DNA from: Bacillus sp. NP157
GTDB taxonomy: Bacteria > Pseudomonadota > Gammaproteobacteria > Xanthomonadales > Rhodanobacteraceae
DNA length: 64,000 nucleotides
Direction of reading: 5' to 3'
NCBI GenBank assembly: GCA_018889975.1
Contig: CP076546.1
Span: 3,410,001 to 3,474,000 of the forward strand
The position numbers were made by a program, and so were the translations under genes. Under the pieces are notes generated by a model. That model did not search any database, had not been told where the DNA came from, and saw nothing but the letters and a program-made list of their open reading frames with translations. Shown here piece after piece: positions 1 to 64,000 of the stretch (position 1 is its first letter; the number at the start of each line of letters is the position of its first letter).

Positions 1-273
1 GAGCTTGAGCTGGGCGAACCGCTTGGCACTGCGCGGGTTGATGACCGAGACCGGCAATCCAGCCCGATCCAGCGCGATGGCCAGGTCCAGGTGATAGATC
101 CCGGTCGCTTCCATCACCACCCAGGAAGGCCGTAAATCCAGAAGCTTCCTGGCCAGCCGTGCATGTCCTGCCGGGGTTTGCTCGAACTTCCCCAGCGCAA
201 CACCCTTGCCGTTGTCATACGAGGCCACGGCGCAGTCGCGCGCGCTGACGTCCAATCCGATCGACATGACCAT
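1..273 (-). CDS. IS110-family transposase, N-terminal part
   Basis: This is the first 91 residues of the same transposase as at 28274-29269, cut by the window edge. The visible part is the RuvC-like DEDD half: the GLD motif holds Asp8 and the MEATGIY motif holds Glu55. The start ATG at 273 follows a GGATGTAAGGG ribosome-binding region. The amino acid sequence is identical to copy 2 over the shared part, which indicates recent transposition or gene conversion. Whether this copy is complete cannot be seen here. Confidence 0.92.
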   Translation of the reverse strand, partial: MVMSIGLDVSARDCAVASYDNGKGVALGKFEQTPAGHARLARKLLDLRPSWVVMEATGIYHLDLAIALDRAGLPVSVINPRSAKRFAQLKL

Positions 274-331
274 CCCTTACATCCTCCGCGAGTTAGCGTG
301 AGAATGGATCCGGCTCCCCGACCCCGCATTT

Positions 332-509
332 TTTGCCCCTGCAACCTTGTATGCGAAGTCCCTCGCGGGCTTCTGGATACTCTCCGCAGTTGGCAATGGG
401 GCGGGGGGCCACTCTACAGGCGAAGTCAGGAACATCCTGCTTCAAGGAGCGCGCGGCCTCCCCGGAATCCTTCGCACACCCCCCGGATGGGAGGCACCGC
501 CAAGATACA
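332..509 (-). ncRNA. IS110 bridge RNA, copy 1 (predicted)
   Basis: This is the mirror of the leader RNA at 28038-28215. The predicted guides fall at 445-454 (left target), 414-419 (right target), 376-384 (left donor) and 346-352 (right donor), all on the minus strand. The sequence agrees with copy 2 throughout, so the target specificity is the same, and this copy is also inserted in a REP (510-529). Assignment as a bridge RNA follows the architecture published for IS621; transcription is inferred. Confidence 0.75.
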
Positions 510-529
510 AGGAGCGCGCCTGCGCGCGA
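510..529 (+). repeat. REP remnant at IS110 copy 1 junction
   Basis: The 20 bases are the AG core and the palindrome of the local 23-bp REP (GGAGCGCGC, CT, GCGCGCGA). The TGT head that normally precedes AGG is displaced by the IS. The region 530-635 that follows has no gene and no clear signal; it leads into the 3' end of the EamA-type gene. Confidence 0.8.
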
Positions 530-635
530 ACCAGAAACATGGCGGCGCAGCCGCAACATGCGTGCACCCTCACCACGAGACCTCAAACGTTTCGCGCGCA
601 AACGGCGCTTTGTTCCAACGCAGGACCGATAGACC

Positions 636-1517
636 TCACGCAGCCCTACGCCTCGCCGCGATCCCCGGCCCCACGACGAACACGCCGATTCCCATCAGGA
701 TCAGTGCCGCGCCGATCCACACGACCGATGGAAACGTTTCGCCAAAAACCAGCCGTGCGGTTGCCATGCCTGATACGGGGACCAGTAGCGACAGCGGTGC
801 GACGGAGGCTGCGGGGTAGGTTTTCATCAGGTAGTTCCAGACCGCATAGCCGTAGACGGTCGTGATGTATGCCTGGAACAGGACGGATCCCATGGCGGGC
901 CAGGTGATCGTCGTTGGCAGTGCTTCGAAGCCGGAGGGCCCTCGGGCGACGAGGGTGAGCACGACAAGTGCCGGCGTGGCGAAGGCGCTGGTCCACACGA
1001 TGAAGGCGAGCATGTCGGCGGGGCGGTAGCGTTTGACGATGAGGTTGCACAGGCTCCAGTTGAGCGCGGCGAGCAGGACCAGTGCTGTGCCGGTGGTGGG
1101 TGCGTTGCCGGGTGCCGCGTGGATCACGATGACGAGGCCGGCGATGCCGAGCAGCATGCCGATCAGTTGGGGTGCCCGGATGGCTTCGCGGAAGACGAGC
1201 GCACTGAACACGACGGTGAGGAAGGCGGTGAACTGGAGCACCAGCGAGGACAGGCCGGGCGACATGCCGAGGGACATGGCGATGTTGACGGTGCCCCACA
1301 GTCCGGCGCCGAACAGCACGCCGTAGAGCGCCAGCGCGAGGATGGGTACTTCGCGGGGGCGGCGGAGGAAGCAGGCCAGGGGCAAGGCGGTGAAGGCGAA
1401 GCGCAGCGTCGTCAGCACGAAGGGATCGAGTGCGCGCAGGCCGAGTTCGATCACCGAGAAGTTACTGCCCCAGATGAGCGTCACGAGGACGCCCAGCATC
1501 AGGTGAACAGGCCGCAT
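636..1517 (-). CDS. EamA/DMT-family metabolite exporter
   Basis: An inner-membrane protein of 293 residues with about ten hydrophobic helices arranged as two EamA repeats. The first opens with a TLIWGSNF motif near residue 16 and the second begins near residue 145 (LLAALNWSLCNLIVK). Family members export amino acids or related metabolites, such as cysteine and O-acetylserine; the substrate cannot be read from sequence. The start at 1517 is chosen over an upstream in-frame ATG at 1688 because AGGGAG lies about seven bases before it and the homologous region begins there. It is a single-gene unit. Confidence 0.85.
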   Translation of the reverse strand: MRPVHLMLGVLVTLIWGSNFSVIELGLRALDPFVLTTLRFAFTALPLACFLRRPREVPILALALYGVLFGAGLWGTVNIAMSLGMSPGLSSLVLQFTAFLTVVFSALVFREAIRAPQLIGMLLGIAGLVIVIHAAPGNAPTTGTALVLLAALNWSLCNLIVKRYRPADMLAFIVWTSAFATPALVVLTLVARGPSGFEALPTTITWPAMGSVLFQAYITTVYGYAVWNYLMKTYPAASVAPLSLLVPVSGMATARLVFGETFPSVVWIGAALILMGIGVFVVGPGIAARRRAA

Positions 1518-1605
1518 GCAAACTCCCTGCGCGTGGAAAGGCACCAGCGTAAGCGTTGCAGGGTGTGCGGCCAATCGGAACTTTCTGAAAAACCGGCTGG
1601 CCGGC

Positions 1606-1929
1606 TCAGGCGAACCGGCGCGATACCCCGACGTACAGGAGGTGGCCCAGGCCCGTGGTGGCGACCAGCACGGCCACCGCGGCGGCATTCATTTCCTGCC
1701 AGCCCGCGATCTGCACGATGGCGAAGCCGATCGCCACGAGCACCAGCACGCTGCCCCAGCGGAGCGAGGACTGCCGGCGCTGGTTGATCTCGGTGTCGAA
1801 CCACTGGCGTTGCAGGTCACCGGTGAGGCCTGCCTGGATCATCTTGTGGCGGAAGCGGGCGTCGATGATCCATTTGATCGGCAGGACGATCGCGGCGAAG
1901 AAGGCGATGGCGGTAAAGTCGATATCCAT
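1606..1929 (-). CDS. small membrane protein of unknown function
   Basis: A 107-residue protein with an N-terminal hydrophobic helix (residues about 5-22, with FFAAIVLPIKW) and two more helices (about 58-75 and 80-100), separated by a basic, polar stretch (QRQWFDTEINQRRQSS). It is divergent from the ECF sigma factor gene and shares a 120-bp intergenic region with it. This may mean co-regulation, and small DUF6249-like membrane proteins of this kind are often found beside ECF sigma genes. The family assignment is uncertain. The start ATG at 1929 is the first of the hydrophobic segment. Confidence 0.6.
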   Translation of the reverse strand: MDIDFTAIAFFAAIVLPIKWIIDARFRHKMIQAGLTGDLQRQWFDTEINQRRQSSLRWGSVLVLVAIGFAIVQIAGWQEMNAAAVAVLVATTGLGHLLYVGVSRRFA

Positions 1930-1987
1930 GGGGCGGGCTCCGGGAGATGGGCTGGTCTTGGATTCATGGATACGGTGGGTGGCGATC

Positions 1988-2004
1988 CGGTTGCAGTGCA
2001 ACCG
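1988..2004. promoter_or_regulatory. 8-bp inverted repeat in divergent region (candidate operator)
   Basis: CGGTTGCA and TGCAACCG flank one central base. The perfect palindrome lies in the short region between the divergent membrane protein and sigma factor genes, 46 bp before the sigma start. No protein family is assigned. Confidence 0.3.
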
Positions 2005-2049
2005 TCCGGCGCCGGGCCGTATCCCTATTCCCATGGACGATGCCGTGAC

Positions 2050-2616
2050 ATGACCGAGGACCGCGCGCTGGTGGATGCCGTGCTGGCCAATGAGCCGGGG
2101 GCGTTCGCGCGCCTCGTGCGGGCGTACCAGGGCCTGTGCTGGCACATCGTCCAGCGCATGGTCCGCCAGCCCGAGGATGCGGCCGAGCTTTGCCAGGAAG
2201 TGTTCCTGCGCGTGCACCAGACCCTGCATCAGTTCCGCCATGAAAGTCCGCTGCGTGCATGGATCGGTCGCGTGGCCTATCACGTGGCCCTGCGCCACCT
2301 CGAACGCAAGCGGATCCCGATCGCCGACCTGGGCGAGGACGAAGACGGCGCGTCGCCGCTGGACAACCTGGGCGACGGCAGCGACCTGGAGGGCGATATC
2401 GGCCAGGCGCAGCTGGACACCCTGCTGCACGCGGCCATCGACAGGCTGCCACCGACACAACGTACCGTGCTGACGCTTTACCACCTGGATGAACTGTCCG
2501 TCGCCGAGATCGCCGTGGTCACCGGCATGGCGACGGGTACGATCAAGAGCCACCTGTTCCGCGCGCGGTTGCGCCTGCGCGGAGCACTGGCCCCGCCCAT
2601 GGGAGTCACGCCATGA
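2050..2616 (+). CDS. ECF-family RNA polymerase sigma factor
   Basis: A 188-residue sigma-70 family factor with only regions 2 and 4. Region 2 spans about residues 15-85 (the CQEVFLRVHQTL helix and the HESPLRAWIGRVAYHVALRHLE part of 2.3/2.4). Region 4 spans about 130-180 (LPPTQRTVLTLYHLDELSVAEIA, then a recognition helix with GTIKSHLFRARLRLR). It directs core polymerase to a small regulon. The stop overlaps the next gene's start as ATGA, so sigma and partner are translationally coupled. The start at 2050 has no strong ribosome-binding site, which suggests low expression. Confidence 0.9.
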   Translation: MTEDRALVDAVLANEPGAFARLVRAYQGLCWHIVQRMVRQPEDAAELCQEVFLRVHQTLHQFRHESPLRAWIGRVAYHVALRHLERKRIPIADLGEDEDGASPLDNLGDGSDLEGDIGQAQLDTLLHAAIDRLPPTQRTVLTLYHLDELSVAEIAVVTGMATGTIKSHLFRARLRLRGALAPPMGVTP

Positions 2617-2996
2617 AAGACATCGATTTTCGCAACGACCCCGCCGCCGAGCGCGAGTGGCAGGCCCAGGAGCGCGGCGAAGGCCGCTACGCCGCCGTGC
2701 TGCGCGCCGCGGGCACCGACGTGGGGCCGACGCTGCCGGCGGGGTTCGCCGGGCGCGTCGCCGACGTCGCTGAGGCCCGCCGGCGTGCCGCCGGGCAGCC
2801 GGCGCGGCTCGAGGCCTGGCTGATCGGCGTGTTGCTGGCCATCCTGCTGGCCAGCGCCGTGCCGCTGGTGTTCACCAACGAGCACGCGCTGGAGACCCTG
2901 CGCCAGCCCTGGCTGCTGGGCCTGGCCGGCTGCCTGGCGCTGAGCCAGGCGCTGGCCCTGCTCAGGCCTCTTCGGACTCGAAGCGAAGATGCTTGA
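2613..2996 (+). CDS. membrane protein coupled to the ECF sigma factor (possible anti-sigma)
   Basis: A 127-residue protein with a charged N-terminal cytoplasmic part (about residues 1-68, rich in Arg, Glu and Ala) and two transmembrane helices (about 69-88 and 100-117). It overlaps the sigma gene by four bases, the usual layout of an anti-sigma factor. It lacks the HxxxCxxC zinc motif of ZAS-type anti-sigmas, so the role rests on context and topology alone. Its 3' end overlaps the convergent AMP nucleosidase gene by 35 bp. Confidence 0.6.
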   Translation: MKDIDFRNDPAAEREWQAQERGEGRYAAVLRAAGTDVGPTLPAGFAGRVADVAEARRRAAGQPARLEAWLIGVLLAILLASAVPLVFTNEHALETLRQPWLLGLAGCLALSQALALLRPLRTRSEDA

Positions 2997-3747
2997 CGCT
3001 GCGGCCGTGGCGGCGCACCAGCTTGAGCGCCTCGACGCCGACCTTGATGTGCTTCTCGACGAAGTTGGCGGTCACCGTGGCATCGCTGGCTTCGGTCTTC
3101 ACACCCTCGGGGATCATCGGCTGGTCGGAGACCAGTAGCAGCGCGCCACAGGGGATGTGGTTGGCGAAGCCGGCCGCGAAGATCGTGGCGGTTTCCATGT
3201 CGATTGCCATGCTGCGGGTCTTTCTGAGGTATTCCTTAAAGGCCTCGTCGTGCTCCCAGACGCGGCGGTTGGTGGTGTACACCGTGCCCGTCCAGTAGTC
3301 GTGGCCCAGGTCGCGGACCATGGTCGACACCGCGCGCTGCAACTGGAAGGCAGGCAAGGCCGGCACTTCCGGCGGCATGTAGTCGTTGGACGTGCCTTCG
3401 CCGCGGATGGCGGCGATTGGCAGGATCAGGTCGCCGATCGCGTTCTTCCGCTTCAGGCCGCCGCACTTGCCGAGGAACAGCGCCGCCTTCGGCTGGATGA
3501 CGCTGAGCAGGTCCATCACCGTCGCGGCATTGGGGCTGCCCATGCCGAAGTTGATGAGGGTGATGCCGTCGGCCGTGGCATTGGGCATGGGCCGGTCGCG
3601 GCCGTGCACTTCCACGCCGTTTTCCTCGGCGAAGCGCTCGACGTAATGGCCGAAGTTGGTGAGCAGGATGTGCTCGCCAAAGCCGTCCAGTGGCGTGCCC
3701 GTGTAGCGCGGCAGCCAGTTGGAGGTGATCTCGTTCTTGGTTTTCAT
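2962..3747 (-). CDS. amn: AMP nucleosidase (short form)
   Basis: A 261-residue nucleoside-phosphorylase-fold protein that would hydrolyse AMP to adenine and ribose 5-phosphate in the cytoplasm. Recognisable parts are the glycine-rich INFGMGSPNAATVMDLL segment (about residues 65-82), the FLGKCGGLKRKNAIGDL segment, and the SMAIDMETATIF motif whose Glu contacts the ribose in this fold. The length fits the short AMP nucleosidase class found in Xanthomonadaceae and Bacteroidetes, not the 480-residue E. coli Amn. It is divergent from the DegV gene and convergent with the sigma partner. Confidence 0.85.
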   Translation of the reverse strand: MKTKNEITSNWLPRYTGTPLDGFGEHILLTNFGHYVERFAEENGVEVHGRDRPMPNATADGITLINFGMGSPNAATVMDLLSVIQPKAALFLGKCGGLKRKNAIGDLILPIAAIRGEGTSNDYMPPEVPALPAFQLQRAVSTMVRDLGHDYWTGTVYTTNRRVWEHDEAFKEYLRKTRSMAIDMETATIFAAGFANHIPCGALLLVSDQPMIPEGVKTEASDATVTANFVEKHIKVGVEALKLVRRHGRSVKHLRFESEEA

Positions 3748-3950
3748 GGGGAGCCCGGTGCGCGTGCGCCGACGGCAAAGGTGGCCCCGTGGGGGCCATG
3801 GCCGGCGCGGTTACCGGCGACGCCACGCCGGCAAGATGCCAAATTCATCGCCGCGAGTGTAGCATCCGGCGCAGCGGAGTGAGTGGAGCGCAGTGGGCGC
3901 GCCGGGCGCCGCAGGGTCCGTCCGGGCCCACAGGAATGGGGGTAGGACCG

Positions 3951-4895
3951 ATGCGGATCGGTGTAGCGATTGATGCGGCCGTCGACGTGCCGCAGGACTT
4001 CGTGGAACGCAATGGCATCGCGGTGATGCCGATCGCGATCCGGGTCGATGGGCAGAAGTTCAAGGACGACCGCGACCCGTCCGAAATCCTGCGCTTCCGC
4101 GAGCAGAAGCTCGGCAGCCGCAGCCACTCGGCCGAAACCGAGCCGAGCAGCGTGGAAGACGTGCAGAACCTCTTCCTGGACCGGATGGTGAAGGAGTTCG
4201 ACTGCGTCGTCTGCCTCACGATCATGGCCACGCGCAGCCCGATCCACGACAACGTGATCAAGGCCAGCTTCGCCATCCTGAAGAACTACCGGCCGATCCG
4301 TGAAGCCGCTGGCATCACCGGGCCGTTCCTGATGCGCGTGGTGGATACCCGCAACATCTTCGCTGGCGCGGCGCCCGCCGTGGCCGAAGCCGTGCGCATG
4401 ATCCAGGCCGGCAAGTCGCCCGCCGAAGTGCGCGAACGCGCCGCGCACATCGCCGATTGCTCGTACGGCTACATGCTGCCGCGCGACCTGAACTACCTGC
4501 GCTCGCGCGCCCGCAGCAAGGGCGACCGCAGCGTCAGCTTCCTCAGTTCCATGCTGGGTACGGCGCTGGACATCAAGCCGATCCTGCGTGCACACCGCGG
4601 CGAGACCGGCCCGGTCGGCAAGGTGCGCGGCTTCGAACACGGTGCGCAGGTGCTGTTCGAATACGCCTCCAAGCGCGTGCAGGCCGGCCTGCTCGTGCCG
4701 TCGCTGTCGCTGAGCTACGGCGGCGAGCTCGACGAGATGCGCAACCTGCCCGGCTATACCGGCCTGGTCCGCATCTGCGGCGATGCCGGTGTCGAGATCC
4801 TCGAATGCCCGATGAGCATCACCGGCATGGTCAACGTCGGCGAAGGCGCCATGACCCTCGGCTTCGCCTCTGAAGAGCACGTCGTCGAGTTCTGA
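3951..4895 (+). CDS. DegV family fatty-acid-binding protein
   Basis: A 314-residue DegV-fold protein. The N-terminus (RIGVAIDAAVDVP, about residues 2-14) and the VVCLTIMATRSPIHDN segment (near 90) line the lipid pocket of this family. Members bind a single fatty acid; in Firmicutes the FakB proteins feed fatty acid kinase, but no FakA homologue is in this window. The start at 3951 is preceded by GGTAGGA; an in-frame ATG at 3936 is an alternative. It reads into the DUF4124 gene after one base. Confidence 0.85.
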   Translation: MRIGVAIDAAVDVPQDFVERNGIAVMPIAIRVDGQKFKDDRDPSEILRFREQKLGSRSHSAETEPSSVEDVQNLFLDRMVKEFDCVVCLTIMATRSPIHDNVIKASFAILKNYRPIREAAGITGPFLMRVVDTRNIFAGAAPAVAEAVRMIQAGKSPAEVRERAAHIADCSYGYMLPRDLNYLRSRARSKGDRSVSFLSSMLGTALDIKPILRAHRGETGPVGKVRGFEHGAQVLFEYASKRVQAGLLVPSLSLSYGGELDEMRNLPGYTGLVRICGDAGVEILECPMSITGMVNVGEGAMTLGFASEEHVVEF

Positions 4896-4896
4896 C

Positions 4897-5628
4897 GTGC
4901 CCACCCCCCGCCCCCACCCTTCTCCTGTAGGAGCGCGCCCGCGCGCGAAAGCATCCCCCTCAGCGCCCGAGCGCCCGAAAAGCCTGCCAATCCTGCTAGC
5001 CATAACCCTCCCAGCCATCCTCGCACTCACCCCGCTCCACGCCACCACAGTCTACAAATGCGTGGTTAACGGCCAGCCGACTTACCAGCAGACCCCCTGC
5101 GCGAAGCAGCAAAAGCAGGAAGTGATCCAGCTGGTCGATTCCGCGCCGGCCGACGGCCGTGTCGCCCCGATGCCGTCGGCGCCACCCAGGGACGATGACA
5201 ACGCTGCGGACGCCCCCGAGCCCACCCGCCCGGCGCCGCCCATACCCATGCTGTACCTGTGCACCCGCGCCACCGACGGGGCGACCTACACCAGCAGCAA
5301 CGGCCACCCCGAGCCCTACACCGCACCGTTCGGCGTGCTCGGCGTCGCGAACAACCCGCTCGCCTCGACCTACGGCAGCCCGAACGCCGCCGTCTCGTCG
5401 TTCCCCGAACTGAATCGCGGCAAGGGCAACGCGGCGGCGGTCGCCACCAGCAACTACGTCTGGGTACAGGACCAGTGCCGGGCCATGTCGCCGGCGGAAA
5501 CCTGCCAGGCCCTGCGCGGCGAGTCCGACGCCAACCAGAAAGCCATCCGCAATGCGTTCAAGAGCGAACGCGCGCCGCTCGATGCTAAGGATGCGGCGTT
5601 GCGGGGGCAGCTGCAGGGATGTGGCTAG
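4897..5628 (+). CDS. DUF4124 domain secreted protein with REP-derived N-terminus
   Basis: A DUF4124 protein: after a hydrophobic export segment (LPILLAITLPAILALTPLHA, about residues 30-49) comes the hallmark VYKC...GQPTYQQTPC motif, then a Pro/Ala-rich linker and a Cys-containing C-terminal half. Function is unknown; family members are periplasmic. The only in-frame start is a GTG at 4897, one base after the degV stop, with no clear ribosome-binding site. The first 30 codons run through a REP (4926-4948), giving an unusual Pro/Arg-rich stretch before the signal peptide. No closer in-frame ATG, GTG or TTG was found. Confidence 0.7.
   Translation: MPTPRPHPSPVGARPRAKASPSAPERPKSLPILLAITLPAILALTPLHATTVYKCVVNGQPTYQQTPCAKQQKQEVIQLVDSAPADGRVAPMPSAPPRDDDNAADAPEPTRPAPPIPMLYLCTRATDGATYTSSNGHPEPYTAPFGVLGVANNPLASTYGSPNAAVSSFPELNRGKGNAAAVATSNYVWVQDQCRAMSPAETCQALRGESDANQKAIRNAFKSERAPLDAKDAALRGQLQGCG
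4926..4948 (+). repeat. REP palindrome inside the 5' end of the DUF4124 gene
   Basis: A 23-bp GTAG-headed REP with one difference from the window consensus (C for T in the loop). It lies within the reading frame between the GTG start and the signal peptide of the DUF4124 gene. Confidence 0.85.
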
Positions 5629-6370
5629 CATCGAGCTGCGGTAGCGATGCCGAGAACGACGGCACGGCGTAGATGTAGTCGTAACCCTGCCACTGGTCCG
5701 GCCTGGAAGCGTCCACGGCCAGGAGTTTGCCGGGTTCGAGCGATGCGACGCCATGCAACGGGTGCACGCCGCACGGCCCGAGGCACGCCCATGTCGTGCC
5801 GTCGTGCGCCGGGGCGACCATGATGTGCCGCATGGTGTCGGCGACATAGGCGCCCGACGGCTTCACGTCCGCGCCCATGTGCTGCGACTTCTGGGCGTGA
5901 GCACTTCCCGTATAGGCGATCACCAGCCCCCTGGCGACCAGCGGCGCAAGATCTTCGCCCATGTACTGGTCCCGCTTGTCCTGCGAGGCAGGAAGGTCAT
6001 TCGTCGCACGGTCGAGCAACCAGGCGATCGTCAGCTTCCCGGCTTTCTCCTGGCCATCGAGCCAGCCGATCAACCCAGCCATCGCTTTCGACGCACGGCC
6101 ATCGGGCTGGGACCATCCCGGCCAGTGCAGGTCACGTGCAGGTGACAGCTGCTCAAGCGCGACCGTCGGATGCATGCCCTTTGCGATGTCATGTTCAACC
6201 ACGCATCGCACGAACGCAGGCGTTTCGTTCGTGCCGTGCATTTCGCCGATGTACACGCTGCCCATCTTCGCGATGGCGTCGAGCGTCTTCGGATCGGGGC
6301 AGGCCGCGGCGTGTGCCGCATGGGCGCCGAGGCTGGCGAGCAGGAACAGAACCCATCGTGTTGCGCGCAT
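5585..6370 (-). CDS. secreted protein with an EreA/ChaN-like motif, function unknown
   Basis: A 261-residue exported protein. The first 22 residues form a signal peptide (basic MRATRW, hydrophobic LFLLASLGAHAAHA). The mature start has VYIGEMHGTNETPAFV, resembling the metal/haem site motif of the Tiki/ChaN/erythromycin-esterase superfamily. Further conserved-looking parts are VALEQLSPARD and IAYTGSAHAQK. The assignment is a fold-level guess. ATG 6370 is preferred over ATG 6385 because AAGGAT lies seven bases upstream. The 3' end overlaps the convergent DUF4124 gene by 44 bp. Confidence 0.65.
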   Translation of the reverse strand: MRATRWVLFLLASLGAHAAHAAACPDPKTLDAIAKMGSVYIGEMHGTNETPAFVRCVVEHDIAKGMHPTVALEQLSPARDLHWPGWSQPDGRASKAMAGLIGWLDGQEKAGKLTIAWLLDRATNDLPASQDKRDQYMGEDLAPLVARGLVIAYTGSAHAQKSQHMGADVKPSGAYVADTMRHIMVAPAHDGTTWACLGPCGVHPLHGVASLEPGKLLAVDASRPDQWQGYDYIYAVPSFSASLPQLDASHIPAAAPATPHP

Positions 6371-6401
6371 GACGATCCTTATCATCGTTGGCCAGGGTGG
6401 A

Positions 6402-7196
6402 TCAGAAACCGTAACGGAGGAACCCGCCGTCCACGCCGACGATTTCGCCGGTGACGTAGCTCGATGCTGGCAGGCAGAGGAAGGCCACGGCGCCAGCGAC
6501 TTCCTCGGGTTCGCCGATGCGGCCCATCGGCGTGTGGTCGAGCACCTCGTCGAGGTATTCGGAATCGGCCAGGGCCGAGTCCGTGCGCTGGGTGCGGATG
6601 TACCACGGTGCGACGGCGTTGACGCGGATGCCGTCTTCGCCCCATTCGCAGGCGAGGTTGCGGGTGAGCTGGTGGATCGCGGCCTTGGTCATGCCGTAGG
6701 GCGAACCGGTACGTACATGGCGGATGCCGGACACCGAGCCGACGTTCACGATCGCCGCGTGCGTGTGCTCGACAAGGTGCGGGTACGCGAGGCGGCACAT
6801 CTCGTAGGCCGAGAACACATTGAGTTCGAAGATGCCGTGGTATTCCGCCGCCGTGTATTCCAGCGTCGGCTTGACGATGTTGCCGCCGACGTTGTTGACC
6901 AGGATCGAAAGGTCGACGTCGAGGTCGGTGATCCAGTCGAACACGGCGAGCCGATCCTCGTGATCGGTGAGGTCGGCAGCCATCGCCAGGATCTCTACGT
7001 CCGGGCATTCCTCGGCAAGCTCTTCGCAGGCTTCGTCGAGGGCGTCCTCGTCGCGGGCGACCATCAGGATGTCGGCGCCGAGGGCGGCGAGCTCACGGGC
7101 GCAGGCGTAGCCGATGCCTTTGCTCGCGCCCGTGACGAGGGCGGTGCGGCCATCGAGGCGCCATGCAGCGAGGCGGGGGTGCAGGGATTCGTTCAT
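6402..7196 (-). CDS. SDR-family NAD(P)-dependent oxidoreductase (tropinone-reductase-like)
   Basis: A 264-residue classical short-chain dehydrogenase. It has the TGASKGIG nucleotide-binding motif (residues 23-30), the NNVGG motif (101-105), a catalytic Ser in NVGSVSG (about 153-156), and YGMTK with catalytic Tyr167 and Lys171. The C-terminal [12 protein letters not shown] is typical. The pattern is closest to the plant tropinone-reductase-like group, but the substrate is not known. It stands divergent from the ABC ATPase gene with 46 bp between starts. Confidence 0.9.
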
Positions 7197-7242
7197 GGGT
7201 GGATCGTAGCGCGGCCCGCATGTGGCTGGGTATGCTCGGTAG

Positions 7243-8043
7243 ATGGATGCTTCGACGCCCCTACTTTCGATCGACCGTGCCACCGTGGTGCGCGAGGGGC
7301 GCACGCTGCTCGACCGGCTCACCCTCGACATCGCCGCGGGCCAGCACACCGCCATCCTCGGGCCGAACGGCTCGGGCAAGTCCACCTTGGTGAAGCTGGT
7401 CGAACGACGGTTGTATCCCCTGGTGCACGACGACGGCACGCCGGTGGTGCGCGTCTTCGGGCGTGACCGCTGGAGTGTCAGCGAGCTGCGATCATTGCTT
7501 GGCGTGGTGTCGTCGGACCTGCGCCGGGAATTCGAGGCTACGCACGAACGCGCCATCGATACGGTGCTCTCGGGCTTCTTCGCATCGATGACGCTCGGTC
7601 TGGACCACGTGGTCGACGCGGGGATGCGCGAGCGGGCCACGCAGGCCCTGGAGCGCGTGGGTGCGGCGCACCTGTCCGAACGCGACGTCTCGACCCTTTC
7701 CACCGGCGAAGCACGCCGCGTGCTGATCGCTCGCGCATTGGTCCATCGCCCGCGTGCGCTGTTGCTCGATGAGCCCTGTGCGGGCCTGGATCCGGGCACC
7801 CGGCGGCGTTTCCTCGACCTGCTCCGGCAGTTGGCCCGGGAGGGCACGACGCTGCTGCTGGTGACCCATCACGTGGAGGAGATCGTGCCGGAAATCGGCC
7901 ACGTGGTGATGCTGCGCGACGGGCGCTTGCATGCCGAAGGGCCCAAGGAACGACTGCTCGCGGATGGTGAGCTTAGTGTGCTGTTTGGGTGGGATATCGA
8001 GGTGGCGCGGCACGAGGGTTTTTTTGGGGTGCGGACGCTGTAG
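7243..8043 (+). CDS. ABC transporter ATP-binding protein (stand-alone)
   Basis: A 266-residue single ABC domain. It has the Walker [10 protein letters not shown] (about residues 40-48), a signature in degenerate form STGEARR (about 149-155), Walker [15 protein letters not shown] and the H-loop THHVEE. No permease or binding-protein gene lies beside it, so the partner is unknown or absent. It resembles ModF/PhrA-like orphan ATPases. A REP-like palindrome follows the gene at 8079-8101. Confidence 0.85.
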
Positions 8044-8078
8044 GGTGGTCGCGGGCACGGGCGGGGTCGCGGGCATGG

Positions 8079-8101
8079 TCGCGCACGGGTGCGCTCCTAC
8101 A
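8079..8101 (-). repeat. divergent REP with compensatory stem changes
   Basis: The stem halves are GCGCAC and GTGCGC instead of two GCGCGC blocks, so two changes on opposite arms keep the hairpin paired. The GCTCCTACA end (GTAG head on the minus strand) is intact. It lies between the ABC ATPase and lipoprotein genes. Confidence 0.75.
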
Positions 8102-8142
8102 GGGGGCGGGCTAGACTCGGGGTGTCCTGGGGAGAACGTCGC

Positions 8143-8355
8143 ATGATCCGCCTTGCCTTGCCGCTTGCCTTGCTTGCCCTTTGCGTTGGCTGCTCGAAGC
8201 CGCCGCAGCCTGCCGAACCGCCGGCGCCGCAGGCCCGCGCCGCCACGCCGTGGGACGACATGGAGGCGCAGAAAAAGAAGGCGCAGGACGTGCAGAAGGT
8301 CGTGGACAAGCAGGCCGCCGACCAGCGCAAGGCGATCGAGGCCCAGGAGCAGTAG
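8143..8355 (+). CDS. small outer-membrane-type lipoprotein
   Basis: A 70-residue lipoprotein. A hydrophobic signal (residues 3-15) ends in the lipobox LCVGC, with the acylated Cys at about 17. It is followed by a Pro/Ala-rich linker and a charged helix rich in Lys, Gln and Asp (about 40-70) that may form a coiled coil. GGAGAA precedes the start by about eight bases. The protein is unrecognised beyond these features. The next gene, sppA, is convergent 12 bp downstream. Confidence 0.75.
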   Translation: MIRLALPLALLALCVGCSKPPQPAEPPAPQARAATPWDDMEAQKKKAQDVQKVVDKQAADQRKAIEAQEQ

Positions 8356-8367
8356 GCGCGAGTTACG

Positions 8368-10293
8368 TCAGCGAGGCGAGCAGAAGCAGTAGGCGTAGAT
8401 GTGCGGCTTGCCGGCTTCGGCGCCGCGGAACAGCGCGAACTCGGGCGCGAGCTTCGGCAACGCGGCCACCCACGACGGCATCTGCATGCCCCAGGACATC
8501 GCCACGCGTGCCTCGGGGCTGTCGCCGACGCTGGTGAGGAAGCGCTCGAAGGCGCCCATCGGCTTCTCCGCGTAGCGCACGTGGTAGTCGCTGCCCAGCT
8601 TCGCTTCCTGCGCGGCGTCGCGGATGGCGTCGTCGAGGTTGCCGAGCTTGTCGACGAGGCCACGCTGCATAGCCTGTTCGCCCGTCCACACCCGACCCTG
8701 CGCGATGCTGTCGATGGCGGCGAAATCCTTGCCGCGCGCCTTGGCGACGTTGCCGACGAAGTCGCGGTAACCCTTGTCGATGATGCTCTGGATCAGCACC
8801 CCGACCTTCGGGTCGAGCGGACGAGTCATGTCGAAGGCGCCGGCCAGCGGGCCGGTGCCTACGCCGTCGCTTTTCACGCCGATCTTCGACAGCGTATCCG
8901 GCACGCTGAAGAACATGCCGAAGATGCCGATCGAACCGGTGATGGTGTTCGGCTCGGCATAGATCCGGTTGGCATTCATGGAGATCCAGTAGCCGCCGCT
9001 GGCGGCCACGTCACCCATCGAAACGACCACCGGAATACCTGCTTCGCGAGTCAGCTCCACTTCGCGCCGGATCTGCTCCGCCGCGAACACTTCGCCGCCC
9101 GGCGAGTTCACGCGCAGGACGAGGGCGCGCGTGCGCTGGTCCTGGCGGACCGACCGGATGAGTGCGGCGGTGGAATCCCCGCCAATGGTGCCCTGTGCCT
9201 GCTTGCCGCCAGTGATCTCGCCTTCGGCGACGACCACGGTCACGCCGGGCGAGGTCTGCAACATGTCGACCGTGTTGAGGCCGCGGTCGGCGAGGTAGCC
9301 ACCCATTTCCACATGGCGGAAACCGACGTCCTTGCGCCCGGCCGGGACGCCCTGCTTGCGCAGCATCTCGACCAGCTGTTCGTCGGTGGCGATACCGTCG
9401 ACAAGCTTTTCGTCCACGGCGAGCTGGGCGAGGCTGCCCTTCGCGTCACGCACGCGCTCGGCCAGGCCGTCGACATCCGCGCGCAGCGCATCCGGCTGCA
9501 GATGGCGCATCTTCGCCACTTCATCGATCCACGTCGTCCACAGGCCGCCCAGCCAGTAGGCATCGGCTTCCTTCGACTCGGGGGAGGCATGGTCGAGGAT
9601 GAACGGCTCGGCCGCGCTCTTGAACTGGCCGACACGGAACAGGTGCACCTGCACGCCGAGCTTGTCGAGCAGGTCCTTGTAGAACAGACGGTAGTTGGCC
9701 AGGCCGGTGGCCATGACGCCGCCCTGCGGGTCGATGTAGATCTTGTCGGCATGGGCGGCCAGGTAGTACTGGCCCTGCTCCATGCTCACGCCCCAGGCGA
9801 CCACCGGCTTGCCCGCCGCACGGAAGCGGTCCAGCGCGGAACCGACTTCGCGCAACGCGGCGAAGCCGCCAGCCTGCAGCTTGTCGGTGCGCAGGACGAT
9901 GCGGCTGATCCGGCTGTCTTTCGCGGCACTGTCGATGGCGCGGACCAGGTCACGCACCTGGACCTGCTTCGTGCCGTCGCCCGACGTCCGCGAGATGGCG
10001 CGCGACAGCGGATCGGCGCTGTACTGCTCCACCAGCGCGCCGTCCGGCGCAAGGACCAGCACCGTGTGGTCGTCGACCTGGCTGGAGCGCTTGCCGACGA
10101 ACACCAGCAGGAAGAACACCGCCAGCACGCCGAAGAACAGCACGTTGAGAATCACCAGCCGCGTGATGTTCAGGCCACGGCCAAGCCCGCGCAGGAACCG
10201 GCCGAAGCCGTTACGGCGGGGTGGCGGCACCGGCGGCACCGGCGACGGGCGTCCGGGCAGGGGCGGCGGCGTGCTGTTCAGGGGGTCCGACAT
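8368..10293 (-). CDS. sppA: signal peptide peptidase SppA, long form
   Basis: A 641-residue membrane-anchored serine protease that degrades cleaved signal peptides. A Pro-rich cytoplasmic N-terminus (1-28) is followed by one membrane helix (about 46-67) and two tandem SppA domains. The catalytic Lys225 is in GQFKSAAEP of the N-terminal domain and the nucleophile Ser432 is in AASGGYW of the C-terminal domain, as in the 67-kDa E. coli-type enzyme. PNTITGSIGIFGMF supports the assignment. It is a single-gene unit. Confidence 0.95.
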   Translation of the reverse strand: MSDPLNSTPPPLPGRPSPVPPVPPPRRNGFGRFLRGLGRGLNITRLVILNVLFFGVLAVFFLLVFVGKRSSQVDDHTVLVLAPDGALVEQYSADPLSRAISRTSGDGTKQVQVRDLVRAIDSAAKDSRISRIVLRTDKLQAGGFAALREVGSALDRFRAAGKPVVAWGVSMEQGQYYLAAHADKIYIDPQGGVMATGLANYRLFYKDLLDKLGVQVHLFRVGQFKSAAEPFILDHASPESKEADAYWLGGLWTTWIDEVAKMRHLQPDALRADVDGLAERVRDAKGSLAQLAVDEKLVDGIATDEQLVEMLRKQGVPAGRKDVGFRHVEMGGYLADRGLNTVDMLQTSPGVTVVVAEGEITGGKQAQGTIGGDSTAALIRSVRQDQRTRALVLRVNSPGGEVFAAEQIRREVELTREAGIPVVVSMGDVAASGGYWISMNANRIYAEPNTITGSIGIFGMFFSVPDTLSKIGVKSDGVGTGPLAGAFDMTRPLDPKVGVLIQSIIDKGYRDFVGNVAKARGKDFAAIDSIAQGRVWTGEQAMQRGLVDKLGNLDDAIRDAAQEAKLGSDYHVRYAEKPMGAFERFLTSVGDSPEARVAMSWGMQMPSWVAALPKLAPEFALFRGAEAGKPHIYAYCFCSPR

Positions 10294-10345
10294 CGCGGTT
10301 TTTCCTTCCTAGTTGGGCGCAGCGTAGCGCGTCGGCCCGTTGGCA

Positions 10346-11731
10346 TCACGTGTGGAAAGGCACGGGCTCGTCGCCCGCGTCGACCGGCCAGGTGGGCCGG
10401 CCGCTGCTACGCCAGAAACGTCCGAAAAGGAGCACGGCGGCCATGCTCAGGCCAGCCACCAGGCCCATCCACATGCCGCGCGCGCCGAGCCCGTGCGGGA
10501 AGGCGAGATACCAGCCCACCGGCATGCCCACGCCCCAGTACGCCAACATGGTCAGGCCCATCGGCACGCGGGTGTCCTTCAGGCCGCGCAGGGCACCGTT
10601 GGAGGCGACCTGGATACCGTCGGCGAACTGGAAGACGCCGGCCAGCAACATCAGCTGCGCCGCCATGGTGATGACGCCCACGTCGTTGGTGTAGAGCCGG
10701 GCGATCGACGTCGGCAGCAGGATCATGATGCCGGACGAGATCAACTGGGTGACCAGCACCAGGCCCAGTCCCGACATCCCCGCGTAGCGCACGCCGATGG
10801 CGTCGCGACGGCCCGCCGCGTTGCCGACCCGCACCGTGATCGCCATCGACACGCCCAGCGGCACCATGAAGGCGACCTGTGCGACGTTGAGCGCCACGTG
10901 GTGTGCCGCGGACACCGTCTCGCCGAGGCGGCCGATCAGCAACGCCACGGCGACGAACAGGCCCGCTTCCATCAGCAGGGTGATCGCCATGGGCACGCCG
11001 ACGTGGAGCAACTGGCGGATCTTTTCCCAGTCCGGCGGCGCCATCCGCGAACGCAGGTTGAGATCACGGTAATTGCGGTGGTGGAGCACGTAGGTGGCGA
11101 AGCCGATCAGCTCCAGCCACAGCACGGTGCCGGTGGCGATGCCGCTGCCACGCGCGCCCATCACCGGGAAGCCGAGCTTGCCGTACATAAGCACGTAGCC
11201 CAGCGGGGCGAGGATGACCGTACCGGCGAGGCTGAAGTACAGCGACGGGCGCGGCATTGATAGCCCCTCGGACAACCCGCGCACGGTGAAATACAGGGTC
11301 AACGCGGGCGCGGCGAAGGCGATGGCATGGAGGAAGGCCTCCACGTCCGGGCGCATCGAGGGCACCACGTCGAACAGCACCATCAGCGGCGAGGCGTTCC
11401 ACACCGCCACGCCAAGCAGCACGCCGAGCACCAGGGCGATGTACAACGCCTGGTGGAACACCGCGCCGATCTCGCCGCGACGGTTCGCGCCGTCCAGCTG
11501 GGCGACGGTCGGCGGGACGGCCATCATCGTGCCGATGCCGGTGACGATGGCCAGCACCCAGATATTGACCCCGGTGACCACCGAGGCCTGCGTGTGCGCG
11601 CCCTGATGCCCAGCCAGCACCGCGTCGACCACGTTCGGGCCAACGGAAGAAAGTTGCGCTGCGACGATCGGCAGGGCCAGCCGGGTGGTGGCGCCGATCT
11701 CGCGACGCGCGCGGGCGCGGTCGATAGCCAT
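10346..11731 (-). CDS. MATE-family multidrug efflux protein (NorM-like)
   Basis: A 461-residue inner-membrane antiporter with about twelve helices in two halves. The first half opens with RLALPIVAAQLSSVGPNVVDAVLAG and the second (near residue 240) with GVPMAITLLMEAGLFVAVALLIG. These are typical of NorM-type MATE exporters that use Na+ or H+ gradients to expel cationic drugs. The substrate is not predictable. The gene is divergent from the DUF3667 gene, with a 91-bp shared region. Confidence 0.92.
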   Translation of the reverse strand: MAIDRARARREIGATTRLALPIVAAQLSSVGPNVVDAVLAGHQGAHTQASVVTGVNIWVLAIVTGIGTMMAVPPTVAQLDGANRRGEIGAVFHQALYIALVLGVLLGVAVWNASPLMVLFDVVPSMRPDVEAFLHAIAFAAPALTLYFTVRGLSEGLSMPRPSLYFSLAGTVILAPLGYVLMYGKLGFPVMGARGSGIATGTVLWLELIGFATYVLHHRNYRDLNLRSRMAPPDWEKIRQLLHVGVPMAITLLMEAGLFVAVALLIGRLGETVSAAHHVALNVAQVAFMVPLGVSMAITVRVGNAAGRRDAIGVRYAGMSGLGLVLVTQLISSGIMILLPTSIARLYTNDVGVITMAAQLMLLAGVFQFADGIQVASNGALRGLKDTRVPMGLTMLAYWGVGMPVGWYLAFPHGLGARGMWMGLVAGLSMAAVLLFGRFWRSSGRPTWPVDAGDEPVPFHT

Positions 11732-11822
11732 CGGGAAAAGTGCGTTGGGGGGCCGCCCATTGTAACCGGGCCCATGCCATCATCCGCAGCCGGGAAGGGG
11801 AAAACACAGGGGAGCCCAGCGG

Positions 11823-12977
11823 ATGAACGAAGTCACGCCGTCGCCCGGCTTGCTATGCGCCAATTGCACGGTGCCACTGCAGGGCGAGTTCTGCCATGGA
11901 TGCGGCCAGTCGATCCACAGCGTCCTGCGGCCCATGTCGCACATGCTCGAGGATGCCGGCGACATCTTTTTCCATATGGACGAACGCATCGTCCATACCG
12001 TCCCGCCGCTTTACACCCGGCCCGGCTTCCTCACGCTGGAGTATTTCTCCGGCCGCCGGGTGCGCTATATCGCTCCGTTCCGGCTCATGTTCGTCTTCTG
12101 CCTGCTGTGCTTCTTCTTCATGCACCTGGCCCTGAGCGGGCTGAAGCTGGGCAAGCATGCGGGCGAGGGTGATTCCATTTCGGCGTTCGCCGAGGCGAAG
12201 ACCGCGGACGACGTCCATGAGCTTTACGACGACCAGACCCGTGAGCTGGTCGCCCTGGAGAAAGATCCCAAGCTGAACTCGGTGGCGCGCACCGGGCTGC
12301 AGGCGACGCGCACCCTGGTCCGCGAATCGGCCAACCGGCGGCTGGCGGAGCTGCAGTCCGCCCCTATCCCGGCCGTGACCACCGATCCGGACAAGGACGA
12401 CGACGGCTACGGGCATACCAGCGTGCTGTCGGGGTTCGACAAGATCGACATCCGATGGCTGCCGGACGCCGTGAATGCCCGGCTGACGGCCGGGTTGCAG
12501 CGGCTGAAACTCAACGTGATGCAGTCGCTGAATGGCGGCCCGCAACAGGAAGAGGCGACCCACCGGATCATCGAAGGCGTATTCGGCGTGCTCCCGCAGA
12601 CCATGTTCATCATGATCCCGGTGTTCGCCCTGGTGCTGAAGGTGTTCTACCTTTTCCGCCGCCGGCTCTACATGGAGCACCTGATCGTGGCCCTGCAAAG
12701 CCACGCCTTCCTGTTCCTGTCGCTGATGCTGCTGACCCTGCTCGGCTTCGCCAAGGGCTTCGTCACGCCCTACCTGGGGTTCGCGGGCGGCCTGATCGGC
12801 CTGGTCTCGTTCGCGATGTGGATCTGGATACCGGTTTACCTGCTGCTAATGCAGAAGCGGGTCTACGCCCAGGGATGGGGGATGACTATCCTTAAGTATT
12901 GGTTGATAGGCAGCATCTATTTCTGGCTGCTGATGGCCGCCCTCTTCATCGCCGTCGTCATCGGCAGTTCCCACTAA
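11823..12977 (+). CDS. DUF3667 membrane protein with N-terminal zinc ribbon
   Basis: A 384-residue protein. Its N-terminus has two CxxC pairs (LLCANC and FCHGCGQ, residues about 10-30), a likely zinc ribbon. Next comes the DUF3667 signature with YTRPGFLTLEYFSGRRVRYIAPFR (about 65-90). There is a membrane helix at 92-107, a long soluble domain (110-255), and a cluster of four helices from about 260 to the end. Function is unknown. GGAGCCCAGCGG precedes the start. It is followed by the large AT-rich intergenic region. Confidence 0.8.
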   Translation: MNEVTPSPGLLCANCTVPLQGEFCHGCGQSIHSVLRPMSHMLEDAGDIFFHMDERIVHTVPPLYTRPGFLTLEYFSGRRVRYIAPFRLMFVFCLLCFFFMHLALSGLKLGKHAGEGDSISAFAEAKTADDVHELYDDQTRELVALEKDPKLNSVARTGLQATRTLVRESANRRLAELQSAPIPAVTTDPDKDDDGYGHTSVLSGFDKIDIRWLPDAVNARLTAGLQRLKLNVMQSLNGGPQQEEATHRIIEGVFGVLPQTMFIMIPVFALVLKVFYLFRRRLYMEHLIVALQSHAFLFLSLMLLTLLGFAKGFVTPYLGFAGGLIGLVSFAMWIWIPVYLLLMQKRVYAQGWGMTILKYWLIGSIYFWLLMAALFIAVVIGSSH

Positions 12978-13178
12978 GATTTTTTCCTACCCGGCAGGGG
13001 GTTGTACACAGGCGGCGGGATCCCTTCGCCTTTGTCAAGGATTTGCAGAGGTCAAGTGAACACTCCCGGCGATGCATTTATAACTTGTTGATTTAATGCT
13101 ATATTTCAGCTTGGTTAAAATGTGTTCAAGATAAGACGCGCGGCCTAGCAGGGCGCCTGGAAGGCCTCCATCCGAAGC

Positions 13179-13213
13179 TCATCCACAGACTTATCCACAG
13201 CGCTTGTGGATAA
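13179..13213. promoter_or_regulatory. cluster of three DnaA boxes
   Basis: TCATCCACA (13179-13187, one mismatch) and TTATCCACA (13191-13199, perfect) lie in one direction, and TGTGGATAA (13205-13213, perfect) in the other, within 35 bp. The consensus is the established DnaA box TTATCCACA. The cluster is 60 bp to the right of an AT-rich block, as in an origin or a DnaA-regulated promoter. Confidence 0.65.
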
Positions 13214-13295
13214 CATGGAAAGCTCCCGGCGGACGGGCACTTAGCCCGGATTCCTCTTTCGGGGGATGCCATTGCAGTCCAACCCCATGTGGCCG

Positions 13296-13312
13296 TGGTC
13301 AATCATTGACCA
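13296..13312. promoter_or_regulatory. perfect 8-bp inverted repeat before priA
   Basis: TGGTCAAT and ATTGACCA flank a single C, 35 bp upstream of the priA start. No T-run follows, so it looks more like an operator than a terminator. The binding protein is unknown. Confidence 0.35.
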
Positions 13313-13347
13313 GCAAAATCGCTCGACCCCGTTAAACTAGGCCTCGC

Positions 13348-15522
13348 ATGACCGCCGTCCTCCGCGTCGCCCTGCCAGTTCCCCTGCTCACCCTGTTCGA
13401 CTACCTGCCGCCCACGGTGGGTGTCGCGGGTGCGGGATCGCGCGTGCGCGTGCCCTTCGGCCGGGGTGAGATGGTCGGCATCGTGATCGACCCGGCCGCC
13501 GAACCGGCGGTGGGGGCCAAACGCCTTAAGAGGGTCAGCGAGGTCCTCGACGAGACGCCGCTGCTCGACGCCGAGCTGCTGGCCACGCTGGCCTGGGCGG
13601 CCGATTACTGGGCGGGTGCGCCCGGCGAAGCGGTCGCCAACGCCCTGCCACTGGCGCTGCGCGAACCACGCCCCCTGCCGCCCACGGGTCGCGAGGTCTG
13701 GGGACTGACCGCGCAGGGCCAGAGCGCCAGGGACGCGCGTAGCCGCAAGGGTGGTTCGGCAGCCCTGCTCGAGGCGCTGCATGCCGGGCCACGGGCCGCG
13801 GATGAGCTGGCCGAGGCGCTGCCGGACTGGCGCGCCGCGGCGCGCCGCCTGGTCGACGCCGGGCTGGTCGAGAAGCTGGAGCTGCGCGACGCCGTGCTGC
13901 CCGCCCCGTCGGCGCCCGGCCCCGCCCTCAGTGAAGAGCAGTCCCAGGCCGTGGCGGCGGTGATCGAGGGCTTCGGTGGCTTCCAGCCGTACCTGCTGGA
14001 TGGTGTCACCGGCAGCGGCAAGACCGAGGTCTACCTCGCCCTGATCGAACGGGCGCTGGCCGAGGGCAAGCAGACCCTCCTGCTCGTCCCCGAGATCGGC
14101 CTGGCCCCGCAGACGGTGCGCCGGCTACGCGAGCGGCTGGGCGTCACCATCGAGGTGCTGCACTCCAACCTCGCCGAGGGCGATCGTGCGCGGGCGTGGC
14201 TTCGTGCCCGAGAGGGGACGGCCAAGGTCGTCATCGGCACGCGTTCGGCCGTGTTCACCCCGCTGCCGTCGGCGGGCCTGATCATCGTCGACGAGGAGCA
14301 CGATCCTTCTTATAAGCAGCAGGAGGGTTTCCGCTACCACGCGCGCGACCTGGCCCTGGTCCGGGCCCGCGCGCATGGCGTGCCCGTGGTGCTGGGTTCG
14401 GCCACGCCGTCGCTGGAAAGCCTCGCCAACGTGGAGGCCGGCCGTTACAAACGCCTCGTCTTGCGGGCGCGGCCTGGCGCGTCGCAGCCCACCCGGGTGC
14501 AGATCGTCGACATGCGCGCCCAGCGCCTCGACCACGGCCTATCGCCCACACTGGTGCATGCCGTGGCGGCCTGCGTCGGCCGCGGCGAGCAGGCGCTGGT
14601 GTTCCGCAACCGGCGTGGCTACGCCCCCGTGCTGCTCTGCCATGACTGTGGCTGGCACGCGGACTGCCCACGCTGCGAACGGCCGATGACCCTGCACGCC
14701 GGACGGCGCCGGCTGATCTGCCACCACTGCGAGAACACCGAGGCCCAGCCCACCGCCTGCCCCGCCTGCGGCTCGGCCAACCTGAGCCCGCAAGGCCAGG
14801 GCACCGAGCGACTGGAAGAAGCACTGACCGAACGCTTCCCCGACGTGCCGGTGGTGCGCATCGATCGCGAGACCACGCGTCGGCGCGACGCGTTCGGCGA
14901 GATCCTCGACGGGCTGCGCGAGGACAAGCCGGCGATCCTCGTCGGCACGCAGATGCTCGCCAAGGGCCACGACCTGCCCAACCTCACCCTGGTCGCTATC
15001 GTCGGCGTGGACGAGGGCCTGCACAGCGTCGATTTCCGCGCGAGCGAGCGGCTGGCCCAGCTCGTCGTCCAGGTGGCCGGGCGCGCGGGCCGTGCCAGCC
15101 GTCCTGGCAGCGTCCTGCTGCAGACTCACCATCCGGACCACCCGATGCTGCACGCGTTGCTCCGCGGCGGCTACGCGGCCGTGGCGAGCGAGCTGCTGGC
15201 CGAACGTCGCCTGCTCGAACTGCCGCCGTTTTCGCACCAGGTGCTGCTGCGCGCGGATGCGCACGGCCGCGCCGACGTGGACGCCTTCCTGCACGAAGCG
15301 CACGTGGCGATCGGCGACCCGGGCGACCTGCGCCTCGCTGGGCCGATGCCCGCGCCAATGCCACTGCGTGCCGGACGCCATCGCGGCCAGCTGGTGGTGG
15401 AAGCCGCGTCGCGCGCCCGCCTGCATGCGTTCCTGCGGCCCTGGCAGCACGTCCTGGGCACCCTGCCATCGGCCCGCAAGGTCCGCTGGTCTCTTGATGT
15501 GGACCCCATCGACCTATATTGA
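13348..15522 (+). CDS. priA: primosomal protein N' (PriA, replication restart helicase)
   Basis: A 724-residue superfamily-2 helicase that reloads the replisome at stalled forks. The N-terminal 3'-DNA-binding domain (about 1-110) begins with [16 protein letters not shown]. The helicase core has [11 protein letters not shown] (Walker A, about residue 218) and DEEHD (about 316). The inserted zinc region carries eight Cys, in CHDC, CPRC, CHHC and CPAC pairs (about 433-477). The motif QVAGRAGRA marks motif VI. The upstream region holds DnaA boxes and a palindrome. Confidence 0.97.
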
Positions 15523-15610
15523 ACAAGCAACCCGATACCATCGGATGCTATCCCCCGTCGCCGCCATGGCGCGACAATCCCTTTCCCCACAGGTAACGGA
15601 AGCTGCAAAC

Positions 15611-16567
15611 GTGACCAGCCAACTCGAACAACTGCGCAAAGTAACCAAGGTCGTCGCCGACACCGGCGACATGTCGGCCATGAAGACCTTCAAGCCGGAG
15701 GACGCGACCACCAACCCGTCCCTGCTGCTGAAGGCCGCTGGCATCCCCGAGTACTCCCAGTACATCGACGAGGCCGTGCAGTGGGCCAAGGGCCAGAGCA
15801 ACGACCGCGCCCAACAGCTCATCGACGCGGGTGACCGCCTGGCCGTGCTGGTCGGCCGCGAAATCCTGAAGATCGTCCCGGGCTTCGTCTCCACCGAGGT
15901 GGACGCACGCCTGTCGTTCGACGAAGAAGCCTCCATCGCCAAGGCCAAGCGCCTGCTCGGCATGTACAAGGAGCTGGGCGTCGACCCGAAGCGTGTGCTG
16001 ATCAAGCTCGCCTCGACGTGGGAAGGCATCAAGGCCGCGGAAAAGCTGCAGAAGGAAGGCATCAACTGCAACATGACGCTGCTCTTCAGCTTCGAACAGG
16101 CCGTGGCCTGCGCCGAAGCCGGTGCATTCCTGATCTCGCCGTTCGTCGGTCGCATCTTTGACTGGTACGTCAAGAACACGGATACCAAGACGTATGCGCC
16201 GGCCGAAGACCCGGGCGTGAAGTCGGTCCAGCGCATCTACAAGTACTACAAGGACCACGGCTACAAGACCATCGTGATGGGCGCCAGCTTCCGCAACATC
16301 GGCCAGATCCAGGCCCTTGCCGGTTGCGATCGCTTAACCATCTCGCCCGACCTGCTGAAGGCCCTGGACGAGACCGATGCCGACCTGCCGCTGGCCCTGA
16401 AGGACACCGGCAAGAAGGACGATGCACCGTCCAGCAAGATGTCCGAAGCCCAGTTCCGCTGGGGCCACAACGAAGACGCGATGGCCACGGACAAGCTCGC
16501 CGAAGGCATCCGCAACTTCGCCAAGGACCAGCGCAAGCTTGAAGAGCTGCTCGGCGCGAAGCTGTAA
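15611..16567 (+). CDS. tal: transaldolase
   Basis: A 318-residue TalB-type transaldolase of the non-oxidative pentose phosphate pathway, moving a dihydroxyacetone unit from sedoheptulose 7-phosphate to glyceraldehyde 3-phosphate. The Schiff-base Lys132 lies in RVLIKLAST, the same number as in E. coli Tal[11 protein letters not shown] (31-40) and [11 protein letters not shown] are family motifs. The GTG start at 15611 is chosen because the homology begins with [16 protein letters not shown] lies upstream. A longer in-frame extension back into priA is rejected. Confidence 0.95.
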
Positions 16568-16588
16568 GCCACGTCGTACACACCCCCT

Positions 16589-16611
16589 TGTAGGAGCGCG
16601 CCTGCGCGCGA
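16589..16611 (+). repeat. REP palindrome, consensus copy
   Basis: A perfect 23-bp REP with a GTAG head and GCGCGC-CT-GCGCGC stem, 22 bp after the transaldolase stop. With the inverted copy at 16706-16728 it brackets an 18-bp tandem repeat. Confidence 0.9.
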
Positions 16612-16623
16612 AAACGGTTTGCC

Positions 16624-16704
16624 GCATGGCTATGGTTTTTCGCATGGCCATGGTTTATCCGACGGCCATGGTTTTTCGCACGGCCATGGTTTTTCGTGCG
16701 GCCA
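16624..16704 (+). repeat. 18-bp tandem repeat, four and a half copies
   Basis: Units at 16624-16641, 16642-16659, 16660-16677 and 16678-16695, then a half unit to 16704. The common form is GCAYGGCCATGGTTTTTC; units differ by one to three bases. Each contains a CCATGG palindrome. The array fills the space between two inverted REPs and has no coding potential in keeping with its neighbours. Confidence 0.85.
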
Positions 16705-16705
16705 A

Positions 16706-16728
16706 TCGCGCGCAGGCGCGCTCCTACA
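16706..16728 (-). repeat. REP palindrome, consensus copy (inverted)
   Basis: A perfect REP in the orientation opposite to 16589-16611, ten bases before the stop of the convergent aldehyde dehydrogenase gene. The pair could fold into one long hairpin (REPIN-like). Confidence 0.9.
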
Positions 16729-16737
16729 CGGTTCTTG

Positions 16738-18135
16738 TCAGCGTTTCAGCTTGAGGGCCAGCACGCGCCTGATCGCGTCGCCGTATGGCGGTCGCAGCAT
16801 CGCGGTGACATCGAAACGCGACTGCCGGTAGACACCGCGTGCATGGCTGAACGTCCGAAAGCCGTCGAAGCCGTGATACCCCCCCATCCCTGACGGTCCG
16901 ATGCCGCCAAACGGCAGGTTGTCCTGGGTGAGATGCACGACGGTGTCGTTGATCGTGACGCCGCCAGCCACCGTCTTTTCGAGCACGCGCTCCTGCGCGG
17001 CGCGGTCGTTGCCGAAGTAGTACAGGGCCAGCGGCCGCGCACCTGCGTTGACGTAATCGATCGCATCGTCGAGACGGCCATAGGAGACGATCGGCAGGAT
17101 CGGTCCGAAGATCTCCTCGCGCAGGACAGCCATGTCCCTGCTGCCACCGAGCACGACGGTCGGCGGCATGTCCCGGCGCCCGGCTTCGCCACCCGACGCA
17201 ACCAGTGGGCGCACCGTCGCGCCTTTCTCGCGCGCATCGCGCAGGTAGCCGTCGAGGCGATCCTTGTGCCGGTCATTGACGATCGACGTGTAGTCGGCGT
17301 TGCCACGCGCCGTGGGGAACATCGCGCCGACATGCCGTGCGAGTGCGTCGACGAAGGCATCGACCGCATCGGCCGGCACCAGTGCATAGTCGGGGGCGAC
17401 GCAGACCTGGCCGGCGTTGAGCGTCTTGCCGAACAGCAGCCGTTTTGCCGCCAGGTCGAGATCGGCGTCGCGACCGACGATGGCCGGTGACTTCCCGCCG
17501 AGCTCCAGGGTCAACGGCACGAGGTGTTCCGCCGCGGCGCGCATCACGTGCTTCGCCACCGAGGTGGCGCCGGTGAACAGGAGATGGTCGAAGGGCAGCC
17601 TCGAGAATGCTTCGGCCACGGACTGGTCGCCGGTGACCACCGCGACCTCGCTGGGGTCGAATGCCTTCGCGACCATCGCCTGCATCAGCGCCGACGAGCG
17701 CGGGGTGAATTCCGAGGGCTTGATCATCGCCCGGTTCCCCGCGGCGAGGATGCCGGCGAGCGGGGCGAAGGTGAGGTTGAACGGGAAGTTCCACGGGGCG
17801 ATGACGCCGACCACGCCCTTGGGCTGGTAATCCACCCAGGCGCGCGCGCCAAGCCATGCAAGGGGTGCCGGCGACACGCCGCGACGGTCGCGGCGCATCC
17901 AGCGGCGGACATGCCGCTTCGCATGTTTCAGCGCATCGATCGACGAGACCACGTCGCTGATCAGCGTGCCTTCGCGCGAACGGTGGCCGAAGTCGTCGCT
18001 CAGCGCACCGGCGATGTCGTCCGCGTGGTCGACGAGCAGGCCGATGGCACGGTCGAGGCGATCGATGCGGATCGCCGCGGCCGGGGTGCCGTCACGGCGC
18101 TGGGCGGATTGCTGGGTCGCGAGGATGTCGTCCAT
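16738..18135 (-). CDS. coniferyl-aldehyde-dehydrogenase-like NAD(P) aldehyde dehydrogenase
   Basis: A 465-residue aldehyde dehydrogenase. Catalytic Glu211 is in LELGGKSP and the nucleophile Cys245 is in NAGQVCVAPDY. The cofactor segment PWNFPFNL (about 114-121) and FTGATSVAKHVM (about 187-198) are typical. The short length and the AGQVCVAPDY pattern fit the class-3-like group that includes coniferyl and fatty aldehyde dehydrogenases. It would oxidise aromatic or long-chain aldehydes; the substrate is inferred. It is a single-gene unit. Confidence 0.9.
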   Translation of the reverse strand: MDDILATQQSAQRRDGTPAAAIRIDRLDRAIGLLVDHADDIAGALSDDFGHRSREGTLISDVVSSIDALKHAKRHVRRWMRRDRRGVSPAPLAWLGARAWVDYQPKGVVGVIAPWNFPFNLTFAPLAGILAAGNRAMIKPSEFTPRSSALMQAMVAKAFDPSEVAVVTGDQSVAEAFSRLPFDHLLFTGATSVAKHVMRAAAEHLVPLTLELGGKSPAIVGRDADLDLAAKRLLFGKTLNAGQVCVAPDYALVPADAVDAFVDALARHVGAMFPTARGNADYTSIVNDRHKDRLDGYLRDAREKGATVRPLVASGGEAGRRDMPPTVVLGGSRDMAVLREEIFGPILPIVSYGRLDDAIDYVNAGARPLALYYFGNDRAAQERVLEKTVAGGVTINDTVVHLTQDNLPFGGIGPSGMGGYHGFDGFRTFSHARGVYRQSRFDVTAMLRPPYGDAIRRVLALKLKR

Positions 18136-18180
18136 CGGCCGATCATAGGCGACAACCCCGCGCTCCGCGCGAAGCCACGA

Positions 18181-19611
18181 TCAGCTTTGCGCGGGCGCCT
18201 GCCAGCCGCCGCCGAGGGCGCGGATCAGTGCCACGCTGGCTCGGAGCTGGCGGGTCTCCAGGTCGATGACGCTGCGGCGCGCATCGAGGGCGGAGGTCTG
18301 CGCCTGGACGACGTCGAGGTAGCCCACCGCGCCTTCGCGATAGCGGTTGAGCGACAGGTCGACGGAACGCTGTGCCGCGTCGGCCGCCGCACGCTGGTCG
18401 GTCAGTGCCGAACCGAGGTCACGCAGCAGGGTGAGGTTGTCTTCCACCTGGGCGAACGCATTCAGCACCACGTCGCGGTATTTCGCACCCGCCTCGTCGG
18501 TCGCCGCCTTCGCCGATTCGACCGCGGCCTTGCGCCGGCCACCGTCGAACACATTCAGCAGCACGGTCGGGCCGATCGCCCAGAACCGGTTCGGTGCGGA
18601 CGCGATCCCGCCCCACTGGTCGCTCTGCCAGCCACCCTGCCCGTCCAGCGTGATCTGCGGGAAGAAGGCGGAGCGGGCGACGCCGACCCGTGCATTGGCA
18701 GCCGCGGTGCGCCGCTCCGCCGCGGCGACGTCGGGGCGACGTTGCAGCAGGGCCGACGGCACCTCGAGCGGAATGGTCGGCACCTTCATGGCGTCGTCCT
18801 TCGTCTCGAGGGTGAAGCTCGATGCACTGTCACCGACCAGCACGGCGATGGCGTGCAACACGACGGCACGCTGTGCCTGCGCCTGGGTCAGCTGCGATTT
18901 CGCGTTCGAGACCTGGGTCTGCGCACGCGCCACGTCCAGCCCCGAGGCGATGCCGCCTTCGTGGCGCGACTGGGTGAGCTGCAGGGCCTTCGAGAAGGCA
19001 TCGATGCTTTCGCTCAGCACCTTGATCTGCCGATCCTGCCCGTTGAGCTGCAGGTAGCTGTCGGCGAGCTGCGCCTGCAGGCTCAGCTGGGCCTGTGCGA
19101 GGTCGCCCTGCGCCGCGGCCTGCTCGGCGGTACCGGCGGTGACGGTGTCACGCACGCGTCCCCACAGGTCCACTTCGTAGTCGAGCTGGCCACCGATGGT
19201 GTACGAGTTGTAGTACGCCGGCGAAGTTGCGCCACGCAGCGGCTTCGTATCCGACTCGCGGTTACGCGCCGCGTTGGCGTTGAGGCCAAACGTCGGGAAC
19301 AGTCCGGCGCGCACCTGCTTGGTGAAGGCTTCCGCCTCCTGGTAGTGCGCGTACGCAGCCGCCAGCGTGGCGTTGTTCTTCAGCAGCCGGCCTTGCAGGT
19401 CGTCCAGGCGCGGATCGCTGTACAGCGTCCACCACGAAGCACGGTCGAGATGGTCGGCGGGCTTCGCTTCCACCCACGGCGAATCGGTGTTCGCGAACTG
19501 CGGTGCCACCGGCACCTCGGGTGCCTTGTACGTCGGCGCCAACGAGCATGCCGCGAGGCCCATCGAGAGCACGAGACCCGCGATGAATCGCAAGGAATCA
19601 GGCCTTGCCAT
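18181..19611 (-). CDS. RND efflux outer-membrane factor (NodT family lipoprotein)
   Basis: A 476-residue TolC-like channel lipoprotein. The signal ends in a LAAC lipobox (Cys about 22) and two OEP domains follow (from about 60 and 265), with long helices such as TVTAGTAEQAAAQGDLAQAQLSLQ. It forms the outer-membrane exit duct of the pump encoded just upstream. The start overlaps the adaptor gene by 14 bp, so the three pump genes form one operon on the minus strand. Confidence 0.93.
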   Translation of the reverse strand: MARPDSLRFIAGLVLSMGLAACSLAPTYKAPEVPVAPQFANTDSPWVEAKPADHLDRASWWTLYSDPRLDDLQGRLLKNNATLAAAYAHYQEAEAFTKQVRAGLFPTFGLNANAARNRESDTKPLRGATSPAYYNSYTIGGQLDYEVDLWGRVRDTVTAGTAEQAAAQGDLAQAQLSLQAQLADSYLQLNGQDRQIKVLSESIDAFSKALQLTQSRHEGGIASGLDVARAQTQVSNAKSQLTQAQAQRAVVLHAIAVLVGDSASSFTLETKDDAMKVPTIPLEVPSALLQRRPDVAAAERRTAAANARVGVARSAFFPQITLDGQGGWQSDQWGGIASAPNRFWAIGPTVLLNVFDGGRRKAAVESAKAATDEAGAKYRDVVLNAFAQVEDNLTLLRDLGSALTDQRAAADAAQRSVDLSLNRYREGAVGYLDVVQAQTSALDARRSVIDLETRQLRASVALIRALGGGWQAPAQS

Positions 19612-20773
19612 GATCGGCGCCTTCCTTCTTCGGCGTGCTCACGCGCACGGTGTCGCCGGTGGCCAGGCCATCGGGCGGGCTTTCGATCAGGCGGTCGCCT
19701 TCGGCGACACCGGAAGCAAGCTGCACCGTCTTGCCGAAGTCCTGCGCGATGGTGACGTCGCGGAAGGTGACCTTGTTCTGCGCGTCGACCACCGCGATGC
19801 GCAGGCCATTGCCGTCGTAGACCAGCGCACTGGCCGGGACGCGGAACAGCGCTGCATTCGCAGGAAGATCGAAGGTCACGCTGGCGTAGCCACCGGGCAG
19901 GAGCTTGCCATCTTCGTTGTCGACGGCAACCTGGACGAGGGTCGTGCCGCTGGCAGCGTTGATCGCCGACGAGGTCGATTCGACCTTGCCCTCGAACGTC
20001 TTGCCCGGGTATTCCGGCACCGAAAGCTTCACCGTCGCACCCTGCTTGATCGAGGGCGCGTAGTTCTGCGGCACGTTCACGTACATGCGCAGCTTGTGCG
20101 TGTCGGAGACGACGAACAGTTCCTGGCCGCCGCCGCCGGCGTTGATCAACGCGCCGGTGTCGGTCTCGCGGGCAGTGACCACGCCATCGAACGGAGCGAC
20201 GAGCTTCGCGAAGCCCTTGGTGGCCTGGATCCGTTCGAGGTTCGCCTGCGCCGCCTGGGCGAGCGCACGCTTGGCATCGTAGTCACCGGTCTTCTCGTCG
20301 ACTTCCTGCTTGGAAACCGAGTCCGAGTCGCGCATCGACTGCCAGCGCTTCGACGTGGTCTGGGCGAGCGCTTCGTTGGCACGGGCGCTGGCCAGGTCGG
20401 CCTTCGCCTGCAACAGCTGCTGGTCGAGGTCGGGCGTCTCGATCTCGCCGAGGATGTCGCCCGCCTTCACCTTCTGCCCGATGTCGTACTTCCACGACTT
20501 CAGGTAACCGCTGGTGCGTGCGTAGATCGGTGCACGCGCATAGGCCTGCAGGCGGCCAGGCAGGTTGAGGTCACCACCGCCCTGCCCGCCTTCCGGCTTG
20601 ACCAGGGTGACGGTCGGGGTGGCCTGCTCGTCCGTCCAGTCGCGCAGCTTGCGCGAATCGTTGGCGCGCGTGGCCACGCCGGCCACGACGATGGCGAGCA
20701 CGACGATGGCGGCGATGATGCCGGCGACGCGGAGGCGGCGCGGCGAGGGAGTGTTCAAGGTATCAGGCGACAT
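19598..20773 (-). CDS. RND efflux periplasmic adaptor (HlyD/AcrA family)
   Basis: A 391-residue membrane fusion protein. One N-terminal membrane anchor (about 12-35) is followed by the barrel-sandwich part (LPGRLQAYARAPIYARTSGYL, about 70-90), an alpha-hairpin (about 105-185, with SDSVSKQEVDEKTGDYDAKRALAQAAQ) and beta-barrel and proximal domains (YVNVPQNYAPSIKQGATVKL). It links the inner-membrane permease with the outer-membrane factor. It overlaps the permease gene by 11 bp and the OMF gene by 14 bp. Confidence 0.93.
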   Translation of the reverse strand: MSPDTLNTPSPRRLRVAGIIAAIVVLAIVVAGVATRANDSRKLRDWTDEQATPTVTLVKPEGGQGGGDLNLPGRLQAYARAPIYARTSGYLKSWKYDIGQKVKAGDILGEIETPDLDQQLLQAKADLASARANEALAQTTSKRWQSMRDSDSVSKQEVDEKTGDYDAKRALAQAAQANLERIQATKGFAKLVAPFDGVVTARETDTGALINAGGGGQELFVVSDTHKLRMYVNVPQNYAPSIKQGATVKLSVPEYPGKTFEGKVESTSSAINAASGTTLVQVAVDNEDGKLLPGGYASVTFDLPANAALFRVPASALVYDGNGLRIAVVDAQNKVTFRDVTIAQDFGKTVQLASGVAEGDRLIESPPDGLATGDTVRVSTPKKEGADHGKA

Positions 20774-23700
20774 GGACGGGCTCTCCGGAAGCGTTCGCCG
20801 GGGTGTGGGACGAATGGCCGCGACGGCCGTGGATCATGCTGAAAACCACCGGCACGAACAGCAGCGTGGCCGTGGTGGCGAAAATGAGGCCGCCGATGAC
20901 GGCGCGACCGAGCGGTGCGTTCTGCTCGCCGCCTTCACCCATGCCCAGGGCCATCGGCAGCATGCCGATGATCATGGCCAGCGCGGTCATCAGGACCGGG
21001 CGGAAGCGGACGAAGCCACCTTCCGACGCGGCCAGGAAGGCGTCACCCGTGTCGGCGAGGCGCTCGCGGCAGAAGCTGACCACCAGGATGGAGTTCGCCG
21101 TAGCGACGCCCATGCACATGATCGCGCCGGTGAGCGCAGGCACCGAGAGCGTGGTGTGCGTCGCGAACAGGATCCAGATGATGCCGGCGATCGCCGCCGG
21201 CAACGCGGTCACGATCACGAACGGATCGGCCCACGACTGGAAGTTCACCACGATGAGCAGGTAGATCAGCACGATGGCACCGACGAGGCCGAGGATCAGG
21301 CCGGTGAAGGCGCTGTTCATCGTCTGCACCTGGCCAAGCAGGGCGGTGCTCGATGCCTTCGGCAGTTCCTTCTGGTGCGCGTCGAGGATCTTCTGGATAT
21401 CGCCCGCCACCGCGCCAAGGTCACGATCCTGCGTAGTGGCGAAGATCTCCACCATCGACTGGATGTTGTACTGGCTGGCCACCGTGCTGCTGGTGGTGCG
21501 CGTAAACGAGGCCAGGCCGCCGAGGATCTGCGCGCCGGACGAACCGGTGCTTGGGCTGATCGGCACGTTGGCCAGGTCCGGCAGCGTGTCGATCGCGTAC
21601 TGCGGCGTCTGCATCACGATCGGGTAAGACACGCCGTTCTGCGGGTTGAGCCAGAACGTCGGCGCGATCTGGCTGGAACCGGCCAGGTTCACGCCGAGGC
21701 TGTTGGTAACGTCACGCTCGGTGATGCCGACCTGCTGCGCACGGCTGCGATCCACGTCCACGTTGAAGGTGGGGCTGGCCGCCGACTGCTGGATGCGTGC
21801 ATCGACCACGCCCGGCACGCGGCGGATGTCGCGCAGCAGCGTATTGGCGTACTTGAAGTTCGCGGCGACGTTCGGGCCACGGATCTGCAGGTCGATCGGC
21901 GCAGGCGAACCGAAGTTCAGGATCTGGCTGATGATGTCCGCCGGCGGGAACGAGAAGGTCGCGGTCGGGAACAGGCGCGGCAGTTTCTCGCGCAGTTCGC
22001 GCACGTAGTCGGCCGTCGGCTTGTGGTCTTCCTTCAGCGAAATCTGCAGGTCGCCGTCGGCCGAGCTCACCGTGCCGGTGTTGTTGTAGGTGTTGTTGAT
22101 GCCCGAGGACGACAGGCCGATGTTGTCCACCACCGTGCCGAGCTCATCGGCCGGGATGATCCGGCGGACCTCCTTCGTCACCGCAGCGAACAGGTTCGCC
22201 GACTCTTCCACGCGGGTGCCGACCGGTGCACGCACGTGCATCAGGATCTGGCCCGAATCGACCGACGGGAAGAAGTTGCGGCCAAGCATCGGCACCAGCA
22301 GGAACGACAACAGCACGAAGGCCATGAAGCCGATGGTGAACACCTTGCTGTGATGCAAGGCCATCTCCAGCAGGCCGTGGTAGCCAGTGCGCAGGGCCTC
22401 GAAGCGCTTCTCGAAACCGCGCTGGAAACGGACCAGCGGGTTACGCGACACCTTGCCGTGCTCGCCGTGCGGATCGTCGACCGAGTGCGGGTGCAGCAGG
22501 TACTTCGCCATCGTCGGCACCAGCGTGCGCGAGAGGATGAACGAGCAAATCATCGCGAACATCACCGATTCGGCCATGGGCACGAACAGGAAGCGTGCTA
22601 CGCCGTTGAGGAAGAACATCGGCACGAACACGATGCAGATGCACAGCAGCGAGACGAAGGCCGGCGTCACGATCTGCGCGGCGCCATCCAGGATCGCGGT
22701 CTCCACGTCCTTGCCGTGCTCGAGGTGCCAGTTGATGTTCTCGATGGTCACCGTGGCGTCGTCCACCAGGATGCCGACCGCGAGGGCCAGGCCGCCCAGC
22801 GTCATGATGTTGAGCGTTTCGCCGAACGCCGACAGCATCGCGATGGCGCCAAGGATCGCCAGCGGGATGGACGTGGCGATGATGACGGTCGAGCGCCAGC
22901 TGCCGAGGAACAGCAGGATCATCAGGCTGGTCAGCGCCGCGGCGATCACGCCTTCGCGGGCCACGCCGGAGATCGCGCCGCTGACGAACAGCGACTGGTC
23001 GCCGATCGGGCTGATCTTGAGGTTCGGCGGCAGGGCGTCCTTCATGGCGCCGACGCGATCCTTGATGCCCTGGATGATCGCGAGCGTCGAGGCGGAGCCG
23101 TTCTTCAGCACGGTCATCAGCACCGAACGGTTGCCGTCCACGTGCACGATGTTGGTCTGCGGCGGTGAACCGTCGCGGACGTGGGCCACGTCGCGGATGA
23201 ACACCGTGGCACCGTTGACGACCTTCACCGGCAGGTTGCCCAGCTCGTCGACCACCGAAGGCGAGTTGTTGAGCTGCAACGTGTACTCGAAGTCGCCGAT
23301 CTTCTGCGTACCGACCGGCGTGATCAGGTTCTGCGCCGCCAGTGCGTTGGCCACGTCCTGCGCGGACAGGCCTCGCGCCTGCAAGGCACCCGGGTCGATA
23401 TCGATCTGCACCTGGCGCGTCTTGCCGCCGAACGGGTACGGGATCGCCGCGCCAGCCACCGAGGTCAGCTGCGGACGGATGATATTCAGGCCAAGGTCGG
23501 CGAGGTTCTGTTCGGTGAGGCCATCACCGGACAGCGCCAGCTGGATGATCGGCACCGTCGACGCGTTGTAGTTCAGGATCAGCGGCGGCGTGGTGCCGGC
23601 AGGCAACTGCTTCAGCAGCGTCTGCGCCACGGCCGTGACCTGCGCGTTGGCGGTGCGGATGTCGACGGTCGGCTGGAAGAAGATCTTCACGATGCCGAAG

Positions 23701-23966
23701 CCGGAGATCGAGTTCGCCTCGATGTGCTCCACGTCGTTCACCGTCGTGGTGAGCACGCGCTCGAACGGCGACGACACGCGGCCCACCATCTGGTCGGGCG
23801 GGAGGCCGGTGTACTGCCACACCACCGCGATCACGGGGATCTTGATGTCGGGAAAGATGTCGGTCGGCGTACGCATCGCCGATAGCGGACCCACGATCAG
23901 GATCAACAGGGCGAGGACGACGAAGGTATACGGCCGCGAGAGAGCGATCCGGACGATGCCAATCAT
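20763..23966 (-). CDS. RND efflux transporter permease (HAE1/AcrB-like)
   Basis: A 1067-residue proton-driven pump subunit with twelve membrane helices and two large periplasmic loops. It has the N-terminal RTPTDIFPDIKIPVIAV signature. The transmembrane-4 proton-relay region reads AVGILVDDATVTIENI, with the paired Asp near residue 400. GAIMCMGVATANSILVVSF stands in the second half. It is the first gene of a three-gene operon and lies 113 bp after the end of the sensor kinase gene. The substrate is unknown. Confidence 0.95.
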   Translation of the reverse strand: MIGIVRIALSRPYTFVVLALLILIVGPLSAMRTPTDIFPDIKIPVIAVVWQYTGLPPDQMVGRVSSPFERVLTTTVNDVEHIEANSISGFGIVKIFFQPTVDIRTANAQVTAVAQTLLKQLPAGTTPPLILNYNASTVPIIQLALSGDGLTEQNLADLGLNIIRPQLTSVAGAAIPYPFGGKTRQVQIDIDPGALQARGLSAQDVANALAAQNLITPVGTQKIGDFEYTLQLNNSPSVVDELGNLPVKVVNGATVFIRDVAHVRDGSPPQTNIVHVDGNRSVLMTVLKNGSASTLAIIQGIKDRVGAMKDALPPNLKISPIGDQSLFVSGAISGVAREGVIAAALTSLMILLFLGSWRSTVIIATSIPLAILGAIAMLSAFGETLNIMTLGGLALAVGILVDDATVTIENINWHLEHGKDVETAILDGAAQIVTPAFVSLLCICIVFVPMFFLNGVARFLFVPMAESVMFAMICSFILSRTLVPTMAKYLLHPHSVDDPHGEHGKVSRNPLVRFQRGFEKRFEALRTGYHGLLEMALHHSKVFTIGFMAFVLLSFLLVPMLGRNFFPSVDSGQILMHVRAPVGTRVEESANLFAAVTKEVRRIIPADELGTVVDNIGLSSSGINNTYNNTGTVSSADGDLQISLKEDHKPTADYVRELREKLPRLFPTATFSFPPADIISQILNFGSPAPIDLQIRGPNVAANFKYANTLLRDIRRVPGVVDARIQQSAASPTFNVDVDRSRAQQVGITERDVTNSLGVNLAGSSQIAPTFWLNPQNGVSYPIVMQTPQYAIDTLPDLANVPISPSTGSSGAQILGGLASFTRTTSSTVASQYNIQSMVEIFATTQDRDLGAVAGDIQKILDAHQKELPKASSTALLGQVQTMNSAFTGLILGLVGAIVLIYLLIVVNFQSWADPFVIVTALPAAIAGIIWILFATHTTLSVPALTGAIMCMGVATANSILVVSFCRERLADTGDAFLAASEGGFVRFRPVLMTALAMIIGMLPMALGMGEGGEQNAPLGRAVIGGLIFATTATLLFVPVVFSMIHGRRGHSSHTPANASGEPVHVA

Positions 23967-24032
23967 GTGGGACGGTTTCCGAGCGCGAATGTTGCGTCGC
24001 GGCGAATTTTGCGCCCGCCCGTATCCCCGGCG

Positions 24033-24063
24033 TAGTTAAGATTTATTTATGCGTGGTTTAAAC
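24033..24063 (-). promoter_or_regulatory. AT-rich element before the RND operon
   Basis: Within the 113-bp gap between kinase and permease genes, this short AT-rich block contains two similar half-sites on the minus strand (TTTAAAC and TCTTAAC) about two helical turns apart. The spacing suits an OmpR-type regulator. This is a pattern only. Confidence 0.3.
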
Positions 24064-24079
24064 GCCCACGCCCGGACGG

Positions 24080-25450
24080 CTAGGCGGCCGGGCAATTCAC
24101 CGAGAATACGGCGCCACGCTCGTTGCCGCCCACCGCGAGCGAGTAGCCGTGCAGGCGCACGATGGCGCTGACGATGGCCAGGCCGAGGCCGCAGCCGGGC
24201 TTGGTCCGCGTCTCATCGCCGCGGTAGAAGCGACGAAACACCGCATCGCGTTCGCCCACGGGGATGCCAGGGCCGGTGTCAGCGATGTCCACGCGCGCAT
24301 CGCCGGTGGGATCGGTCAGCGCCACCATGCGGATGGCGCCCCCGTCCGGGGTGAACTTGATGGCGTTGCCGACGAGGTTGGCGAACGCCTCGAACATCAG
24401 TTGCGGGTCACCGCGCAGGGCCGGCAGGTTGCCGATGTCGAGTTCGAAAACCTGGCGACGGTCCTCCGCCAGCGGCGCGTAGAACTCATGGACGTCCTTC
24501 AGCACATGGCCGAGGTCCATGTCCTCGAAGCAGGCGCTGCGCTGGCGATCTTCCAGCTCGGACACGCGCAGCAGCGCGCGGAAGCGGGCCAGCACGGTAT
24601 CGATCTCAGCCACGGCCGCTTCGAGCTGGTCGCCCTCCGGGCGCCCCTCGAACTGCTGCTGCACGCGATACAGCCGGGTACGCATGCGGGTCAGCGGCGT
24701 GCGCAGGTCATGCGCGATGTTGTCGGTGACGCCCTTCACTTCGCCGAGCAGGCGCTCGACCTCGTTCAGCGAGCTGTTCACCGTGCCGGCGAGCAGGTCC
24801 ACCTCGTCGCCGGCGCCACTCACCGGCAGGCGCACGCTGAGGTCGCCTTCGCGGATCGGCTCCATCGCCTGCTGGATCTGGCGCACGCGGCGGGCCGGGC
24901 GACGCGCGATGAGGATGCCGCCGAGCAGGCCGGGCAGCAGGGTGAGCGAAAGGCCCCACAGGGCTCCACGACGGATGATGGCGCCGAGGCCGTCGATCGT
25001 CGCGCTTTCCTTCACTACGACCAGGCGCTCGCCGTTCGGCAGCGTGCTGGACAGGCCACGCGCACGCCGTCCGGATTCGCCGGGGCGGTCGTCGACCTGG
25101 GCGGTGACCGCGCGGACCACGCCGTCTTCTTCCAGGCCCACGGGGATCTTCGCGACGTTACCGGCGAGGCGCTTGCCGCTGGCGTCGAACAGGCCGGCCG
25201 CCATGAAGCCGGTGGCATCGATGGCGCTGGCCGCATCCACCGTGTCGGTGAGGCGACGCGGCTCGGTGCGCTCCAGGTAATGGATGCGCGCGGCGAGCAT
25301 GCCGTCGACGACATTGGTGAGGTAGCGCGACGACTCCCACTGCACGACGCCGAGCAGCACCACGCACCAGATGGCGAACAGCGCCCCGTAAATGAGGATC
25401 AGGCGCGCGGTGGCGGAGCGCCAGGCGTCAGTCAGCGGGCGCAAGGACAT
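24080..25450 (-). CDS. sensor histidine kinase
   Basis: A 456-residue membrane kinase. Helix one is at about residues 16-37, a periplasmic domain follows (38-165), helix two is near 166-185, and a HAMP domain lies at about 185-240. The HisKA segment has the phosphoacceptor His in NIAHDLRTPLTR (about 248). The ATPase domain has LVGNAIKFTP (N box), DTGPGIP (G1) and GCGLGLAIV (G2). Its start overlaps the response regulator gene by 23 bp. The adjacent efflux operon is the likely target. Confidence 0.92.
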   Translation of the reverse strand: MSLRPLTDAWRSATARLILIYGALFAIWCVVLLGVVQWESSRYLTNVVDGMLAARIHYLERTEPRRLTDTVDAASAIDATGFMAAGLFDASGKRLAGNVAKIPVGLEEDGVVRAVTAQVDDRPGESGRRARGLSSTLPNGERLVVVKESATIDGLGAIIRRGALWGLSLTLLPGLLGGILIARRPARRVRQIQQAMEPIREGDLSVRLPVSGAGDEVDLLAGTVNSSLNEVERLLGEVKGVTDNIAHDLRTPLTRMRTRLYRVQQQFEGRPEGDQLEAAVAEIDTVLARFRALLRVSELEDRQRSACFEDMDLGHVLKDVHEFYAPLAEDRRQVFELDIGNLPALRGDPQLMFEAFANLVGNAIKFTPDGGAIRMVALTDPTGDARVDIADTGPGIPVGERDAVFRRFYRGDETRTKPGCGLGLAIVSAIVRLHGYSLAVGGNERGAVFSVNCPAA

Positions 25451-26108
25451 ACCCCGAGCCGCGCACCGTACGGATGAGCGGCACCTGGCCGGCGCCGTCG
25501 ATCTTGCGACGGAGGCGGCCGATATGGACGTCGATCACGTTGGTACCGGGATCGAAATGGAAGCCCCACACGTGCTCGAAGATCATTTGCCGGGTGACGA
25601 CCTGGCCCGCGTTGCGCATCAGGAACTCGAGCAGGCGGAACTCAGTGGGGAGCAGCGTGAGCGGCTGGCCGTTGCGCAGCGCGTTGTGCCGGACCAGGTC
25701 CAGTTCGAGGTCCTCGACGCGCAGGCGCGTTTCATGCGCCGTCGGGCGCCGCCGGCGCAGCAGGACCTCGGCGCGCGCGGCCAGTTCGTCGGGCGAGAAG
25801 GGCTTGGTGAGGTAGTCGTCGCCGCCGGCACGCAAGCCGCGGACGCGTTCGTCGACGTCCGACAGGGCGCTGATCATCAGCACCGGTGTCTCGATCGCGC
25901 GCTTGCGCAGCTCGGAAACCACGTCGATGCCGTCCATGCCGGGCAGCATGCGGTCGAGGGTGATGATGTCGTAGCCGTCTTCCAGGGCACGGGCGAGGCC
26001 GTCGCGGCCGTTGGCGACCCAGTCGGCGTGGAGGCCGTGCGCGCCCAGCTCCGCGACGATGTCGCGTGCGGTGACTTCATCATCTTCGATGACGAGGGCC
26101 CTGGGCAT
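25428..26108 (-). CDS. OmpR/PhoB-family response regulator
   Basis: A 226-residue two-domain regulator. The receiver has the acidic pair IEDDE (about 7-11), phosphoacceptor Asp in ITLDRMLPGMDG (about 52), and Lys in LTKPFSP (about 102). The winged-helix DNA-binding domain (about 128-223) has LLPTEFRLLEFL and VDVHIGRLRRKI. It is cotranscribed with the kinase and stands just upstream of the RND pump genes in the same direction. Confidence 0.93.
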   Translation of the reverse strand: MPRALVIEDDEVTARDIVAELGAHGLHADWVANGRDGLARALEDGYDIITLDRMLPGMDGIDVVSELRKRAIETPVLMISALSDVDERVRGLRAGGDDYLTKPFSPDELAARAEVLLRRRRPTAHETRLRVEDLELDLVRHNALRNGQPLTLLPTEFRLLEFLMRNAGQVVTRQMIFEHVWGFHFDPGTNVIDVHIGRLRRKIDGAGQVPLIRTVRGSGYVLAPAD

Positions 26109-26133
26109 CCTTCTCTACTCCACGTGGCGGGCA

Positions 26134-26165
26134 ACGGAAAACGGCCCCGCGAGGGGCCGTTCCGG
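26134..26165 (-). terminator. Rho-independent terminator after rpoH
   Basis: A perfect 9-bp stem (AACGGCCCC / GGGGCCGTT) with a four-base loop at 26140-26161, followed on the minus strand by a short T-run. It separates rpoH from the two-component genes that follow it. Confidence 0.8.
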
Positions 26166-26186
26166 ATCTTACGCCGTTCGCCAGCC

Positions 26187-27047
26187 TCAGGCGGCGATGG
26201 CGACGCGCATCTTCTTCATGGCATTCGCCTCGATCTGGCGGATGCGTTCGGCCGACACGCCGTACTCGTCCGCAAGGTCCTGCAGGGTGGCCTTGTTGTC
26301 TTCGGCCAGCCAGCGGCGCTGGATGATGTCGCGCGAACGATCGTCGAGCTTCGACAGGGCACTGCCCAGGGCGCTCATCTGATTGTTCGAGGCGTCTTCT
26401 TCCGCCAGGTTCTCGTACGGATCCGCACCGTCGTCGACCAGGAAGGCGGCCGGTGCCGGCTTCTCGTCTTCGTCGGCGTCGGCCGGGGCTTCGAAGCCCA
26501 CGTCACGACCCGAAAGGCGCGATTCCATCTCACGGACCGTGGCTTCCGGCACGCCCAGGTCGTTCGCGACCACGCGAACTTCCTCGGCGTTCATCCAGCC
26601 CAGGCGCTTCTTGCTCTTGCGCAGGTTGAAGAACAGCTTGCGCTGGGCCTTGGTGGTGGCGACCTTCACGATGCGCCAGTTGCGCAGGATGAACTCGTGC
26701 ATTTCGGCACGGATCCAGTGCACGGCGAAGCTGACAAGGCGCACGCCCTGGTCCGGATCGAAGCGCTTCACGGCCTTCATCAGGCCGATGTTGCCTTCCT
26801 GGATCAGGTCGGAGAGCTGCAGGCCGTAGCCGTTGTAGCCGCGGGCGACATGCACCACGAAGCGAAGGTGGGACATCACCAGCTGCTTGGCGGCGTCGAG
26901 GTCGGCGTCGTCGTGGAAGCGCCGCGCAAGCGTCTGCTCCTCGTCAAGGCTGAGCACCGGGATGCGATGGACGGCCGCGATGTAGGAATCCAGACTGCCA
27001 ACGACGCTCGGTAGCCCGTAGTTACGGGTGGCGAGGGCTTGGGACAT
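26187..27047 (-). CDS. rpoH: RNA polymerase sigma-32 factor RpoH
   Basis: A 286-residue heat-shock sigma factor. Region 2 has [20 protein letters not shown] and [19 protein letters not shown] (about 57-100). The RpoH-box-like segment reads [15 protein letters not shown] (about 134-148), and region 4 ends with [24 protein letters not shown]. It directs transcription of chaperone and protease genes. A strong AGGAGG lies ten bases before the ATG. The promoter region carries a CIRCE operator, suggesting repression by HrcA. Confidence 0.96.
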
Positions 27048-27079
27048 GTGTGGAACCTCCTGAAAGGTATCGGTGCAGG

Positions 27080-27106
27080 TTAGCAGTCCCGGTATGAGAG
27101 TGCTAA
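27080..27106. promoter_or_regulatory. CIRCE operator (HrcA site) before rpoH
   Basis: On the minus strand TTAGCACTC, nine bases, then GACTGCTAA: 17 of 18 arm positions match the established CIRCE consensus TTAGCACTC-N9-GAGTGCTAA. It is 33 bp upstream of the rpoH start. Confidence 0.85.
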
Positions 27107-27123
27107 CCCTTGCCAGGGTTCAA
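27094..27123 (-). promoter_or_regulatory. candidate rpoH promoter overlapping CIRCE
   Basis: The -35 TTGAAC (27118-27123) and -10 TCTCAT (27094-27099) are 18 bp apart. The -10 box falls inside the CIRCE spacer, so bound HrcA would block polymerase. The match to the sigma-70 consensus is moderate. Confidence 0.45.
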
Positions 27124-27189
27124 TCTTCTTAGCTGTACTCAATGGTACAGAAATACCCCCGGGATGTCCAGCGGACTCCCGACGGTATT

Positions 27190-27345
27190 CAGGAGGCAGA
27201 CGGCTGAGCGGAGGGCCCGGCAGCCTTGGACGGGCGTAGGTGCCCGTTCGTAAAGAGAAATGGTGCCTGAGAAAGTCGATCTCAAGTGCAACGCGAGCGT
27301 AGGCACCGACCGTAGTCAGAGCCTACCCGGCGCCATGGCCCCGGC
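27190..27345 (+). other. stem-rich intergenic segment, no gene seen
   Basis: The gap 27048-27407 has, beyond the rpoH promoter, a stretch with several perfect stems. ACGGGC and GCCCGT flank GTAGGT (27230-27247). GGTGCCT (27263-27269) pairs with AGGCACC (27301-27307). GTAGGC (27299-27304) could instead pair with GCCTAC (27321-27326). The last two are mutually exclusive. This may be a leader or small RNA, but no known family was recognised. Confidence 0.3.
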
Positions 27346-27407
27346 CCACGCGCGCCTCAGCGGTGACCGACAGCGGCCATGCGGCAGCCCCGCCTAGTCT
27401 TCCCAGC

Positions 27408-27863
27408 ATGTCTTTCCATTACGCCCCGCTCCCCGGCACGGTCCTGATTTGCCGCTTCCCGCCGCCGGGAGCGGTTCCCTCGGGCGAGATGGCCAAAACC
27501 CGCCCAGTGATCGTGGTGAGCCGAAGGCTGAGAGGCAGGCCGGGCCTGGTGAATATCGTCCCGATCAGCATGACTGCGCCGCTGCGCGAAGACCGCTGGC
27601 ACGTTCGCATACCCGCCGAGGCGCTGCCTGCAGGATGGCGCGACCGTCCCGGTGAACGTTGGGCGAAGTGCGACATGGCGACCGTGGTAAGTCTCGAGCG
27701 GCTGTCGCAGGCTCGCGTACCTACGCACCGCAACGGCATGCAAACACCGCTGTCGCGCATCAGTGAGGAAACGCTCAGGGAAATCCGCAAGGCGTTGGCT
27801 TACGTCTTCCATATTTCCCCGGTATTAGAAGGAGTTCTTGCGTACCCGGAGGCAACGCAGTAG
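27408..27863 (+). CDS. PemK/MazF-family toxin-like protein (no antitoxin seen)
   Basis: A 151-residue protein with the PemK/MazF fold. Typical parts are PGTVLICRF near the N-terminus, KTRPVIVVSRR (about 32-42), the NIVPISMTAP strand (about 52-61), and KCDMATVVSLERL (about 88-100). Family members are mRNA endoribonucleases paired with an antitoxin, but no small gene stands directly upstream or downstream. An alternative GTG start at 27363 is less likely because the homology starts with SFHYAPLPG. A terminator follows at 27974-28008. Confidence 0.75.
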   Translation: MSFHYAPLPGTVLICRFPPPGAVPSGEMAKTRPVIVVSRRLRGRPGLVNIVPISMTAPLREDRWHVRIPAEALPAGWRDRPGERWAKCDMATVVSLERLSQARVPTHRNGMQTPLSRISEETLREIRKALAYVFHISPVLEGVLAYPEATQ

Positions 27864-27973
27864 CTTCCAACGTGTCCGTCGACGGCAACGTCGATTTGAA
27901 GACCTCGATGCGCGATCCATGGTGGCACTCGAGGCGGGCCGGAATACGATGACAAGTGATCCGGTTGCTAACT

Positions 27974-28008
27974 AGCCCGCGTGCTTCGGCCGCGGGCTTT
28001 TGTCTTTT
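27974..28008 (+). terminator. Rho-independent terminator
   Basis: An 8-bp stem AGCCCGCG / CGCGGGCT with a nine-base loop (27974-27998), followed by TTTGTCTTTT. It ends transcription from the PemK-like gene, 110 bp after its stop, and separates it from the IS110 element. Confidence 0.85.
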
Positions 28009-28017
28009 CGGGTCCGG

Positions 28018-28037
28018 TCGCGCGCAGGCGCGCTCCT
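28018..28037 (-). repeat. REP remnant at IS110 copy 2 left junction
   Basis: TCGCGCGCAGG and CGCGCTCCT make the palindrome part of a REP. The ACA that should follow is found at 29287-29289, on the other side of the IS. Joining the two restores a consensus REP. Confidence 0.9.
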
Positions 28038-28215
28038 TGTATCTTGGCGGTGCCTCCCATCCGGGGGGTGTGCGAAGGATTCCGGGGAGGCCGCGCGCTC
28101 CTTGAAGCAGGATGTTCCTGACTTCGCCTGTAGAGTGGCCCCCCGCCCCATTGCCAACTGCGGAGAGTATCCAGAAGCCCGCGAGGGACTTCGCATACAA
28201 GGTTGCAGGGGCAAA
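28038..28215 (+). ncRNA. IS110 bridge RNA, copy 2 (predicted)
   Basis: The leader folds into two internal loops of the same design. Target loop: outer stem GGGG/CCCC plus GGCC/GGCC (28084-28092 with 28137-28144), left guide GCGCGCTCCT (28093-28102), inner hairpin GAAG-CAGGA-TGT-TCCTG-A-CTTC (28104-28125), right guide CTGTAG (28128-28133). Donor loop: left guide GAGAGTATC (28163-28171), inner hairpin GAAG-CCC-GCGA-GGG-A-CTTC (28174-28192), right guide ATACAAG (28195-28201). The target guides match the REP half-sites; the donor guides match the IS right end (29277-29285) and left end (28036-28042). The order agrees with the published IS621 bridge RNA. Confidence 0.85.
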
Positions 28216-28273
28216 AAATGCGGGGTCGGGGAGCCGGATCCATTCTCACGCTAACTCGCGGAGGATGTAAGGG

Positions 28274-29269
28274 ATGGTCATGTCGATCGGATTGGACGTC
28301 AGCGCGCGCGACTGCGCCGTGGCCTCGTATGACAACGGCAAGGGTGTTGCGCTGGGGAAGTTCGAGCAAACCCCGGCAGGACATGCACGGCTGGCCAGGA
28401 AGCTTCTGGATTTACGGCCTTCCTGGGTGGTGATGGAAGCGACCGGGATCTATCACCTGGACCTGGCCATCGCGCTGGATCGGGCTGGATTGCCGGTCTC
28501 GGTCATCAACCCGCGCAGTGCCAAGCGGTTCGCCCAGCTCAAGCTCAAGGGCACCAAGACCGACACGATCGATGCGGGGTTGCTTGCCGAGTATGGCGAG
28601 GCGCTCAAGCCGGCACGCTGGATCGCACCGGAGCAGGCGGACCTGGCCCTGCGGGACCTGGGACGGCAGGTGAACCGGCTGTTGGGGGAGCGGGTCCGCG
28701 CGAAGAACCGCCTGCACGCCCTGACTGCCAAGAAGGGCACGCATGTGCTGCTGCTCGAGGACGAAACCGAGGCCGTCGCCACCCTCGATCGGCGCATCGA
28801 ACGCCTGCGCGGTGCGATGCGCCAGCAGATCGACACCGATCCGGTGCGCCAAGCCCAGCTTCGCCACATGACCGCAGCCCCGGGCATCGCCGAGGTCTCG
28901 GCGATGGCGGTACTCGCTGAACTGGCCATGCTTCCCAGCACTATGAAAGCGCCGCAGGTCAGCCGCCATGCGGGCCTGGACGTTTGTCACACCCAATCGG
29001 GCACGAGCGTCCACGGACGGCCGCGGCTAAGCAAGGGCGGAAACACCTACCTGCGCGCAGGCATGTACATGCCTGCGCTGGTTGCCGTGCGCTACGACCC
29101 CTTGGTCAAAGCCTTCTACGAACAGCTGCTTCGTCGCGGAAAGGCCAAGCGCCAGGCCCTCGCGGCAGTCATGCGCAAATACCTCACCGGGCTCTGGGCT
29201 TGCCTGCGCGACAACGAAAACTTCGACGTCACCAAGCTTTTTAGCCCAGAGCACCTTAGGCAGGGTTGA
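28274..29269 (+). CDS. IS110-family transposase (bridge-RNA-guided recombinase)
   Basis: A 331-residue complete transposase. The N-terminal RuvC-like domain has the DEDD residues Asp8 (IGLDVS), Glu55 (MEATGIY), Asp97 and Asp100 (TKTDTIDA). A coiled-coil linker follows (about 120-190). The C-terminal Tnp_20 domain begins at MTAAPGIAEVSA and carries the predicted catalytic Ser242 in TQSGTS, then RLSKGGNTYLR. It cuts and joins DNA as a DEDD/Ser recombinase guided by the leader RNA. The ATG is preceded by GGATGTAAGGG; nothing is broken, so the copy looks active. Confidence 0.96.
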   Translation: MVMSIGLDVSARDCAVASYDNGKGVALGKFEQTPAGHARLARKLLDLRPSWVVMEATGIYHLDLAIALDRAGLPVSVINPRSAKRFAQLKLKGTKTDTIDAGLLAEYGEALKPARWIAPEQADLALRDLGRQVNRLLGERVRAKNRLHALTAKKGTHVLLLEDETEAVATLDRRIERLRGAMRQQIDTDPVRQAQLRHMTAAPGIAEVSAMAVLAELAMLPSTMKAPQVSRHAGLDVCHTQSGTSVHGRPRLSKGGNTYLRAGMYMPALVAVRYDPLVKAFYEQLLRRGKAKRQALAAVMRKYLTGLWACLRDNENFDVTKLFSPEHLRQG

Positions 29270-29284
29270 CCGGGAAGAGAGTAT

Positions 29285-29980
29285 CTACAGAGTGGCGCGG
29301 GGCGGGAGGGACCAGTCGATGGCGGGTTCGCCGCGGGCTTCGAGGTAGGCGTTGGCCTTGGCGAAGTGGCCGCAGCCCATGAAGCCGCGATGCGCGGACA
29401 GCGGTGAGGGGTGCACGCTGCGCAGGATGCAGTGGCGCTTGCCGTCGATCAGCTGGCCCTTCTTCTGCGCGTGGCTGCCCCAGAGCATGAAGACCAGGCC
29501 TTCGCGCTCGCGGTTGAGAACATCGATCGCCGCGTCGGTGAAGCCTTCCCAGCCACGGCCCTGGTGCGAGGCCGCCTGCCCGGCTTCCACGGTAAGCACC
29601 GCGTTGAGCAGCAGCACGCCACGATCGGCCCAGGGCGTGAGGCAGCCGTGGTCGGGACGCGGGATGCCGAGGCTGGCCTCGATTTCCTTGAACATGTTCT
29701 GCAGGGACGGCGGCACGCGTACGCCCGGCTGCACGGAGAAGCTCAAGCCATGCGCCTGGCCCGGACCGTGGTAAGGATCCTGCCCCAGGATCACGACGCG
29801 CACCTTGTCGAATGGCGTGTGCGCGAACGCGTTGAAGATCTCAGGCCCCGGCGGGTAGATTTCCTTGCCCTGGGCTTTCTCGTTGCGCAGGAATTCGGAG
29901 AGCGCGAGCATCTCCGGACGATCGAGGTAATCGCCGATCCGCACCTTCCACGACGCCTCGAGCCGCACGCGATCGTTCAA
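29285..29980 (-). CDS. ung: uracil-DNA glycosylase
   Basis: A 231-residue family-1 UDG that removes uracil from DNA at the start of base excision repair. It has the water-activating motif [18 protein letters not shown] (about 67-84) and the minor-groove loop [11 protein letters not shown] (about 190-200). The start overlaps the response regulator gene by four bases. The TAG stop (29285-29287) uses the CT core and the A of a REP, so the inserted IS leaves the protein unchanged. Confidence 0.97.
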
Positions 29981-30816
29981 GCGTCGACCTTCGTGCGCAG
30001 GTGCAAGGCCACGCGCAGCTGGAACAGCAGCTTCGTGATCAGCAACTTTTCTTCCACGGGTTTCTCGACGAGGTCGTTCGCACCGGCGCGCAGCAACGCG
30101 GCCTGGTTCGCGGGATTCTCGTCGCCCGTCATGATCAGCGTAGGCAGCCTGCCCTTGCCGTAGCCGAATTCGTTGCGGATGCGCTCGACGAGGTCGCCGC
30201 CGGTCAGCTCGCCCTTCAGGCTCACGTCGGTCAACACTATGTCGGCACCGACCTGGCCGCGGGCGTGGGCCGCGCGCAGGAATTCGATCGCATCCTCGGC
30301 ACTGATCACGTGATGCACGGTGAGGCCGTACTTCTCCATCATGCGGCGCGTGGCGAGCGCGACGACGCGGCTGTCTTCGACGTAAAGCACCTCGCCCTCC
30401 GCGCCGCCCTCGGGCCGCACGTAGCCGCGGATGAACTCGGCCAGCGCCTCGAAGCCCAGCGACTTGTCGAAATAGTCGGTGACGAACTCACCGAGTTCAC
30501 GACGGTGCAGGCGCTGTTCGACATCGCCGGATACGACCACGATGGGCATGTAGATCTGCGGCGCGGACTCGCGCACGAAGCGCGCGAATTCCAGGCCATC
30601 CATGTCGGGCAGGCGAAGGGCCACGGTGACGAAATCGAACACGCCACGCTGCAGCTCGGCCTGCGCTTCGCTACCCGTGCCCACCGCGACGATCTCCACG
30701 CCGGGAACCTCCGCGGCGACGACACGCGAAATCAGCGAGCGCACGACCCGGGAGCCGTCCACGAGGAGGATGCGCGGCGTGGCGCCTGCGACACCGGAAC
30801 CGATATGCGAAGCCAC
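29977..30816 (-). CDS. response regulator with two receiver domains, first one degenerate
   Basis: A 279-residue protein with two tandem REC domains and no output domain. REC1 (about 14-130) has LLVDGSR and [12 protein letters not shown]: the phosphoacceptor Asp is replaced by Ala, while the Lys of YFDKSLG remains. REC2 (about 141-270) is intact, with [20 protein letters not shown] and VEKP. It likely acts as a phosphorylation-dependent adaptor. It lies between ftsX and ung, 15 bp from ftsX, and overlaps ung by four bases. Confidence 0.85.
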
Positions 30817-30831
30817 CCCCGCGCCCTCCCC

Positions 30832-31812
30832 TCAGGCCGCCGACGCGCGGCGGATCTGCCGGGCGCTGACCAGCCGTGCCCCGAGCCAGCCGAGCAAGGC
30901 CGACGCAAGGGGCACCGAAAGCAGCAGCCACGCAGGCAAGCCACCGAACTGCACGCTGCCGTCGTAGGCCGCCGCCAACCGACCGACCGGGCCGGCCATC
31001 GACAGCTCGATCGCCACGGCGAGCACCACCGCGAGGATCCCGGCGAACAGGCCGAGCCAGATGCCGGCATAAAGATAGGGGCGGCGCACGAACGGCCGGC
31101 TCGCGCCGATCAGCAGCAGGACGCCGATCTCCTCGGCACGGCTCTGGATATCGACGCGAATCGTGTTGCCGACGACCAGCAGCGCGGCGATGCCAAGCAG
31201 CAAGGCCAGGACGCTGGTGGCACGCGCACCCACGCCGACCACGGCATCCAGGCGCTGGCGCCATGCGCCGGTCTCCTGGACCATGTCCACGCCGGGCAAG
31301 GCCTTCATCGACTCGACGAGACGGTCGACCTCGGGCGCGGTGAGGTTGCCCTTCGGCTGCACGGTGAGCACGTAGGGCAGCGGATTGTCGTCGAGCGACT
31401 GCAGCGCGCCGGAGAAGCCCTGCACTTCCGCCAGCTCGGCGAGGCCATCCTTCGGCGTGCGCACGGTGATGTCCTGCACCTCGGGGCGCCCGCGCAACGC
31501 GGAGGCGGCCGTCTCGGCCATGGCCGCGTTCTGGCCAGGCTTCATGAAGGCACTGATCGTCTGGTTGCGGCCCAGCGCATCGCCCATGCGCTCGACGTTA
31601 CCCAGCAGCAGGTAGAAGGCGAGCGGCAAGGCCAGCGCCACGCCCATCACCGCGACCGTCATCAGCGTGGCCAGCGGGCGCGCGGCCAGCCGGCGCCAGC
31701 TGATCGACAGGCTCCACGCGTGGTGCTCGCGCCAGGCGCCGATGTGGCGCGGCGCGGTGCGGCGGGTCTTTTCCGGCTCGACCGGCCGGCGCGGTTCGCG
31801 GACGGTGTTCAT
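30832..31812 (-). CDS. ftsX: cell division protein FtsX
   Basis: A 326-residue inner-membrane protein of the FtsEX complex, which activates septal peptidoglycan hydrolases. A cytoplasmic N-terminus (1-50) leads to helix one (about 52-75), a periplasmic domain follows (about 76-200), and three helices come at about 205-225, 250-275 and 295-318. Its start overlaps ftsE by four bases (ATGA type). Confidence 0.93.
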   Translation of the reverse strand: MNTVREPRRPVEPEKTRRTAPRHIGAWREHHAWSLSISWRRLAARPLATLMTVAVMGVALALPLAFYLLLGNVERMGDALGRNQTISAFMKPGQNAAMAETAASALRGRPEVQDITVRTPKDGLAELAEVQGFSGALQSLDDNPLPYVLTVQPKGNLTAPEVDRLVESMKALPGVDMVQETGAWRQRLDAVVGVGARATSVLALLLGIAALLVVGNTIRVDIQSRAEEIGVLLLIGASRPFVRRPYLYAGIWLGLFAGILAVVLAVAIELSMAGPVGRLAAAYDGSVQFGGLPAWLLLSVPLASALLGWLGARLVSARQIRRASAA

Positions 31813-32486
31813 ACCACCTCCGTCGCGGGCACGTCGGCAACCAGCTTGCCGTGATCGAGGACAACGACGCGTTTCTTCATGCGCTTGATCAGCATCAGGT
31901 CGTGGCTGGCGACAAGGACGGCGGTGCCGACGGCCTGGAATTCGGCGAACAGGCCCATGATCTCCATGGCCAGCTGCGGATCGAGGTTGCCGGTGGGCTC
32001 GTCCGCGATGAGCACCGCGGGCTTGGCGACGATGGCGCGGGCGATGCCCACGCGCTGCTGTTCGCCGGTCGACAGGGTGCCGGGCAACTGCTTCTCATAG
32101 CTGAGCAAGCCGACCTTTTCCAGCGCGGCACGCACGCGGCGGGCCCGCTCGGTGGCCGTGACGCCGGCAATCACCAGCGGCAGCTCGACGTTGCCGAAAA
32201 CGCTGCGATCCAGCAGCAGGCGATGGTCCTGGAAGACCATGCCCAGCTTGCGGCGGATGCGCGGGATGTCCGACGGACGGACGGTGTTGAGCTTCTGGCC
32301 GTCGAGCGTCACGACGCCATTGGTCGGCCGCTCGATCATGGCCAACAACTTGAGCAGGGTGCTCTTGCCGGCGCCGGAGTGTCCGGTGACGAAGGCCATT
32401 TCGCCCGCGTCGACCTGGAAGGAGACATCCGTCAGGGCCTGGTGGTCGCCCTCGTACCGTTTGCTCACCAGATCGAAACCGATCAC
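31809..32486 (-). CDS. ftsE: cell division ATP-binding protein FtsE
   Basis: A 225-residue ABC ATPase. It has Walker A GHSGAGKSTLLK (about 36-47), signature LSTGEQQRVGIAR (about 139-151), Walker B VLIADEPTGNLD and the H-loop ASHDL. With FtsX it powers septal hydrolase activation. The start is GTG at 32486. It heads a minus-strand unit ftsE-ftsX-regulator-ung. Confidence 0.95.
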   Translation of the reverse strand: MIGFDLVSKRYEGDHQALTDVSFQVDAGEMAFVTGHSGAGKSTLLKLLAMIERPTNGVVTLDGQKLNTVRPSDIPRIRRKLGMVFQDHRLLLDRSVFGNVELPLVIAGVTATERARRVRAALEKVGLLSYEKQLPGTLSTGEQQRVGIARAIVAKPAVLIADEPTGNLDPQLAMEIMGLFAEFQAVGTAVLVASHDLMLIKRMKKRVVVLDHGKLVADVPATEVV

Positions 32487-32574
32487 CGCGTTACCCGTTG
32501 GCCCGTGAAGCCTAGAGGATAAGGTATGCGGCCCCGCTTTTGGCTGGCCTGTGTCGCGCTTCCGACGCGCCCCC

Positions 32575-32597
32575 TGCAGGAGCGCGCCAGCGCGCGA
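32575..32597 (+). repeat. REP palindrome, divergent copy
   Basis: TGCAGG replaces the TGTAGG head and the loop differs by one base; the GCGCGC arms are intact. It lies between the ftsE start and the rhlB stop. Confidence 0.75.
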
Positions 32598-32609
32598 CCC
32601 AGCCAGGCC

Positions 32610-34379
32610 TCAACGCCCGCTAAAAAGCCGCCCCAACCGACGGAAGAACCCGTCCTTCGGCTTGGAAGGGGTCGCGGCGACGGGCGCCGGCGAACCGGCC
32701 GGACGCGCCGCGGCCACGTGGCGCGACGGACGGCGGTTGCCGGTGCCGGTGCCGGTGCCCTCGGCAGCCGCGCGCGGCGCCGCCGAGCTGGCGTTGTCCT
32801 GGATAGCCACCGGTGCCGTGCCGTCGGCCGCACCCTCGCGGGCGCCACGGCCACGGCCGCCACGACGGCGACGGCGCTTCTTCGTCGCCGATTCGGCAGC
32901 CATCGCCTCGGCCGCCGCCGGCAGCTCGGCGACGGTCTCGGCCACGACGACCGTCTTCACCGGGACCTCGGTCGAGACCGCGTCCGGCTTCTCGGTGCGC
33001 GGACGACGCTCACCCGAGCGCTCGCCGGAACGCGACCGCTCGCCGGAGCGCTCCCCCGAACGGGAGCGAGAGCCAGGACCACCCGAACGCGAACCGCCGC
33101 GACCACCCTTCTCCGGCGGCGCGCCGCGGGTCGGGATATGGCCACCGGTGTCGTTCGGATCGTCCACTTCATCCTGCACGCCGTCGGCACGCGGGCGCGG
33201 AGCCGGCATCACCAGCATGCGCGCGTCGATCGACGCCGCCGGGATCTTCTGGTTGATGTAGGTCTCGATGTCCGGCAGGCCCATGGCGTACAGGTCGCAG
33301 GCGAAGCTGATCGCGTCGCCCTCGGCGCCCAGGCGCGCGGTGCGGCCGATGCGGTGCACGTAGTCTTCCGCGTCCTGCGGCAGGTCGTAGTTGAAGACGT
33401 GGCTGACGGCCGGGATGTGCAGGCCGCGCGCGGCGACGTCGGTCGCCACCAGCAGGTCGATCTGGCCCTCCTGGAAGCGCTGCAGCAGCTTCTGGCGCTT
33501 CACCTGCGGCACGTCGCCGGAGATGGCGCCGACCCGGAAGTTGTGGCGCTTCAGGCGATCGGTGATGCGCTCGGCCGCGGCCTTGGTGTTCACGAAGATG
33601 ATGCTGCGCTCGGCCTTGCTCTCTTCCAGCAGGTTGAGCAGCAGAGGCATCTTCTCTTCCTTGGACGGGAAGTAGACGACCTGGCGGACGCGGTCGGCCG
33701 TGACGTTCTCGGTCTCGACCACGAGCTTCTCGGCTTCGTGCATGTGCTCGTAGGCCAGCTCGAGCACGCGATGGCTCAGGGTGGCCGAGAACAGCAGCAC
33801 CTGGCGCTTCTCGCGCGACGGCAGGCGGCGGAAGATGAAGCGGACGTCCTTGATGAAGCCAAGGTCGAACATGCGGTCGGCTTCGTCGATGACCATGACT
33901 TCGACGCTGCCGAAGCCGAACACGTCCTGCTTGTAGTAGTCGAGCAGGCGGCCGGGGGTGGCGATGATGATGTCGCAACCGTCACGCAGCTGCTGGCGCT
34001 GCTTGTCGTAGTCGACGCCGCCATAGATCAGGGCGCTACGCAGGCCGGTGGCCTTGCCGATGGTCTGGAAATCCTTCTCGATCTGGATCGCCAGCTCGCG
34101 GGTGGGCGCGATGATCAGCGCGCGCGGATCGGAATCCTTGCGGCTGGGGTCGGCCGGGTTCTTCAGCAGGCGGTCCATCAGGGCCACGAGGAAGGCGAAG
34201 GTCTTGCCGGTGCCGGTCTGGGCCTGGCCGGCGACGTCGCGCCCGGTCAGGGCGACCGGCAGGGTCAGCGCCTGGATCGGCGTGCAGCGGGTGATGCCGG
34301 CCGTGGCAAGGCCCTGGTGCAGCAGCGGATGGAGGTCGAGGTTTTCGTAGAAGACGTCGGTTAGTACGGTCTGGGACAT
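32610..34379 (-). CDS. rhlB: DEAD-box ATP-dependent RNA helicase RhlB
   Basis: A 589-residue DEAD-box helicase. Q motif region [11 protein letters not shown], motif I AQTGTGKT (about 52-59), motif II DEAD (about 167), motif III SAT and motif [10 protein letters not shown] are all present, ending near residue 390. The long tail (about 400-589) is disordered, with [10 protein letters not shown] repeats, an [11 protein letters not shown] arginine patch and a GRLFSGR end. In Xanthomonadales RhlB carries such a tail, likely for RNA and degradosome binding. It is divergent from trxA-rho. Confidence 0.94.
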
Positions 34380-34800
34380 GGATGGGCCTGGAAGCTTGCG
34401 CCGCGGATACGCGGCGCCGTCCCTGCGGCAAGGAATGCACCACGGGACGGGTGGTTGATCCGGCCGGCGCCACGGGAGGGTCGGGGGCCGCCGGATGTCA
34501 GCCCGGTGGCATGTCGACGCGCCCGGCGCACGGTGGCCGGAGGCGGAGGGCCGGACCGACGGTTCCCGCTGGCATAGCTGAACCGGCTGCGTGAACCGGT
34601 TTACCTATGTCAACGGAAACCATCCGTCGGCACCTTGAATCGCTTGAATCGCGCCCCTAGTTGGGTTGGAATGAGGGCCAACGGCTGCAATGGCCAAGAC
34701 CTTCGGTTCCGGTTGGACCCGCGACATGGGGCTCCTAAGTGTAGCCGATGCCAGCGTCACGGTCGTCAACCCCCTTCAACCCCTCATTCTGGAGACCACG
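34380..34800. promoter_or_regulatory. divergent region between rhlB and trxA
   Basis: A 421-bp gap without a convincing gene. Next to trxA it has a tandem 9-mer TTGAATCGC (34635-34652). CTTGAAT (34634-34640), 13 bases, then CCCCTAG (34654-34660) resembles the sigma-32 consensus CTTGAAA / CCCCAT, so trxA may be heat inducible. An in-frame ATG at 34690 would lengthen TrxA and is not supported by homology. Confidence 0.4.
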
Positions 34801-35127
34801 GTGAGCGACAAGATCACCCATACCAGCGACGCTGCCTTTTCCAAGGACGTCCTCGAATCCGACACCCCCGTCCTGCTCGACTTCTGGGCGGAATGGTGCG
34901 GCCCATGCAAGGCGATCGCCCCGTCGCTTGACCAGCTCGCCACTGAGTACGGCGACAAGATCAAGATCGTGAAGATCAACATCGACGACAACCAGCAGAC
35001 CCCGCGCCAGTTCGGCGTGCGCGGCATCCCCACCCTGATGGTGTTCAAGGACGGCAAGGTTGCCGCCACCCAGATCGGTGCCGTGAGCAAGGGCCAGCTG
35101 GCCCAGATGATCGATAAGGCCATCTAA
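34801..35127 (+). CDS. trxA: thioredoxin 1
   Basis: A 108-residue thioredoxin with the WCGPC redox site at residues about 32-36 and the cis-Pro segment GIPTLMVFKDG. It reduces cytoplasmic disulfides with electrons from thioredoxin reductase. The GTG start at 34801 gives MSDKITHTSD, which aligns with the E. coli N-terminus; GGAG lies eight bases upstream. A longer ATG start at 34690 is rejected. It precedes rho, a conserved order. Confidence 0.96.
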   Translation: MSDKITHTSDAAFSKDVLESDTPVLLDFWAEWCGPCKAIAPSLDQLATEYGDKIKIVKINIDDNQQTPRQFGVRGIPTLMVFKDGKVAATQIGAVSKGQLAQMIDKAI

Positions 35128-35281
35128 GGCCCGTTCCATCCTCGAGCCACCGCGTGGGGCGCTTTACCTTGCGCCTCACGCGATGCTAGGCTCTAGGCGT
35201 TCGCCCCGGGACACCCCGCTGTCCCCCATGCCGCGAACCCTCTCCCTTTTTTCTTCCAACGGCGCCCCGTGAGGTTTGCCC

Positions 35282-37087
35282 GTGTCCGATATCGAAACGA
35301 AAGATTCCAACGACGCCAAGGGCGCCGGCGACCAGCCTGCGACCGAGCCGCGTCCGCGTTCGCGCCGCAAGGCGCCCGCCGCCGGTGCCCCCGCGGTCGA
35401 GTCCAGCGCCCCGGCGCCGGCTCCTGCGCCGGCCCCCGCGCCGTCGCCCGCTCCCACTCCTGCTCCAGCCCCACAGGCCGAGATGCAGCTCAACAACAAC
35501 CCGCCGCCATCCGCCGAGGCCCGCCAGCCGCAGGAGGCCCGCGAAGGTGGGCAGCCGTCGCAGGGCCAGGCCCCGCAGGGCGGCGGCCAGGGCAACAACC
35601 CGCAGGGCGGTGGCAACGGTGACCGTCGCGAGCGCGAAGGCCGTGGCCGTCGCCGCCGCAATGACCGTAACGACCGCAACGACCGTGGCCCGCAGCGCCC
35701 GGGTGGCGGCGGCAACAACGGCAACGGCGGCGGCAATGGTGGTGGCAACTACCAGCAGCGCAATAACAACAATGGTTACCCGGTCGACGACGACGAGAAT
35801 GCCGATGCCGGCAGCAACGATCGCCTGATCAACCTGACCGAGCTCAAGCGCAAGAACTCGATCCAGCTCCTGGAGTTCGCCGAGTCGCTGGGCGTCCGCG
35901 AGGGCGTCGCCCGCCAGCGCAAGCAGGACGTGGTCTTCAACATCCTCAAGGCACATGCCCGCTCCGGCGGCGGCATCTGGGCCGAGGGCGTGCTGGAAAT
36001 CCTGCAGGACGGCTTCGGCTTCCTCCGCTCGGCGGACGAGTCCTACCTCGCCGGCCCGGACGACATCTACGTGTCGCCCAGCCAGATCCGCCGCTTCAAC
36101 CTGCGCACCGGCGACTACATCACCGGACGCGTGCGCCACCCGAAGGAAGGCGAGCGTTACTTCGCCATGCTCAAGGTGGACGACATCAACGGCGATCCGC
36201 CGGAGGCGTCGAAGAACAAGCTGCTGTTCGAAAACCTTACGCCGCTGTTCCCGCGCAAGGCTTTCAAGCTCGAGCGTGGCAACGGGTCCACCGAGGACAT
36301 CACCGGTCGCATCCTCGACCTGGTGGCGCCGATCGGCCGTGGCCAGCGCGGCCTCATCGTCTCCCAGCCCAAGTCGGGTAAGACGATGATGCTGCAGAAC
36401 ATCGCCCAGGCCATCCAGTACAACCACCCCGACGTCCACCTGATCATGCTGCTGATCGACGAGCGTCCGGAAGAAGTGACTGAAATCGCCCGCACGGTCC
36501 GCGCCGAGGTCATCAGCTCGACGTTCGACGAGCCGGCCGTGCGCCACGTGCAGGTCGCCGAGATGGTGATCGAGCGCGCCAAGCGCCTGGTCGAGCACAA
36601 GCGCGACGTGGTGATCCTGCTCGACTCGATCACCCGCCTCGCCCGTGCCTACAACACCGTGGTGCCCAGCTCCGGCAAGGTCCTCACCGGTGGTGTCGAC
36701 GCCAACGCCCTGCAGCGCCCGAAGCGCTTCTTCGGTGCGGCGCGCAACGTCGAGGAAGGCGGCAGCCTGACCATCATCGCCACGGCGCTGACGGACACCG
36801 GCTCCAAGATGGACGAGGTGATCTACGAGGAGTTCAAGGGCACCGGCAACATGGAAGTGCACCTGTCCCGCCGCATCTCGGAGAAGCGCGTCTACCCGGC
36901 CATCGACATCAATCGTTCCGGCACCCGCCGCGAAGACCTGCTGATCGACCCGGACATGCTCGCCAAGATCTGGATCCTGCGCAAACTGCTCCACCCGATG
37001 GATGAACTGGCCGCGATGGAGTTCATGCTCGACAAGATGAAGAACACCAAGTCGAACGACGAGTTCTTCAACTCGATGAAGCGCTAA
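35282..37087 (+). CDS. rho: transcription termination factor Rho with long disordered insert
   Basis: A 601-residue Rho. The core of about 420 residues begins at [13 protein letters not shown] (about 179) and matches E. coli Rho in length. It has the cold-shock-like RNA site (DGFGFLRS), Walker [11 protein letters not shown] and Walker [17 protein letters not shown]. Before it lies an N-terminal segment of about 178 residues of Ala-Pro repeats, then Gly/Asn/Arg-rich tracts ([22 protein letters not shown]). GTG 35282 is chosen over TTG 35276 because GAGG is seven bases before it. The leader has a GGGACA / TGTCCC hairpin at 35208-35225. Confidence 0.95.
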
Positions 37088-37219
37088 GCGGAGCCTCGGC
37101 GGCTCTGCCACGCCATCGACAGCCTTTAGCGGCACCTGCTTGAACTTTCGATCAGGTGCCGCTACTGTGCCGATCAAGTGGACTGGGAGAACCCGGTCGG
37201 CGTCATGGCCTCGGTGAGA

Positions 37220-38153
37220 TCACCGGGGCTTTTCGCTTTCTGGAGCCGGAAAAACCTTGTGGCCCCAGCCCTCAAAGTCGACGCCGACCTTCTGGCGACC
37301 TCCTTTACAGAAGAACTTTCGTCGAAGGACGTCGAACGCCCGGTTCTGGCGCATAGGATGCAACGTTGCCAGGCCGATGGGCCTCGCTACAAGATCCGCC
37401 AACTGTAGCCCCCGACGAATTCGTCTTCTTGTCAGCGAACGTGATGACAAACGGAAGCTGCCTTCCCCATCGATTCGCGCCGGCGCAAATGCGACGAAAC
37501 TCAAGCTCGAGGTCGCGGTCCTCTTTCTTTCCCCGACACTCGACAACAACGTGAGTGGACAGTCCCTCTTGCCGTTTCTCCTGAAGGAACTCGGCAAGTG
37601 TCTCGAGGCAGAACCCAAGGGCGATATGGTACGGATTGCCTCCCAGGAGCTCTGGCTGTTCCAATCTCGCTTTATCGATCACACAGCTAATGAGGATGAA
37701 GTTGCTTTCCTCGATGATGCCAGTGAGCTCAGTGACGAAGCCCTCTTTCTGTTTGCGATCTGCGAAGCGGAAGCTGCCCTTCTCCTTCCTGATTTCGTTC
37801 TCGTGCAAAACCAGGATGTCGTGGCCGAAGTGCCGGAACTTCAGGCGCTCTATGGCCGGGACGACGCGCTCCGCATAGTGCCCCTTGTGGAAAACGCAAA
37901 ACGCCAGAACGAAGACGGGATAATTGGGATCCACCGTCTCAAGGCCATGATCGCCGCTTTCATCAACGTAGACGATGAAGTTGCTGAACTTTGCCGGTCC
38001 CGGTGCCTGCTTCATCGGCGTCTCCATCGCCCCGCCTATCGGCTGTTCCATGGGCTGCACGTACTGCTCGCCCGAATCGTCGGGCGCGTTGCCCTCAAGC
38101 CATGCATTCCGTGGTGTCATCATCCCTCGCATGTCCTCTGGTAACGCCATCAT
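37220..38153 (-). pseudogene. DUF3800 domain gene, frameshifted at a C5 tract
   Basis: The N-terminal half reads NFIVYVDESGDHG, the DUF3800 signature of an RNase H-like fold, through ITFADKKTNSSG. Then one extra base in a run of five (37409-37413) throws the frame. The continuation in the -1 frame, GLQLADLVARPIGL...NRAFDVLRRKF, is the conserved DUF3800 C-terminus, ending at 37220. Read as is, the product ends at 37305 with an unrelated tail. The start is uncertain: ATGs at 38153, 38129 and later are possible, and the open frame extends to 38285. Lower GC than its neighbours suggests transfer. Cause: mutation, phase variation or a base-call error. Confidence 0.75.
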
Positions 38154-38340
38154 CCGGGTGCCGATGAAAGTATAAAGAGGATCAAGGACGAGCCCAGAGG
38201 TTAGCTCCCGTAATGCCACCTCCCCAGCCGCCAACACGACCTGATACCCTCCGCCGCGGGCATGGCACCTTTTCCCGGGCGGCATGCGCCCCCATCTGGG
38301 GCAGCTAACGGCCCCGCCGAATCATTGCCAAGGAAGTTCC

Positions 38341-39711
38341 GTGTCCATTCCCAGCGCCGCCAAGAGCACGCCCATCGGTGATCGCGATGACCTCGTCGCC
38401 TACCTCGCCGAGGGCGAAAAGCCGCGGGAACGCTGGCGGATCGGCACCGAGCACGAGAAGTTCGGCTTCTACACCGATGACCTCACCCCGCCGCCGTTCA
38501 CCGGTGAGCGTCCGGGTATCCGCGCCATCCTCGAAGGCCTTGCCGGGCGCTATGGCTGGGACATCGCCCGCGAAGGCGAAACGCCAGTGGCCCTCACCAA
38601 GGGCATGGCCAACATCACGCTGGAGCCGGCCGGCCAGCTGGAGCTCTCCGGTGCGCCACTGGAATCGATCCACCAGACCTGCGACGAAGTCAGCACCCAC
38701 CTGCAGGAAGTGCGCTCGGTGGCTGACGAATTTGGCATCGGCTTCCTCGGCATGGGCTTCCAGCCGAAGTGGCGCCGTGACCAGATGCCGTGGATGCCGA
38801 AGGGTCGCTACAAGATCATGCGCGAGTACATGCCCAAGGTCGGCTCGCTCGGCCTGGACATGATGACGCGCACCTGCACCGTGCAGGTGAACCTCGACTA
38901 CGCGACCGAAGCCGACATGGTGAAGAAATTCCGTGTCGCGCTGGCCCTGCAGCCGATCGCCACCGCGCTGTTCGCCAACTCGCCGTTCACCGAAGGCAAG
39001 CCGAACGGCTTCAAGTCGTTCCGTTCGCAGGTGTGGACCGACACCGATGCGGACCGCACGGGCATGCTCGACTTCGTCTTCGAAGAGGGCTTTGGCTACG
39101 AGCGTTACGTCGACTACATCCTCGGCGTGCCGATGTACTTCAGCTATCGCGACAGCAAGTACATCGACCTGTCCGGCCAGGACTTCCGCAGGTTCATGCG
39201 CGGCGAGCTCGCTGCGCTGCCGGGCGTGAAGCCCACCATGAAGGACTGGGCCGACCATCTCACCACCGCCTTCCCGGAAGTGCGCCTGAAGCAGTACCTG
39301 GAAATGCGCGGCGCGGACGCCAGCCCGTGGAACCAGCTCTGCGCACTGCCGGCGTTCTGGGTCGGCCTGCTGTACGACGACGTGGCGCTGGATGCGGCGT
39401 GGGACCTGGTGAAGGATTTCAGCAAGGCCGAGCGCCACGCATTGCGCGACGGCGTGCCGAAGCACGCGCTGGACCTCGAGTTCCGCAACCACACCGTGCG
39501 CGAACTGTCGCTCGAGGCGCTCAAGATCGCGGACCACGGATTGAAGCGTCGCAACGTGCGCGGCACGCGTGGCGCCGACGAGTCGATCTACCTGGAGCCG
39601 CTGCTGGAGATCGCATTGTCGGGCAAGACCCAGGCCGATACGAAGCTGGAGCAGTTCCACGGCAAGTGGAACGGCAGCGTCGATCCCGTGTTCACGGAAT
39701 ACGCCTACTAA
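38341..39711 (+). CDS. gshA: glutamate-cysteine ligase, plant/proteobacterial type
   Basis: A 456-residue enzyme making gamma-glutamylcysteine, the first step of glutathione synthesis. It has RWRIGTEHEKFGFY (about 34-47), LEPAGQLELSGAPLESIHQT (about 97-116), MTRTCTVQVNLDY and the C-terminal FHGKWNGSVDPVF. The length and motifs fit the plant-type class used by Xanthomonas, not the E. coli class. GTG 38341 is preceded by AAGGAAG. A REP and terminator follow. Confidence 0.94.
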   Translation: MSIPSAAKSTPIGDRDDLVAYLAEGEKPRERWRIGTEHEKFGFYTDDLTPPPFTGERPGIRAILEGLAGRYGWDIAREGETPVALTKGMANITLEPAGQLELSGAPLESIHQTCDEVSTHLQEVRSVADEFGIGFLGMGFQPKWRRDQMPWMPKGRYKIMREYMPKVGSLGLDMMTRTCTVQVNLDYATEADMVKKFRVALALQPIATALFANSPFTEGKPNGFKSFRSQVWTDTDADRTGMLDFVFEEGFGYERYVDYILGVPMYFSYRDSKYIDLSGQDFRRFMRGELAALPGVKPTMKDWADHLTTAFPEVRLKQYLEMRGADASPWNQLCALPAFWVGLLYDDVALDAAWDLVKDFSKAERHALRDGVPKHALDLEFRNHTVRELSLEALKIADHGLKRRNVRGTRGADESIYLEPLLEIALSGKTQADTKLEQFHGKWNGSVDPVFTEYAY

Positions 39712-39727
39712 AGCCCCCCCACCCCCC

Positions 39728-39750
39728 TGTAGGAGCGCGCCTGCGCGCGA
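39728..39750 (+). repeat. REP palindrome, consensus copy
   Basis: A perfect 23-bp copy 16 bp after the gshA stop, ahead of the terminator. Confidence 0.9.
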
Positions 39751-39780
39751 CAATCCCTAGGGCGAGACTCCCAACAGGCA

Positions 39781-39816
39781 AAAAAAAACCTCCCCATCAC
39801 CGGGGAGGTTTTTTTA
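39781..39816. terminator. bidirectional Rho-independent terminator
   Basis: The stem AACCTCCCC / GGGGAGGTT is flanked by A8 on the left and T7 on the right, so it can end both gshA (plus) and the FadL-type gene (minus). Confidence 0.9.
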
Positions 39817-39839
39817 TCAGTGCCTGTTCGCCGAAGCGA

Positions 39840-41261
39840 TCAGAACTGGTACTTGGCCGACAGGCTGAGCAGGTTGCCCTTGTCGTCGTTCTCGCCGACG
39901 AGGGTGTCACCGGTCGCGCTGGCGACGCCGTTCATGTGCGCCTTGTTCACGAAGATGTGGGCGTAGCCGGCGTTGATCTCGAACTTGTCCGACACCTTGT
40001 AGCCCATGCCGAAGGCAAGCCACTTGCGGGTCGAATCCGGCACGCGCGGGGAGCGGGTGTCGGCGTAGGTCGGGGTCGTGTCGATCGCGATACCGCCACG
40101 CACGGTCAGCTTGTCGTTGACGTAGTACTCGCCACCGACCGATGCGAACCAGGTGTTACGCCACTCATAAGCTTCCGAGGTCGGCGGCTGGTTCGGGTTG
40201 GCGTAGGTCACCGTGAGGTTCTTGAACGAATCCCACTTGGTCCACGACAGGTCCATGCCCAGGCCGAACTTCTCTTCCTGGTGCCAGTAGCTCGCGGTGG
40301 CCACGGCCGGCGTTTCGAAACCGGCGTTGCCGTCGGTGTGCGTGAACGGCGGCTGGCCCTGGAACAGGCTGGAGATGGCCGGGTTTGACAGCAGCGCGCT
40401 GACGTTGGCCGGCACGGTGAAGTTACCAGTGCCTTCCAGGTGGTGCTTGATCGAGCTGCGGTAGTTCAGCGCGAAGCGATCCTGCGCGGTGAGCTTCCAC
40501 AGGGCGCCCAGCTGCCAGCCGTAGGCCCAGTCGTCGCCCTTGATCTTGGCGACGCCGTCGGTGCCGGCCGGCACCAGCGCGTTGATCGTGCGGATGAAGG
40601 TCGGGGCAGCGGCGGCCGGGATCGCGCCAGCGGCGACGCCCTGCTGCAGCACGCCGAGGGCGGCGCTGTTGTAGTTGATGGCGCTGGTCAGCTCGGCGGT
40701 CGTCTTCTGCGCGATGAAGCTGGCGCCGAGGGCGAAGTCGTCGGTGACGTCGAACGAGGCCGACAGCGTGGCGTCATACGAGCGGAAATCGGACTTGATG
40801 GCGTTGTAGCGGCCCTTCCAGTCGGAGTCGTATTCGGTCTTGAAGCCGAACGGCGCGGTCAGGCCGAGGCCGATGTGCACGCGGTCGCTGACCTTGGTCG
40901 CGAAGTACAGGGCCGGGACCGGGATGGTGGTGCCGGCGTCGCCGCCGTTGCCACCCGAGATCGGACGACCCTGGGCATCCGTGGAGGTGCCATGGAACTT
41001 GGTGCTGAAGTTGATGCCGGTGACGTCGGCCTGGAAGGTGTTGCCTTCCAGCATCGACATGGCGGCCGGGTTGTTCACGATCACCGAGGCATCGTCACCC
41101 GCGGCAGCCGAGCCGGCGAAAGCGCGGCCGAGTGCCTTGGCGCTGTTTTCCTTCAGCTGGAACGCACTGGCGTGCGCGGCCTGCGGAGCCACGATCGCGC
41201 CAGCAATGGCCAGCGAGAGGGCCGCGAAGGCCAGCGGGCGGGTTTGGAATTTCATCTGCAT
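39840..41261 (-). CDS. FadL-family outer membrane transporter (OMPP1)
   Basis: A 473-residue outer-membrane beta-barrel for long-chain fatty acids or other hydrophobic molecules. The signal peptide ends in APQAAHA, and the mature N-terminus (SAFQLKENSAKALGRAFAGSAAAGDDASVIVNNPAAMS) is the FadL hatch signature. The last residue is Phe (KYQF), as expected for BAM-folded barrels. The start at 41261 has AGGAG nine bases upstream; the longer open frame is rejected. Confidence 0.92.
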   Translation of the reverse strand: MQMKFQTRPLAFAALSLAIAGAIVAPQAAHASAFQLKENSAKALGRAFAGSAAAGDDASVIVNNPAAMSMLEGNTFQADVTGINFSTKFHGTSTDAQGRPISGGNGGDAGTTIPVPALYFATKVSDRVHIGLGLTAPFGFKTEYDSDWKGRYNAIKSDFRSYDATLSASFDVTDDFALGASFIAQKTTAELTSAINYNSAALGVLQQGVAAGAIPAAAAPTFIRTINALVPAGTDGVAKIKGDDWAYGWQLGALWKLTAQDRFALNYRSSIKHHLEGTGNFTVPANVSALLSNPAISSLFQGQPPFTHTDGNAGFETPAVATASYWHQEEKFGLGMDLSWTKWDSFKNLTVTYANPNQPPTSEAYEWRNTWFASVGGEYYVNDKLTVRGGIAIDTTPTYADTRSPRVPDSTRKWLAFGMGYKVSDKFEINAGYAHIFVNKAHMNGVASATGDTLVGENDDKGNLLSLSAKYQF

Positions 41262-41490
41262 GCGGAGCGGCTCCTGCTTATTGTTCTGACGAGGTCTTGC
41301 GAGGCGGAAAACGTAAAAGTTAGCCGTTTTCATACGCGCGTTTAACATTCTGGGGTGGAACTCTGGCCGACTTGACGAAGATTTTGCAAGTGCAGGTGCA
41401 ACAAACCTGAAACAGCCCACAAAATTGCGCCTGCGGGACGGCGGTGGATTTGCTAGATTGGACAGCCGAGCCGCCGCGAGACCTGCCGTC

Positions 41491-41793
41491 ATGCACTGCT
41501 TCGTCTACGCCAGCCTGCGCAAGCCCGATACCTACGTCTGGCTCGCCCAACGGGACGCCTTCGACCGGCTTCCCGAACCGCTCGTGCTCCTCCTGGGCGA
41601 GCTCCGCTTCGTGCTTGAGGTGCAGCTCACGGCGAACCGCAAGCTGCCGCAGGAGGACACCGAGAAAGTCCTCGCGAACCTCAACGAACTGGGGTGGCAC
41701 CTGCAGGCGCCTTCGAACGAGACGCTGAGCGTCTGCAACCAGCCGAACCACCACCAGGAAATCGACCCCGACACGATCCTCGTCCGGGCCTGA
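41491..41793 (+). CDS. YcgL domain protein
   Basis: A 100-residue YcgL-family protein. It has CFVYASLRKPDTYVWL at the N-terminus and LGELRFVLEVQLTANRKL in the middle, both typical of the domain. YcgL is widespread in gammaproteobacteria; its biochemical role is not settled. It precedes the large ankyrin gene in the same direction, with a 90-bp gap. Confidence 0.85.
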   Translation: MHCFVYASLRKPDTYVWLAQRDAFDRLPEPLVLLLGELRFVLEVQLTANRKLPQEDTEKVLANLNELGWHLQAPSNETLSVCNQPNHHQEIDPDTILVRA

Positions 41794-41883
41794 CCTGGCC
41801 GGGACCGTGCATGCGCGGGATGTGCATCCGGGGTTAACGCCGCGTTACCGCGCAGGGCGGAAACGCTCCGTATACTCCTGCGC

Positions 41884-44800
41884 ATGGCCAATCCCAAACG
41901 TCGACGACCGCCGCTGATCAAGGCGCTGCCCTGGTTCCTGCCCGCCCTTGCCGCTGTTGCGTGCGCCGGCCTTAGCGCCTCGCCCCTCGCGCTTATTCCG
42001 CTCCTGCTGGCCAACGCCCTGGCCATGGCCGCGGTGTGCCACGCCATCGGCTTCGACCCGGAGTCGAGCTACCTGCGCACGGCCCTGCGCCGTGGCTCGT
42101 CGTACGTGGTGATGTTCACGGCGTATACGTTCGTGGTGTTCGTGCTGGTGGCGTGGCCCCTGCTGAAGCTGACCCAGGCACCGAGCCTGGGCGCCGCGCT
42201 GTTGCTGGCCGCGACCCTGGTCGTCGCACTGGGCGCGCTGTGGCGCGTCTGGCCGGCGTTCGGCCTGGTCTACCTCTGGGACGATGCCTACCCGGAAGAA
42301 AGCGGCAACGGCTCCTGGATATTCACCGCCGTCGCCCGGTCGATCAGTTTTGGTCGCCACCTGTCGGCCGAAGAACGCTTCTTCACCCATTTCGTGCCGG
42401 CCGCGCTTGGCCTGCTCGTACTGGCGTTCTGCGCGGTCGCCCTGTCGGGCCTGTATGGCGTGTTCCCGGCCGAGATGCGCATCGCAGCGCTCGCCGTCTA
42501 CGGTGTCGTCCTGCTGCCAGCCTGCTCGTTGCTGATCGCCAACCGCACCCTGCGCGCCCTGCTGTGCGACCGTCGCGGCCATATCCGCACCGCTCGCGCC
42601 GACACCCGGCGCGAACCCGCGGTCGTCTCCGATGCCCACGTGGTGCCTGCGCCGACGCCGATTCCCGAACTCTCCACCGAAGAGCGCCAGCCGGAGATCC
42701 GCGACGGCGCCTTGCTGGCGGCCATCCGCGCGGGTGACGTCGCGCGGGCCGTCGCCCTGGTCGAAGCGGGTGCGAACCCGAATACCGAGGCCGAGGCGGG
42801 CGATCGCGACCAGCGCCCGGTGCTGACCCTTGCCGCGTTGAGCCCGGATACCCGGCTGCTGCGCGCGCTGATTGCACGCGGCGCCCAGGTCGACCGCCCC
42901 CACCACGGCGTCACGGCCCTGCTCGCCGCCTCGCGGGATAGCTGGCATGGCCGTCCGGATGCGGTGATGACCCTGCTGGCCAATGGCGCCAGCGCGGCGA
43001 TGACCGATGCCGAAGGCAACACGGCCCTGCACGGTGCCGTGCTCAGCGCCGAGCCCACCGTCGCCGCGATGCTGCTGGATGCCGGCGCGACGGTCGACGC
43101 GGTGAACGCGGCCGGCGAAACACCGCTGGCCATCGCGTGCCGCGCCGCCAACTGGGCGCTGGCGCGCTTCCTCCTCGAACACGGCGCCAAGCCGGCGCCG
43201 GTGGGGGCCGAGCCTGCCCTGGTCGCGGCCGCCAGCATCCCGGACGACGATACCGAGGGCGTGAAGGTCCTGCTCCGCCACAAGGCACCCGTGAACGGCG
43301 CCGACGAGCGCGGCCGCACGGCCCTGCTCGCGGCCGCCGCCGAAGGCCACGAGCAGATCGCGCGCGTCCTGCTGCAAGCGCATGCGAACCCGAACCTCGC
43401 CGATCGGCACGGCACCACGGCGTTGATGGAAGCCGCCCGCTCGGGCGCGACCGGCATCGTACAGCTGCTTGCCGAAGGCAACGCCGACGCCAAGCCGCGT
43501 GACAGCCATGGGCGCGACGCGCTTACGCTGGCCAGTCAGTCGCCACGCGCCCAGCCGGCGACGGTGCGCGCACTGCTCGCCATGGGGGCGCAGCCGAAGG
43601 AAGCCGGTGCGGACGGACGCAGCGCGCTGGATCACGCCGCTGCCGGTGGCCGCTGGGATTTCGTTGCGCTGCTCGATCCGGAAACACCGTTGCCGACCTC
43701 GTTGAGCGAGTCGGTGCTGCCCGAGGCGGGCGCCGATTCCCCGCTGCACCTGCATGATGCGCTGCGCTTCGGCCACTGGGCCGTCGCATCGACCTTTTCA
43801 GCCCGGGTGCGCCAGTGGCCGACCAGCGAACTGGCGTCGCTGTACGTCGACCTCGCCGGCCCCGGCTTCGACGCCGCGCGAGCGTGGCTGTTCGACCACG
43901 GCCTCCCCGCGGAAGCGCGGCTCGCGGCGCCCGCCGACGAAGCCGACACCGCCCTGGGCCGCCGCCTTTTCGACACCCTGCTGCCGCAGCTGCCGCAATC
44001 GGCCGACGCCGTGCTGCAACTCATGCGCGCAGGCGCGTCGCCGGCCGGTGCGGGCCTGCTCGGACAGGCCATCTGCCGTCTGGACGGCAACGACGAGCGC
44101 GTCGCCCTCGCGATGCTGGAGGCCGGTGCCGACCCGTTCGGCGCCGATGTCCGCGGGCGCACGCCGGTGCACATGGCCGCTGCCAGCGGTGCCGCGCGAC
44201 TGCTGGGCGCCCTGCTGGCACGCGGCGTCGATCCCAACGCGCGCGATGCCGGCGGTCGCACGCCGCTGCATGCCGCGCTGGAACACGACGGCGACGCCCT
44301 GCCGCTGGTCCGCCTGCTCGTCGCGCACGGCGCGGATCCGGAAGCCGCGGACGTCAACGGCGAGACGCCTTATGGCCTGGGCATCGGCCATGGCGGCGTC
44401 GAGCGCTGGTTGAGCTGGCCGCAGTGGCCGCTGCCGCTGCGACCGCTGCGCGCATCCGACCTCCCCTCCGCCGCCTCCGCCGGTGACGCGGCCGCCGTCG
44501 ACCGCTTGCTCGAGCTTGGCTTCAACGTCGACACGCGCGACGCCCAGGGCGCGACCGCGCTCCTCCGTGCCGCGGGCGCGGGCCAGGCCGAGATGGTCGA
44601 GCACCTGATCAACGCCGGCGCCGATCCGGCCGCCAGCGCCACGTCCGGGGTCACCCCAATGGCCGCCGCGGTGAACGCCCGCCGCGACGCGGTCGTGGAA
44701 CGCCTGCTCGCCCGTGGCGTGGCCGTCGACCAGCGCCTCCCCGGTGACACCACGGCGTTGATGATCGCTGCCGCGCTTGGTTATCCCGAGATCGTCGAAC

Positions 44801-45324
44801 GCCTGCTTGGTGCCGGCGCCGATGCAAGCGCCGAGGATGCGCATGGCCACACGCCGCTGCATGCCGCCGCGCAGTACTGCTTCGGCAGCAGCGACAGCCT
44901 GCGCGCACGCCGCCTGCTCGACAGCCTGATCGGCAAGGGCGCCGACGTGAACAAGGCGGACAAGGACGGCGCCACGCCATTGCTGCTGTTGCTCGGTTCG
45001 CACATGCGCCCGGGCAGCCAGGCCGATGCGACCCATCTCGGCGCGCTGGTCCCCGTGCTGCTCGACGCCGGCGCGAAGATGGATCACGCGGACCATCGCG
45101 GGGTGAGCGCACTGCACGCCTGCGCGATGCATGCGCTGCTGCCGCCTGCGCGCGTGTTGCTCAGCCGCGGCATGAACCGGCAGGCGGCCGATGCGTTCGG
45201 CCGCACCGCGGGCGACGTCGCACGGCACCTCGGCTACGTCGACATCGCGCACGAACTGGGCGTCCGCGCCCAGGCGATCCCGAGCGTGCGTCAGACCTTG
45301 CGCCAGCCAGCCCAGCCGGACTAA
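41884..45324 (+). CDS. large membrane-anchored ankyrin-repeat protein
   Basis: A 1146-residue protein. The N-terminal 230 residues have five to six hydrophobic helices (LPWFLPALAAVACAGL, VMFTAYTFVVFVLVAWPLL, AALLLAATLVVALGALWRVW and others). After a linker, ankyrin repeats fill about 270-580 and 730-1130, with units like GNTALHGAVLSAEPTVAAMLLDAGA and GRTPLHAALEHDG. It may scaffold proteins on the cytoplasmic face of the membrane; partners are unknown. The length and the membrane portion are unusual for bacterial ankyrin proteins. Confidence 0.9.
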   Translation: MANPKRRRPPLIKALPWFLPALAAVACAGLSASPLALIPLLLANALAMAAVCHAIGFDPESSYLRTALRRGSSYVVMFTAYTFVVFVLVAWPLLKLTQAPSLGAALLLAATLVVALGALWRVWPAFGLVYLWDDAYPEESGNGSWIFTAVARSISFGRHLSAEERFFTHFVPAALGLLVLAFCAVALSGLYGVFPAEMRIAALAVYGVVLLPACSLLIANRTLRALLCDRRGHIRTARADTRREPAVVSDAHVVPAPTPIPELSTEERQPEIRDGALLAAIRAGDVARAVALVEAGANPNTEAEAGDRDQRPVLTLAALSPDTRLLRALIARGAQVDRPHHGVTALLAASRDSWHGRPDAVMTLLANGASAAMTDAEGNTALHGAVLSAEPTVAAMLLDAGATVDAVNAAGETPLAIACRAANWALARFLLEHGAKPAPVGAEPALVAAASIPDDDTEGVKVLLRHKAPVNGADERGRTALLAAAAEGHEQIARVLLQAHANPNLADRHGTTALMEAARSGATGIVQLLAEGNADAKPRDSHGRDALTLASQSPRAQPATVRALLAMGAQPKEAGADGRSALDHAAAGGRWDFVALLDPETPLPTSLSESVLPEAGADSPLHLHDALRFGHWAVASTFSARVRQWPTSELASLYVDLAGPGFDAARAWLFDHGLPAEARLAAPADEADTALGRRLFDTLLPQLPQSADAVLQLMRAGASPAGAGLLGQAICRLDGNDERVALAMLEAGADPFGADVRGRTPVHMAAASGAARLLGALLARGVDPNARDAGGRTPLHAALEHDGDALPLVRLLVAHGADPEAADVNGETPYGLGIGHGGVERWLSWPQWPLPLRPLRASDLPSAASAGDAAAVDRLLELGFNVDTRDAQGATALLRAAGAGQAEMVEHLINAGADPAASATSGVTPMAAAVNARRDAVVERLLARGVAVDQRLPGDTTALMIAAALGYPEIVERLLGAGADASAEDAHGHTPLHAAAQYCFGSSDSLRARRLLDSLIGKGADVNKADKDGATPLLLLLGSHMRPGSQADATHLGALVPVLLDAGAKMDHADHRGVSALHACAMHALLPPARVLLSRGMNRQAADAFGRTAGDVARHLGYVDIAHELGVRAQAIPSVRQTLRQPAQPD

Positions 45325-45327
45325 ACG

Positions 45328-47136
45328 CTACTTTTCCTCGGCGCGCTCGCGCTCTTCGGTCGCGTCGGCTTCGAACAGCTTCTGCAGGTCGTCGAGCGCG
45401 TCCTTCGCGCTCTGCACGAGGGCGGCATCGTCGTCATACACCAGGTACTGCGAGCGCAGTACCTGCTCGTCCAGCTTGCGGAAGCGCGCGATCCGCGCCT
45501 CGACGACTTCCGGCGCCATGTCCAGCGCCTCGAGCACGTGCCGGGTCATCATCAGGCTGGAATAGAACGTCTCGCGCACGGGGTCTTCCACGCCGATGTC
45601 CATCAGCCGGAACACGTGCTGGCGGTTACGCGCGCGGGCGACGATCTTCAGGTGCGGGAACTGCCGGCGTACCAGGCGCGCCGTGCGCAGGTTCGCTTCC
45701 GGATCGTCCGTGGCCAGCACGAACACCTGCGCCTTGTCGGCCTGTGCCGCGCGCAGCATTTCCGGACGACCCGGGTCGCCGAAGAACAACGACGTGCCGC
45801 CGAAGCGACGCGAGGTTTCCACCTGCTCCACCGAGCTTTCCAGGGCGACGAACTGGATGCCCTGCGCGCGAAGCACGCGAGCCACGATCTGACCCATGCG
45901 GCCAAAGCCCGCGATGATCACCCGCGGCGCGTCGGTCTCGATCTGGTCGAATTCGCGCACCGGCTTCTTCACCTGCTCGTGGACGAGGCGCGCGGCGAGC
46001 AGGACCAGCAACGGGGTCAACGCCATCGACAGGGAGATGGTCATCACCATCAGGTTGCGCTGCGAGTCGGTGATGATGTGTTGCTGCTGGGCCAGGTTGA
46101 GCACCACGAAGGCGAATTCACCGCCGCTGGCGAGCACCGCGGCAAGCCGTATCGAATCCGCGCGACTGAGCGTGCCCACGAAGCGCCCCAGCGGCACGAT
46201 CAGTGCGGCCTTCACCGCCAGCAGGAGCGCGATCAGGCCGAGCACCACGAGCGGCTGCGCCACGAGCAGGCGCAGGTCGACCGACATGCCCACGCTGATG
46301 AAGAACAGGCCAAGCAGCAAACCCTTGAACGGTTCGATGTTGGATTCGAGTTCGTGCCGGTATTCCGAGTCGGCGAGCAGGAGGCCGGCCAGGAACGCGC
46401 CCAGCGTGCTGGAAATGCCGGCCAGTTCCATCAGCCATGCGGTGCCCATCACCACGAGCAAGGCGGTGGCGGTCGACACTTCCGCGCTCTTCGCACGCGC
46501 CACGAAACGGAAGACGTGGCGCAGCACCAGCCGGCCACCGATGATCACGCCGAGGATCGCGCCGACGACGCGGGCCACGCTCATCAGGTCCGGTGCGTGC
46601 GCATCGCGCGCCAGCGCACCGCCAAGCAGCGGCACCGCCGCGATCAGCGGGATCGCGGCGAGGTCCTGGAACAGCAGGATGGCGAAGGCCTGGCGCCCGT
46701 ACGCCGAGCCGGCTTCCTTGCGTTCGGCGAGGATCTGCAAGCCGAAGGCCGTGGACGACAGGGCAAGGCTGCCACCGACGATGACGGCGGCCTTCCAGGT
46801 CAGCCCGAACAGGTAGTAGCCCATGGCGCCCAGCGCCAGTGCGCAGGCGACCACTTGCAGGCTGCCGCTGCCGAAGACCGCGCGCCGCATCACCCACAGG
46901 CGCGATGGCGACAATTCGAGGCCGATGACGAAGAGCATCAGCACCACGCCGAAATCGGAGATGGTGGCGACGCCCTCGGTGTCGTTGACCAGGCCGAGCA
47001 GCGACGGGCCGATGACCACGCCCGCCAGCAGGAAGCCGAGCACCGCGCCAAGGCGGAAGCGCTTCGTCAGGGGGACGGCGATGACCGTCGCCAGCAGGAA
47101 GACGACAGCCGTCTCGAGAAAGTGATGTCCGTCCAT
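45328..47136 (-). CDS. CPA2-family monovalent cation:proton antiporter with RCK domain (KefC-like)
   Basis: A 602-residue antiporter. About twelve helices cover residues 1-385, including the CPA2 part FQDLAAIPLIAAVPLL. The RCK/TrkA-N domain opens with RVIIAGFGRMGQIVARVL (about 405-422), a Rossmann NAD-binding loop, followed by a short C-terminal acidic tail. It resembles KefB/KefC, the glutathione-gated potassium efflux systems; gshA is nearby but not linked in an operon. It is convergent with the ankyrin gene, three bases apart. Confidence 0.9.
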   Translation of the reverse strand: MDGHHFLETAVVFLLATVIAVPLTKRFRLGAVLGFLLAGVVIGPSLLGLVNDTEGVATISDFGVVLMLFVIGLELSPSRLWVMRRAVFGSGSLQVVACALALGAMGYYLFGLTWKAAVIVGGSLALSSTAFGLQILAERKEAGSAYGRQAFAILLFQDLAAIPLIAAVPLLGGALARDAHAPDLMSVARVVGAILGVIIGGRLVLRHVFRFVARAKSAEVSTATALLVVMGTAWLMELAGISSTLGAFLAGLLLADSEYRHELESNIEPFKGLLLGLFFISVGMSVDLRLLVAQPLVVLGLIALLLAVKAALIVPLGRFVGTLSRADSIRLAAVLASGGEFAFVVLNLAQQQHIITDSQRNLMVMTISLSMALTPLLVLLAARLVHEQVKKPVREFDQIETDAPRVIIAGFGRMGQIVARVLRAQGIQFVALESSVEQVETSRRFGGTSLFFGDPGRPEMLRAAQADKAQVFVLATDDPEANLRTARLVRRQFPHLKIVARARNRQHVFRLMDIGVEDPVRETFYSSLMMTRHVLEALDMAPEVVEARIARFRKLDEQVLRSQYLVYDDDAALVQSAKDALDDLQKLFEADATEERERAEEK

Positions 47137-47210
47137 CCTGCAACTCCCGGCAAACCAGCCGGGATTATGTCACGCGCCCGCTTGCGCGGTTTGCACGAAT
47201 CGCCTGTGCG

Positions 47211-48263
<1,053 letters not shown>

Positions 48264-48303
48264 TCAGGTCGTCGCAGCCCGCCGGGCCGGGCCCGGGCGT
48301 GGG

Positions 48304-49074
48304 TCAGGCCGCATCGATGCCGAACGAGCGGCCCAGCGGAATCCCATAGATTTCCGAGAGTAAGGCCGTGTCGAGGGCCTCGGCGGGTGGCCCGTGGCGG
48401 AGCAGCGCACCCGCCGCCAGGACGGCCACTTCGTCGGCATAGCGCGCGGCCAGGTTGAGGTCGTGCAAGACCGCGACCACGCCGAAGCCTGCCTCGGCGC
48501 AGGCCCGCGCCCGGCGCAGGATGAAATGCTGGTGGGCGATGTCGAGGCCAGCCTCGGGCTCGTCCAGCAACAGCCACGCACCCGTGCGGCCGCCGTCCCA
48601 GACCTGGGCCAGCACGCGGGCCAGCTGGACGCGCTGCTGTTCACCGCCGGACAGCGCCGTGTAGCGACGGTCGCGCAACGTCCATGCATGCGCCGCGCGC
48701 AGCGCGGCGGCGACAATCGCGTCATCGCGGTCGCCACCCCCGGGATGCGGGCTACGGCCGAGCAGGACCACTTCGCGCGCGGTGAAACCGAAACCCAGGT
48801 CGACCCGCTGCGAGAGCATCGCGCGACGCCGGGCGAGTGCACGGGGGTCCCACGCTGGCAAGGGCATGCCATCGAGTTCGGCGTGGCCAGCCACCGGCGC
48901 GACCCGGCCGGCCAGGCAACCGAGCAGCGTGCTTTTGCCGGCCCCGTTCGGGCCTACCAACACCAGTAGCCGGCCGCGGGTGGCGGTCAGCGACACATCG
49001 CGCAGGATGGCACGCCCTTGCCGAACCACGGAGATATCCGCGGCACGAAGCTGTCCGTCCATGGCCGCGCTCAC
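48304..49074 (-). CDS. hmuV: heme ABC transporter ATP-binding protein HmuV
   Basis: A 256-residue ABC ATPase of the FecE/HmuV type. It has Walker A GPNGAGKSTLLG, signature LSGGEQQRVQLAR and Walker B LLLDEPEAGLD with HQHF after it. It powers heme import through HmuU. The GTG at 49074 forms a GTGA overlap with the hmuU stop and has GGGGAG upstream; ATG 49062 is the alternative. It is the last gene of hmuRSTUV. Confidence 0.92.
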   Translation of the reverse strand: MSAAMDGQLRAADISVVRQGRAILRDVSLTATRGRLLVLVGPNGAGKSTLLGCLAGRVAPVAGHAELDGMPLPAWDPRALARRRAMLSQRVDLGFGFTAREVVLLGRSPHPGGGDRDDAIVAAALRAAHAWTLRDRRYTALSGGEQQRVQLARVLAQVWDGGRTGAWLLLDEPEAGLDIAHQHFILRRARACAEAGFGVVAVLHDLNLAARYADEVAVLAAGALLRHGPPAEALDTALLSEIYGIPLGRSFGIDAA

Positions 49075-50108
49075 GATGCCTGCTCCCCAATCCGCCGGCT
49101 CAACAGCAACCAGAGGAAGAAGGGCCCACCCACCAGTGCCGTCAGCACGCCGATGGGCAGCTCGCCCGGCGCGACGACGGTCCTGGCCAGTGCATCCGCC
49201 GCCACCAAAAGGATCGCACCGCCCAGCGCGGACGCAGGCAGGAGGAAGCGATGGTCGGGGCCGAAACCCATGCGCAGCACGTGCGGCACCACCAGCCCGA
49301 CGAAACCGATCACCCCGGTGAACGCCACCGATGCGCCGACGGAGAGCGCGACGAGGCCGACCAGCAGCGGCTGCAGGCGCTCGGGGCGAAAGCCGAGCAG
49401 CGCCGCTTCGCCATCGCCCAGCAGCAACGCATTCAACGCCGCCGCGGCGCGTGGCAGGCACAGCAGCGGAAGCATGATCCACGGCGCGACGATCGCCAGC
49501 CGCGACCAGCTCGCGCCGCCCAGGCTGCCGAGCGACCAGAAGGTCAGGTCGCGCAACTGGTTTTCGTTGGCGAGGTAAGTCATCAGGCCCACGCCGGCCA
49601 TGGCGATGGCGTTGATCGCGACGCCGGCGAGCAGCAGGCTGGCAACGCCGGGGCGACGACGGCCGATCAGGAAGACCAGGGTCGTCGCCACGAGGCCGCC
49701 GACGAACGCGCAAAGCGCCACCCGCCACGAGCCGGACTGGCCGCCGAGGACGATCGCCGCGACGGCACCAACGGCCGCCCCCGCCGACACGCCGATGAGC
49801 CCCGGATCCGCCAGCGGATTGCGGAACAGCCCCTGCATCGTCGTGCCGCCAGCCGCCAGCGCCGATCCGACCATCACGGCGAGCAGCAGGCGAGGCAGGC
49901 GCAGGGAGAGCACCACGTTGTCGTCGCCGCGCAGGGCGTCGCCGGATAGCCAGCGCCACAGGGCACCGGCGATATCGGCGGACGTGATCGCCATGGCTCC
50001 GCGGGTCAGGCTCCACGTGGCCGTGGCGAGCAGCAGCAACGCCAGCGCGCCGAGCATCGCCCGGCGCCCGGCGCGTCGCCGCGTCAGCGGCGCGGCGACG
50101 CTGTTCAC
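49071..50108 (-). CDS. hmuU: heme ABC transporter permease HmuU
   Basis: A 345-residue FecCD-family permease with about ten helices. Recognisable parts are LPRLLLAVMVGSALAAGGTTMQGLFRNPLADPGLIGVSAGAA (split across helices 2-3), FWSLGSLGGASW and FVGLVVPHVLR. The GTG start forms a GTGA overlap with hmuT. With HmuV and HmuT it imports heme from the periplasm. Confidence 0.94.
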   Translation of the reverse strand: MNSVAAPLTRRRAGRRAMLGALALLLLATATWSLTRGAMAITSADIAGALWRWLSGDALRGDDNVVLSLRLPRLLLAVMVGSALAAGGTTMQGLFRNPLADPGLIGVSAGAAVGAVAAIVLGGQSGSWRVALCAFVGGLVATTLVFLIGRRRPGVASLLLAGVAINAIAMAGVGLMTYLANENQLRDLTFWSLGSLGGASWSRLAIVAPWIMLPLLCLPRAAAALNALLLGDGEAALLGFRPERLQPLLVGLVALSVGASVAFTGVIGFVGLVVPHVLRMGFGPDHRFLLPASALGGAILLVAADALARTVVAPGELPIGVLTALVGGPFFLWLLLSRRIGEQAS

Positions 50109-50941
50109 GGACGTGACCAGCTGGCTTGCAACGCCGCGGCTTTTTCGGCCGTGCGCGGGCCGAAGCCGAGCAGCGCCTGGCCTTCGACGAAGTAGATCCG
50201 CTTCGCCTTGCCCGCGGGCGTGTCGGCCACGCCCGGCATCTTCAGCACGCCGTCGATCCCACCCACCGCGTCCTCGCGCTCTTTCATCAGGAGGATGGCG
50301 TCCGGCTTCATGGCGACCAGTGCCTCGGGCGACACCGCCTTGTAGCCCGGCACGCCGGCGGCCACGTTGATGCCACCGGCCAGGGCGATCGCGCGATCGG
50401 CGGCGGTGTCGTTCCCCGCCGCCATCGGACTGCCCTCGCCCGTCGACATCAGGAACACCGCACGCGGATGCGTCGGCATCACCGCCACGGCCTTTGCCAG
50501 CGCGGCGAAACGGCTTGCCACGTCGTCGGCCAGCTTGCTGGCTTCGTTTGCATGGCCAGTGAGTTCGCCGATGCGACGGATCTTCACTTCGATGTCCGCC
50601 GGCGAGCGCGAGACCGGCAAGGTTTCGATCCGCACGCCGGCACTCCGGATCTGCTCGATCGCGGTGGCCGGCCCGGCATCGTGCGTCGCCAGGATCAGGT
50701 CCGGCCGGAGTGCCAGCACGCCTTCCGCACTGAGCTGGCGGACATAGCCGACGTCGGGCAGCGCGTGCGCCGCGTCGGGGTACGTGCTGGTGCTGTCGAC
50801 GCCGGCGAGCTGTGCCTGCGCATGGATGGCATAGATCGTCTCGGTGACGTCGCCGCCGAGCGACACGATGCGCGTCGCCGCGTGCGACAGGCCCGACGAC
50901 GCGACCAGCGCCAGCGCGAGAACCACGTGCCGCGCCGTCAT
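50105..50941 (-). CDS. hmuT: periplasmic heme-binding protein HmuT
   Basis: A 278-residue class-III binding protein. The signal peptide is residues 1-21 (LALALVASSGLSHA). The N-lobe opens with RIVSLGGDVTETIYAI, and the mid-protein helix and C-lobe have VKIRRIGELTGHANEASKLADDV and GINVAAGVPGYKAVSPEALVAMKPD. It carries heme from the receptor to HmuUV. Its start overlaps hmuS by four bases. Confidence 0.92.
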   Translation of the reverse strand: MTARHVVLALALVASSGLSHAATRIVSLGGDVTETIYAIHAQAQLAGVDSTSTYPDAAHALPDVGYVRQLSAEGVLALRPDLILATHDAGPATAIEQIRSAGVRIETLPVSRSPADIEVKIRRIGELTGHANEASKLADDVASRFAALAKAVAVMPTHPRAVFLMSTGEGSPMAAGNDTAADRAIALAGGINVAAGVPGYKAVSPEALVAMKPDAILLMKEREDAVGGIDGVLKMPGVADTPAGKAKRIYFVEGQALLGFGPRTAEKAAALQASWSRP

Positions 50942-52011
50942 GCCGCCATCCCCACCGTGGAAAGCAACGCACGCCAGTCGTCACGCTCGGGGATCCCCGG
51001 CTTGCGCTTGCCGAAGAGCTGCACGATCTGGGTCCCATCCGCGGCATAGAGCTCGAGCGACGTGACCATGCCTTCGGGCACGGGCTTGCGCACGATCCAG
51101 CTGCTCGCGATGGCATCCGTGCGCAGGTGCAGGTTGAAGCCGGGATCCATCACGTTGATCCACGGGCCCGCCATGACCACCTTTTCCACGGGCCCGGTGT
51201 GGATCTGCACGACACCGGGTGAGCCGACGAACACCATCAGTGGCTCGCCACCCGCGGCCGCGCCTTCGAGCACCGTGCGGATCGCGTCGTCGTTCACCCG
51301 CGTGGCGAACTCGTCGCCGACGAGGCGCAGTGCCTGGGTCCGGGTGACATCGTGCTTCTTCAGCATCGCGAAGAAGTCATGCGGGTCACGCAGGGCACGC
51401 CAGTGATCGCGTAGCGAGGCGAGGTCCACGGCGGCGTCGGCGAGGCGCTCGGGCAACGGCTCGTCGACGGGGGCGATGTCGATCAGCGGCGACTGCACGG
51501 CCGCGGTGTAACGATGCAGCAGCGCACGCCATCCCGCGCGGTCGGTGTCGTCGGTGGCATACACCTTGTGCACCGCCTTGCCGTCGCCGTCGAAGAACTG
51601 CAGGCTTTCCAGCTCGCGGCCGCGCGAGCTTTCGCGCACGGCGAAGCCATATCGCCAGTGCTTCAGGAACAGGCGCAGGTCGATGTCTTCGGCCAGGACG
51701 ATGCCCATCGCCCCGCCGATGTCGATCTGGTCGTACTGTCCCTTCTTCTCGTGCACGCAGTATTCGTTGCGGGTCAGTGCCATCACGCGGCCGAGCGAAG
51801 GCAGGTCGCGGATCAGCCGGGGCAACTCGCCTTCCAGCCGGGTTACGCCGTCACCCACGCGGCTGGCGACAAGGGCGCCCTCGCTGACGCCAAGCCGCTG
51901 GGCGGCGTCGCGGGCACGCAGGCCCGGTTCGCTCTCGCGCAGCTGTCGATAGCCGTTTAGCAGCGCAGGGATGTCGATGCGCGGCGCAGTAGCGGTTTGC
52001 ATGTCCTGCAT
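50938..52011 (-). CDS. hmuS: hemin-degrading factor / heme chaperone HmuS
   Basis: A 357-residue HmuS/ChuS-family protein with the typical internal duplication (about residues 40-170 and 210-345). Homologues bind cytoplasmic heme and hand it on or open it to biliverdin-like products. EYCVHEKKGQYDQIDIGG and VVQIHTGPVEKVVMAGPWINVMDPGFNLHL are family segments. It follows hmuR after 13 bp and overlaps hmuT by four. Confidence 0.93.
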   Translation of the reverse strand: MQDMQTATAPRIDIPALLNGYRQLRESEPGLRARDAAQRLGVSEGALVASRVGDGVTRLEGELPRLIRDLPSLGRVMALTRNEYCVHEKKGQYDQIDIGGAMGIVLAEDIDLRLFLKHWRYGFAVRESSRGRELESLQFFDGDGKAVHKVYATDDTDRAGWRALLHRYTAAVQSPLIDIAPVDEPLPERLADAAVDLASLRDHWRALRDPHDFFAMLKKHDVTRTQALRLVGDEFATRVNDDAIRTVLEGAAAGGEPLMVFVGSPGVVQIHTGPVEKVVMAGPWINVMDPGFNLHLRTDAIASSWIVRKPVPEGMVTSLELYAADGTQIVQLFGKRKPGIPERDDWRALLSTVGMAA

Positions 52012-52024
52012 GGCGTCTTCTCCG

Positions 52025-54343
52025 TCAGAAGGTGTAGCGGGCCGAGACCACGAGTGCGCGGCCGGGCATGGTCAGGCGTTCGATCTGCGCGTTGCGTGCC
52101 TGGGTGTCGTCGACACCGCCGCCCGTGGCGACGTTGGCCAGCACGCCCCCGTGCAGCGAACCCCAGTCCCAGTACTTGCGATCGGCGATGTTGGTCACGC
52201 CGGCCATCAGCTCGAGTGGCTGCCACGGCTTCCAGTGGGCATACAGGTCGAGCGTGGCGTAGCCCGGCGCGCGGAACGCGGTGTCGTCGTCCAGCCGCGA
52301 CTTGCGCTGCACGCCCTTGCCGATCAACTCGGCACCCCAGGTCTTCGCGTCGTAGGCCACGCCGAGCGTCGCCGTCAGCGGATCGACGCTGTCGAGCGGC
52401 GACCAGCCACCCTCGTAGGTCGTCTTGTCGCCACGCGACGCGGCCAGGTTGCCTTCGATGCGCCAGCCCTGCAGCGATGCATCGAGCGCGCCGAGCATGA
52501 GCCCGCCCGAGGCTTCCACGCCTTTGATCGTCGCCTTCGGGAAGTTCACCGCCTGCATCACGATCAGCAGGTTCTGGTTGATCGCCCACTGCGGCCATTC
52601 GCTGCGAGGCAGGGTGAAGCCGCCATAGATGAAGTTGCGGTAGCGGTTGTAGTACGCGCTGGCGCTGAAGTAACCGAGCTCGCCATTGCCGCGCACGCCG
52701 ATCTCGATGCCCTTGCTGGTTTCGGGCTTGAGGTTCGGATTCGGCACGATGCCATACAGGCGTGCCGTACCCCAGGCGACGGCCAGCTCGTTGTACAGCG
52801 GCGGACGAAAACCCTGGCTGTAATTGCCGAACAGTTCGACGTTGTCGGTCACCGACCAGGTGACGCCGAGCTTGGGCGAGAAGCGATTCTTCTTCACGTC
52901 ATCGAGCCCCTCCTGCACGAACGAACTCTGGTAGTAGGGATCGTCCTGGTCCGGCTTGAACGCGTAGTGGTCCCAGCGCACGCCGGGCGTGACGCGGAGG
53001 CGGCCGTCGAGGAAGGCGAACTCGTCCTGCGCGAACACCGCATATCGGTCCGTGTCGTTGCGCGGGAAGAAACGCAGCGGGTAGTTCTCGGGCATGTACG
53101 GCGAGCTGCTCGACGTCACCCCCGTGGCGAGGTTGGTGCCCTGCCCGCCCAGCTGGCCGGTGGGCGTGGTGCGCGAGGCTTCGATGCCATAGGCGATGTG
53201 CTGCTGCATGCCGCCGGCGTCGATCGTCTTGCCGAAGACCAGGTGGCCGCCATAGACGCGTTCCTGCAGGTCGCTGAGGTAGAGGCGGTCGTACGTCGCG
53301 GCGCGCGACGGTACGTTGGCCAGCGTGCGCGTCTGCGACTCGGTCTCGGACTTCTGCCAGTACACGTCCCATGCGAGCGAGTCGGCGATTCCCATGTCGA
53401 TGGTCGGGAAGCGCTGGCCGACGGAGACACGCTGGCGGGTGGCGCGGTCGTTGGCGTTGTCGGTGAGCAGGCGCGTCGTGCCGGCCTGGCCGACGGCGCT
53501 GAGTACGTTGGTGTCGACGTTGTTGCGATAGAAGTCGGCGGTGACCCGGTCTTCGCGACCGCTGTCGGCCACGTGCACGTATTTCGCCAGGAGGCTCGTG
53601 GTGTCCTGGGTCAGCGGGTCCGGTCGCGTACGGGTGTAGTCCTGCGTCGCGACGTCGCCCTTGTTGCCGAGGTCGTGGCCTTCGATGTGGTTGGCTACGA
53701 TCACCAGCCCGTTGTCCGGGCGGCCGCCAGCCAGCGTAAGCGACGTGCCCAGCGAACGGTCCGCGCTGTCGTAGCGCTCGCGCACCGAGACGTACGTGTC
53801 CTTGCCGTCCTTCAGGTAATCGGCCGGGTCCTTCGTGGTGTAGCGCACGGTGCCACCGAGCGAGTCGGACGGGTTCAGCGCGGAGGCGGGGCCGCGGGTG
53901 ATTTCCACCGCCTTGAGCGTGTCCGGATCGACGAAGCTGCGACCGGCGCGCATGCCGGTGGTCGAGAAGCCGAACGAACTCGACGCCGGGACGCCGTCGG
54001 TCAGGATCGACACGCGGTTACCGTCGAGACCACGGATGGTGTAGCTGTCCAGGCCCCAGCGGCCGGCGGTGCCCACCACCGACACGCCCGGCTCGTATTT
54101 CACGAGGTCGCGGATGTTGGCGACGAGGTGGCGATCCATCTTCTGGCGGTCGATGACGGTGACCGTGGCCGGCGCGTCGAAGCGTAGCGACGAGCCGATC
54201 GCCGTGACCGTGATGCGCGGCAACTCGTCCGCCGTGGTGGCGGCGATGGGTGCGGCGGGCGCGTCGGCGGCCTGTACGGCATGGCCACAGAGCAGCGCCG
54301 CACCGACGGCGGCGGTGAGGAGGTTCTTCCTGGAGTGGAACAC
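52025..54343 (-). CDS. hmuR: TonB-dependent heme receptor HmuR
   Basis: A 772-residue outer-membrane receptor. A signal peptide (1-25) is followed by a plug domain (about 50-165, with TVIDRQKMDRHLVANIRDLVKYEPGV) and a 22-stranded barrel ending in VSARYTF with terminal Phe. It takes up heme or heme proteins with energy from TonB, and it leads the hmuRSTUV operon. The start is GTG 54343, with AAGGA eight bases upstream; that SD is inside a leader hairpin (54352-54406). A Fur-like site covers the promoter. Confidence 0.94.
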   Translation of the reverse strand: MFHSRKNLLTAAVGAALLCGHAVQAADAPAAPIAATTADELPRITVTAIGSSLRFDAPATVTVIDRQKMDRHLVANIRDLVKYEPGVSVVGTAGRWGLDSYTIRGLDGNRVSILTDGVPASSSFGFSTTGMRAGRSFVDPDTLKAVEITRGPASALNPSDSLGGTVRYTTKDPADYLKDGKDTYVSVRERYDSADRSLGTSLTLAGGRPDNGLVIVANHIEGHDLGNKGDVATQDYTRTRPDPLTQDTTSLLAKYVHVADSGREDRVTADFYRNNVDTNVLSAVGQAGTTRLLTDNANDRATRQRVSVGQRFPTIDMGIADSLAWDVYWQKSETESQTRTLANVPSRAATYDRLYLSDLQERVYGGHLVFGKTIDAGGMQQHIAYGIEASRTTPTGQLGGQGTNLATGVTSSSSPYMPENYPLRFFPRNDTDRYAVFAQDEFAFLDGRLRVTPGVRWDHYAFKPDQDDPYYQSSFVQEGLDDVKKNRFSPKLGVTWSVTDNVELFGNYSQGFRPPLYNELAVAWGTARLYGIVPNPNLKPETSKGIEIGVRGNGELGYFSASAYYNRYRNFIYGGFTLPRSEWPQWAINQNLLIVMQAVNFPKATIKGVEASGGLMLGALDASLQGWRIEGNLAASRGDKTTYEGGWSPLDSVDPLTATLGVAYDAKTWGAELIGKGVQRKSRLDDDTAFRAPGYATLDLYAHWKPWQPLELMAGVTNIADRKYWDWGSLHGGVLANVATGGGVDDTQARNAQIERLTMPGRALVVSARYTF

Positions 54344-54351
54344 GTGGATCG

Positions 54352-54406
54352 TCCTTCGCTAGGGATGCAGCGCGCATGGCGCTGCATATCGGGAGCTTGC
54401 GAAGGA
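54352..54406 (-). promoter_or_regulatory. SD-sequestering leader hairpin of hmuR
   Basis: In the mRNA, UCCUUCGC (54406-54399) pairs perfectly over eight bases with GCGAAGGA (54359-54352), which contains the AAGGA ribosome-binding site. Inside lies a second perfect 9-bp stem AUGCAGCGC / GCGCUGCAU with a five-base loop (54387-54365). The start codon lies eight bases after the SD. The form is that of a translational switch; heme receptors shuA/chuA are known to have RNA thermometers. Confidence 0.7.
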
Positions 54407-54479
54407 GGACGTGCCTCCGGGCTGGCGGCCGGGGTTATCGGGGAGTGGTTCGCCGCCTCTTCACGGGCGGTCAGCGCAT

Positions 54480-54508
54480 AGCTTATTGCGAATGGATCGC
54501 ATTCGCAA
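54480..54508 (-). promoter_or_regulatory. hmuR promoter
   Basis: The -35 TTGCGA (54503-54508) and -10 TAAGCT (54480-54485) are 17 bp apart, about 140 bp before the GTG. The spacing is ideal and it overlaps the Fur-like palindrome. Confidence 0.55.
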
Positions 54509-54510
54509 TA
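54484..54510. promoter_or_regulatory. Fur-box-like palindrome
   Basis: Perfect 11-bp arms TATTGCGAATG and CATTCGCAATA flank five bases. GCGAAT / ATTCGC half-sites are common in Fur-regulated promoters of this order. It covers the spacer and -35 of the hmuR promoter, as expected for iron repression. Confidence 0.65.
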
Positions 54511-54548
54511 TTAGAGAAATCTCAACCGGCGCGGGCCCGCGCTGCCCG

Positions 54549-55646
54549 TCAGGCGTCGATGCGGGCCGTGCTCTCGGGGTCGAAGAAGTGCAGGCGTTCG
54601 GCATGGAAGCCGAGGCCGACATCCGTGCCGGGCTGGATCGTCGAGTGCGGGGGAACGCGCGAAACGAGTTCTTCGCCGGCGTGGCGCATGTTGAGGAACA
54701 CTTCGTTGCCCACCGGCTCGACCACTTCCACGTGCGCGCGCAGGCGCTCGTCGATGCCCGCATGGTCGGCGACGGTGAGCAGGTCTTCCGGACGCAGGCC
54801 GACCACCAGTGGCTTGTCGATGTAAGCGGCAAGCCCGGGGCTGTCGACGCCGAGCGTGATGCTGCCTTCCTGCATGACCAGCCGCAGTCCGTCTTCGCGA
54901 CGCAGCGTGCCGTGGAACAGGTTCATCGCCGGGCTACCGAGGAAGCCCGCGACGAACAGGTTGGCCGGCTTGTTGTACAGGTTCATCGGCGTGTCGAGCT
55001 GCTGCACGACGCCACCGTTGAGCACGACGATGCGCTGGCCGAGCGTCATCGCTTCGATCTGGTCGTGGGTGACGTACACCATCGTCGCGCCGACGCGGCG
55101 ATGGATCCGCGCGATTTCCACGCGGGTCGACAGGCGCAGCTTCGCATCGAGGTTGGACAGCGGTTCGTCGAGCAGGAACACCGACGGATCGCGGACCAGC
55201 GCACGCCCCAACGCCACGCGCTGGCGCTGGCCACCGGAAAGCGCCGCGGGGCGGTGGTCGAGGCGCTCGTCCAGGCCGAGCATGTCGGAGGCCGTGGCGA
55301 CGCGCTTGTCGATCTCGGCCTTGTCCACGCCGCGCAGGCGCAGGCCGAAGCCCAGGTTCTCGCGCACCGTCATGTGCGGATAGAGCGCGTAGTTCTGGAA
55401 CACCATGGCGATGTCGCGATCCTTCGGCGCGACGTCGTTGACCACCCGGTCGCCGATCCGCATCGTGCCGCCGGAAATCGACTCCAGCCCCGCGATCATG
55501 CGCAGCAGCGTGGTCTTGCCGCAGCCGGAGGGCCCGACCAGCACCAGCAGTTCGCCGTCGGCGATCTCGAAGCTGGCTTCGTTCAGGGCCACATGGCCGT
55601 TGGGGTAAACCTTGCGCACCTTGTCGAGGGTGACCGCTGCCATCAT
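54549..55646 (-). CDS. ugpC: sugar ABC transporter ATP-binding protein (UgpC/MsmK type)
   Basis: A 365-residue ABC ATPase with a regulatory C-terminal TOBE/OB domain. It has Walker A GPSGCGKTTLLR, signature LSGGQRQRVALGRAL and Walker B VFLLDEPLSNLDAKLR. It would power one or several carbohydrate importers encoded elsewhere; no permease gene is adjacent. It is divergent from glk, with a LacI-type operator between them. MM at the start leaves two possible ATGs three bases apart. Confidence 0.9.
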   Translation of the reverse strand: MMAAVTLDKVRKVYPNGHVALNEASFEIADGELLVLVGPSGCGKTTLLRMIAGLESISGGTMRIGDRVVNDVAPKDRDIAMVFQNYALYPHMTVRENLGFGLRLRGVDKAEIDKRVATASDMLGLDERLDHRPAALSGGQRQRVALGRALVRDPSVFLLDEPLSNLDAKLRLSTRVEIARIHRRVGATMVYVTHDQIEAMTLGQRIVVLNGGVVQQLDTPMNLYNKPANLFVAGFLGSPAMNLFHGTLRREDGLRLVMQEGSITLGVDSPGLAAYIDKPLVVGLRPEDLLTVADHAGIDERLRAHVEVVEPVGNEVFLNMRHAGEELVSRVPPHSTIQPGTDVGLGFHAERLHFFDPESTARIDA

Positions 55647-55716
55647 GACTCTCCAATAGAAGCCCGGGCGGGCAGGCGAAGGCGTGCCATCGACCCGGAC
55701 GATGGGGTATTCTGCC

Positions 55717-55734
55717 GACGTAATCGTTTACGTC
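55717..55734. promoter_or_regulatory. LacI-family-type operator between ugpC and glk
   Basis: GACGTAA, TCGT, TTACGTC: a perfect 7-bp palindrome with a central CG step, the usual design of LacI/GalR-family sites. The placement between two divergent sugar-use genes supports it. The regulator gene is not in the window. Confidence 0.5.
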
Positions 55735-55814
55735 AAAGTGTCGGACCCACGGCCCCCATTCAGGACTCCCCGGCTGTGTCAACGGAGTGAAGAGCAAACC
55801 GTCACTAGACGACA

Positions 55815-55850
55815 GCCCCCGCAAGAGGCAACCTTGCGGGCTTCCGTGAC
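55815..55850 (+). other. leader hairpin before glk
   Basis: CCCGCAAG (55818-55825) and CTTGCGGG (55833-55840) form a perfect stem with a seven-base loop, ending 28 bp before the glk start. GTCAC (55801-55805) and GTGAC (55846-55850) could close it further. There is no T-run, so it is not a standard terminator. Confidence 0.4.
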
Positions 55851-55868
55851 ACGACAGGCTTCCCCATC

Positions 55869-56912
55869 ATGGCTAACGTTAGCGCCGCGGCGCCGACCCT
55901 GCTCGCCGACCTCGGCGGCACGAACGTGCGGTTTGGCATCGCCCATCCGGAACAAGGGCAGCCCCTCGTCCAGGAAAGCATCCGGCGTTACCACGTGAAG
56001 GACTATGCCTCGCTGGCCGACGCCGCGAAGCAGTATTTCAAGGAAACCGGGCACGAAGCCCAGCGCGCCATCATCGCCGCGGCCGGCCGCATCGATAACG
56101 GCGAGACGGTCAAGGTCACCAACAACCCCTGGGCCATCTCGGCCAAGAAGCTCGCTGCCGACCTCGACCTCGAGTGGGTCCACCTGGTCAACGACTTCGC
56201 CGCCCAGTCCATGGCCGTGATGCTGATGAGCGCGGACAAGGTCGTCGACAAGGACGGCAACACCGAACTCACGCCGGTCGGCAAGGTCGCCGTGCCGCGC
56301 ATCGGCGGAAAGGACGAGCAGACCTTCGTGGTCGTCGGTCCGGGCACCGGCCTCGGCGTCGGCGGCCTGCTGATCCGTGGCGACAAGGTCAGCGTGCTGC
56401 AGACCGAGGGCGGCCACGCCGGCTTCGCGGCCCATAGCGCCGAGGACATCGAGATCCTCAAGGTGCTCAACCTGCGCTACGGCCGTGTCTCCAACGAGCG
56501 CCTGATCAGCGGCGGCGGCCTGGTCAACCTGTACGACGCCATCTGCGAGATCTCCGGCCAGAAGCCGGACGAGGGCATCACCCCGGAAGTGGTGACCCAG
56601 CGTGCGCTGGATGGCTCCTGCCCGATGTGCCAGCGTGCCGTGGAAACCTTCGCCGGCATCTTCGGCAGCGTCGCCGGCGACCTCGTGCTGACGCTCGGTG
56701 CGTGGGACGGTGTTTACCTCACCGGCGGCATGACGCCGATCCTGCTGCCTTGGATCCAGAAGCACTTCCGCGAGCGCTTCGAAGCGAAGGGTCGTTTCCG
56801 CGACACGATGGAAAACGTGCCCACCCAGGCGATCATGAATCCCGAGCCGGGCCTGATCGGCGGCGCCGCGCTGGCGATCGTCGAGGCGGGTGGGTCGCCG
56901 CTGCGGCGGTAA
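55869..56912 (+). CDS. glk: glucokinase
   Basis: A 347-residue bacterial glucokinase phosphorylating glucose to glucose 6-phosphate. It has the ATP-site LLADLGGTNVRFGI (about 11-24), VVGPGTGLGVGGLL (about 158-171), QTEGGHAGFA with the catalytic-region Glu and His, and VYLTGGMTPILLP. It feeds the Entner-Doudoroff/glycolytic pathways. It is divergent from the sugar ABC ATPase gene. Confidence 0.93.
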   Translation: MANVSAAAPTLLADLGGTNVRFGIAHPEQGQPLVQESIRRYHVKDYASLADAAKQYFKETGHEAQRAIIAAAGRIDNGETVKVTNNPWAISAKKLAADLDLEWVHLVNDFAAQSMAVMLMSADKVVDKDGNTELTPVGKVAVPRIGGKDEQTFVVVGPGTGLGVGGLLIRGDKVSVLQTEGGHAGFAAHSAEDIEILKVLNLRYGRVSNERLISGGGLVNLYDAICEISGQKPDEGITPEVVTQRALDGSCPMCQRAVETFAGIFGSVAGDLVLTLGAWDGVYLTGGMTPILLPWIQKHFRERFEAKGRFRDTMENVPTQAIMNPEPGLIGGAALAIVEAGGSPLRR

Positions 56913-56935
56913 GCGGTAGGCCTGCGGGGCGTCAA

Positions 56936-56958
56936 TCGCGCGCAGGCGCGCTCCTACA
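56936..56958 (-). repeat. REP palindrome, consensus copy
   Basis: A perfect REP 24 bp after the glk stop and the first element of a three-part REP cluster. Confidence 0.9.
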
Positions 56959-57005
56959 CGGTCGCGACACCCGTTGCGCGCTCCTACACGGTTGCGACAC
57001 CCGCT
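56946..57005 (+). repeat. 30-bp direct repeat made of REP tail plus spacer
   Basis: Two adjacent 30-bp units (56946-56975 and 56976-57005) differ at two positions. Each begins with GCGCGCTCCTACACGG and ends with CGACACCCG. The second holds half a REP, so the array grew by duplicating REP tail and spacer. Confidence 0.8.
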
Positions 57006-57027
57006 GTAGGAGCGCGCCTGCGCGCGA
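57005..57027 (+). repeat. REP palindrome, consensus copy
   Basis: A perfect copy opposite in orientation to 56936-56958, just before the stop of the SNF2 helicase gene. Confidence 0.9.
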
Positions 57028-57032
57028 GGCTC

Positions 57033-60041
<3,009 letters not shown>

Positions 60042-60162
60042 CCGTATCGGTCCCGCCTGCGCGACCAAAACACGAAGCTTAGCAAAGGCCGCGTGGACTG
60101 CCCGTAGGACTTTTTACCCGGGACCGGCCCGGTTCAGCGAAGCGGGAGGTGGGCCGGCGCCG

Positions 60163-61200
60163 TCAGCCGCGCCGGCCGGCGAACAGGTCGACCGGGTATT
60201 CCGCCTTCTGCTCCCGGCCCATCAGGGTCCGGACGCCCTCTTCGGGGGTGACCTCGCCGTGCAACACGGCGCGGACAGCCGCGGAAATCGGCAGGTCCAG
60301 GCCGTGGAAGCCCGCCAGGCGCGCGACTTCGTCTGCCGTGACCACGCTTTCCACCACCTGGCCGATCTGCCGCACCGCCTCTTCCAGTGGAATCCCACGA
60401 CCCAGGGCGAGCCCCAGCCGGCGATTACGCGACAGGTCGCCCGTGCAGGTCAGCACCAGGTCGCCCAGGCCGGCGAGGCCCATCAGGGTCTCGGCGCGTG
60501 CGCCCAGGGCGACGCCCAGGCGGAGCATCTCGTTCATGCCACGGGTGATCAGGCCGGCGCGGGCATTGAGGCCCAGCTCCATGCCATCGGCCACGCCGGT
60601 CGCCACGGCCAGCACGTTCTTCATCGCCCCGCCCAGCTCGGCGCCGAGGATGTCGTTACCGGTGTAGGCGCGGAAGTTCGGCGCGTGCAGCAGGACTGCC
60701 AGCTCCTTGCCGAACGCTTCGTCGGTCGCATGCACGGTGACGGCGCTGGGCAGGCCGGCGGTGACCTCGCGGGCGAACGACGGCCCGGTGACCACGGCCG
60801 CGGGACGGCCCGGGAGCTTCTGGTTGACCAGCTCGTGCAGGAACCGGCCAGTACCGGTCTCGAAGCCCTTGGTCGCCCAGGAAATCCGGGCGCCGGGGTC
60901 GAGCATCGGCACGATTTCGTCCAGCACCGACGCGAACGCGTGGCTGGGGACGACGATCAGGACGATGCCGGCACCGCGGACGGCGGCGGCCAGGTCGGCC
61001 TCGTAGGCCAGCTCGGGCGGCAGGTCCAGGTCGGGCAGGTAGCGCAGGTTGCGCCGGGCCGCGGCCATCTCGGCCAGGGCCACGGCGTCACGACCCCACA
61101 GGCGCGTGGGGACGTCGTTACGCGCCAGCAGGGCCGCCAGCGCGGTGCCCCAGGACCCGGCGCCGAGGACGGCGACGGTGGGTCGGGAGGGAGCGGTCAC
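60163..61200 (-). CDS. gpsA: glycerol-3-phosphate dehydrogenase [NAD(P)+]
   Basis: A 345-residue enzyme making sn-glycerol 3-phosphate for phospholipids. The Rossmann motif is [16 protein letters not shown] (about 10-25). Lys in [14 protein letters not shown] (about 190) is the catalytic Lys, and [15 protein letters not shown] is also typical. It is located three bases after secB, a conserved secB-gpsA pair. Confidence 0.95.
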
Positions 61201-61203
61201 GAT

Positions 61204-61695
61204 TTAGCTGTTGAGCGTGTGGGCACCGACGCCTTCGACCTGCTGGCGCTGCTGTTCGGCGTACAGGGCGTCGAAGTTGATCGGCTGCAGCAGGAACGGC
61301 GGGAAACCACCCTCCTGGATCATCGCCGAGACCATCTGGCGGCCGTAGGGGAACAGCAGGTTCGGGCAGTAGGAGCCGAGGATGCCGTCGCGGTCTTCGT
61401 CGGTGAAGCCGGCGATGCCGAAAATGCCGGCCTGGTGCACTTCGGCCAGGTAAGCCGTGCGGTCGCCCAGGGCGCAGGTCAGGGTCAGCGACAGGACCAC
61501 TTCGAACTGGTCGTTGCCCAGGTCGACGGCCTTGTGGCCGAGGTTGAGCTGGACCTGCGGCTGCGCCTCGGTCTCGCCCATTTCCTGGAAGATCTGCGGC
61601 GCATTGGGCGCCTCGAACGAAGCGTCCTTGACGTAGATCTTCTGCAGCACGAGCTGCGGCTGGCCGGCCTGGCCGTTGGCGTTAAAGTCTGCCAT
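61204..61695 (-). CDS. secB: protein-export chaperone SecB
   Basis: A 163-residue tetrameric chaperone that delivers unfolded preproteins to SecA. It has QKIYVKDASFEAPNAPQIF at the N-terminus, HQAGIFGI in the middle and the SecA-contact region GSYCPNLLFPYGRQMVS. The start ATG at 61695 gives the usual length; the longer open frame to 61971 is rejected. It heads secB-gpsA-helicase on the minus strand. Confidence 0.96.
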   Translation of the reverse strand: MADFNANGQAGQPQLVLQKIYVKDASFEAPNAPQIFQEMGETEAQPQVQLNLGHKAVDLGNDQFEVVLSLTLTCALGDRTAYLAEVHQAGIFGIAGFTDEDRDGILGSYCPNLLFPYGRQMVSAMIQEGGFPPFLLQPINFDALYAEQQRQQVEGVGAHTLNS

Positions 61696-61796
61696 GGGTC
61701 TGTTCCTCGGAAATGGGGCGTCGTGGTTGGGGAGCCGCGCCAGGGGCGCGAAAGCCGGGATTGTTTCACACAACCCACCCGGCCGCACATACCGGC

Positions 61797-61826
61797 TTGC
61801 GTGAAGGTGTAGGAATCTGGGAGAAT
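61797..61826 (+). promoter_or_regulatory. candidate rpmB promoter in the secB-rpmB gap
   Basis: In the 309-bp gap 61696-62004, -35 TTGCGT (61797-61802) and -10 GAGAAT (61821-61826) are 18 bp apart. The leader that follows is about 170 nt and has a CCCG-CTTTGT-CGGG hairpin. Otherwise nothing is seen in the gap. The start codon has a strong AAAGGAGG. Confidence 0.4.
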
Positions 61827-62004
61827 GCCCGGCTTCCTTATGCCATCCCGCTTTGTCGGGCAGGTCCGTCATGCGATGCGGGCTTCGAAGTGGCGGAAGC
61901 GCTCCATTTCCAGCCATCGCTTGGCGTCCCCTACGAAGGGGTAGCCGCTGGGCCGTTGCCGTCCTGGCCAAAGGACGGTCAAAACGAATCTAAAGGAGGC
62001 CCAC

Positions 62005-62241
62005 ATGGCCCGTAGATGCCAAGTCACCAATAAGGGTGTGCAGACCGGTAACAACGTCTCGCACGCGAACAACAAGACCCGTCGCCGCTGGTTGCCGAAC
62101 CTGCATGAGCGTCGCTTCTGGGTCGCCAGCGAGAACCGTTGGGTCAAGCTGCGCGTTTCGAACCATGCCCTGCGCACCATCGACAAGAACGGCATCGAAG
62201 CCGTGCTGGCCGACCTCCGTGCCCGTGGCGAGAAGATCTAA
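62005..62241 (+). CDS. rpmB: 50S ribosomal protein L28
   Basis: A 78-residue L28 with [28 protein letters not shown] at its start (long motif at residues 1-28, key residues C5, K10, N17, H20) and [14 protein letters not shown] near the end. It contacts 23S rRNA in the large subunit. It is followed after 11 bp by rpmG, the standard pair. Confidence 0.97.
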
Positions 62242-62252
62242 GGAGTCCGACT

Positions 62253-62417
62253 ATGGCTGGCAAGCGCGACAAGATTCGCCTGATCTCCTCTGCGGGTACC
62301 GGGCACTTCTACACCACGGACAAGAACAAGAAGAACACGCCGGAAAAGATGGAGATCAAGAAGTACGATCCCGTCGTCCGTAAGCACGTGATCTACAAGG
62401 AAGGCAAGATCAAATAA
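62253..62417 (+). CDS. rpmG: 50S ribosomal protein L33
   Basis: A 54-residue L33 with [20 protein letters not shown] and [19 protein letters not shown]. It has no CxxC pairs, so it is the zinc-free form. AAGGAG precedes the ATG by seven bases. It is the second gene of the rpmBG operon and is followed by a strong terminator. Confidence 0.97.
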
Positions 62418-62427
62418 TTGATCTTCG

Positions 62428-62457
62428 AAAAACCCGCCGGAAGGCGGGTTTTTTTCT
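62428..62457 (+). terminator. Rho-independent terminator of rpmBG
   Basis: The stem AACCCGCC / GGCGGGTT with loop GGAA is followed by T7, directly behind rpmG. Confidence 0.92.
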
Positions 62458-62484
62458 CCCGGATACGCGACGGATGCCTTCAGG

Positions 62485-62862
62485 ATGAAACCCTACAGAA
62501 CAGCCCTGGCGGCGACCTCGCTCGCCGCCGCCTCGATGCTGGCCCACGGCCAGCCCGCGCACCCGCGGTCGATCTGCGACATCGCCGATGCCGATGCGAA
62601 TGGTGCCCTGACAATCCGGGCACACGTGACGCCGACCATGCACGCCGGCCTGCAGCTCACCGACACAAAGTGTCCGGGAAAGCTTCTCGAGCTGCGGGAC
62701 AAGGCAGGCGATCCGGCGCAAAAGGACGCGCTGTCCAGGGCCTTCGCGGCGCGCCTTTACGAGCGCCCCTACGCGCTGGTCATCTCGGGACAGGTGCAAA
62801 CCCTCGATGGACGCCGGGTATTCGTCGCCACCGGGATGGCCTACGAAGCGGGCAACCCATAA
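62485..62862 (+). CDS. small secreted protein of unknown function
   Basis: A 125-residue protein. A signal peptide (about 1-22, LAATSLAAASMLAHG) is followed by a domain with two Cys (SICDIAD and TDTKCPGKLL) that may form a disulfide. The family is not recognised. It lies between two terminators, so it is its own transcription unit. Confidence 0.65.
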   Translation: MKPYRTALAATSLAAASMLAHGQPAHPRSICDIADADANGALTIRAHVTPTMHAGLQLTDTKCPGKLLELRDKAGDPAQKDALSRAFAARLYERPYALVISGQVQTLDGRRVFVATGMAYEAGNP

Positions 62863-62890
62863 AAAAACGCTGCCGGATGGCAGCGTTTCT
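62861..62890. terminator. bidirectional Rho-independent terminator
   Basis: The stem AAACGCTGCC / GGCAGCGTTT (62865-62888) has a four-base loop GGAT and an A-run on its left, so it can terminate the small secreted gene on the plus strand and the desaturase on the minus strand. Confidence 0.85.
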
Positions 62891-62910
62891 TCAATCGCAG
62901 CGCGGGACGA

Positions 62911-64000
62911 TCACGCCCCGACGGCGGAGTATCCCTTCAGGCGCTGCGCGAACTGCTGCAACGAACGGATGCCGCTTTCTTCGGCTTCGCGGATCCACTG
63001 CTGCAAGGCGGTCAGGGCCTTGTCGGCGCCACGCTCTTCCATCAAGGCCACGAGGCGGGCGCGGAAATCGCAGACCGTCTGCAGGGCCGGGCGATTCGCC
63101 AGCGCGGCATGCATGCGCTCGCGGGCATCATTGTCGAGCCAGCGGCCACCGTCAGCCAGCGAACGACGCAGGCGGCGCGGGATGGCCTTCATGCGATCGC
63201 CCGCCGAACCCATCTCTTCGCGCATGGTCGGCAGGATCACGTTGCGGTAGTAATCCGTCGTCGCCTGGAAGCGCAGGGTCAGCACGCCCTTCAGCGTCTC
63301 GGCATCCGGCAGGTGCACGTTCGGGCGGATGTTCAGCGTCGGCGCGACGCGCAACACCTTGGCGAGGCGAACCGCACGCAGGGTGCAGATCGCGGCCCAG
63401 CCGATATCGAACTCCCACTTGCGCAGCGCGAACTTCGCCGAGCTGGGGAAGGCGTGGTGGTTGTTGTGCAGCTCTTCACCGCCGATCCAGAAGCCCCACG
63501 GCGAGATGTTCGTGGCCGTGTCGCTGCTCTCGAAATTGCGGTAGCCCCACCAGTGGCCGATGCCGTTGACGAAGCCGGCGGCCCAGAACGGAATCCAGAG
63601 CATCTGGATCGCCCACAGGGCCATGCCCACCACGCCGAACAGCGAGACATTGATGATGGCCATCAGCACGGGGCCCCAGTACGGGTGCTTGCCGAACAGG
63701 CGGCGCTCGAAGAAGTCGTCCGGGGTACCGCGACCGTACTTCTCCATGTCGGCCTTGTTGTAGCTGGCCTCACGGTAGAGCGACACGCCGTCGAGGAAGA
63801 CCTTCCTGATGCCGAAGACCTGCGGGCTGTGCGGATCTTCCTCGGTCTCGACCTTGGCGTGGTGCTTGCGATGGATCGCGACCCACTCCTTCACGACCAT
63901 GCCGGTGGTGAGCCAGCCCCAGAAGCGGAAGAAGCCATTGAGCGTCCAATGGAAATCGACGCCGCGGTGGGTGGCGCTACGGTGGTAGTACAGCGTCACC
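62911..64000 (-). CDS. membrane fatty acid desaturase (acyl-CoA/acyl-lipid delta-9 type), 5' end outside window
   Basis: About 363 residues are inside the window; the N-terminus lies beyond 64000. Three histidine boxes bind the di-iron site: YHRSATHR, HRKHHAK and HNNHHAF. Two membrane pairs lie around the second box and near MAIINVSLFGVVGMALWAI. It introduces a double bond in fatty acyl chains. The C-terminal 130 residues after the catalytic region are an extra, helical extension (DRMKAIPRRLRRSLADG onward). Confidence 0.9.
   Translation of the reverse strand, partial: VTLYYHRSATHRGVDFHWTLNGFFRFWGWLTTGMVVKEWVAIHRKHHAKVETEEDPHSPQVFGIRKVFLDGVSLYREASYNKADMEKYGRGTPDDFFERRLFGKHPYWGPVLMAIINVSLFGVVGMALWAIQMLWIPFWAAGFVNGIGHWWGYRNFESSDTATNISPWGFWIGGEELHNNHHAFPSSAKFALRKWEFDIGWAAICTLRAVRLAKVLRVAPTLNIRPNVHLPDAETLKGVLTLRFQATTDYYRNVILPTMREEMGSAGDRMKAIPRRLRRSLADGGRWLDNDARERMHAALANRPALQTVCDFRARLVALMEERGADKALTALQQWIREAEESGIRSLQQFAQRLKGYSAVGA

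What the first reader, a model, noticed from the sequence alone, without database searches (positions are those of the whole stretch)
28038..28215. Readable bridge RNA in an IS110 element: both guide pairs match target and donor
The transposase leader has two internal loops with the same inner design (GAAG, stem, loop, stem, A, CTTC). In the first, GCGCGCTCCT equals the REP half left of and including the CT core, and CTGTAG is the complement of CTACAG across the core on the right. In the second, GAGAGTATC equals the IS right end and ATACAAG is the complement of the IS left end CTTGTAT. Seen directly: all four matches, their order and the CT core at both junctions. Known: IS621-type elements use such target and donor loops. 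Inferred: that this RNA is made and guides insertion into REPs.
Basis: partly seen in the sequence, partly recalled or inferred. Interest (0 to 1): 0.95.

Follow-up and report, generated by a model that had tools for sequence, protein, structure and literature searches.

The report
RNA-guided jumping gene in bacterial repeats
This is a small mobile DNA element that, by its sequence, encodes an RNA addressing it to a short palindromic repeat scattered hundreds of times through its host's chromosome; the mechanism is already known from E. coli, so this is a clean new example rather than a new kind of system.

Summary
The window carries a 1249-bp IS110-group element (core CT at both ends; 331-aa DEDD recombinase). 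All four guide matches are exact; none of 20,000 shuffled leaders has all four in order. A covariance model built without the window sequence finds the RNA at 28080-28237 (151 bits) and, in the 64 kb, otherwise only in a second copy cut by the window's start. All five copies in the genome sit at the same REP nucleotide. Across 64 distinct RNAs the left target guide matches its own insertion site better than other elements' sites (5.25 v 3.13 of 7; 0 of 10,000 permutations), also with one entry per guide type. The circle junction reads TTGACC-17-TATCTT, as described for IS621. This is an IS621-like bridge RNA: a new member of a known kind. Less expected: 34 of 60 elements insert beside a hairpin (5 of 59 controls), and a second, 32%-identical IS110 uses the same REP site with its own guides. 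That guides generally address host high-copy repeats is not established: clear in two of seven hosts, absent in at least one. Transcription and activity were not tested.

The parts
28036..29286 (+). whole element with the CT core at both ends (1249 bp counting one core)
   Evidence: five copies of 1248-1249 bp with common ends
28028..28037 (+). left target half in the REP (GCGCGCTC) plus core CT
29285..29290 (+). core CT plus right target half ACAG; CTA at 29285-29287 is the complement of the TAG stop codon of the minus-strand ORF 29285-29980
28043..28077 (+). predicted 5' hairpin of the bridge RNA
   Evidence: fold of the window sequence alone, (whole-leader z-score only -1.85)
28080..28237 (+). 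conserved bridge RNA body: target-binding and donor-binding stem-loops
   Evidence: 151.2 bits, E 5.5e-35, model R2 built without this sequence; covariation
28094..28102 (+). left target guide CGCGCTCCT
28104..28125 (+). inner hairpin of the target-binding loop
28128..28133 (+). right target guide CTGTAG
28163..28171 (+). left donor guide GAGAGTATC (equals the IS right end)
28174..28192 (+). inner hairpin of the donor-binding loop
28195..28201 (+). right donor guide ATACAAG (complement of the IS left end CTTGTAT)
28274..29269 (+). IS110-family DEDD recombinase, 331 aa
29266..29271 (+). -35-like TTGACC in the right end (meets a -10 only in the joined circle)
28040..28045 (+). -10-like TATCTT in the left end; 17 nt from the -35 in the joined circle
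1..510 (-). 5' part of a second copy cut by the window edge (the full copy is L005, identical to this one); bridge RNA at 310-467, REP beyond 510

Best explanation
An IS110-group insertion sequence whose left end encodes a bridge RNA. Its first internal loop pairs with both strands of the host REP at GCGCGCTC-CT-ACAG, and its second with the element's own joined ends GAGAGTAT-CT-TGTATC; the DEDD/Ser recombinase exchanges strands at the CT core, so circles insert at the head of REPs. Shown here: the four matches, site identity in 5 of 5 copies, guide-target covariation across relatives, RNA structural covariation, a junction promoter sequence, active-site residues. Inferred from IS621: that the RNA is transcribed from the excised circle, binds the recombinase and directs recombination.
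For: Exact guides; all four in order in 0 of 20,000 shuffles. Five copies at one REP nucleotide. Model without the window sequence: 151 bits at 28080-28237, otherwise only the second copy in 64 kb at E up to 10. 66 distinct RNAs: 95.1% of cells paired against 78.0% shuffled, 28 of 34 pairs with two-sided changes, pairing falls to 46-52% when partners are slid by one column (the alignment was fitted to the model and leans towards it). Left guide v own site 5.25 of 7 against permuted 3.13, 0 of 10,000 (64 of 66); one entry per guide type 5.16 v 2.95 (38 types) and 5.39 v 2.83 (21 types), 0 of 10,000 each. Right guide 3.05 v 2.59 of 5, 0 of 10,000 (57 of 66). Left donor guide 1.46 v 1.28 of 3, 2 of 10,000 (56 of 66). 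Recombinase: NF033542 'RNA-guided transposase' 194.5 bits, cut-off 140; matches IS621 (8wt6) and ISCro4 (9t56) chains.
Against: No transcript or transposition data. The leader alone folds only modestly better than shuffles (z -1.85, 10 of 200 as good). The first guide position matches its target in only 25% of RNAs and the second in 59%. The right guide covaries weakly beyond CTAC. The permutations do not model relatedness, though counting each guide type once gives the same answer. No Rfam family matched in 27000-31000 at E up to 1. The 32-36% identical relatives of the same family (L009-L012, L015, L016) do not match the RNA model convincingly.
Confidence: 0.95

Rival explanations
1. The leader RNA is a regulator of recombinase expression (as reported for ISPpu9) and the recombinase recognises the REP by itself; the guide matches are by-products.
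For: ISPpu9, inserted in REPs of Pseudomonas putida, has two small RNAs regulating its transposase (start of abstract of PMC8450116 seen in a search listing). The leader lies directly upstream of the CDS.
Against: A regulator has no evident reason to carry both strands' target halves and both element ends, nor to covary with the flank of each relative. For IS621 the RNA is necessary for recombination in vitro (PMC11208160 section 7).
Confidence: 0.03
2. The guide-target identity is inherited sequence: a past insertion captured REP sequence into the leader, giving a match without function.
For: The genome is full of this REP (656 copies of CGCGCTCCTAC), so capture is easy.
Against: The match occupies aligned positions of a conserved loop in RNAs with 38 different guide 7-mers that still follow their own sites; the right half is present as complement, not copy.
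Confidence: 0.01
3. The system is real but these copies are now inactive; the pattern records past activity only (compatible with the best explanation of how it worked).
For: Two of five copies (L004, L007) share a 1-nt deletion in the C run of the target-loop stem. No activity data.
Against: Five of five recombinase frames are open and identical in translation, three copies are identical throughout, and active-site residues are present: recent spread.
Confidence: 0.15

Closest known systems
IS621 of Escherichia coli (bridge RNA; PMC11208160, PMC11208158)
   Same: Left-end RNA with 5' hairpin plus target and donor loops, guide order, CT core, REP target, circle-junction sigma70-like promoter, DEDD plus Ser recombinase (PMC11208160 sections 5, 6, 7, 12 read; passages of PMC11208158).
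   Different: Different REP (GCGCGCTCCTACAG) and ends. The right donor guide pairs as 7 contiguous bases; in IS621 nine RNA bases pair interruptedly with seven donor bases, and 27 of the 28 other elements aligned keep an extra base there.
ISPpu9 and ISPpu10 of Pseudomonas putida (PMC1525189, passages only)
   Same: IS110-family elements with 7/7 copies in REPs; two unlike transposases sharing one insertion point in the same genome, as here with L001/L002.
   Different: Different host and REP; guides not described in the passages seen.
ISPa11 and other elements with seekRNAs (PMC11187229, passages only)
   Same: RNA from the long non-coding region names the target; ISPa11 targets Pseudomonas aeruginosa REPs.
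   Different: ISPa11 is of the IS1111 type, with its RNA downstream of the transposase and the order of target matches reversed.
ISCro4 transposase (PDB 9t56)
   Same: Best sequence match among solved structures, E 1.2e-36.
   Different: Only the protein was compared.

Membership tests
IS110 family, IS110 group (IS621-like) | DEDD RuvC-like domain and Transposase_20 domain with conserved serine | tested here: met
   PF01548 84.2 bits and PF02371 58.2 bits, both over cut-off; D8, E55, D97, D100, S242 invariant in 8 aligned sequences, the window's included; E55, D97, D100 and S242 align with IS621, all five with ISCro4 (IS621 residues D11, E60, D102, D105, S241 from passages of PMC11208158)
IS110 family, IS110 group (IS621-like) | bridge RNA in a long left end, not the right end (which marks IS1111) | tested here: met
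   238 nt from core to CDS on the left, 15 nt from stop to core on the right; RNA found in the left end
IS110 family, IS110 group (IS621-like) | two internal loops pairing with target and donor, core included in all four pairings | tested here: met
   pairing itself is by sequence only
IS110 family, IS110 group (IS621-like) | scarless insertion at a shared core, site restored on joining the flanks | tested here: inconclusive
   Flanks of five copies join to uninterrupted REPs; no strain with the empty orthologous site was compared
IS110 family, IS110 group (IS621-like) | circle junction reconstitutes a promoter | tested here: met
   Sequence only: TTGACC-17-TATCTT; TTGnnn-17-TATnnT at the same place in 44 of 54 elements, this one included, several of the ten misses being miscalled ends
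IS110 family, IS110 group (IS621-like) | RNA is expressed, binds the recombinase and is needed for recombination | not testable with these tools
   needs RNA-seq and biochemistry

The most novel reading that the evidence does not exclude
This clade of IS110 elements is specialised on REP-like palindromes: its RNA carries a nearly fixed part that reads the complement of the GTAG head (the head described for REPs moved by RAYT transposases) and a variable part that reads the palindrome's 3' arm and is re-addressed to the host's own repeat after transfer between distant bacteria. Here the nearest relative found is 60% identical and in another order, no other genome among the 233 sampled in the family has one above 36% identity, yet the guide fits the host's 656-copy repeat in full. 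Probability lowered from an earlier 0.4 because a wider check of hosts was mixed.
Probability: 0.3. Interest if true: 0.55.

Novelty: new member of a known kind. Interest (0 to 1): 0.38.

Why it matters
It is a fully legible natural target/donor address in an element without a close relative in the collections searched, and it comes with 66 distinct related RNAs and most of their natural sites, useful for testing how bridge RNAs are re-addressed in evolution and why they favour palindromic repeats, which offer many insertion sites outside genes. For the study of these recombinases it offers a GC-rich natural guide and a contiguous donor guide to compare with IS621.

Tried and rejected
Rfam at E up to 1 over 27000-31000: no hit. 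Single-sequence queries of genome contigs and viral contigs found no relative, probably because the peptide patterns were too exact; an eight-sequence alignment then gave 80 loci, the best 80 of 269. MAFFT of unoriented copies was of no use because those loci keep contig orientation; redone in scripts. A phylum sample of 398 genomes showed no match at E up to 1e-55 outside the window's own genome.

The idea that every guide addresses a host high-copy repeat was checked in seven host genomes with exact patterns; copies are both strands, reversed-pattern control in brackets. CGCGCTCCTAC: G000 656 (30), six other hosts 0-6. CCCGACCTAC: G700 532 (61), others 1-14. CGCATCCTAC: G416 11 (7), others 0-2. 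TCGCTCCTAC, contained in the guides of G594, G715 and G761: 0, 1 and 4 copies, so not a repeat as read in full. With the shorter CGCTCCTAC: G334 68 (22), G761 236 (132), G715 82 (57), G594 36 (63). So: clear in two, enriched only for the shortened guide in G334 and G761, weak in G416 and G715, absent in G594.

Known faults in the counts. In some searches the right end was a pattern match, and in several rows (L048, L057, L064, L074, L076; L062) it fell inside the coding sequence; these rows were kept, which weakens the right-guide, donor-guide and promoter figures. In one search the left end was called without reference to the guide; a few rows (L114, L089, L105) look miscalled and were kept; 2 of 66 had no usable left end or guide (L103, L120). 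Two of the 64 are variants of the window's own element. In one search the left end among several candidates was the one best fitting the guide, and 60 of 66 could be used. One search was given 71 of the 80 loci (L062, L070, L072, L078, L107, L111, L116, L117, L122 left out, in most cases because the contig ends near the gene); 70 of 71 matched, L110 did not; 25 of these are seeds of the model. Over all 98 sources, 89 matched; the nine without were L001, L002, L009, L010, L011, L012, L015, L016 and L110. Of a larger genome search only the best few candidates per genome were scored. What is said of the literature rests on searches; the library lacks most subscription papers and preprints, so a published description of this element or clade is not excluded.

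Full report
What is there. The window lies in a 4.88-Mb single-contig genome (G000). At 28036-29286 is a 1249-bp IS110-family element with a 331-aa recombinase (28274-29269). The protein scores 194.5 bits against NCBIfam NF033542, 'IS110 family RNA-guided transposase', passes the cut-offs of both Pfam domains, and matches the chains of ISCro4 (E 1.2e-36) and IS621 (E 1.8e-34). Residues D8, E55, D97, D100 and S242 are invariant in an alignment of eight sequences and correspond to the DEDD and serine residues named for IS621 (PMC11208158, passages), D8 by way of ISCro4 since the IS621 alignment starts later.

The observation. The guide logic is the one published for IS621: left guides pair with the bottom strand, right guides with the top strand, and the core is included in each (PMC11208160 section 7). 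The target guide proper is 9 nt; the tenth matching base is part of an invariant scaffold.

The sites. The genome holds five copies, 1248-1249 bp: three identical, two sharing one deleted C in the target-loop stem. In 5 of 5 the left flank is GCGCGCTCC (once GTGCGCTCC) and the right flank TAC; joined flanks read as uninterrupted REPs. The window's own site lies against the stop codon of the minus-strand ORF 29285-29980, whose TAG is read on the other strand of the CTA shared by core and target.

Relatives. Among 233 genomes of the family (own included) no other genome has a relative above 36% identity (limit E 1e-30); in 299 genomes drawn from the order the best are 49%, in 369 of the class 41-60% over the full length, in 398 of the phylum none at E up to 1e-55 beyond the own genome; on plasmids the best is 48%. 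An alignment query gave 80 loci (best 80 of 269), 37-60% identical.

The RNA. Aligned leaders of 29 elements share a structure of two stem-loops with large internal loops; 18 of 34 pairs have two-sided changes. A covariance model built from 26 relatives without the window sequence finds it at 28080-28237 with 151.2 bits and at 310-467 on the minus strand (the second copy, cut by the window edge), and nothing else in the window at E up to 10. The larger search gave 90 matches in 89 of 98 sources. On their 66 distinct RNAs 95.1% of cells are paired, 28 of 34 pairs show two-sided changes and 433 cells change on both sides, against means of 78.0%, 19.9 and 140 in 500 column shuffles; sliding partners by one column drops pairing to 46-52%. 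This alignment was fitted to the model and so leans towards the structure. The lone window leader folds only slightly better than shuffles (z -1.85).

The decisive test. For 64 of the 66 distinct RNAs (two being variants of the window's own element) the 7 positions of the left target guide match the element's own flank at 5.25 positions on average, against 3.13 when flanks are permuted (sd 0.16; 0 of 10,000). Position by position the own/swapped identities are 0.25/0.19, 0.59/0.39, 0.72/0.53, 0.91/0.39, 0.92/0.32, 0.91/0.32 and 0.95/0.95: covariation is strongest in positions 4-6, and the base before the core is simply fixed. Counting each guide type once, so that related elements with one guide do not count many times, gives 5.16 v 2.95 (38 types) and 5.39 v 2.83 (21 types), again 0 of 10,000. 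For the right guide (57 of 66) the own/permuted score is 3.05/2.59 of 5 (0 of 10,000), carried by the fifth and sixth bases. The left donor guide shows weak covariation because ends hardly vary (1.46/1.28 of 3; 2 of 10,000). Some right ends were miscalled and kept (see Tried and rejected).

Expression. Joining right and left ends gives TTGACC-17-TATCTT; TTGnnn-17-TATnnT stands at the same place in 44 of 54 elements, this one included. For IS621 the same arrangement drives the RNA from the excised circle (PMC11208160 section 5). No expression data were available here.

What the target is. CGCGCTCCTAC occurs 656 times in this genome (reversed-pattern control 30) and 0-6 times in six genomes that host relatives; the window has 7 exact copies of GCGCGCTCCTAC and 3 with one mismatch (0.9 expected). 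One complete copy beside L001 reads GTAGGAGCGCGCCTGCGCGCGA, close to the Xanthomonas campestris REP GTAGGAGCGCGCTCGCGCGCGA in PMC2817692 (passages). The element enters within the GTAG head. One Y1-type transposase gene in the genome (30.5 bits) has three copies of GTAGGAGCGC around it, as expected of an enzyme that moves such repeats. Beyond this host, 34 of 60 distinct elements have a hairpin (score 6 or more) ending within 5 nt of the core on the left, against 5 of 59 control stretches 100 nt away and 3.3% of shuffles; 26 of 60 do not. So targeting the foot of palindromes is common in the clade. Whether guides generally address a host high-copy repeat is open: clear in G000 and G700, enriched only for a shortened guide in G334 and G761, weak in G416 and G715, absent in G594.

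A second system at the same address. Two copies of another IS110 element (L001, L002; protein 32% identical to the first) sit at the same REP nucleotide. Their leader contains ACGCTCC, CGTAG, ACAGTTGC and AAATAAG in the order expected of target and donor guides for their own ends, CTTATTT and ACAGTTGCT, and folds better than shuffles (z -2.67). The guide reading there is by eye, with no relatives compared, and its left target guide differs from the site at some bases; neither RNA model recognises it. A shared insertion point for two unlike IS110 elements has been noted for ISPpu9 and ISPpu10 (PMC1525189, passages).

Verdict. The system works like IS621 and meets the defining features that could be tested by sequence, one of them (the empty site) only inconclusively; it is a new member of a known kind, without a close relative in what was searched.

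Noticed in passing
L001, L002 (own genome, 1820300-1823737 and 2114853-2118290): A second IS110-family element, 32% identical in protein, inserted at the same REP nucleotide with what reads as its own set of target and donor guides.
   Followed up: partly
window 1-510, minus strand: Second copy of the same element cut by the window edge, also beside a REP.
   Followed up: yes
L124 (own genome, around 4521799-4522059): A Y1-type transposase gene (PF01797, 30.5 bits) with three copies of the REP head GTAGGAGCGC around it: a candidate RAYT for this REP.
   Followed up: partly
window 28195-28201: The right donor guide lacks one base kept by 27 of the 28 other aligned elements (L033 lacks it too), so it pairs with the left end as 7 contiguous bases rather than with a skipped base.
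   Followed up: partly
window 56946-57017: Three REP heads within 72 bases, two on one strand and one inverted.
   Followed up: no
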